This document shows, piece after piece, positions 1-35,768 of a stretch of DNA of 35,768 bases. The translations under genes were made by a program, and so were the position numbers. Below the pieces are notes generated by a model. The model ran no database searches. It saw only the letters and a program-made list of their open reading frames with translations, and had not been told where the DNA came from. The stretch comes from Burkholderiales bacterium (lineage in GTDB: Bacteria; Patescibacteriota; Minisyncoccia; Phycocordibacterales; UBA9973), in assembly GCA_023701005.1 (NCBI GenBank), contig JAMPXW010000001.1:1-35768 (forward strand), written 5' to 3'. Within the stretch, counting starts at the first letter, position 1. The number at the start of each line of letters is the position of its first letter.

Positions 1-100
1 CAAATCTTCGACCTACTTCTTCTTTGCTGAAACCTCTTCTTACCATGTACACAGCATCTCTGCGTACCTTAGGCATGTGTGGATTTTTTGTATATGACAT
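1..100 (-). CDS. Partial N-terminus of a helix-turn-helix protein, possibly IS481-like transposase/integrase (runs off window edge)
   Basis: Reverse-strand reading from ATG at 100 gives MSYTKNPHMPKVRRDAVYMVRRGFSKEEVGRRF, resembling the N-terminal HTH of IS481-type transposases; truncated by the window. Confidence 0.55.
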   Translation of the reverse strand, partial: MSYTKNPHMPKVRRDAVYMVRRGFSKEEVGRRF

Positions 101-228
101 ATATTTATGATATTACCTTCAGTCCGTCCAAGCTATTGAACCATTACGATAAATTTGACAAAATGCCAAAATATAATATAATGTAAAAAACTAATTCATT
201 GTTCATCAAATAAAATGTGGGAGTTATT

Positions 229-678
229 ATGGGAAATATTTTTTATTTAGTAGCATTATGGGGATTCTTTTCTGCTTTCGGCGTATTAGGAGCTACGTAC
301 ACTTTTAGCTTCAGCATCATTGCTGAAAGAGCAAAAGAAAATGGAACAAAAAATTTCTCTGAACTAAAAGAAAAACTATTAAAAGAGAAAAACCTAAAAA
401 GCATGCTCTTCTGGGGAGGGATTAGCTATTTAGAAAATGTAGACTTTCGTTTTGCTTATCAAGCTTGTGCTTTTGTCGGATTAAGTATGTCTATAATCCT
501 AGCAAACATTGATAACAAATTATATGGATCATCGATCATGTGGTCTATATTAATCATCTTTTTTAATTTTTTATTTTCTTATGCAGCGAAAAGAGACAAG
601 GCAAAATTTGAAGATGAAAAAATTAAACACAAAAGTTCTATACCAATAGAACTAACATTGCCTAAAGAATTAGCATAA
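229..678 (+). CDS. Small hydrophobic membrane protein, unknown function
   Basis: ORF with several hydrophobic stretches (FYLVALWGFFSAFGVLGA; MWSILIIFFNFLFSYAA); GGGAG upstream of ATG at 229. Confidence 0.6.
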   Translation: MGNIFYLVALWGFFSAFGVLGATYTFSFSIIAERAKENGTKNFSELKEKLLKEKNLKSMLFWGGISYLENVDFRFAYQACAFVGLSMSIILANIDNKLYGSSIMWSILIIFFNFLFSYAAKRDKAKFEDEKIKHKSSIPIELTLPKELA

Positions 679-702
679 ACATTTCCAATTAGGGAGGGCT
701 CA

Positions 703-927
703 ATGAGTGACAAAAATCTTAAAAAAACCAAAACTGATTCAGAAGAATTTGAAGAAAATTCAGAAGAAAATTCAGAACAAGATTGCATGAGTGAATGGGA
801 ATTATTCAAAGAAATGGAAGAAGAATCATTAATAAACAAGAATGATCCCAAGATCAAGAAAAATTCAAAAGGTATGCGTTCCCTTATCCTAGGTGAAATA
901 GGAACGCACGTAACAAAAAACCCTTAA
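703..927 (+). CDS. Small highly acidic hypothetical protein
   Basis: Strong Shine-Dalgarno-like AGGGAGGG 5' of ATG at 703; E/S-rich 74 aa product; followed by terminator hairpin. Confidence 0.55.
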   Translation: MSDKNLKKTKTDSEEFEENSEENSEQDCMSEWELFKEMEEESLINKNDPKIKKNSKGMRSLILGEIGTHVTKNP

Positions 928-933
928 CAAACA

Positions 934-960
934 AAAGCGCGTCGATAATCGATGCGCTTT
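934..960. terminator. Bidirectional terminator-like hairpin between convergent genes
   Basis: AAAGCGC-GTCGATAATCGAT-GCGCTTT stem-loop with T-rich flanks on both strands. Confidence 0.65.
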
Positions 961-973
961 CATTTTGCCAATT

Positions 974-3900
974 TTAAAAACTCACATTTATTTTATACGG
1001 CAAAACATAATCATAAAATTCATTCAAGGCCGCATCTTTTATGTGAACTTTAATTTTATATATTCCTGGTTGAGATTCTAAAAGCCCTCCCCGTGACAAA
1101 GTTCCATCCCATATTTTCGTACAAATATTTGTACCATCTACACAATTTGCACCTGATTGAAAATTTTTATAAACACTCGCATCATTTTCTTTTTCTATCT
1201 TTATAGACATCCAATTTACATTTTCACTAGCATTAAAAATTAAAGTGACGGGATTTAATACAGGATTTATCGTGATGTCATTCGCAAACCCATTAAATGT
1301 ATAACTATTAATCACAGGTAGAACAATATCAGGGCCACTATCCACCACAGGTTCTGGGATAGGATCAGGATCTGGAGGTACAACAATAGGAATAGAAGTA
1401 TCAATCATTTTCACAGTTCCGTCAGCAGAACTTCCTATATAACTATTTGAGCCATTCGCTGTAATCTGTCCTGAAAAAGAAGATAAGTCATAATAGATAG
1501 CCACACGCCCTCCACCTCCTGGTCCATAATAAATAGAGCCTGCATACATCCCACCACCATTAGCAGAAATTATTCCACTACCAGATAAATTTTTTGTCGT
1601 TATATATACACTCCCTCCGCTAGAAGTCACATCACCATTCGCGGAAATTATCCCATTACTAAAAAGACTTTCGTTTGCAATAATTCTAATAGCTCCTCCT
1701 CCACGATAATTACCATAACCCCCACTACCGAAATCTACTGGCTCAGTCTCAGATCCATAAATAGATTCTAAAGTATTGCCCAACCCTTTACCCCCATAAG
1801 AAGCACCAATAGTATCTACAATATTGGCACCAGGGCCTTCAAGATATCCTTTAGCATTAGCGATGATACTGGAACCATTTTCAATATTTATATTTGGAAT
1901 AGTCAAAGAAAGAGTTTGTTCTTTTGATATCAATACATTTGAATTCGATGTTAAAGAAATTGTATTAGATATAATATTTTCTTTTCCTGAAAGATTCAAA
2001 ATAGAACTATCGTTAATAGTAATCGACGGAATATTTATAATTTGATTTTCAGCTAAAACAAACTCTGAAATTTTATCAATCAAAATGCTACTAGCGGTAA
2101 TATTAGTATCTTTTTCTGAAATAATCTTTGCTCCATTATTAAAAATAATTTGGTTAAAATTAAAAGGGCTATCATTCTTCTGAAAGTTCCAAGAAGTATC
2201 AACTAAAAGATTATTATTTAAAGTATCAAAAAATCCAACAGTTCCGTTATTTGCACAAACAGCAGAATATCCATTATAACTTCCACATCCTCCTTTTGCT
2301 TCTGCTATTCCTGTAAAAGAAGAATTTTCATAATACAAAGCCACACGTCCACCACCACCTGAACCATAGATAATCGCTCCGGAATATAACCCTCCTCCAT
2401 TTGTTTTTATAAATCCATTTCCTTTTAAATTTTTTGTTGTTATAAAAATACTTCCCCCACTCGAAGTCACATCTCCATTCGCAGAAATCGTTCCATCATT
2501 CAATAATACATCCTCGACAACAAGACGGATCGCTCCACCACCTTTATAGTAATTTACTCCTCCACTGCCAAGCTCGATGGGTTCTTTTGCGCTTCCATAT
2601 ATAGGAGCCCCGACATTTCTATCTCCAGCCCCACCATAGCTTGCTCCAGCAAAACTCTCCTCAACTATAGGAGCACCCGGTCCATCTTGATACCCCTTAG
2701 CATCAGCAGAAATATGTGAACCATTTTCGATAGTAATATTTTTAGCATTTATTTTTACTCCTTTAAACAAATTCACTGAATCGACATTGCTCTCGAGTAA
2801 TAATGTAGCATTATTTTTTACAATCAAATTATCATAATTATATTCTCCAGCGACAAGGGTAGTATCTACATCAATAATGGTACTAATCAAAACAACTTCG
2901 GGTATGGATGGAATTACAACAGGTTCAATAACGGGCTCCACAATAGGTTCAACTACAGGGGCTTCGACAATTGGAACAACAACAGGTTCTATAATTTCTT
3001 CAATCGGTATTTCCGGCACAGCGGCAGACCCACTACTACTGCTCCCTCCAAAAAATACATTAGGCAAAACAGAGGGTAGAACAGCGTCTTCTTTTTTGTT
3101 TTCTTCTACAGGAATAGCCGGAATCAATTCTTGGATTAATGGAATATTTTCTCCAACTATTATTTCTTCGTTTGTATTTATTTCTGGAATAATTTCTTCT
3201 TGCACAGGTTGCGGAAGCCCGGCTTCCGCAACCTGTGCAGAAGTATCAATAGACAAAGTAGTCAAACTAGATGTATCACCTAAACTATCTACAACATTAG
3301 CAGATAAATTTTTAAAAACATTATTTAATGCCAAACCAGTATTAGCGAAAATATCTCCAGCACCATTTATTAACGCTAAATATTTATTTCCCATGTATGG
3401 CATAGCATCATCAAATAAAAAGTCTAAAGAAATTACAGCCACCCCTTCTACCTTTTGAAATAAATTTAATTTAGGCGCATCTATACAAGGCAAATCCTCT
3501 TTTTGAATTTCATTATTCTTTAATTTATTCAAAGAAGATTTAATATCTGCAACAATTTTATTTCCTTGATATTTTAAATAAACATCCGAAAAACTATGCC
3601 CATTATTATTTTCACCTGCATTTATCAAAGCATTAGCTGGTAAAATGTTCAAAAGTGTACCAGCCCTAGTAGCATTTATCACTTGATCCAAAGAAGAAGT
3701 CAGATATTTACCATCTCCGGCCACATAGCTAGCCGGAGAAGCCACGCCATATACTCCCAAAGATTCATGAGGTATCCCTCCTTTTTTATCAGTTATATTT
3801 TGATAAAAAGAATTAGCATAAAAATTACCTTGCGAATGCCCAACTATCAACAATTTTTGAGTATCCAACTTATCACTTGTATCATAAAGCATTTGCCCAA

Positions 3901-4213
3901 AATCTGAATCTTTGTAATTAAAAGAATTCTGGTCAAAATATTTTTGTGCCACGACAGCCAACAAATCCACCACCTTTCCGTGCGTAGGGTTATAAAGAAA
4001 ATCCACAGTAAGTGGTTCGTTATTAAACGTTTTTATTAATAATTTATTTTTTAAATTATCTCTATTTTTCCTAGCATCTGCCTCGTTAGTAAAAATTCCA
4101 TTTATGGTTAAAATAGTATATCCAACATCTGAACAAGTTTCAATTGCAAAAACCTTGGTGTATGACAACAATGACAAAATCAAAACAAAAACAAACAATA
4201 TTCTTTTTTTCAT
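974..4213 (-). CDS. Large exported protein: N-terminal alpha/beta-hydrolase (lipase-like) domain, E/P/V-rich linker, two duplicated Gly-rich repeat modules, C-terminal Ig-like domain
   Basis: Signal peptide MKKRILFVFVLILSLLSYTKVFA; GHSQG nucleophile elbow; repeats GGGAIR..ISANGDVTSSGGS..ITTKNL..GGGGRVA present twice; C-terminal FlgD-Ig-like stretch. Confidence 0.75.
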   Translation of the reverse strand: MKKRILFVFVLILSLLSYTKVFAIETCSDVGYTILTINGIFTNEADARKNRDNLKNKLLIKTFNNEPLTVDFLYNPTHGKVVDLLAVVAQKYFDQNSFNYKDSDFGQMLYDTSDKLDTQKLLIVGHSQGNFYANSFYQNITDKKGGIPHESLGVYGVASPASYVAGDGKYLTSSLDQVINATRAGTLLNILPANALINAGENNNGHSFSDVYLKYQGNKIVADIKSSLNKLKNNEIQKEDLPCIDAPKLNLFQKVEGVAVISLDFLFDDAMPYMGNKYLALINGAGDIFANTGLALNNVFKNLSANVVDSLGDTSSLTTLSIDTSAQVAEAGLPQPVQEEIIPEINTNEEIIVGENIPLIQELIPAIPVEENKKEDAVLPSVLPNVFFGGSSSSGSAAVPEIPIEEIIEPVVVPIVEAPVVEPIVEPVIEPVVIPSIPEVVLISTIIDVDTTLVAGEYNYDNLIVKNNATLLLESNVDSVNLFKGVKINAKNITIENGSHISADAKGYQDGPGAPIVEESFAGASYGGAGDRNVGAPIYGSAKEPIELGSGGVNYYKGGGAIRLVVEDVLLNDGTISANGDVTSSGGSIFITTKNLKGNGFIKTNGGGLYSGAIIYGSGGGGRVALYYENSSFTGIAEAKGGCGSYNGYSAVCANNGTVGFFDTLNNNLLVDTSWNFQKNDSPFNFNQIIFNNGAKIISEKDTNITASSILIDKISEFVLAENQIINIPSITINDSSILNLSGKENIISNTISLTSNSNVLISKEQTLSLTIPNINIENGSSIIANAKGYLEGPGANIVDTIGASYGGKGLGNTLESIYGSETEPVDFGSGGYGNYRGGGAIRIIANESLFSNGIISANGDVTSSGGSVYITTKNLSGSGIISANGGGMYAGSIYYGPGGGGRVAIYYDLSSFSGQITANGSNSYIGSSADGTVKMIDTSIPIVVPPDPDPIPEPVVDSGPDIVLPVINSYTFNGFANDITINPVLNPVTLIFNASENVNWMSIKIEKENDASVYKNFQSGANCVDGTNICTKIWDGTLSRGGLLESQPGIYKIKVHIKDAALNEFYDYVLPYKINVSF
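3201..3239. repeat. Perfect 18-bp-stem palindrome inside the coding sequence of the surface hydrolase
   Basis: TGCACAGGTTGCGGAAGC-CCG-GCTTCCGCAACCTGTGCA; 39 nt = 13 codons, encodes part of AQVAEAGLPQPVQEE. Confidence 0.9.
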
Positions 4214-4232
4214 ATAAAAGTTTTTAAAAACT

Positions 4233-4886
4233 TTAATTTGTTAATTTTGAAATATCTATATCACAAATTTCATTAGTAGACTCTCCATAACTTCTCATGC
4301 TTTCATAAAAAATCTGTTCTGCTTTTTTTCTCTTTTCATTATTAAATTGTTTATTTTCTAAAAATTTTATAAAAAAATCTATTTTCTCCATTTCTAAATC
4401 ACTTCTACCAAATTCTGGATTCAATCCAGGGACCAAGGTATCCGCAAGACAAGTATCTGCTCTGCTCAATTCAGTTACAACTTCTGTAACAGTTTTAGTA
4501 TTAAAAATAGTTTGAACCGTCTGCATCTGCAAAGCTAATGCATACTGCAAAAGAACTGCGCGGGTTTTTGCAGAATTTGGATATTCTTTGAAGATAGCGA
4601 TCTCCACATCATCACGAATTCCATTACTATTTGCATCTACCCCCTGTACTGTCGCACCAGCCAAACTTCCAGGATCTGGTGGTAAATTTTTACCCATCAC
4701 ATCATCTAGTGTGAGTTTGGTATTATGAATCTTTGCCACTTCTATATTAGTCTTCTCTATATCTTTACGATCGTTGTAACGCCAAAAAAGTAAAATAATA
4801 AATATCAAAATGAATATCAAAAACATCCACTTTAATATTTTTAAAATTTTGTGAGCAATGAAAGACATTTTTATTTTATCAATCAC
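4233..4886 (-). CDS. Membrane-anchored hypothetical protein
   Basis: N-terminal TM segment MFLIFILIFIILLFW; the rest predicted extracytoplasmic. Confidence 0.6.
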   Translation of the reverse strand: MIDKIKMSFIAHKILKILKWMFLIFILIFIILLFWRYNDRKDIEKTNIEVAKIHNTKLTLDDVMGKNLPPDPGSLAGATVQGVDANSNGIRDDVEIAIFKEYPNSAKTRAVLLQYALALQMQTVQTIFNTKTVTEVVTELSRADTCLADTLVPGLNPEFGRSDLEMEKIDFFIKFLENKQFNNEKRKKAEQIFYESMRSYGESTNEICDIDISKLTN

Positions 4887-4940
4887 AATCCACTAAGTAT
4901 ATGCTCCTCAAAACATTACACAACACAAACTCCCCAAAAC

Positions 4941-4989
4941 TGTGCATAACTAGACAAGGGCGGTCCTTTTCAAAAGGACCGCCCTTGTC
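4941..4989. repeat. REP-like palindrome (4953-4989) preceded by DnaA-box-like TGTGCATAAC; left flank of the RAYT gene
   Basis: GACAAGGGCGGTCCTTTT-C-AAAAGGACCGCCCTTGTC; 18-bp perfect stem, near-identical to the copy at 5774-5810; no T-tract on either side. Confidence 0.9.
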
Positions 4990-5002
4990 GCTCTTATCAT
5001 TT

Positions 5003-5692
5003 TTATTCCTCCAAAACCTTAGGAAAAGAAAGCCATTCATCTATAAATAAATCAAAATCTTTTTCCTCTGAAAAATATTCTGGAAAAACTTCTTTGTTTA
5101 TAATTTTTGATTGTAAGCGTTCTATATTTTTATAATCTTGATAACTAGAAAAAGAATATTCTTCAAGGTGTTTTTGGGCATATTTTCTATCAGAAATTCC
5201 ATTCTCTTTCCATTTTGAATCAATCAGTTTTATAGGATTTAGGTGTATATAAGCAAAAAGATATTTCAAATATTCATCATTATCTATATGTTTTGCTTTA
5301 AATCTACTTTCAAAAAGAGCCCCGCTACGATTATTTTTTTTATTAAAATACATTGAATAACCAGTCAAAAGTTTCCCCAAAAATTTACTTATTCCACCTT
5401 CTGTTTTTTCTTTTATTACAATATGAAAATGGTTTGGCATTAAAGAATAAATACCTATATCAACCAATGAACTTTCTTTTTTTATCTTATAAAGTCCAGA
5501 CAAAAGACCTCCCCCTTGTAAATGCTTACCGATATTTATAGAATCTTCATTATTACATATATACAAAAGTACCTTAAAGCGTTTATAGTCTTTCGACTCT
5601 AAAAAAATTTTACGCTTTTCTGTGCCGCGACTATAAATATGATAATATTCACCAATTGAAAAATCTATTTTTCTTTGCATGAAAAAATTCAC
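5003..5692 (-). CDS. REP-associated tyrosine transposase (RAYT / TnpA_REP, Y1 HUH family)
   Basis: EYYHIYSRGTEKRKIF..., HUH motif in MPNHFHIVIKE, downstream Tyr in LLTGYSMYFNKKNNRSGALFESRFKAKHI, YLFAYIHLNPIK: all typical of the family. Confidence 0.93.
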   Translation of the reverse strand: MNFFMQRKIDFSIGEYYHIYSRGTEKRKIFLESKDYKRFKVLLYICNNEDSINIGKHLQGGGLLSGLYKIKKESSLVDIGIYSLMPNHFHIVIKEKTEGGISKFLGKLLTGYSMYFNKKNNRSGALFESRFKAKHIDNDEYLKYLFAYIHLNPIKLIDSKWKENGISDRKYAQKHLEEYSFSSYQDYKNIERLQSKIINKEVFPEYFSEEKDFDLFIDEWLSFPKVLEE

Positions 5693-5761
5693 AAAATATT
5701 CATATTAAAAAGTTCAAGACAACCTAATTGTATACTCTTAAAAGATTAATTATCCAAAAAC

Positions 5762-5810
5762 TGTGGATAACTAGACAAGGGCGGTCCTTTATAAAAGGAC
5801 CGCCCTTGTC
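5762..5810. repeat. REP-like palindrome (5774-5810) preceded by exact DnaA-box sequence TGTGGATAA; right flank of the RAYT gene
   Basis: GACAAGGGCGGTCCTTTATAAAAGGACCGCCCTTGTC, 35/37 identical to the copy at 4953-4989, same orientation; shared upstream AAAACTGTG(C/G)ATAACTA. Confidence 0.9.
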
Positions 5811-5829
5811 AACTTTTTATATGTTTTAA

Positions 5830-6318
5830 TTATTTCTGAATTAAAATGGTGGCGACGTTTTGAGAATTACCACAATCTAAAAGAAATGTAGCTGGCAACG
5901 TATCACTTGAAAGTTTTATCAATCTAAAACCATAAGCTCTGACTGTGTAATCTGCTCCTAATTTTATAGAACGAGGAGAAGCCGAACGATTGTCTACCAT
6001 CACATAAGTGTTGTTTTTATATGTGACATTGTTTGGAATAGCCTGACATGTTTCATCTAATTGGATACGAGAATTTTTGTATTTAACTAAAGCATCTGCA
6101 TAACTAATAGAAGGTGTTACTGGCTTCTTTGCTGCAGTTGTACCATTCCCTATTTCTCCTGCTGGTATTGTTATCTCTTGATCAACTTTTTGGTCCAAAT
6201 CTCCAACCAAAGCAGCGTTTTTGCCTTTAGCGATAAACCAAAACATCAAAACAATGACAATAATAAATACGACTGCACCCAAACTATAATATAAAACTGA
6301 ATAATTTTTATTTTCCAT
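5830..6318 (-). CDS. Membrane-anchored hypothetical exported protein
   Basis: N-terminal TM YYSLGAVVFIIVIVLMFWFIAKG, then a soluble domain. Confidence 0.6.
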   Translation of the reverse strand: MENKNYSVLYYSLGAVVFIIVIVLMFWFIAKGKNAALVGDLDQKVDQEITIPAGEIGNGTTAAKKPVTPSISYADALVKYKNSRIQLDETCQAIPNNVTYKNNTYVMVDNRSASPRSIKLGADYTVRAYGFRLIKLSSDTLPATFLLDCGNSQNVATILIQK

Positions 6319-6384
6319 AATATGGACATATTACCATATTTCATGATTTTGTCCAGCTAAAATAAGGCTCAAAATAAATAAAAG

Positions 6385-6421
6385 AAAAAGGTCGGCCCTT
6401 TTGAAAAGGGCCGACCTTTTT
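6385..6421. terminator. Long hairpin, terminator of the upstream minus-strand gene and/or member of the REP-like family
   Basis: AAAAAGGTCGGCCCTTTT-G-AAAAGGGCCGACCTTTTT, perfect 18-bp stem with T-tract. Confidence 0.7.
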
Positions 6422-6437
6422 ACATATCTACATAAAT

Positions 6438-7181
6438 TTACTTAAGGGAAGCATTCATCTTTACTTTAGTCTTTGGGCCAATAAGACCATCGGCTACTAG
6501 ACCATTCGCCTTTTGCCATTTTTTGATAACAGCAATAGTTTTTGGACCTAGCTTGCCGTCAATCTTCAAACCAAGATTAAGAACTTGATTCAAAAATCTT
6601 TGCAATTCCATAACAGGCTCACCCTTACTACCATTTTTCAAAGTCTTTGTACCAAAATTATAGACTTTAGCTGCTGGTGTAGCAGGTGTAGCTGGGGTTG
6701 CTGGAGTTGCAGAAGTTACTGTAGGGATAGCAGGAGTTGCAGGCGTAGCTGAAACTGCTGGAATAGCTGCAGGTGAAGTGACAGCTCCTCCTCCACCTCC
6801 AAGAGAACAAGCACTACTGCCTGGTGTTATCGTTATCGTTTGTGCTATTCCTGCAGGTGCAGTTATTGTCAAAGTTTCTAAAGATGGGCTAGCACAATTT
6901 TTTGTAATCACGCCAAATTGTGTCTCACCTGAAAAGTTAAAATATCTATCTGCAGAAGTAATCTTAAAAATTCCTGATTCTGGAACTGTCACTACGACAC
7001 TTCCAGCATTTACAGTCACACTAGTAGCCACTGATCCAGACAAAATAGTCAAATTAATATCCGGAGAAGACAAATCCACTGTAGTGTCTACGCTATATGT
7101 TACATCAGCTGCTCCTGCAAAATTGACACCCAAAAACAAAACAAATACAGGTATTAACAAAATGATTTTAAATTTTTTCAT
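6438..7181 (-). CDS. Exported protein with C-terminal peptidoglycan-binding (PG_binding_1-like) domain and A/T/P linker
   Basis: Signal peptide; linker SATPATPAIPTVTSATPATPATPATPAAK; C-term GSKGEPVMELQRFLNQVLNLGLKIDGKLGPKTIAVIKKWQKANGLVADGLIGPKTKVKM. Confidence 0.8.
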   Translation of the reverse strand: MKKFKIILLIPVFVLFLGVNFAGAADVTYSVDTTVDLSSPDINLTILSGSVATSVTVNAGSVVVTVPESGIFKITSADRYFNFSGETQFGVITKNCASPSLETLTITAPAGIAQTITITPGSSACSLGGGGGAVTSPAAIPAVSATPATPAIPTVTSATPATPATPATPAAKVYNFGTKTLKNGSKGEPVMELQRFLNQVLNLGLKIDGKLGPKTIAVIKKWQKANGLVADGLIGPKTKVKMNASLK

Positions 7182-7209
7182 AATATTTTAATTATAAAAA
7201 CATAATCAA

Positions 7210-8223
7210 CTAAAAGCATAAATAAGCAATAACATCTGTGCCAGTGCCAGTGAGAGTTAAAGTTGTTCCAGAAACTACTGCTTGCACAGGAGCAACTGCC
7301 GTAGTATCTGTGGCTGTACATACAGCCCCTGCTAAAACTGTAACTGTTTTTGTCCCTCCAACTAATGCTATAGTACCTTTATTCTTTGCACTACTAAATG
7401 TCACATCACTACTAGCTTTTAATGTCCCAACTATGTCTAATTTAGCGGTAGGAGCTGTAATACCAATACCGACGTTACCTCCAAAATAGGAAGGATAATC
7501 TCCCTCTCCATAAAAATGATATGGTGAAGTATATCCTGAATTATAAAATTTTGAATAAAAATTTCTTACTGTTCCTACAGTACCACCACCCCAATTATAC
7601 ATTTCTGCACTAATATTATTAACTGTTGTCATTACGCCAGTGCTTTGATTTGCTACCAAAACTCCAAGTCCTATTGTTTTTGTGATGGTAGCTGTACTAG
7701 TGTTTCTAGCTTCTGCCGCAACGCCTAATAAACCACCATCACTATTTGTCAAATTACCTATTCCATTATATCTAGCAGACATACTTCCAGCCCAAACACG
7801 CATAACTCCAGTATCTGTAGAAGATGAAAAATGAGAATCAACATCTATTACTCTGTTTTCAGCTAATGTTGTGATATCTCTTGTGTAATTTAAAAAATGT
7901 ATCCCACTATTATCCATTGTTATATTAGTTCCTGCCTTTAAAAACGTACCTGATCCTTGTATATCTACCATAGCAGCGGGTGCCGTCGTCCCTATCCCCA
8001 CCTTCCCCGTCGTCAAACCACCACCAATAATGATATTGCCAGTAGTTGTAGTCGAACCTAGGTTAATATTTGAAGAGGCTTCACCATTTAGGTTAAGTGC
8101 TCCACTACTTGAAACAGTCAATGCTTCTAATGTTAAGGCGGCATTGGCAAAACTTGCCCCTATACCTAAAACTAAAAAGAGTGCAACGATACCTATACTC
8201 ACATATTTTAATTTTTTAGACAT
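7210..8223 (-). CDS. Exported tail-fibre/adhesin-like repeat protein
   Basis: Signal peptide; two copies of a VGIGTTAP..(V/L)DI motif (GKVGIGTTAPAAMVDIQG and GNVGIGITAPTAKLDIVG) common in tail-fibre-like proteins. Confidence 0.65.
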   Translation of the reverse strand: MSKKLKYVSIGIVALFLVLGIGASFANAALTLEALTVSSSGALNLNGEASSNINLGSTTTTGNIIIGGGLTTGKVGIGTTAPAAMVDIQGSGTFLKAGTNITMDNSGIHFLNYTRDITTLAENRVIDVDSHFSSSTDTGVMRVWAGSMSARYNGIGNLTNSDGGLLGVAAEARNTSTATITKTIGLGVLVANQSTGVMTTVNNISAEMYNWGGGTVGTVRNFYSKFYNSGYTSPYHFYGEGDYPSYFGGNVGIGITAPTAKLDIVGTLKASSDVTFSSAKNKGTIALVGGTKTVTVLAGAVCTATDTTAVAPVQAVVSGTTLTLTGTGTDVIAYLCF

Positions 8224-8371
8224 ATACTATTATCCTGTAAGACTTTATGCAAAACAGGATTAATTAAATTAATAACAAAATAATTATAACTCCTATTGCC
8301 TTGACTTTAAATAGATGAAGTGGATAAAACTGTGCATAACATTAATCGGTTCTTTTTAAATAAGGCCCAAA

Positions 8372-9070
8372 TTAATTTTGTTTCAAACGATCAATTTCTC
8401 CTTGATAAAGAGTTTTATTTTGAGGATAAAGTTCTTGTGCATAAGTCCAAAGAGAAATGGCTTCTTCTTTTTGATTAAATCTCTCTGCAATGTTTGCAAA
8501 AAATGTCACCAAATTTACTTTCGTTTTATAATCAACCTTCGTCAATCCATCTTCGTAAATCTTTTTCAAATCAGCGAAAGAAGCGCTCGTCTTTTCTTCT
8601 AAGATAATTAATTTCCAATTCCAGTATTCAGTATATGAAGGATTTAATTTTATAGCCTTATCAAGCATCTCTACTGCTTTCGCTGTCTCACCTTTCACAG
8701 AATAAACAGAAAACATACCGGCATAACTTATGTCAGAATTTTTATATTTTAATGATTCATTATAATAATCCAAAGATTTTTGATATTCTTTTTTAACAAA
8801 AGCTTCGCGTGCATTTTTTAAAGCTTCGTTAAATTTAGCTTTCAAATCTACACTTTCTTTTGTCTCCTCTACCCCTGCTTTTATTTCTGGAGAAACTTCA
8901 GTGTTCTCATTTTCTTCATTTTCTAATAAAACTTCATCTTCAATAATAGGTTCTTGAGTAGAAAATAATTTTTGTATATCCGTTTTAAAATACAGACCTA
9001 ACCCTAATAAAATAATAATAACAGATACAATAATCCCAACTTTTATATATTTTTTATCTAAATTCATCAT
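8372..9070 (-). CDS. Membrane-anchored TPR-repeat protein
   Basis: N-terminal TM VGIIVSVIIILLGLGLYF; TPR-like FVKKEYQKSLDYYNESLKYKNSDISYAGMFSVYSVKGETAKAVEMLDKAIKLNPSYTEYW. Confidence 0.75.
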   Translation of the reverse strand: MMNLDKKYIKVGIIVSVIIILLGLGLYFKTDIQKLFSTQEPIIEDEVLLENEENENTEVSPEIKAGVEETKESVDLKAKFNEALKNAREAFVKKEYQKSLDYYNESLKYKNSDISYAGMFSVYSVKGETAKAVEMLDKAIKLNPSYTEYWNWKLIILEEKTSASFADLKKIYEDGLTKVDYKTKVNLVTFFANIAERFNQKEEAISLWTYAQELYPQNKTLYQGEIDRLKQN

Positions 9071-9123
9071 AATCTGATTATATTATAATCACCCATAAAA
9101 ACAAACCTTTCTTTATAATCTTC

Positions 9124-9152
9124 CCTTCCCCGAAGCTGGGCTTCGGGGAAGG
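9124..9152. repeat. GC-rich hairpin in intergenic hairpin cluster
   Basis: CCTTCCCCGAAGC-TGG-GCTTCGGGGAAGG, perfect 13-bp stem; half repeated immediately afterwards (GCTTCGGGGAAA). Confidence 0.85.
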
Positions 9153-9184
9153 CTTCGGGGAAACTTTTGGGAAAGTTTGCGGGG

Positions 9185-9234
9185 TGTGGATAACCGGGTA
9201 AGGGCCGCCCTTCGATTGAAGGGCGGCCCTTACC
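9185..9234. repeat. REP-like palindrome (9197-9234) preceded by exact TGTGGATAAC
   Basis: GGTAAGGGCCGCCCTTC-GATT-GAAGGGCGGCCCTTACC, perfect 17-bp stem. Confidence 0.88.
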
Positions 9235-9264
9235 TACCCTTACCTTTTTGATAGCATAAACGCC

Positions 9265-9289
9265 AAAAAACCACCCTGTGAAGAGTGGT
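9265..9289 (-). terminator. Rho-independent terminator of the 9366-12536 gene
   Basis: Minus strand ACCACTC-TTCACA-GGGTGGT followed by TTTTTT. Confidence 0.65.
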
Positions 9290-9365
9290 CTTTTGGTGAT
9301 GATTTGAGTCAATCAGACTTCCAATTTATAGTTTAGGAAAACTTATCTCTAACTCAACTCAGATC

Positions 9366-12300
9366 TTATTTTATAAGAGTCCAAGTATCTGTTGGAAGAT
9401 TCTTGACTAGATAATCATTACTCCAGTCTGATGTTGTAGCACTGTGACTTGAAGCTGAAGTATCTGTCCATGAGAATGAAGATGTTGTTGCTGCAACAGT
9501 AGCATAAGCTGCTGAAGCTGCATAACTTGAAGGATTTGCAATACTTACATTTAAGTTATCTCCATCTGCTAATGTAGCAGCTGTGACAAGTTTCAATGTG
9601 TATGTCTTTGAACCACTGATTTGTTGTTCATCAGTAGCGACAAAAGTAATTGTTCCTGAAGTACCACCATCTGCTTCTACAGAACCTGTGAATGCAGCAG
9701 TACCTGCAACTTGTGTACTACCATCCCATAGGGTTGGAGTAGCAAGAGTGTCCACACCACCCATAGCACGAGTTACTGTAAAGATGAATTTCTTCCATCC
9801 AATTGTTCCTCCATTTGAATCAACTGTAAACTTAGCTACAGTTTGTGTTCCTGTTCCAAGTAATGTTGTAGGAAGAGCTAATTGTGTGATTGTAGGAGTT
9901 GCAGCATAAGCGTACATATCACTTCCAGCTGGGTTACTCTCAGTACCTGCAGCTGATACACCTGTTGATGTATTTACAGCTGTAAAGCCTGTAAGAGTAA
10001 GAACTTGTGAAGAACCTGTTGTTCCTGCACCGATTCCTACACCACCCAATACTAATTTAGCAGTCAACACTTTGTTGGTGTTAGCTGGAACGTTCCATGC
10101 TAGACCAGAAAATGTGATTGTATCAGCACCAGATTGTGATGCAACTAATGTTGAACCATCATAGAGTTCCAACATAGAAGCAACAGTCGAAGTTGCCAAC
10201 GTGAATACCAAATCAGTTACGTTATAACCTGATGTAACAGCTGCGAACTTATATGCTGCTGCAGTGACTGTCTGATTGTCGTAGACAATAGAAGCTACTG
10301 GAGATGAAGCATCTTTGGTTGCAGTTATTGAAGCTGCGCCATAAGCAATTGTTTGACCATCTTTATCGTTTGAACTTACTGTTTGTCCAGAGACAAGTGA
10401 TGTTCCACTTACAGAAAGATCAGTTTTGAATGAGTCACCAGATGTAACTGTTGAACCAAAGTTACCATAAAGCTCAATAGTTACACTTCCATTCTTTGGA
10501 AGAGTGTAATTGATTGAGTAATTGTTATCAGCTGCTGCAACTGTACCTAGTGGTGAAGGTTGAGCAACGATTGTTGAACCATTCTTCACTACTACATACA
10601 TATTTGTGATGTCATCAGCACTGAATGTTGCGTTTGTTACAGAATCAACATCAAATGACAATGTTGTCAAAAGAACATCTTCTACTGAACTACCAGTCAA
10701 ATTCCAAGCACCAATTTTGAAATTAGTTGCTGGAACTACTGTTGTTTGGTTAGCATATGTTCCATTCTTTAATGCTGCAATTGATGTTGTAGCTACTGTC
10801 AATGTATTTGCTGATACGTCTGCACTAGGAACATTAAATGAACCCAATGAATCTACGCGTGTAGCATTTGATGAACCAGTGACAAGTTTAGCCAAGATAG
10901 AATCACTTGCTGCAATAGCATCTGTACCATCATTGTCATATACATCAGCATGTACTTCTACTAATACTGGAGTACCAGGGACTACTGTGTAATTAACTGT
11001 GAATGAAGTTCCTGCAGCTAACAAAGTTGCTGTAGAACCATATTGAACACCGTTAATCAAAAGACGTCCATTTCTCAATGTAGCTGTGTTTCCACCAGCT
11101 GAAGCATCTGTATAAGTAAAGCCAGCTTTCAAAGTTTCAACCTTGATTGATTCTCCATAAGCTGTCAATTTGAATGTTCCAAGATTTACATCATTTCCAG
11201 ACAAAGTTAAGTTTGTGGAAGGAGATGTGACATCTTTTTCAACAGTCAATGATCCACCGGATGATCCAGAAATTGTACTTGCTGAACCTGTCCATGCGAA
11301 TCCTGTTGGGGTAATGTTTACGCCAAAGCTTGAGTCAACAAAGTCAACATCAGCTGCTTGACGAACAGAAAGTTGAACTGTTCTTGATGCACCAGAAACA
11401 ACGTCTGCGTCAACACGTACTACACGTGATCCTGCTACTAATGTGACAGGAGCTGAAGACATATCAAATGTTACATATCCATTGATATCAAGACCTGTAG
11501 ATGTAGCAACTTGTACTCCATTTACATAAAGCTTGAAATTTTGGAAAGAAGCTGCTGGAGCTGAACCTACTTGACGTAGAGCTAATCTCTTCATTAACAC
11601 GTCTCTTTGAGAAACTGTTAATGTTGATTGCCATAGTGTTACGCCAGAAGCTGGGTTGATAGTTGCACCTGATGGTGTAACTGTACCTGCAGAAACTGAT
11701 GCCAATGTTGCAGAAGCAATATTGTGTACATTTCCTGAAAGGTTAGCTGTTGTGACAACGCCACCTACTGTGTAAGATACTAATTTCATTCCAAGAGTTT
11801 GACCTGATGTGTTTGATGCAATATCAGACTTTACAGAAATGGTCTTACCACCCATAAACAAACCTGCTGGGTTTGTGAAAGTGACTAAACCAGTACTTGT
11901 GACAGAAGCTGCGTCTGTAAGACGTGTTGCTCCATCAAAAAGGTAGATATTTGAAGGTGTTGAATCAGCTGAAACTCCAATTCTTTGTAATGTAAGAGCT
12001 GTGACTGTACCTGAGCCTGTGAAAGTAAAGTGTGCAAGATCAGCTGTTGCTTGACCTGCTACTAATGTTCCAGAAGCTGGGTTGTCTGTAGCTACCATGA
12101 CTGCTACTGGACCTGTTGTAGGAACTGTAGTTGTGCCATTACATGGAAGACCAGTTGTTGGACTAAATCCTACAGCTGATGTACAGCCTGCTGGATAAGT
12201 CGTAACTACTGAACCTCCTAATGCTGCTCTGGATTTTGCTCCAAAGACACCATCAGCAACGAGACCCATAGCTGCTTGGAACTTCTTTACTGCTGTTGTT

Positions 12301-12536
12301 GTAGCTGGGCCGAAGTATGTGGTTTCTGAACCGACTGAACCTGCGCCTGTAGTAGCTACTGTGTAACCTTTCTCGTTAAGAGTCTGTTGAAGATACTTAA
12401 CTTGAACGTTTTTCATTCCTTTCTTAAGAGTCATTGTGATAGCACCATCTGCTGCTAGAGCAACTTGTGTTGCTGCAAGAACAAATACTACTGCCAAAAC
12501 TCCAAGAAGAAATTTTGATTTTAATAATTTACTCAT
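9366..12536 (-). CDS. Very large Thr/Ser/Ala-rich exported protein with N-terminal peptidoglycan-binding domain; S-layer or major surface protein candidate
   Basis: Signal peptide FLLGVLAVVFVLAATQVALA; PG-binding-like MTLKKGMKNVQVKYLQQTLNEKGY..TYFGPATTTAVKKFQAAMGLVADGVFGAKSRAAL; remainder beta-rich, Thr/Ser/Ala/Val/Gly-rich repeats. Confidence 0.75.
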   Translation of the reverse strand: MSKLLKSKFLLGVLAVVFVLAATQVALAADGAITMTLKKGMKNVQVKYLQQTLNEKGYTVATTGAGSVGSETTYFGPATTTAVKKFQAAMGLVADGVFGAKSRAALGGSVVTTYPAGCTSAVGFSPTTGLPCNGTTTVPTTGPVAVMVATDNPASGTLVAGQATADLAHFTFTGSGTVTALTLQRIGVSADSTPSNIYLFDGATRLTDAASVTSTGLVTFTNPAGLFMGGKTISVKSDIASNTSGQTLGMKLVSYTVGGVVTTANLSGNVHNIASATLASVSAGTVTPSGATINPASGVTLWQSTLTVSQRDVLMKRLALRQVGSAPAASFQNFKLYVNGVQVATSTGLDINGYVTFDMSSAPVTLVAGSRVVRVDADVVSGASRTVQLSVRQAADVDFVDSSFGVNITPTGFAWTGSASTISGSSGGSLTVEKDVTSPSTNLTLSGNDVNLGTFKLTAYGESIKVETLKAGFTYTDASAGGNTATLRNGRLLINGVQYGSTATLLAAGTSFTVNYTVVPGTPVLVEVHADVYDNDGTDAIAASDSILAKLVTGSSNATRVDSLGSFNVPSADVSANTLTVATTSIAALKNGTYANQTTVVPATNFKIGAWNLTGSSVEDVLLTTLSFDVDSVTNATFSADDITNMYVVVKNGSTIVAQPSPLGTVAAADNNYSINYTLPKNGSVTIELYGNFGSTVTSGDSFKTDLSVSGTSLVSGQTVSSNDKDGQTIAYGAASITATKDASSPVASIVYDNQTVTAAAYKFAAVTSGYNVTDLVFTLATSTVASMLELYDGSTLVASQSGADTITFSGLAWNVPANTNKVLTAKLVLGGVGIGAGTTGSSQVLTLTGFTAVNTSTGVSAAGTESNPAGSDMYAYAATPTITQLALPTTLLGTGTQTVAKFTVDSNGGTIGWKKFIFTVTRAMGGVDTLATPTLWDGSTQVAGTAAFTGSVEADGGTSGTITFVATDEQQISGSKTYTLKLVTAATLADGDNLNVSIANPSSYAASAAYATVAATTSSFSWTDTSASSHSATTSDWSNDYLVKNLPTDTWTLIK

Positions 12537-13010
12537 AATTTTTTTTGCGCCATTAATAAGTTTCGACTAAACTAAGGACGCGTTATTCATTCATAAAAAA
12601 TTTTTCAATTTTCTACAATGAATATTTTCTATCACGATTTCTTCCTATCAATAATTAATAAAAACTAATAATGCGATAGAAGAAAAAATCGCGAACAGAT
12701 TTCTTTAAACTTCACATCAAAATAAAATGTTTTAATATTTTATTTCAAAATGAAAATGAAAACCCGAACAAAATAATCTTGCAAAAAATTCCTTTTCTGC
12801 AAAACATTTTTTATTCTGTTTTCAATGACCTTTCTTTTACCCAAACAAATTTTTGACCTTTGATGGGCTTGCTTTCCTTCAAGATTTTTTCGACGAAATC
12901 GTGAACGAAAACAAATACAAAATTTGCGAATACAGAACACATCTTTCAATGTGTAATCTACATTCACATAATCATTATAATATATAGCTCGAATATAGAG
13001 CAATATACTA

Positions 13011-13040
13011 TGTGGATAACTTCTCATTTAAATGAGAAGT
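13011..13040. repeat. TGTGGATAAC plus perfect palindrome CTTCTCATTTAAATGAGAAG
   Basis: TGTGGATAAC at 13011-13020 directly abutting/overlapping ACTTCTCATTTAAATGAGAAGT (13019-13040). Confidence 0.8.
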
Positions 13041-13146
13041 AGGTTTTAAGCCATAAAATCCATAGCCCTATCTTCTCATATTTTAGACTAAAAAGCAACC
13101 CAAAAAGAGTAGAAAGTTGAGTAGCAATTTATAGCTTTTAAAATAT

Positions 13147-13258
13147 GAAATTTAAGAATCAATATTTTTGCCGGTACGAACTTTTTGAAGCTTAAAAAGT
13201 TCTGAAGTTTTCGCTCCGTCGAGCTCAAAACCCCTTAAAAACATTATTCTTAAATTTC
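13147..13258. repeat. Structured repeat copy A (112 bp; outer stem plus two inner hairpins), 3' side of the wHTH gene
   Basis: Perfect 13-bp terminal inverted repeat GAAATTTAAGAAT/ATTCTTAAATTTC; inner hairpin GAACTTTTT-GAAGCTT-AAAAAGTTC; second hairpin GTTTTcGCTC-CGTC-GAGCtcAAAAC; homologous to 14149-14263. Confidence 0.88.
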
Positions 13259-13262
13259 ACCT

Positions 13263-14102
13263 CTAATTAAGAAAATATTGAGACCAGCGCTTCTCTCCTG
13301 TTTTCTTAAGGACATTGTCCTTTACCATAGAAACTAATTCTCTTTGTAGTGTCTTTTCTCCCCATTCTTCGCCAAGGCTACGAATAGCAAGCATGATGTC
13401 CTTTATACTAATTCCGTTGGGATAATTCTTTATAACTGAAATGATCTCTCCTCGTCTTTTATTCTTTAAAACTTCAAAATTTTCTTTATGCCCAACCTCG
13501 CTCAAAGCTTGCAGTAAAGTGCTTCCCTTTTGGACTCCGATTCTAGTACTTTGTCCTTTACGAAAAGGTGAAAATTTTTTCCTATCGGACACGGATGGTT
13601 GCTCAGAAAACATAGCAGAAATTTTAGACTCACGGACGTGCTCTATCTCCTCATTCATAGGGGAAGATTTTGATATAAATTCTCCCAACCAACCATTATC
13701 CTTTTTTGTGAATTCATGTATAGATTCTTTCAATTCCAAAAACTCTTTTTTCAATATTCTGTAATTCATCTCAGAGATCATTCTGATATCAAAAGCAATG
13801 TTCATAAAGGACAAGACTTCGGCTATTTTCTCATCTAGCTTACCCAAAGTTATCCTAGAAGAAGAATTGATGTCCGATAGAATCTCCACTCCTAATGTCC
13901 TTAATTTTAAGCGAATTGGCTCATTTGTTTCCATCGTGTCCGTTACCATGTAGAGGGCGGTAATGAGTTTGTTTGTCTTGGTATATGAACCAGAAAAATC
14001 TCTCAATGGAGAGACAGAGGGAGTCATAGACATAGGCACAGAAGAGGTGTCTTTTATAGAATCTTGGGAGATGTCTTTAAAGTTTTTATTCTCTCCTAAC
14101 AT
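13263..14102 (-). CDS. DNA-binding-type protein with probable C-terminal winged-helix domain; real start probably at 14102 (MLGENKN) rather than ORF start 14165
   Basis: Helical N-terminal TNKLITALYMVTDTMETNEPIRLKLRTLGVEILSDI; C-terminal wHTH-like RRGEIISVIKNYPNGISIKDIMLAIRSLGEEWGEKTLQRELVSMVKDNVLKKTGEKRWSQYFLN; promoter overlaps longer ORF start. Confidence 0.7.
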   Translation of the reverse strand: MLGENKNFKDISQDSIKDTSSVPMSMTPSVSPLRDFSGSYTKTNKLITALYMVTDTMETNEPIRLKLRTLGVEILSDINSSSRITLGKLDEKIAEVLSFMNIAFDIRMISEMNYRILKKEFLELKESIHEFTKKDNGWLGEFISKSSPMNEEIEHVRESKISAMFSEQPSVSDRKKFSPFRKGQSTRIGVQKGSTLLQALSEVGHKENFEVLKNKRRGEIISVIKNYPNGISIKDIMLAIRSLGEEWGEKTLQRELVSMVKDNVLKKTGEKRWSQYFLN

Positions 14103-14133
14103 GCTGTCCATTATATATAGGACAGCAAAAAAT
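14103..14133 (-). promoter_or_regulatory. Promoter (TTGCAT-16-TATAAT) with overlapping operator-like inverted repeat GCTGTCC-N10-GGACAGC (14103-14126)
   Basis: Minus strand TTGCATTTTTTGCTGTCCTATATATAATGGACAGCATG; -10 lies inside the inverted repeat; ATG begins immediately after. Confidence 0.65.
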
Positions 14134-14148
14134 GCAAGCCTTTTTGAT

Positions 14149-14263
14149 AAAAAATCAAGAATCAATATTTTTGTCGGTACGGATTTTTTGAAGCTTAAAA
14201 AAGTCCTGAAGTTGGCTCGTCGACACTCGCCAAACCCCTTAAAAACATTATTCTTAATTTTTT
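14149..14263. repeat. Structured repeat copy B (115 bp), 5' side of the wHTH gene
   Basis: Terminal inverted repeat AAAAAATCAAGAAT/ATTCTTAATTTTTT (13/14); shares AAGAATCAATATTTTTGyCGGTACGrAyTTTTTGAAGCTTAAAAA and AAACCCCTTAAAAACATTATTCTTAA with copy A. Confidence 0.88.
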
Positions 14264-14284
14264 ATTTTTAAAAAAATCTTCGCA

Positions 14285-14415
14285 GGCGTACTTTTTAAAA
14301 AGCATTGCGCAGGAGTTTAGAAAATAAATGAGGTAACCCGAATATTATTTTCTTGAACGACGAGCATAGCAATCTGTCAGCTGGCGGATATGCGCGGTTT
14401 TTAAAAAGTTATGCC
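14285..14415. repeat. Second-type imperfect inverted-repeat element upstream of ftsK
   Basis: GGCGTACTTTTTAAAAAGCATTGCGCA versus ATGCGCGGTTTTTAAAAAGTTATGCC (inverted), with inner hairpin AGAAAATAAAT...ATATTATTTTCT. Confidence 0.65.
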
Positions 14416-14485
14416 AAGAAAGATTTTTTATATTTCTTTTATTTTTGAAATGTTAGATATGCAAAAATGTGGTAAAATATACCAT

Positions 14486-16705
14486 ATGGCAAAAAAGGAA
14501 AAGAAACAAAATTTAATTAAAAATAATTTAAAAACAGTAAGTTTAAAAACTGAAACAAAGCATGGAATCTGGGCGATTCTTTTTTTTGTTCTCGCTTTGT
14601 TTCTCATGATGGCGATGTTTGCACTCGCAGGAAAAGCTGGAAATTTTATTTATGAATTTTTAGATTATTTCCTTGGAATCGGATACATACTTCTTCCACT
14701 TCTTTTCATTTTACTCGGATCATCTTTCATCAAATCTGAGACACCAAATATCGGACTCACAAGAACGATAAGTGGAATCATGTTTTTACTCTCAAGTCTC
14801 GGCATGATAGACGTCGTGTCGCTCGCACATTCTGGAGGATTTTTGGGAAGAATATTATCGACTCCTTTCGTATATCTTTTCGATGTTTATGCTAGTATCG
14901 CCTTCCTCGGAGCTATATTGATAATCTCTATATTAGTAATGTTTGATGCAAAGCCAAATCTCGCTCCATTGATAAAGAAAATCTTACGCATCAAGGAAGA
15001 CAAGAAACAAATTCCAAAAGATACATTGAATGCAAATGAAATCAAAGAAGTAGAAAAATCTATTTCTGAAGAAGAAAAGAAAGACGAAAAAAGCGCAGGA
15101 GAAAAGATTAAAGAAGTTTTGACTGCAAAGAAAGAATTAAAAATAAATACAGGACAACCTAAAGAAGAAGAGGAAGATTTTCCAATCAAGAAAAGAAAAG
15201 GTGGGCTCATCTCTACCTATGTACCTCCCCCACTCTCTCTTCTAGAAGAAGATCAAGGTAAACCAAATACTGGAGATATCAAAGCAAATGCAAACATTAT
15301 CAAACGTACGCTCGCAAATTTCGGTATTGAAGTAGAAATGGATGAAATAACTGTCGGACCTACTGTGACACGTTATGCATTGAAACCAGCCGAAGGAGTG
15401 AAACTTTCTCGTATCGTAGGATTACAAAATGACTTGGCTCTATCTTTGGCAGCACATCCAATAAGAATAGAAGCTCCTATCCCTGGCAAATCTCTCGTCG
15501 GTATTGAAATTCCAAACAAATCTAAATCAATCGTCGGACTCGCAACATTGCTTTCTGATACTAAATTCCAAAATTCACCAAAACCTCTCACTATCGCTCT
15601 CGGCCGTGGAATATCTGGTAAAGCAATGTTTGGAAATTTGGCAAAAATGCCTCACGCTCTCGTAGCAGGAACTACTGGATCTGGTAAATCTGTGACCATT
15701 CACTCCATCATCACTTCCCTATTATACCGAAATGGACCTGATGATTTAAAGCTTATTTTGATAGACCCAAAACGCGTAGAGCTAACTTTGTATAACAATA
15801 TTCCTCATCTATTGACTCCTGTGATCACTGAAGCAAAGAAAACTATCCTAGCCTTAAAATGGGCTGCAAAAGAAATGGATCGTCGTTATGACATATTAGA
15901 AACTGAATCTGTGCGAGATATAGAGTCTTACCACAACAACATATTTGGCAAAAGTTCTAAAAAAACAAAACAAGATGAAGCTGGGAATGAAGTGACCGTC
16001 GATGCAGAGAGAATGCCTTATATCGTCATCATCATAGACGAATTGGCCGACATCATGACAGCTTATCCTAGAGAACTCGAATCTGCTATCGTTCGCCTCG
16101 CTCAGATGTCACGTGCTGTCGGAATACATTTGATACTTTCTACTCAACGCCCTGAGGTAAATGTCATCACTGGTCTCATCAAAGCAAACATCCCTGCTCG
16201 TGTTGCTTTGAAAGTTTCTTCACAAATAGATTCTAGAACAATTCTCGATGCTGGTGGAGCAGAAAAACTTTTAGGAGCTGGAGATATGCTCTACTCTTCT
16301 GGAGAAGCACAACCTGAGCGCCTACAAAGTGCATTCATTTCTGAAACTGAAGTGAAGAAAGTCGTAAAACATTTGATAGAAGAATATAAAGATGAAATAT
16401 CTGATGAAATATCTTTAACTAATGGATCGATCTCTGCTGATAAAAGTATTTTTGAAAGTACACTTGAAGATGAAGCCGGAGAAGAAGATGATGAAATGTA
16501 TGAAGAAGCGAGACAATGCGTAATAGAAGCTGGCAAAGCATCTACTTCATATTTGCAAAGAAAATTGAAACTCGGTTATGCGAGAGCTGCTAGACTCATG
16601 GATAAACTCGAAGAACGTGGAGTGATAAGTCCTGGAGATGGAGCAAAACCAAGAGAAGTATTAGAAAAAATAGAACACACAGAAAGTGGAGAGAATGTAC
16701 TATAA
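14486..16705 (+). CDS. ftsK: FtsK/SpoIIIE-family DNA translocase
   Basis: N-terminal TM segments; Walker A HALVAGTTGSGKSVTIHSIITSLLYR; IDPKRVELTLYNNIPHLLTPVITE; HLILSTQRPEVNVITGLIKANIPARVALKVSS; C-terminal gamma winged helix. MAKKEKKQN start at 14486 preferred over 14411. Confidence 0.95.
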   Translation: MAKKEKKQNLIKNNLKTVSLKTETKHGIWAILFFVLALFLMMAMFALAGKAGNFIYEFLDYFLGIGYILLPLLFILLGSSFIKSETPNIGLTRTISGIMFLLSSLGMIDVVSLAHSGGFLGRILSTPFVYLFDVYASIAFLGAILIISILVMFDAKPNLAPLIKKILRIKEDKKQIPKDTLNANEIKEVEKSISEEEKKDEKSAGEKIKEVLTAKKELKINTGQPKEEEEDFPIKKRKGGLISTYVPPPLSLLEEDQGKPNTGDIKANANIIKRTLANFGIEVEMDEITVGPTVTRYALKPAEGVKLSRIVGLQNDLALSLAAHPIRIEAPIPGKSLVGIEIPNKSKSIVGLATLLSDTKFQNSPKPLTIALGRGISGKAMFGNLAKMPHALVAGTTGSGKSVTIHSIITSLLYRNGPDDLKLILIDPKRVELTLYNNIPHLLTPVITEAKKTILALKWAAKEMDRRYDILETESVRDIESYHNNIFGKSSKKTKQDEAGNEVTVDAERMPYIVIIIDELADIMTAYPRELESAIVRLAQMSRAVGIHLILSTQRPEVNVITGLIKANIPARVALKVSSQIDSRTILDAGGAEKLLGAGDMLYSSGEAQPERLQSAFISETEVKKVVKHLIEEYKDEISDEISLTNGSISADKSIFESTLEDEAGEEDDEMYEEARQCVIEAGKASTSYLQRKLKLGYARAARLMDKLEERGVISPGDGAKPREVLEKIEHTESGENVL

Positions 16706-16722
16706 AAAATCAAGAAAAACAC

Positions 16723-17067
16723 ATGAACACAGATTTCAAAAAAATACTTAAAATTTCTTCCCTCTCAGCTCTTCTGTTGTTTATTGTTATCTTTGCATTC
16801 TTCAAAACCAAAGATTTAATGTTTGGTGTAAAAATAAAAAATGTAAATATTGTAGATGGTTCTAAAATGACAGAAAAAGTTATTAAAATTACTGGAACTG
16901 CAAAAAATGCAATAAATCTAAGCTTAAATGGCCGTCAAATATCGATAGATCAGAAAGGAAATTTTGAAGAGACAATATCCTTGTCAAAAGGTTATAATAT
17001 AATAAGCATTAAAGCCAAAGATGAATTTGGAAATAATGACGAAAAAAATTATCAATTAATGTATTAA
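16723..17067 (+). CDS. Membrane-anchored small protein with Ig-like/bacterial adhesive-type domain
   Basis: N-terminal TM; GTAKNAINLSLNGRQISIDQKGNFEETISLSKGYNIISIKAKDEFGNNDEKNYQL pattern. Confidence 0.65.
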   Translation: MNTDFKKILKISSLSALLLFIVIFAFFKTKDLMFGVKIKNVNIVDGSKMTEKVIKITGTAKNAINLSLNGRQISIDQKGNFEETISLSKGYNIISIKAKDEFGNNDEKNYQLMY

Positions 17068-17174
17068 ATAAACACGGCAGGTTTCACTTTTTCTCGGGTC
17101 CTCGGGTCGGCTCCATAATCTTTTAGAGAACCTCAACCAGACCAGCTCGAAAAAGTAAATCCTGCAGTGTTTAT
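17068..17174. repeat. Imperfect long inverted-repeat/structured element between the small membrane gene and recA
   Basis: AAACACGGCAGGTTTCACTTTTTC (17070-17093) versus reverse complement of 17149-17172 AAACACTGCAGGATTTACTTTTTC: 21/24 match, extendable by 2 bp. Confidence 0.8.
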
Positions 17175-17198
17175 AAAGCAGAAATTTCTGCAAAAATT

Positions 17199-18260
17199 AT
17201 GCAAAAGAAAAAAACAAAAAAAGACGACAAAACTATGGGTGTATCAATGTTAGATGATACATTGAAAGCGATACAAGCAAAATTCGGAGAAGGAGCAATA
17301 ATGAAATTTGGTGATTCTCCAAAAGTAGATATAAATGTCATACCTACTGGATCACTCGGATTAGACATGGCGCTCGGCGTCGGAGGAATTCCTCGTGGAA
17401 GAATCATTGAAATATTTGGACCAGAATCTTCCGGCAAGACCACCCTCTCCCTACACATCGTAGCTGAAGCACAAAAACTCGGAGGAGTTTGTGCATACAT
17501 AGATGCTGAACATGCAATGGATCCTGATTATACAAAAAAACTCGGCGTAAACATCGATGACCTTCTCATTTCTCAGCCAGACACAGGAGAACAAGCTTTA
17601 GAAATAGTAGAGAGTCTCGTACGCACGGGTAAGATCGATGTCATCGTCGTCGACTCTGTCGCAGCTCTCACCCCAAAAGACGAAATCGAAGGTGATATGG
17701 GTGCATACCATGTAGGCAAACAAGCAAGACTCATGTCTCAAGCACTTCGTAAATTGACTGCGATAGTGTCTAGAAGTAAAACAGTCGTAATATTCATAAA
17801 TCAAATCAGAATGCAGATAGGTGTGATGTTTGGAAATCCTGAGACTACCCCCGGAGGTAAGGCATTAAAATTTTACACTTCTGTAAGACTCGACATAAGA
17901 AAAATCGCCCAGATCAAAAAAGGCGAAGACATCGTCGGATCTCGCACGCGTGTAAAAGTCGTAAAAAATAAAGTGGCTGCTCCATTCAAACAAACAGAAT
18001 TCGATATCATTTACAATGAAGGAATTTCAAAAGAGGGAGAAATAATAGCCTTGGGAGAGAAATTTAAGATTGTCGAAAAATCAGGAAACTCATATTTCTT
18101 CCTGCCTACCGGCAAGGCAGGTATGCCTAGCAAAGAAGGAAGCGAGAAAATAAAATTAGGTGTGGGTTATGATTCTACCCGTACTTTCTTGAAAGGAGAC
18201 AAAAAAGTATCTGAGCAAATCTTGAAAGACATTCGTAAAAAATTTGCTGAAGAAATTTAA
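17199..18260 (+). CDS. recA: Recombinase RecA (with small C-terminal-region insertion encoded by a palindrome)
   Basis: [65 protein letters not shown]. Confidence 0.98.
18101..18121. repeat. Palindrome within recA coding sequence
   Basis: CCTGCCT-ACCGGCA-AGGCAGG, encodes LPTGKAG inside a non-canonical insertion. Confidence 0.8.
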
Positions 18261-18261
18261 C

Positions 18262-18298
18262 AACAAAAAAACGGAAGCAATGCTTCCGTTTTTTTGTT
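18262..18298. terminator. Bidirectional terminator between convergent recA and efp
   Basis: AACAAAAAAACGGAAGCA-A-TGCTTCCGTTTTTTTGTT perfect 18-bp stem with A/T tracts on both sides. Confidence 0.9.
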
Positions 18299-18338
18299 AT
18301 ATCTACTCTATGTATTTAATATATCAATATCTCACTTA

Positions 18339-18911
18339 TTACACCCTCTCGACGTATTCTCCTGTTTCTGTGTTGATACGAATGACGTCTCCCTCTTCTA
18401 TAAACATCGGTGCATTTAATGTAGTTCCATTTTCAAGAGTAATGATCTTGTTGCCTGCCTTTGATGTGTCTCCTCTCACTGCTGGCGGAGCTTCCTTTAC
18501 TTTAAATTCCATTTTAATTGGTAAAGTTATCTTTATAGTTTTTTCTTCACCATCATCATCCCAAACCAATGCTGTGACTGTGCCATTCTCTTTAAAGAAT
18601 TTTCCTGCATCACCCACAAGAGAAGCATCTAACTCAAATCTATTTTTAGGATTATCTATATCACAAAACCAATATTCACCTCTGTTGTGATATAAAAATT
18701 TAACTTCTCGTTTTTCTATATCTGCTTCATCTGCTGTGTCTGAGACATGAAACGTAGCAGCTATCGTTTTACCAGAAATTAAACTTTTTAATTTAACTTG
18801 ATTTTGAGGCTTTCTTTGTTGTGTTCTCGCTACATGAGAATCTACAACTTCGCAAGGTTCATCATTGTGAATGATAATCTTTTTTTCTCTAATTTCGTTA
18901 TATTGAAGCAT
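18339..18911 (-). CDS. efp: Elongation factor P
   Basis: MLQYNEIREKKIIIHNDEPCEVVDSHVARTQQRKPQNQVKLKSLISGKTIAATF... FELDASLVGDAGKFFKENGTV... GDVIRINTETGEYVERV. Confidence 0.93.
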   Translation of the reverse strand: MLQYNEIREKKIIIHNDEPCEVVDSHVARTQQRKPQNQVKLKSLISGKTIAATFHVSDTADEADIEKREVKFLYHNRGEYWFCDIDNPKNRFELDASLVGDAGKFFKENGTVTALVWDDDGEEKTIKITLPIKMEFKVKEAPPAVRGDTSKAGNKIITLENGTTLNAPMFIEEGDVIRINTETGEYVERV

Positions 18912-18934
18912 AATTTTCTTCCTCAATATGCACA

Positions 18935-18961
18935 CTGGTTTAAGATATCCTCTTAAACCAG
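18935..18961. promoter_or_regulatory. Hairpin in the rpsR-efp intergenic region
   Basis: CTGGTTTAAG-ATATCCT-CTTAAACCAG, perfect 10-bp stem, no clear T-tract. Confidence 0.55.
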
Positions 18962-18993
18962 AGTATATATTTGAATTAACTTTGTAATTTATT

Positions 18994-19194
18994 TTATTTA
19001 GCTACGAATGGAAGCAATCCAAGGAATCTAGCATTTTTGACAGCCAAAGCAAGGGAACGTTGGTTTTTTGATGTGACGCCAGTGCGCTTGTGATTCATGA
19101 TCTTACCATTTGGATTTAGAAATTTTTTTAAAATATCTACGTCCTTATAGTCTATATGTTTTATGTTATTTGCTGAAAAATAATCTTGTTTCAT
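18994..19194 (-). CDS. rpsR: Ribosomal protein bS18
   Basis: [51 protein letters not shown]. Confidence 0.96.
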
Positions 19195-19218
19195 AATTTA
19201 TTTTATAATTTTTAACTA

Positions 19219-19674
19219 CTAAAAAGGAATATCTTCTGGATTTATATCTTCCTCAGGATATTCGATAGTATCTATCTCTTCAGGTTTTGATGCATTTCCT
19301 TTACTTAAGTCTCCTCCTTGTGAAGAAGGACTTCCCGTGCTTCCACCCTTAGGACCAAATTGTGTACGATCTGCGACGACTTCTGTGCGATACTTCTTTT
19401 CTCCACTATTTTTATCATCCCAACTTCTCGTCTGCATTCTACCTTCGACAAGCATAGAGCTACCCTTTTTCATATATTGGGCAACTGTTTCTGCTTGACG
19501 ACCAAACACAACGACATTGTGATAATCTGTAGATTCTTGGCGAGCGCCATTTTTATCTTTCCAAACACGATTTGTTGCTAAAGAAAAAGTACAAACTTTG
19601 ATTCCGGAAGGAAGTGAACGGAGTTCAGGATCGCGAGTAAGGTTTCCTATTACAATTGCTTTGTTTAGATACAT
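19219..19674 (-). CDS. ssb: Single-stranded DNA-binding protein
   Basis: MYLNKAIVIGNLTRDPELRSLPSGIKVCTFSLATNRVWKD..., acidic C-terminal tail EEDINPEDIPF. Confidence 0.97.
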   Translation of the reverse strand: MYLNKAIVIGNLTRDPELRSLPSGIKVCTFSLATNRVWKDKNGARQESTDYHNVVVFGRQAETVAQYMKKGSSMLVEGRMQTRSWDDKNSGEKKYRTEVVADRTQFGPKGGSTGSPSSQGGDLSKGNASKPEEIDTIEYPEEDINPEDIPF

Positions 19675-19697
19675 AGTTTTATTTGTTAAACTAATAA

Positions 19698-20186
19698 TTA
19701 AGCCGCAACCATAGCATCGATCTCTTTATCTATCTCTTCTTTATCTATTGGTAAAACTGTTTCGTTCTCACCTTCTTTTTTGGAAGATGTTGTCTTTCTT
19801 CTAGAATCTTTGTGAACGAATCTTTTAGCTGCAATAGTATTTTCTCTTATTGTTTTCAAAATTAAAAATCTAAGGAAATTTACATCTAGATCAAGTTTCT
19901 TTTTTAATTCCAAAACTTTATCAGGACTCATTTCAAATTTAACCCAGCCGAAATATGCTGTATCAAATTTATTTCTTATATTTTGAATTACCTTTGTCAT
20001 GGTGTAAGCAAGAGGAATAGTTTTTGGCATTTCATCCGAAATTATTTCTCCACCTAAACTCACAATAAGATCTTTCAAGTTACCATAAACTACAGGCATA
20101 TCTTCTAAAGATATACTAGATAGCAAAAGATAACCGACCTCGTAGATACGAGTATTTGTTTCTACACCTTCAATATTATTCTCCAT
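19698..20186 (-). CDS. rpsF: Ribosomal protein bS6
   Basis: YEVGYLLLSSI..., IPLAYTMTKVIQNIRNKFDTAYFGWVKFEMSPDKVLELKKKLDLDVNFLRFLILK; position rpsF-ssb-rpsR. Confidence 0.88.
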   Translation of the reverse strand: MENNIEGVETNTRIYEVGYLLLSSISLEDMPVVYGNLKDLIVSLGGEIISDEMPKTIPLAYTMTKVIQNIRNKFDTAYFGWVKFEMSPDKVLELKKKLDLDVNFLRFLILKTIRENTIAAKRFVHKDSRRKTTSSKKEGENETVLPIDKEEIDKEIDAMVAA

Positions 20187-20292
20187 TTAACTAAGAATTA
20201 ATTACTTTTTTAATAAAATCTCACCTTGGACCTTTGTGAACTGGATTCAGAGCCAGTTCAAATGAGATAGAAATATAGTAGCAATTTTAAGG

Positions 20293-21150
20293 CTAAATGT
20301 CAAAAAGCTTCTTTGCATTTTCTACGACAACTCTAGCCACCTCCGCTTCAGAAAGACCTTTTATCTCAGCTATTTTTTTAACAATTTCTTTAACAAAAAC
20401 AGGCTCGTTTCTTTCGCCTCTATGAGGCACAGGTGCAACATATGGAGAATCTGTGTCTGTAAGGATCATATCTAATGGCGTTTCTTTTACGACACTTATA
20501 TAGTCACAAATTTCTATTTTGGGTTTATAAGTTATCGGACCAGCAAAAGAAACATAAATTCCTATCTCTACAAATCTTTTCATGTCTTCCACGGTACCAG
20601 CAAAAAAATGAGACACTCCTTTCACATTAGGAAATTGTTTTAACAATTCACAAACATCATAATAAGCGTTTTTTGTTTTATCTTTTGGGTTGTTACGAAT
20701 ATGAAGCATCAATGGTAAATTCAATTCATTGGCAAGTTCTATTTGAGAGATAAAAGCTTTTTTCTGTTTTTCAATACTCTCTTCATCCATATGAAAATAA
20801 TCAAGACCACACTCTCCTATCGCTACTACTTTCCCTTTTTTTACAAGTTCCTTGTATTTTTCTTTATTAAAAATTTCTCCATGAGAAGTGAATTCCTTGC
20901 CTTCATCACCCAGCTCTTCTTTGTCATGAAAAGAAGCGCTCGTGTGAATAGGATGAAGCCCAATAGACGCATAGACTCCCTCTTCATAATCATTCGTCAT
21001 TTCTACAGCTTTTTGTGAAGTATCAAATTGAGTACCAATATTTATGACCCATGTATCTCTGTCTAGCGCGCGATGCATAATGGCGCTTCTTTCTTCTTCA
21101 AATGCTTTGAAATTTATATGTGCATGTATATCTATGTATTTAGGAATCAT
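20293..21150 (-). CDS. TatD family metal-dependent DNase
   Basis: IDIHAHINFKAFEEE..., GLHPIHTS, AIGECGLDYF, LMLHIRN, GVSHFFAGT, LTDTDSPYVAP. Confidence 0.93.
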   Translation of the reverse strand: MIPKYIDIHAHINFKAFEEERSAIMHRALDRDTWVINIGTQFDTSQKAVEMTNDYEEGVYASIGLHPIHTSASFHDKEELGDEGKEFTSHGEIFNKEKYKELVKKGKVVAIGECGLDYFHMDEESIEKQKKAFISQIELANELNLPLMLHIRNNPKDKTKNAYYDVCELLKQFPNVKGVSHFFAGTVEDMKRFVEIGIYVSFAGPITYKPKIEICDYISVVKETPLDMILTDTDSPYVAPVPHRGERNEPVFVKEIVKKIAEIKGLSEAEVARVVVENAKKLFDI

Positions 21151-21160
21151 AAAATTTATT

Positions 21161-22603
21161 CTATTCCTTTCTTAAAAACAATGGGGCTTCTGGCTTTTTA
21201 TTTTCTCTAATTAGTTTCTTTAGTTTCTCATTTGTTTCTGGCATTATCGGATTCAACATTCGTGCAATCGTATATAATTCTAAAACTAAATCTTTTATCA
21301 TCTCCTTCCCTTTCTCTCCGTCTACTTTTATAACTTTGAATGGTTCTGTCTCCTGAATCTTTTTATCTAAGTTTTGAATCTTTTGCCAAATCAAATCTGT
21401 TGCTTTTTGAATATCAAACTTTTCTAAATAAATAAAAAACTCTTCAGGAATAGAATGCTCTGGTATAACAGGACATTTCTCTAAGTATTTTTCTGAAAGC
21501 GTTAATATTCTGGAAGATAAATTGCCCAAACCATTGGCCAAACCTGAATTATAAGAATCTTTAAATCTTTCTAAAGTAAAAGGGCTGTCTTCAAAACTAC
21601 CTACTTCCCTCAAAAGAAAATATCTAAGGGAATCTATGCCATACTCATTTACTATATCTCTAGGATCTATTACATTGCCAAGAGTTTTTGACATTCTTAC
21701 TCCTCCTTCACCTGTTATAAATCCATTCACAACTATCTGATGAGAATTGGGAACTCCTGCCGCAAAAAGCATAGCTTGCCACATAGCACCTTGAAAACGT
21801 GTATTATCTTTACCACAATATTGTGTAGGATTGCCTTCTACCCAATATTTATTAAATTGTTCTTTATTTTCAGGCCAGCCAAGAGTAGAAATATAATTTA
21901 CTAAAGCATCAAACCAGACATACATCACATGGTCTTCGTCTCCTGGAACTTCTACACCCCAAGGCATCTTGCTCTTCAATCTAGAAATAGAAAAATCTTG
22001 CAAACCATTCTTAACAAAAGTCTTTATCTCATTAAAACGAAAATCTGGAATAATAAAATTTGGATTTTTCTCATAAAAATCTAAAAGTTTATCTCCAAAT
22101 TCTGAATATTTGAAAAAATAATTTTCTTCATTAATTATTGAAACTTTTATTCCTGGGTGTTCTTTACATTCATCATTGTCTAACTCTGAATCTGTCTTTT
22201 CACTTTCACAACCTATACAATATTTTGATTCATAATTCTTTTTGTAAATAAAACCGTTTTTTTCAACCAAGCTCCAAAAATATTGAGCAGTCTTCACGTG
22301 ATGTTCGTCTGTGGTACGTACAAAATGTACATCTTCTGTGATGCCAAACATTTTCAACTGTTCTTTGAAGGTTGAAAAACCTTGATCTACAAAATCTTGA
22401 ACATCCAGTCCATTTTCTTTTGCCTTTTCAAAAATTTTAATACCATGCTCATCTGTTCCAGTGTTGAAATACACATCATAACCTTTTAGTTTTTTGTAAC
22501 GAAAAATGGCATCAGCGCGCACGAGCTCAAGTGCATGCCCCATGTGTAGAGGTGCATTTACGTAAGGCAAAGTAGTTGTAAGATAAAAACTATTTTTGTT
22601 CAT
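21161..22603 (-). CDS. metG: Methionyl-tRNA synthetase (start MNKNSFYLTTTLPYVNAPLHMGHAL at 22603)
   Basis: HMGHAL signature, RMSKTLGN (KMSKS-like), FYLTTTLPYVNAPLHMGHALE. Confidence 0.95.
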   Translation of the reverse strand: MNKNSFYLTTTLPYVNAPLHMGHALELVRADAIFRYKKLKGYDVYFNTGTDEHGIKIFEKAKENGLDVQDFVDQGFSTFKEQLKMFGITEDVHFVRTTDEHHVKTAQYFWSLVEKNGFIYKKNYESKYCIGCESEKTDSELDNDECKEHPGIKVSIINEENYFFKYSEFGDKLLDFYEKNPNFIIPDFRFNEIKTFVKNGLQDFSISRLKSKMPWGVEVPGDEDHVMYVWFDALVNYISTLGWPENKEQFNKYWVEGNPTQYCGKDNTRFQGAMWQAMLFAAGVPNSHQIVVNGFITGEGGVRMSKTLGNVIDPRDIVNEYGIDSLRYFLLREVGSFEDSPFTLERFKDSYNSGLANGLGNLSSRILTLSEKYLEKCPVIPEHSIPEEFFIYLEKFDIQKATDLIWQKIQNLDKKIQETEPFKVIKVDGEKGKEMIKDLVLELYTIARMLNPIMPETNEKLKKLIRENKKPEAPLFLRKE

Positions 22604-23687
22604 TGCTTGTTCTGTAAAAAATCTTTTTCTTTTCGATATCACTCAACAATTCCATTATAAACACAGCGACGGGAATGGCTAATACAAGGCCCCAGAATCC
22701 CCCTAATTCAAAACCTATTATAACAGCAAGTATCACAACCAGTGGAGATAATCCCACAACACTCTTGATTATCAAAGGAGAAAACAAGAATGCTTCAAAT
22801 TGATGAATAATCAAATAGGCCCCAGCCACCATAAGGGCGCTAGAAACTCCACCTGAAAGGAAAGAAAAAGAAATGGCTGGAATAACAGCAATAAGTACTC
22901 CATAAGGCACCAACTCCATAGCCCCTGCAATGAGAGCTAAAAGTAATGCATACTGAATTCCTAGAAGAGACAAAACTAAATAAGTCAAAATAGCTATGAG
23001 TATCGCCAAAAGCATTTGACCTTTCATCCACAAAGCTATCTTTCTCCTTGAACGACTCCACAAATCTACTGCATATTCTTCATATTCGATAGGAAGTATT
23101 ATTCTCAAAAAGTTCTCTATCCCCTTTTCTTGAATTGAAAGATAAAAAGAAATAAGAACAATAAGTATGACATTAAAAATGCTACCGAAAGCAACAGACA
23201 AAACTTGGAAAAATCCACCCGAAAGATTTGTGATAAATGCTTTCGAAGTAGCGAGAAGTGAAGTGAGAGAAAGACTATGAGAAAGATTGGTGACAATATC
23301 TTTCGCACCAGCAAAAGCATCATTTTTAAAATAATTTATTAATGCTGAGTCTGGAATATAAGAAGAAAGAAATACAGAAAAATTATAAACTTCTGTTATA
23401 AGCAATGGAACGAAAAGATAAAATATCAATGCCAAAAATGAAATTGAAAATATATATAAAAGAACAACTCCCAAAACTCTATCTATCTTTATCTTTTTAA
23501 AATAAGGAATAGAAGACTCGACAAAAGAAGCTATCATTATAGATGTGAGAATGACTAACACCAAATCTCTCAAAATCCAAATCAAAAAGAACCCGAGGAC
23601 TACTAAAAAGAAACGAATGAACGTTCCAGTGGTTACAGATATATGAGTGATATTAGTCTTCTCAAACATATTAATATAATAACACAA
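22590..23687 (-). CDS. AI-2E family transporter
   Basis: Multi-TM, SPLIIKSVVGLSPLVVILAVIIGFELGGFWGLVLAIPVAVFIMELLSDIE. Confidence 0.88.
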   Translation of the reverse strand: MCYYINMFEKTNITHISVTTGTFIRFFLVVLGFFLIWILRDLVLVILTSIMIASFVESSIPYFKKIKIDRVLGVVLLYIFSISFLALIFYLFVPLLITEVYNFSVFLSSYIPDSALINYFKNDAFAGAKDIVTNLSHSLSLTSLLATSKAFITNLSGGFFQVLSVAFGSIFNVILIVLISFYLSIQEKGIENFLRIILPIEYEEYAVDLWSRSRRKIALWMKGQMLLAILIAILTYLVLSLLGIQYALLLALIAGAMELVPYGVLIAVIPAISFSFLSGGVSSALMVAGAYLIIHQFEAFLFSPLIIKSVVGLSPLVVILAVIIGFELGGFWGLVLAIPVAVFIMELLSDIEKKKIFYRTSNEQK

Positions 23688-23707
23688 AGATATAACTTTA
23701 AAAATAG

Positions 23708-24976
23708 CTAGAATTTTAGTATCTTAGAGAATTTTGTCTTATCCTTAAAAGGCCCAATCAATGCTAAGTTTAACTTTTCATCAGTAAAAATTTCCTTAGC
23801 AATATTTTGTATATCTTTAGCACTAACTTTCCTTATTTCATTTGCTTTTTCTTCCGAACTTTTTATTTCTTTCTTTAATAATTCTTGTCCACCATAAAAA
23901 TTGGCGATATCATCCGTGGATTCCAAAGAAAGCTTCATATTACCTATCAAAAATTCTTTAACTTTATTCAACTCTTCTTCAGAAATTTTTTCTTCTATAA
24001 GCTTTCTGCATTCTTCTAAAACTGCTTCGATAACTTCATAAATCCTTTTATTATCAACCCCGGCAGAAACCTGAAAAAATCCATGATCAGTATAAGCATC
24101 GTTGTAAGCACGCACATAATACCCTACACCCATTTCTTCTCTCAATTTTTGAAAAAGCCTAGAACTCATTCCCCCTCCTAATATTCCTCCCAACAAAGTT
24201 AAAGCTGGTGATTTCTTGGAAACTAAACCAAAACTACGCATAGCCAACACAAAATGAGTCTGATCCGTCTTTTTAAAATTAATTAAAACCTCTGGTTTAT
24301 TTTGCACTTCTTTCACTTTTAATTTCTTCATTTTCTTTCCACGAGGAATTGTTCCGAAAATTTTATTTACTTCTTTCATAACTTCTTTTTCGGAGATACT
24401 ACCTGCGACGACCAAAGTCGTAGCTTCTGGTAAATAATGTTTCTTTTTATAAGAAACAAAATCTGAACGCTTCATATTTAAAATATTTTCTTTTGACCCA
24501 GCAATATTCCAACCAGCTGGCTGATCACCATACAAAAGCTCCATCACCAAATCTTGTACATGACGATTTGGCATGTCTTCATACATATTTATTTCTTCTA
24601 TTATCACACCCTTCTCTTTTTGCATTTCCGTTTCTGGAAAAGTTGAATTCAAATATATATCTGAGACAACATCAAAAATCTGTTTAAAGTGTTTTGCATC
24701 TGACTTAGCATAATATCCTGTATATTCTTGAGCAGTAAAAGCATTGTATTGAGAACCTAAAGCATCTAATTCTTTAGAAATATCTATCGCCTTGGGCCTC
24801 TTTGTCGTGCCCTTAAAACACATGTGCTCTAAAAAATGAGACAAACCATTTATCTTTTTTGTTTCATATTTAGAACCTGCTTCAACCAATACTAAAACAG
24901 TGACCGTCGGATTGTCTTTCATGGGCACTGTAATAACTCTCAAACCATTATGTAAAACTTTTTTAGAATATTTCAT
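23708..24976 (-). CDS. M16 family zinc peptidase (pitrilysin/processing peptidase-like)
   Basis: HFLEH zinc motif in INGLSHFLEHMCFKGTTKR; GGGMSSRLFQKLREEMGVGYYV. Confidence 0.95.
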   Translation of the reverse strand: MKYSKKVLHNGLRVITVPMKDNPTVTVLVLVEAGSKYETKKINGLSHFLEHMCFKGTTKRPKAIDISKELDALGSQYNAFTAQEYTGYYAKSDAKHFKQIFDVVSDIYLNSTFPETEMQKEKGVIIEEINMYEDMPNRHVQDLVMELLYGDQPAGWNIAGSKENILNMKRSDFVSYKKKHYLPEATTLVVAGSISEKEVMKEVNKIFGTIPRGKKMKKLKVKEVQNKPEVLINFKKTDQTHFVLAMRSFGLVSKKSPALTLLGGILGGGMSSRLFQKLREEMGVGYYVRAYNDAYTDHGFFQVSAGVDNKRIYEVIEAVLEECRKLIEEKISEEELNKVKEFLIGNMKLSLESTDDIANFYGGQELLKKEIKSSEEKANEIRKVSAKDIQNIAKEIFTDEKLNLALIGPFKDKTKFSKILKF

Positions 24977-24983
24977 TTATATT

Positions 24984-26294
24984 TTAACTTATCTTTTCTT
25001 GTATATAATTTTTTAAATTAGAAACTTTCACTCTTTCTTGTTTACCGGTATCTCTGTCGCGTACTGTCACTGCATCATCTGTCAAAGTGTCGAAATCTAT
25101 GACGATACAAAATGGTGTACCTATTTCATCTTGTCTGCGATACCTTTTACCTATATTTCCATTATCATCCCAAACAACTCTTCCAAATTCTGCTTTAAGT
25201 GGAGCAAAAACTTTTGTATTCGCATATTCTACAAGCTCTGGCTTATTTTTAAGTAAAGGAGAGACAGCACAAATGACTGGAGCGATAGAGGGTTTGAATT
25301 TCAAATATGATCTAGCCTCATCTCCCTCACCCTCTTCATTATAAGCAGACAAAAGTATTGTTAATAGTGCACGCCCAACCCCAAAAGTAGGTTCTATAAC
25401 ATGGGGAATTATTTTTTCTCCCTTTTCTTCATCTACATAATCAAGTTTATGATTCTTCAAATCAAAATCTGTTCTATAAGCTATACCGAAAAGTTCTTTT
25501 TGTCCAAAAGGAAATTCAAATTCAAAATCTATGGTTCTAGATGAATAATGCGCTCTATCCCCATCTCCTATCTCTATCTCATGAACTTTATTCATATCTA
25601 TTCCTACTTCTTCCATCCAATCAAGCATCTCTTCTCTCCAATATTCAAAATACTTTTCCCAATCTTCTTTTCTTACAAAATATTCTATCTCCATTTGTTC
25701 AAATTCTCGAACACGAAAAATAAAATCTCGAGGAGTTATTTCATTTCTAAAAGCTTTACCTATCTGAGCCATGCCAAAAGGAAGCTTGGGATGAAAAGCA
25801 TCCACGGTATTCTTGAAATTTACAAACATACCCTGAGCTGTCTCTGGACGTAAATAAGAAACAGCCGAAGAATCATCTGAAGCTCCCACTCTGGTCTGAA
25901 ACATCATGTTAAATTTTTTAGCTTCAATTAATTTACCACCACACGAAGCACATTTATCTTTAGATTCTAATTGATCCGTTCTAAATTTTTCTTTACATTT
26001 TTCACACTCAACCATAGGGTCTGCAAAATTTGCAACATGTCCGGCATTTTGCCAAACTTCTTGGCGCATCAAGATAGCAGCATCGATACCATACATGTCT
26101 CTGCGAGAATCAACAAATTTTTTCCACCAAGACTGTTTTATGTTATTTACCAAAGCAACACCAAAATGACCAAGATCCCAAGTACCTGCCAACCCCCCAT
26201 ATATTTCTGAACCAGAAAATACAAACCCTCTCCTTTTGCAAAGAGAAACAATCTTTTCCATTAAAATATTTTCCTTTTCTTTTTTATCTTGCAT
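24984..26294 (-). CDS. glyS: Glycyl-tRNA synthetase (homodimeric class II)
   Basis: RRGFVFSGSEIYGGLAGTWDLGHFGVALVNNIKQSWW..., RPETAQGMFVNFKN, QIGKAFRNEITPRDFIFRVREFEQMEIEYF. Confidence 0.96.
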   Translation of the reverse strand: MQDKKEKENILMEKIVSLCKRRGFVFSGSEIYGGLAGTWDLGHFGVALVNNIKQSWWKKFVDSRRDMYGIDAAILMRQEVWQNAGHVANFADPMVECEKCKEKFRTDQLESKDKCASCGGKLIEAKKFNMMFQTRVGASDDSSAVSYLRPETAQGMFVNFKNTVDAFHPKLPFGMAQIGKAFRNEITPRDFIFRVREFEQMEIEYFVRKEDWEKYFEYWREEMLDWMEEVGIDMNKVHEIEIGDGDRAHYSSRTIDFEFEFPFGQKELFGIAYRTDFDLKNHKLDYVDEEKGEKIIPHVIEPTFGVGRALLTILLSAYNEEGEGDEARSYLKFKPSIAPVICAVSPLLKNKPELVEYANTKVFAPLKAEFGRVVWDDNGNIGKRYRRQDEIGTPFCIVIDFDTLTDDAVTVRDRDTGKQERVKVSNLKNYIQEKIS

Positions 26295-26318
26295 TTTTTT
26301 ATTTTAATTTTTTATCTT

Positions 26319-26348
26319 ATAAGCTACCAGCTAAAACATAAAAGCTAT
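26319..26348. repeat. Diverged copy of the AGCTTTTAGCTGAT-type repeat between genes
   Basis: Reverse complement ATAGCTTTTATGTTTTAGCTGGTAGCTTAT resembles the repeats inside ileS. Confidence 0.55.
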
Positions 26349-28276
26349 TCTACTACCCTACTACCGCTCACTGGAAATGCTGGATCATTCAACAATCGAG
26401 TATTTAAGGAAGCCTTATTAACCCTTACATCCACATTAGCAAAATCATCGTGTCCGGTCAAAATTGCATCATTTATCAAAATAGGCATCGTGCCAACTTG
26501 AGACAAAGATGGTGATAATTCTATCTGAAAAAATATCTGCTTATCAGTGCCATTTATCCCAGCACCTCTTTGTAAATTACCAATATTCCAAACGACTTCT
26601 TTGTTTGTAGCATCATAAGTCAAATCTTCACTAGCTGGAGAAAATCTATTTGTAAATCTTACCCACGATGGCAAGGTAGCACGTATCTGAGCTTTAGAAA
26701 TATTATTTGCTGTGTTGGAAAGAGACCAAACTACAGTATAAGTAGTCTTTTGTTCTACTTTCGGAGGGATAGAACCCATGTTTGCAAAAGGGCCAGAATA
26801 ATATAAAGCCTTGGTCAAAAGTCCAACATCTGAAATTATTTTTATTTCTTTAGATTCACCAGCTGTTAGGGCAGTAGAAACACCTCCAGCACCTTCTTGC
26901 CTACCTGTCACAGATATATCTATTTTTATAGAAGGCGAAGATATCATTCCATTAAGAGAAGAAAATAAAGAGAGCGGAGAAAACAAAAATCCCAAAGAGC
27001 CTGATTCTCCTGGCTCTACTTCTACAAATTTATTTAAAGAATTCTTGTCCCAAATTATTACATCCTGTGAAGAATCATAAAATCCTTGTTCCGATTTTAT
27101 CGTCTTTCGATTAACAGCATTACCAGAAATTTTTGCACGAATTTGTAGATCTGTTATTTTTGTTTCCAAATTATTTTTCCATTGTATTTGACCCTGAATA
27201 GCTGTTTTTGTGTCTACTGCATATTCTCTTTGAGAAACACCATTTATGAGCAAATTTGCTTCTACTGAAGATTTCTTTATCGCAACAATATGCTCTAAAG
27301 AATTAAAGACAGTGCCTATCGCAGATTTATCTCCTTCCAATTGGGAACCAGTCCAAGCACGAAATACTTTTTCTTCACCATCAAAAACGTCCACCATTTT
27401 ACCTACAATAGAAATATTTCTTTCTGCTCCTGCTGCTAAATCACCCAAGTTCCAAATATTATCACCCAATGAAGGTGACGGATTCGATTTTACAAACTGA
27501 AAACCTATAGGGTAATCAACTTTCAAAAGCATTCTCGAAACTGGTTTCGTAGAATTTAATACTGCCTTTACATCGAGAGTAATATCTTGGTTTGAACTCA
27601 TTTCATTAGGGGCAGAGATGGAAAGATTTATCGGAGTAGAACTTATAGAAACTTCATACGTTTTATCTTTTACGAAAATTGCGTTAGACCCCTCTACTCT
27701 GTATTCGAGAGAGGCTTTTATTGGCAAAATACTTCCTTGTTCTCCAAACAAAACCAATTTAACATTTTCATTTTTTATTCCACCAGCAGGAATTGTTCCC
27801 AAAGATATACGCAAATGTTCATTATCATTAGATAAAGTAGATCGTGAACTTTTCGGATATTCAATAACTAAATCGACTAAATCTAAAGCGGAATTATTTC
27901 TATTTACTATCTCTAACAACAAAGGGTACTCTTCTCCCCCAGCAGTAAATGCGTTACTCAAAATAGAAATATCGATGTTGTCGTTTGAGACACTATTACT
28001 ATTTGCAAAAAAAGTATAAGCCGCATAGCCCAACGCTAAAACAAAAAATACTATTGAAAATATAAAAAATTTTTTAAACATGGAAGTTTTCATATAAAAA
28101 TTATCTTTAACTTCATCATTTATTTCTTCTTTTTTCTCCCAAGAATCTCTAATCTCTTGCTGTTTAAAATGAGGGAAGCTATCTCTGTGCTCTATCTTTA
28201 CTTGATAATCTTTATTAAAAAGCTTATTTTTTAATTCTTCCAATCTATTTAATTTCTCTCTATCACGAGGCAACAT
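26345..28276 (-). CDS. Single-pass membrane protein with large extracytoplasmic beta-domain repeats (DUF11-like)
   Basis: One TM near residue 75 (FFIFSIVFFVLALGYAAYTFF) then repeated Ig-like/DUF11-like segments (IWNLGDLAAGAERNISIVGK; VVWNIGNLQRGAG). Confidence 0.7.
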   Translation of the reverse strand: MLPRDREKLNRLEELKNKLFNKDYQVKIEHRDSFPHFKQQEIRDSWEKKEEINDEVKDNFYMKTSMFKKFFIFSIVFFVLALGYAAYTFFANSNSVSNDNIDISILSNAFTAGGEEYPLLLEIVNRNNSALDLVDLVIEYPKSSRSTLSNDNEHLRISLGTIPAGGIKNENVKLVLFGEQGSILPIKASLEYRVEGSNAIFVKDKTYEVSISSTPINLSISAPNEMSSNQDITLDVKAVLNSTKPVSRMLLKVDYPIGFQFVKSNPSPSLGDNIWNLGDLAAGAERNISIVGKMVDVFDGEEKVFRAWTGSQLEGDKSAIGTVFNSLEHIVAIKKSSVEANLLINGVSQREYAVDTKTAIQGQIQWKNNLETKITDLQIRAKISGNAVNRKTIKSEQGFYDSSQDVIIWDKNSLNKFVEVEPGESGSLGFLFSPLSLFSSLNGMISSPSIKIDISVTGRQEGAGGVSTALTAGESKEIKIISDVGLLTKALYYSGPFANMGSIPPKVEQKTTYTVVWSLSNTANNISKAQIRATLPSWVRFTNRFSPASEDLTYDATNKEVVWNIGNLQRGAGINGTDKQIFFQIELSPSLSQVGTMPILINDAILTGHDDFANVDVRVNKASLNTRLLNDPAFPVSGSRVVE

Positions 28277-28295
28277 TATTTAATTGTACCATATT

Positions 28296-28874
28296 TTATA
28301 AATGTGTCTCTTTTAGGGCTTTGTTTATTTGATCCAATATTTTTGTTCTATTTTTAGAAGCTCTGTATACCAAATCACCTTCAAAGGGCGACCTGATCAA
28401 ATCTTTCAAGACATCACTGCTCCCTATGTAGCCTAAATTATTTAAAATGCGTAAAACTATCACGACTTCGACATTGCGAGATTCTTCTTCAGTCTTGGAT
28501 TTTTCTAAAACATGCAAGCCATCTATCAAATCAACAAACAATTCTTTGTTTGGATCTTCCCCTGCCAATAACCTTTTTAATAATCTAGAAATATTTACAA
28601 AAACTTTCAAAGTTTCTACCCTATGCAAATCTTCTAATTTATTTGTTTTGGAGGCACTCGTTATTCTCCAAAAATCTTTACCCTTAACAAAATCGATTTT
28701 TACATATGAAAAATCTTGTAAAACAAAACGTAACTTTGAAGACATTTTGCGTACACCTTGAGCTGAGGCATATATCATTCCCAAATCACGAGTAAAAACA
28801 GAATAATACTTTCCAGTTTCTCCATAATTTCTACTTCCCAATATTATTCCCTCTGTGTGATATATATGATGCAT
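28296..28874 (-). CDS. recO: DNA repair protein RecO
   Basis: HTEGIILGSRNYGETGKYYSVFTRDLGMIYASAQGVRKMSSKLR. Confidence 0.88.
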   Translation of the reverse strand: MHHIYHTEGIILGSRNYGETGKYYSVFTRDLGMIYASAQGVRKMSSKLRFVLQDFSYVKIDFVKGKDFWRITSASKTNKLEDLHRVETLKVFVNISRLLKRLLAGEDPNKELFVDLIDGLHVLEKSKTEEESRNVEVVIVLRILNNLGYIGSSDVLKDLIRSPFEGDLVYRASKNRTKILDQINKALKETHL

Positions 28875-28879
28875 TTAAA

Positions 28880-29383
28880 TTAAAGTAAAAAACCTATTGG
28901 GTTTGATATGGGTTTTGTTAAATTTTTAATATCATCTAAATCAGTTAAAAATATACCTAACTTATTAGCTAATTTATAAAGAGTGACATGTGTAGGAGGA
29001 TATTCTATGTTTAATCCATATTTTTCATTAATTAAATCAAAAAACTTATTAAGGTTAGGAACATTACACATAACAACAATAGTTTTTTTATCCTCTTTTT
29101 CTACAAACTTAAACTCATTAGTATATAATACTGGACCAATTTCATTATTAGATGAAAATTCACAAAAATCTTTAATTATTTTATCTTTAAAATCAGAAAT
29201 ATTAACAACGTGTTTTTCTATAATTTTACCTATGCAAACTAAGCTCACATGCAAAAAGTCATTCAAAAATAAATCATTGCCTTCAAAATTTATTTTATTA
29301 GGAAGATTATTGAAAGAAACCAAAAGTGATATTGTCTCATGACCAAAAACAAATTTTCCTCCACAAATTAATTCTCTATCCAT
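28880..29383 (-). CDS. Probable 2H phosphoesterase superfamily protein (2'-5' RNA ligase-like)
   Basis: Two spaced H-x-S/T motifs: FLHVSLVCIGK and PPTHVTLYKLANKLG. Confidence 0.55.
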   Translation of the reverse strand: MDRELICGGKFVFGHETISLLVSFNNLPNKINFEGNDLFLNDFLHVSLVCIGKIIEKHVVNISDFKDKIIKDFCEFSSNNEIGPVLYTNEFKFVEKEDKKTIVVMCNVPNLNKFFDLINEKYGLNIEYPPTHVTLYKLANKLGIFLTDLDDIKNLTKPISNPIGFLL

Positions 29384-29394
29384 AATTTAATTTA

Positions 29395-29955
29395 TTATTT
29401 TTTTAATTCTTCTAGAATTTTTAAAATTACCTCATACTGAGAAGTAAGTTCTTTCTTGACTATATCAAGACTAAGGGCATTCCATTTTTCTTCTACCTTT
29501 TCTGTAAATAAATTCACCATTTCCTCAAAAGACATATCTCTTCCATATTTAGATTGCATTATAAATCCTTTTAGAGAAATAAATCTATAACAATCTGCAT
29601 TACAACAAATCTCCGATTCTAAAGAATAAAATTTATCTACTCCATGATGCTCTAAAATACAATGCCGAATATTTTCTTTTATTTTTTCATCAAAAGAATA
29701 TTTTTCTAACAATTCATTTGCCAAATCAAGAGACATCTGAACATGTTCCCCTCTTCGGCCCTCTTTCAGTGCACGACCTAAAGCACAATCCATCAACAAA
29801 GTACCTGATTCAACAACATCGATATTTGCACCTAATTTTTTTGCAATTTCTTTTCCCTTCTCAGTGGATAAATTAAGTATAGGAATTGGCGGAGTATAAT
29901 TTTTTTCCGTTTCCTTATATGCTAATTTTCTTGCTTCAATCAAAAAATCTTCCAT
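29395..29955 (-). CDS. HD-domain-like protein
   Basis: MDCALGRALKEGRRGEHVQMSLDLANELLEKYSFDEKIKENIRHCILEHHGVDKFYSLESEICCNADCYRFIS; likely start MEDFLIEARK. Confidence 0.55.
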   Translation of the reverse strand: MEDFLIEARKLAYKETEKNYTPPIPILNLSTEKGKEIAKKLGANIDVVESGTLLMDCALGRALKEGRRGEHVQMSLDLANELLEKYSFDEKIKENIRHCILEHHGVDKFYSLESEICCNADCYRFISLKGFIMQSKYGRDMSFEEMVNLFTEKVEEKWNALSLDIVKKELTSQYEVILKILEELKK

Positions 29956-29960
29956 ATATT

Positions 29961-30497
29961 TTAATTCATTATTTTTTCTAATTCTTTTGACCATTTCTCA
30001 TAATTTTCTCTCGCAAATTTTCTATGTTCTTCTGAACTAACACGATTAAACATCCAATCCAACTTATCTTTAACTTTTTTATACCCTTCAGTTTTAGCTC
30101 TTTCTTCAACGAAATGTTGAGCATTTGTTTCAAAATAACTTATTGAATCTGCATCCATTAATGCATTTTGTTCCATATCACCACCAACTTCGTGTTTACT
30201 AATTAAGTGCCTTACTTTATTTATAGTTTCTATGTCAGCTCCATTCTTTTGTAAAAATTCTGCCATGATTTCTGCTCCTTCTTCAGAATGACGTTCTAAT
30301 ATATCTGGATTCAGATAATCTCTTTCCTTTTCTCCCTTAATGGCTCTTTCTATATCGTGAGCATAAGCAGCGATTTTATGAGCTTCTGTCGCGCTAGGTA
30401 GTAGTTGCTCAATCCAATATACCGCTCTTTCAAAATGAGTTTTCTTGCCCTTAAAAGAGGTATCAACATACTCAACCACTTTTTCATATAAAGTCAT
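29961..30497 (-). CDS. HD-domain protein (DUF4202-like)
   Basis: HFERAVYWIEQLLPSATEAHKIAAYAHDIERA, RHSEEGAEIMAEFL, LISKHEVGGDMEQNALMDADSISYFE. Confidence 0.7.
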   Translation of the reverse strand: MTLYEKVVEYVDTSFKGKKTHFERAVYWIEQLLPSATEAHKIAAYAHDIERAIKGEKERDYLNPDILERHSEEGAEIMAEFLQKNGADIETINKVRHLISKHEVGGDMEQNALMDADSISYFETNAQHFVEERAKTEGYKKVKDKLDWMFNRVSSEEHRKFARENYEKWSKELEKIMN

Positions 30498-30515
30498 AAT
30501 TTAATTATACTATAT

Positions 30516-33500
30516 TTATTTTTCTATTTGAATTTTGAAGACTAGTTCGTCGATTTTTATATCTTCCCCTTCATTTTCCTTGAATTCTACACTGGAAGCG
30601 AGAATTACTTTAGATAAATCTTTTTCAAATTTTTGAATCAATTTTTTACCTTCATCATTTGTATCTATCTTAATAGAAATAACATCTGAAGGAGTTAGCC
30701 CCATCTTCTTACGCATATCTTGAACACCTCTCACAAATTCACGATAAATACCTTCTTCTTTTAACTCTAGTGTAATTTCTGTATCTAACTCAACTTCGTT
30801 TTCTATATTTTTATCTTCTACAACTTCTTTAACATTAAGCTCTTCTTTTATCAACTCAGTATATTCAGCTTTTAGCTGATAGCTTTTAGCTGATAGCTTA
30901 GCAAGTGGCTGACGAACTTTTATTCCCACTTTCTGACGAGCTTCTAAGCCAAGAGAAACGATAGCACGGACTTTTTCCATTTCAAAAATTACTGTCGAAT
31001 CAACTTCTTTTTGCTCAAGCCATTTTGTTAAATGCACACTCTCTTCATCATTTTCATTCTTTAATCGGAGCCATACATCTTCAGCAGAAAGTGGCGCAAA
31101 AGGAGCCATAACTTTAGCAAGATTTTTTAATACAAAATATAAAGTCTGTTTAGCTTCTTTGTCTCCTTCTTTTATTCTGTCTCGGGATCGACGCAAGTAC
31201 CAAGTTGAAAGATCTCCAATAAAATCTCTCATTCTCCTGACAGGTTCAATCAACTTATATGTATCCAGATTTTCTGTTGTTAATTTTACCAACTCATCAA
31301 ATTTAGCTAATATCCATTGATCCAAAATGTTAGAGCTAGCTTTTAGCTCATAGCTTCTAGCTTCTAGAGATACATCTCTATAAAGCTCATAAAAAGCTAA
31401 GACATTATAAAGCAAACCGAAAAACTGACGATGCAATTCTACAACAGTTTTTTCATCAAAATTCTTTGATTCACCCGGCTGATTAACTGAATACATCCAA
31501 AGTCTCAAAGTGTCGACTCCATATTTATCCATCATAACCCAAGGATCGACGACATTACCCAAAGATTTCGACATTTTCTTTCCTTTTGCGTCCAACAAAT
31601 GTCCGAGACAAATAACATTTTTAAAGGCTTTACCCCTGCCCATGAGCACTCCGATAGCATGCAATGTGTAAAACCATCCACGAGTCTGATCTATGGCTTC
31701 TGAAATAAAATCTGCAGGGAAACCTTTTCCATCCACCCATTCTTTGTTTTCAAAAGGATAATGATCTTGAGCAAAAGGCATCGCACCCGAATCGAGCCAA
31801 ACATCCATGACTTCTTTTGTGCGAATCAAATTTCCACCACAATCACAAACAAGATTCACATCATCGATATATGGCCTGTGTAAATCTAACTCAAATACAT
31901 CATTATGGGGAATAGGTGTAAACTTTAATTCTTTTATTTCAGCATTCTTCAAAACATTATTCCCTTCGTTTAAATATTTTACTATTTCAGAATCATCAAG
32001 CCCCTCTGTCCCCGCAAAAAGAAGATGCGCTGTGCCTTCATGTGTCACGATCAAAATATTTTTATTTTTATATTTATTTTCTATATCATAAATAAATTCA
32101 GTGACCCTTGTCTTAACATCTTTTTGTGATTCGCCATCTTCTGGTCTATACAAATAACCTTCCATTTCTTCACGAACTTTCCAAAGATCACTCCATTTTT
32201 TACCATCAAAAACTCCAGCACACAATTCCCAAAGCCTTTTATCAAAAATTAAATTTTCATCTGTAATTCCTAATTCTTTTTTTACTATTTCGGCTGTTTC
32301 TTTCGTTCTCATAAAATCAGAACAAATTATCATATCTATTTTTTTATCTTTAAGAAGTGCTACTGCGTCCAGTACTTGTTTTTCCCCCTCTTCTGTCAAA
32401 TGATCCACATCTTCTATTTTAGAACTTATCGTCCCGTTTATATTACTCTCGGCGCCACCATGACGCATCACAAAATAATTATTTCCAGACTTTTTTGTTT
32501 TTTGTTTTATTTCTTCTAAGCTTCCGAGAACTTGCATCTCTTTACAAGAAGAACATTCCCAGACAGGCATCGGAGTCCCCCAATAACGTTCTCGAGAAAT
32601 AGCCCAATCTTTAATATCTTTCAACCATTCACCAAATCTACCATCTCTTATGTGGGATGGTTCCCAATTTATATCTTTATTTTCTTGTATCAATTTGTCT
32701 TTTATCTTCGGATCTGACATTTTTATATACCAAGAATCACGAGCGTAATAAATCAAAGCCGTTTTGCAACGCCAACAATGAGGATATGAGTGTTCATATT
32801 TTTCTTTCTTTAACAACAAATTTCTATGAGCCAAGTCTTTTATTATATCGACAGCCACCTCTTCGTCTCTTACAAATCTACCTTCCAAAAATTCTGTACC
32901 AGGGAAAAACTTTCCATCGAGCCCAACTAAATGATGTTTCGGTAAACCAATTTCATTTCCCAATACGAAGTCATCTTGCCCATACATCACAGCAGTGTGC
33001 ACTACTCCTGTACCATCTACAGTCGTAACAAAATCTGCATTATAAACTTTATAAGCTTTATCTAATTTTGTTTTTTCATTTTCAGAAATGGTGTTAACTA
33101 AATATGGATAAAGAGGTTCATATTCTAAGCCAAGCAAATCTTTACCCTTCAACTCAATCAAAACTTTATATTCACCTTCTATTACAGAAAGTCTTTCTTT
33201 CGCTAAAATTAAAATATCATTTTCTTTCTCTATTTTTACATAATCTATATCTTCTCCTACAGCTAAAGCTACATTACCAGGCAATGTCCAAGGAGTCGTC
33301 GTCCAAGCGAGAATATAAGTATTTTCTTCATTTACTAATTTAAATTTTACATAAACAGATAAATCTTTTATATCTTCATAACCCTGAGCGAGCTCGTGTG
33401 AAGAAAGCCCTGTGCCACAACGTGGACACCAAGGAACAACTTTATAATCTTTATAAAGTAATTTTTGTTCATTAACATTTTTTAAAATATTCCAAACAGA

Positions 33501-33968
33501 TTCTATAAAAGAATTGTGATAAGTGACGTACGGATTTTCTTGATCAACCCAATACCCTATTCTAGTCGTAAATTTATTCCAAACATCCAAATATTCCCAA
33601 ACACTTTCTTTACATTCTTGATTAAATTTCGCAATACCATATTTTTCAATTGCTATTTTTGAATCCAAATCAAGCTTCTTTTCTACTTGAAGTTCCACAG
33701 GCAAGCCATGAGTATCCCAACCACCCTTCCTGCGTACATGATATCCACGCATTGTTTTATATCTAGGGATGACGTCTTTGAATGCACGTGCTTCTAAATG
33801 ATGTATGCCCGGCTTACCATTGGCTGTAGGTGGGCCTTCGTAAAATACATATTCCTCACCACCTTCTGTTTTATTTAAAGTTTTTTCAAAAATTTTATTA
33901 TCTTTCCAAAACTCCAAAATACGCTCTTCTCGTAGCGCTCTTTCAGATTTATTTACATCTTTATCCAT
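30516..33968 (-). CDS. ileS: Isoleucyl-tRNA synthetase with embedded histidine-phosphatase domain
   Basis: EGPPTANGKPGIHHLEARAFKD, RKGGWDTHGLPVELQVEK, AWTTTPWTLPGNVALAVG, KMSKSLGNVVDP; insert residues ~493-687 with RHG motif. Confidence 0.97.
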   Translation of the reverse strand: MDKDVNKSERALREERILEFWKDNKIFEKTLNKTEGGEEYVFYEGPPTANGKPGIHHLEARAFKDVIPRYKTMRGYHVRRKGGWDTHGLPVELQVEKKLDLDSKIAIEKYGIAKFNQECKESVWEYLDVWNKFTTRIGYWVDQENPYVTYHNSFIESVWNILKNVNEQKLLYKDYKVVPWCPRCGTGLSSHELAQGYEDIKDLSVYVKFKLVNEENTYILAWTTTPWTLPGNVALAVGEDIDYVKIEKENDILILAKERLSVIEGEYKVLIELKGKDLLGLEYEPLYPYLVNTISENEKTKLDKAYKVYNADFVTTVDGTGVVHTAVMYGQDDFVLGNEIGLPKHHLVGLDGKFFPGTEFLEGRFVRDEEVAVDIIKDLAHRNLLLKKEKYEHSYPHCWRCKTALIYYARDSWYIKMSDPKIKDKLIQENKDINWEPSHIRDGRFGEWLKDIKDWAISRERYWGTPMPVWECSSCKEMQVLGSLEEIKQKTKKSGNNYFVMRHGGAESNINGTISSKIEDVDHLTEEGEKQVLDAVALLKDKKIDMIICSDFMRTKETAEIVKKELGITDENLIFDKRLWELCAGVFDGKKWSDLWKVREEMEGYLYRPEDGESQKDVKTRVTEFIYDIENKYKNKNILIVTHEGTAHLLFAGTEGLDDSEIVKYLNEGNNVLKNAEIKELKFTPIPHNDVFELDLHRPYIDDVNLVCDCGGNLIRTKEVMDVWLDSGAMPFAQDHYPFENKEWVDGKGFPADFISEAIDQTRGWFYTLHAIGVLMGRGKAFKNVICLGHLLDAKGKKMSKSLGNVVDPWVMMDKYGVDTLRLWMYSVNQPGESKNFDEKTVVELHRQFFGLLYNVLAFYELYRDVSLEARSYELKASSNILDQWILAKFDELVKLTTENLDTYKLIEPVRRMRDFIGDLSTWYLRRSRDRIKEGDKEAKQTLYFVLKNLAKVMAPFAPLSAEDVWLRLKNENDEESVHLTKWLEQKEVDSTVIFEMEKVRAIVSLGLEARQKVGIKVRQPLAKLSAKSYQLKAEYTELIKEELNVKEVVEDKNIENEVELDTEITLELKEEGIYREFVRGVQDMRKKMGLTPSDVISIKIDTNDEGKKLIQKFEKDLSKVILASSVEFKENEGEDIKIDELVFKIQIEK
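30867..30902. repeat. 14-bp tandem repeat inside ileS
   Basis: AGCTTTTAGCTGAT x2 followed by AGCTTAGC; encodes LAKLSAKSYQLKAEY. Confidence 0.85.
31333..31369. repeat. Second AGCTTTTAGCT-type repeat inside ileS
   Basis: AGCTTTTAGCTCATAGCTTCTAGCTTCTAG (from 31338) matches 26/30 of the copy at 30867; encodes SLEARSYELKASS. Confidence 0.8.
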
Positions 33969-34000
33969 ATAGAGATATTAACAGAAAAATCGTTTTATTT

Positions 34001-35734
34001 CTACATCCTTTCTGGGACTCTTATGCCAAGGAGATAAAGCCCGTTTTTAATCACATTTGCGAAAGCGAGGGTTAGGGCTATTTTATAAGGTGAATTCAAA
34101 TCATCTTTATCTATTATTTTTGTATTTCCATAGTAAGCATTGAAAGCTCGAGCGAGATCTATCAAATAGTTTGAAATATAATGCGGACCAAATTCTCTTG
34201 CTGCCCTCTCCACTACTTCAGGGAATCTATACAATAACTTTTCTACCTCTCCTGGGGGTAAAACAATTTCTTTTTCATCTCCAAACAAAAATCCTGGCAA
34301 AATATTTTCTATTTTTGCTTTTTCTACTATCGAATTTGCTCTGGCGTATGAATATTGTAAATATGGGCCAGAATCTCCTTCAAAAGAAATCGATTTTTCA
34401 AAATCATAAATAATGTTACCACCTATGTTTTGTTTTAAAATAGAATATTTCAATGCAGCGACACCGACATCATTACTTATTTGAACTTTTTCCTCTTCTG
34501 TAAAATCTCTATCTTTTATTTTTTCTAAAACTTCTTTACAAGATTCCAAAATTAAAAATTCTCCTGTAATCACATTTCCTTTCCTAGAAGACATTTTGCC
34601 TGAAGCTAAACGCATCATGCCATGCACAATATGTTTCATTTTTAATGCCACTTCAGGATTTATTATCTCCAAGGCCTTTCCTACAACTTTCATATACTCT
34701 TCTTGCTCATTCGCAGTGATAACAATAGATAAATCCAAATTTTCCTTTTCAAACTTCATCTTTGTAAGTCCTAATTCTTTTGTCTCATATGTAGGCAAAC
34801 CTTTAGAATTTATAAAAACCCTGGTATGAAGTTTCGGGTCATGTTTCTCAGCATGAAAGACGATAGCTCCATCTGATTCTTCAAAAATCTTATCTAGATT
34901 ATCACGAACTATCTTTTCACCGATAGGAGCTGCGACGCTTTCAAAAAAATAATAATTAAAATTGGTTCCCAAAATTTTGTAAATTTCTTCAAATGCTTCT
35001 AGAGTTACTCTTCTTCCCCAATCATAGATATTATTTATTTTTTCATCATTTCTTTCATAAACCTTTTTATTTATTTCATCTATTTCTTTTTTTATATTTT
35101 CGTTAGATTCATATTCATCATTACCTTTTGCATAAAGTTCTCCTATATATCGTGCCTTCTCTGAAACAGATTTATTTTCATCTGGTAATCCATCTTTTAA
35201 AAGCTGATAAATAGCCTTAGCTACATGAGGACCCACATCCCCTTGGTAATTTGCACGTATTGCCTTAGCTCCAGAAAATTCAACGATACGAGAAATAGAT
35301 TCCCCAATAGCATTTGTCATTAAATGTCCTATATGAAAAGGTTTAAATGGATTCGGGTCTGTATATTCCACCATTATTTTTTTATCATCAAAATAATTAT
35401 TTCTCCCAAAATTTTTATTTTCTAAAATTTCTTTAACAGAATCAACTAAAAACTTATTAGATAGATAAAAATTAATAAATCCATTTTTAGCTTCAATCTT
35501 ATCTAGGGTCGCCCTTTTTCTAGATTTAAGGGCGACCCTTTTATTTATTTCTTCAACCATCTTTTCTGCAAGTTCTTTAGGATTAGTATTCGCACTCTTA
35601 GCTAAAACCATAGCCACATTAGTAGAATAATCTCCCATTTTCAAATCGACTGGATGTTCAAGAGAAATTTCTTTTATATCCATATCAAAACTTTTCAAAG
35701 CCTCTCTTATTAAATTTTCTATCTTTTCTTTCAT
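34001..35734 (-). CDS. argS: Arginyl-tRNA synthetase
   Basis: VEYTDPNPFKPFHIGHLMTNAIGESISRIVEFSGAKAIRANYQGDVGPHVAK..., GMMRLASGKMSSRKGNVI, YLQYSYARANSIV. Confidence 0.97.
   Translation of the reverse strand: MKEKIENLIREALKSFDMDIKEISLEHPVDLKMGDYSTNVAMVLAKSANTNPKELAEKMVEEINKRVALKSRKRATLDKIEAKNGFINFYLSNKFLVDSVKEILENKNFGRNNYFDDKKIMVEYTDPNPFKPFHIGHLMTNAIGESISRIVEFSGAKAIRANYQGDVGPHVAKAIYQLLKDGLPDENKSVSEKARYIGELYAKGNDEYESNENIKKEIDEINKKVYERNDEKINNIYDWGRRVTLEAFEEIYKILGTNFNYYFFESVAAPIGEKIVRDNLDKIFEESDGAIVFHAEKHDPKLHTRVFINSKGLPTYETKELGLTKMKFEKENLDLSIVITANEQEEYMKVVGKALEIINPEVALKMKHIVHGMMRLASGKMSSRKGNVITGEFLILESCKEVLEKIKDRDFTEEEKVQISNDVGVAALKYSILKQNIGGNIIYDFEKSISFEGDSGPYLQYSYARANSIVEKAKIENILPGFLFGDEKEIVLPPGEVEKLLYRFPEVVERAAREFGPHYISNYLIDLARAFNAYYGNTKIIDKDDLNSPYKIALTLAFANVIKNGLYLLGIRVPERM
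35505..35539. repeat. REP-like palindrome inside argS coding sequence
   Basis: AGGGTCGCCCTT-TTTCTAGATTT-AAGGGCGACCCT (12-bp stem); encodes RVALKSRKRATL. Confidence 0.85.
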
Positions 35735-35768
35735 ATATAAATTATAAAACTGATTCCCCTGTCGTACC

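Follow-up and report, generated by a model that had tools for sequence, protein, structure and literature searches.

Repeats A and B of the window (the whole 35,768-nucleotide stretch of DNA analyzed here) are best explained, and we hold this with good confidence, as copies of a Parcubacteria MITE mobilized by IS982, with decayed ends, a constrained fold, and a putative role at transcript ends. According to this explanation, A and B would be two old, separate insertions; an IS982-family transposase would act in trans on the terminal inverted repeats of the element; and the outermost repeat would decay after insertion. An inner 25-bp stem and a 62-nt three-way-junction core would be kept, the stem with compensatory changes. 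The fold of one strand would matter, as tolerated G.T mismatches and a tandem G.A suggest, and old copies would be retained as predicted bidirectional terminators at transcript ends. The features concerned are as follows.

13147..13258, minus strand: element copy A, whole (both arms and core); the strand given is the best-folding one (the GGGG...GTACC strand)
13173..13234, minus strand: core of A, 62 nt
13263..14102, minus strand: conserved host protein of 279 aa, encoded in single copy and separate from the element
14149..14263, minus strand: element copy B, whole
14176..14238, minus strand: core of B, 63 nt, with hairpins at 14181-14206 and 14211-14235
14265..14430, no strand assigned: representative of a second family of structured elements, adjacent to B, with an inverted repeat at 14271-14301/14399-14429

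The sequence-only reading had described A and B as direct repeats in which an outer stem encloses two inner hairpins, and this description holds: the copies are ~84% identical, and their folds surpass those of dinucleotide shuffles, far so for A on both strands (z about −5) and more weakly for B (z of −1.6 to −3.3). The minus strand gives the best fold in both. Along this GGGG strand, the order is arm, GGGG, hairpin with the tandem G.A, UUCA, AAGCUU-loop hairpin, GUACC, arm; in A, the tandem G.A hairpin lies at 13207-13231 and the AAGCTT-loop hairpin at 13178-13202, and GGGG and GTACC are the conserved junction strands. Seven full copies and one weak copy were found in the same genome, A and B being two of the seven. 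The compensatory differences that had been noted between A and B recur across these seven copies, in which 96.7% of three-way-junction cells pair and 19 of 39 pairs are changed on both sides. Not one of these covariation values was attained in 500 shuffles, and paired cells fall to 61 to 66% when the partner is slid by one column. The single-stranded segments previously called nearly invariant remain so among 55 diverse copies, over which the entire 62-nt core varies little and the arms differ from copy to copy; the arms of a given copy pair far better with each other than with arms taken from different copies.

A covariance-model search, which had been proposed for finding further copies in relatives, recovered many of them. 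At E ≤ 0.01, 54 of the 100 family genomes gave matches (0 to 37 copies per genome), as did 20 of 388 class genomes at E ≤ 1e-5. Since the model derives from the own-genome copies, matches in that genome are given by construction (A, one of the seven copies used to build model R1, scores 128.5 bits with it), and those elsewhere are not. A Nomurabacteria genome (G068) holds ~40 copies, including a near-identical, recently spread subset that we refer to as the burst, and exact core matches occur in records named Nomura-, Vogel-, Yonath-, and Yanofskybacteria. As expected of a MITE, the element is short, multicopy, and dispersed and has no coding capacity. Carriage by phages or plasmids was rejected, there being no match to the element in IMG/VR or in phage or plasmid collections, and a known RNA family was rejected likewise, as no Rfam family matched at or above its gathering score. 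At one G068 locus (L202:19412-19528), the element sits near the gene start inside a 323-aa frame that is open throughout; the start of the empty orthologue (L273) resembles RsmA/KsgA. Repeats nested within repeats were also seen: short palindromes of the GCCTGCCGGCAGGC type are inserted into the AAGCTT loop of the element in L069 and L182:631-766.

The mobility of the element is most legible in the burst. These copies are ~140 bp long and have terminal inverted repeats, with termini TCG-TGAATTACGAAACTC...GAGTTTCGTAATTCA-AAG, and in 11 of 15 of them perfect 7- to 8-bp direct repeats (e.g., TTCCATA, TAAGTAA, and TCATGAT) lie outside the TCG/AAG; flanks match at a mean of 4.8 of 7 positions at the right offset, versus 2.7 between different copies. 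IS982 ends (AC) suggest that the adjoining A/T is part of the element, in which case the duplication would read 5 bp; some members of IS982 are documented with 7-bp duplications (PMC7335449). When the family was searched with the left end, the same end was found to open long multicopy elements, broken at contig ends, in G099, G070, and G131, and from their first codons a complete element, L351, was traced in a related genome. L351 carries an intact transposase gene (267 aa; NF033520 IS982, E = 1.7e-40, 139 bits against a cutoff of 130; Pfam DDE_Tnp_1_3) flanked by ACTTTGAATTACGAAACCCC...GAGTTTCGTAATTCAAAG, and its termini match those of the burst element, making it an autonomous element with matching ends. 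The ends of L351 (ACTTTGAATTACG) and the short direct repeats agree with the IS982 end pattern AC(N)6T; the family pattern has further TT positions, at which L351 has AA (PMC7335449). Judging from the ends and duplications of the burst, the element is apparently a MITE whose movement depends in trans on an IS982 transposase.

Empty orthologous sites of the element exist in relatives. Since no recognizable target duplication is present at A, B, or the other old copies, the IS982 origin of A and B rests on arm resemblance, from which we infer the same origin for the old copies in general. A search for a multicopy transposase inside G068 found none; the genome holds only a decayed fragment, whose IS982-type end is assigned by resemblance to the G099 copy. 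No IS982 transposase is recognizable today in the genome of A and B, nor in most of the element-rich genomes, and A and B are therefore probably immobile now. Mobilization by a RAYT was rejected, as both Y1 transposase genes of the genome have flanking hairpins of their own and not this repeat. RAYT/REP systems are marked by palindromes that carry a tetranucleotide tag and border a Y1 transposase gene, and they make no target duplication, unlike the burst. The first of these genes, in the window at 5003-5692, resembles REP-associated tyrosine transposases (Y1_Tnp, E = 7e-8; NF047646 below cutoff) and is flanked by nearly identical hairpins (4930-4991 and 5753-5811; ACTAGACAAGGGCGGTCC...GGACCGCCCTTGTC), with which it is a REP/RAYT-like unit of its own, differing from the A/B repeat. 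The second, L013 (G000:C1:67673), is bordered by CCCGAGGATAACCCTCGGGAG hairpins that differ from those of the first.

Aligned over 144 older copies, the arms yield an A-rich, CTTTT-ending consensus that resembles the terminal repeat, and for this reason they look like diversified terminal repeats. Because the arms are copy specific, insertion of the core into preexisting terminator palindromes was considered as well; it was rejected for the burst, in which identical arms lie inside the target duplications, and is unlikely for old copies, the arms of which share the terminal-repeat-like consensus. Some copies are colocated in species whose flanking genes are only 70 to 80% identical. Of 42 such pairs, 12 have arms with at least 80% similarity, against 65% in random pairs (standard deviation, 10), which we read as shared ancestry; other pairs suggest that one slot was used again. 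The core is inverted in 15 of the 42 pairs. The core detector picks intact cores, so that decayed orthologues are undercounted in these figures. In the distant genome G431, for which a search found no relatives for comparison, nine copies were read, eight of which have perfect 19- to 33-bp palindromes as arms; the arms are nearly all unrelated in sequence, with cores 83 to 97% identical (L371 to L375, L394, L395, L398, and L402). In one case, an arm overlaps the upstream reading frame at its end. These arms are poorly explained by diversification of terminal repeats, and either very strong arm correction or the making of arms from the landing site would account for them.

The position of older copies points to the ends of transcripts. 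These copies start directly downstream of stop codons: where a stop neighbors the copy, it lies 10 to 39 nt from the core in 93 of 113 cases, with a peak at 20 to 29 nt and an arm length of ~25 nt, and at convergent sites the median core-to-stop distances on the two sides are 26 and 25.5 nt. Among 131 older nonintragenic copies, 31 lie between convergent genes and 18 between divergent genes. Where the neighbors are codirectional, the GGGG strand of older copies is antisense to the genes in 60 cases and sense in 22 (P = 3e-5), a bias absent from burst copies (7 to 6); gene calls throughout were simple longest-ORF calls. In G063, the GGGG strand is opposite to the leading strand in 18 of 26 copies, an orientation that has the same direction as the gene-direction bias and is inseparable from it. 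At one empty orthologous site (L190), the same convergent genes are separated by a plain terminator hairpin. An A-tract/T-tract lies 22 to 28 nt from the core, at the stem base; like the position, it fits an intrinsic terminator, in which a U-tract follows a stem at a gene end. Since settled copies directly adjoin stop codons, often lie between convergent genes that leave no room for another terminator, and carry these tracts, we infer that they persist as putative transcript-end structures, possibly as bidirectional terminators.

We asked which strand is constrained. On the GGGG strand, the non-Watson-Crick cells of the outer arms comprise 51 G.T and 16 A.C (53 and 16 before duplicate removal), spread over positions, and the excess is still 25 to 5 where neighbors are transcribed from the other strand. 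Of 55 copies, 50 retain the tandem G.A mismatches, in either of two registers. Together, the G.T bias and the tandem G.A suggest a constraint on the fold of the GGGG strand, as RNA or single-stranded DNA, and argue for such a constraint against pure arm-to-arm correction, which may nonetheless act as well. The earlier proposal of selection on a folded single strand thus gains support from these mismatches and from the covariation.

The closest contender, which we regard as possible without favoring it, is that template-switch (quasipalindrome) correction during replication keeps the arms complementary, in which case compensatory changes would be a by-product and only the core would be functional. 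The quality of pairing by gene context does not separate selection from correction: near-perfect arms occur in every context, with divergent sites pairing about as well as others (P = 0.24). The perfect arms of G431 are what such correction would produce, and inversion of the core between the arms of the same slot in some relatives suggests palindrome recombination. However, the tolerated mismatches are strongly strand biased, and blind correction would remove the tandem G.A that survives in nearly all copies. Furthermore, arm conservation equals or exceeds that of the flanking genes in orthologous pairs (picked by arm similarity).

A more doubtful proposal would have the element carry a functional strand-specific three-way-junction module (RNA or single-stranded DNA) serving host or element, with IS982-type ends as its vehicle through the class of ultrasmall bacteria; inverted copying would derive new arms from the landing site or match them to it. 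The inverted-copy origin of arms is suggested by the perfect, mostly unrelated arms of G431. We consider it unlikely, in turn, that the repeats represent a regulatory RNA gene in its own right or a riboswitch-like motif, spread by duplication and with IS982 ends being incidental. The core sequence and junction are indeed nearly invariant over several families, the GGGG strand has an RNA-like signature, and Rfam holds no matching family. Against this, burst copies combine perfect target duplications with IS982 termini, neither the neighboring gene nor a sense orientation is consistent, and codirectional old copies are mostly antisense.

The gene between A and B is a bystander with no special tie to the element. 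The sequence-only reading had seen in the repeat-gene-repeat arrangement a cassette or a protein/repeat pair resembling RAYT/REP, and the common orientation of A and B around a single enclosed gene is in keeping with such a unit, yet the co-occurrence data make it highly improbable. The encoded protein, whose C-terminal winged-helix match is weak (HTH_12, E = 0.016, below cutoff), belongs to a single-copy family present in 81 of 100 family genomes irrespective of the repeat, six of which lack the repeat (G016, G044, G076, G082, G084, and G086). The other element copies of the genome stand alone beside unrelated genes. In G095, the orthologue of B occupies the identical position, between ftsK and the counterpart of the 13263-14102 gene and upstream of the latter, but the slot of A is filled by a copy of the second element family; in G055, the slot of A holds yet another hairpin. 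RAYT-type mobility is ruled out for the burst by its target duplications, and the IS982-type ends of the burst copies do not support it either. A composite transposon of two copies was rejected too, as nearby pairs of copies occur in no fixed arrangement. The second element family has a GCATTGCGCAGG...GAGCATAGC core and variable arms, and its copy L334 in G063 has the same IS982-type termini. Integron-like attachment sites, which would likewise present a folded single strand and direct repeats flanking one gene, are highly improbable: attC sites have conserved boxes at their ends and a variable middle, whereas this element is the reverse, with copies dispersed singly.

The element is abundant (up to ~40 copies, in one genome of 0.7 Mb), old, and putatively located at transcript ends. 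It offers a test case for whether compensatory changes in palindromic repeats reflect selection for the folded structure or the correction of one arm by its partner during replication, and the strand bias of tolerated mismatches is one way to tell the two apart. With a curated family model, copies would no longer be mistaken for genes or lone RNAs. Descriptions of mobile elements from uncultured Parcubacteria seem to be few, and our literature searches found no MITE described in this group.

Among known systems, MITECca01 of Cardinium is an IS982-derived MITE of ~240 bp known from one strain (PMC9769881). Like it, the Parcubacteria element is short, nonautonomous, multicopy, and mostly intergenic, has IS982-family terminal repeats, and resides in reduced genomes. 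Unlike it, the Parcubacteria element is 100 to 140 bp long and class-wide and combines a conserved three-way-junction core with covarying, copy-specific arms. BOX, RUP, and SPRITE of pneumococcus are prokaryotic MITEs with RNA folds, and terminator-like action has been proposed for SPRITE (reviewed in PMC10969869). The likeness lies in small intergenic mobile repeats with transcripts that fold (predicted folds, in the Parcubacteria case), but the sequences and the transposase group are different, and the Parcubacteria element is set apart by its retention beside stop codons even where flanking genes are only 70 to 80% identical and by an apparently strand-specific constraint on its core. With REP/BIME and their RAYTs it shares the character of dispersed palindromic intergenic repeats, yet it has target duplications and a DDE-type IS982 partner rather than an HUH transposase. 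A core far better kept than the arms, together with strand-biased complementary arms, is unusual for a MITE.
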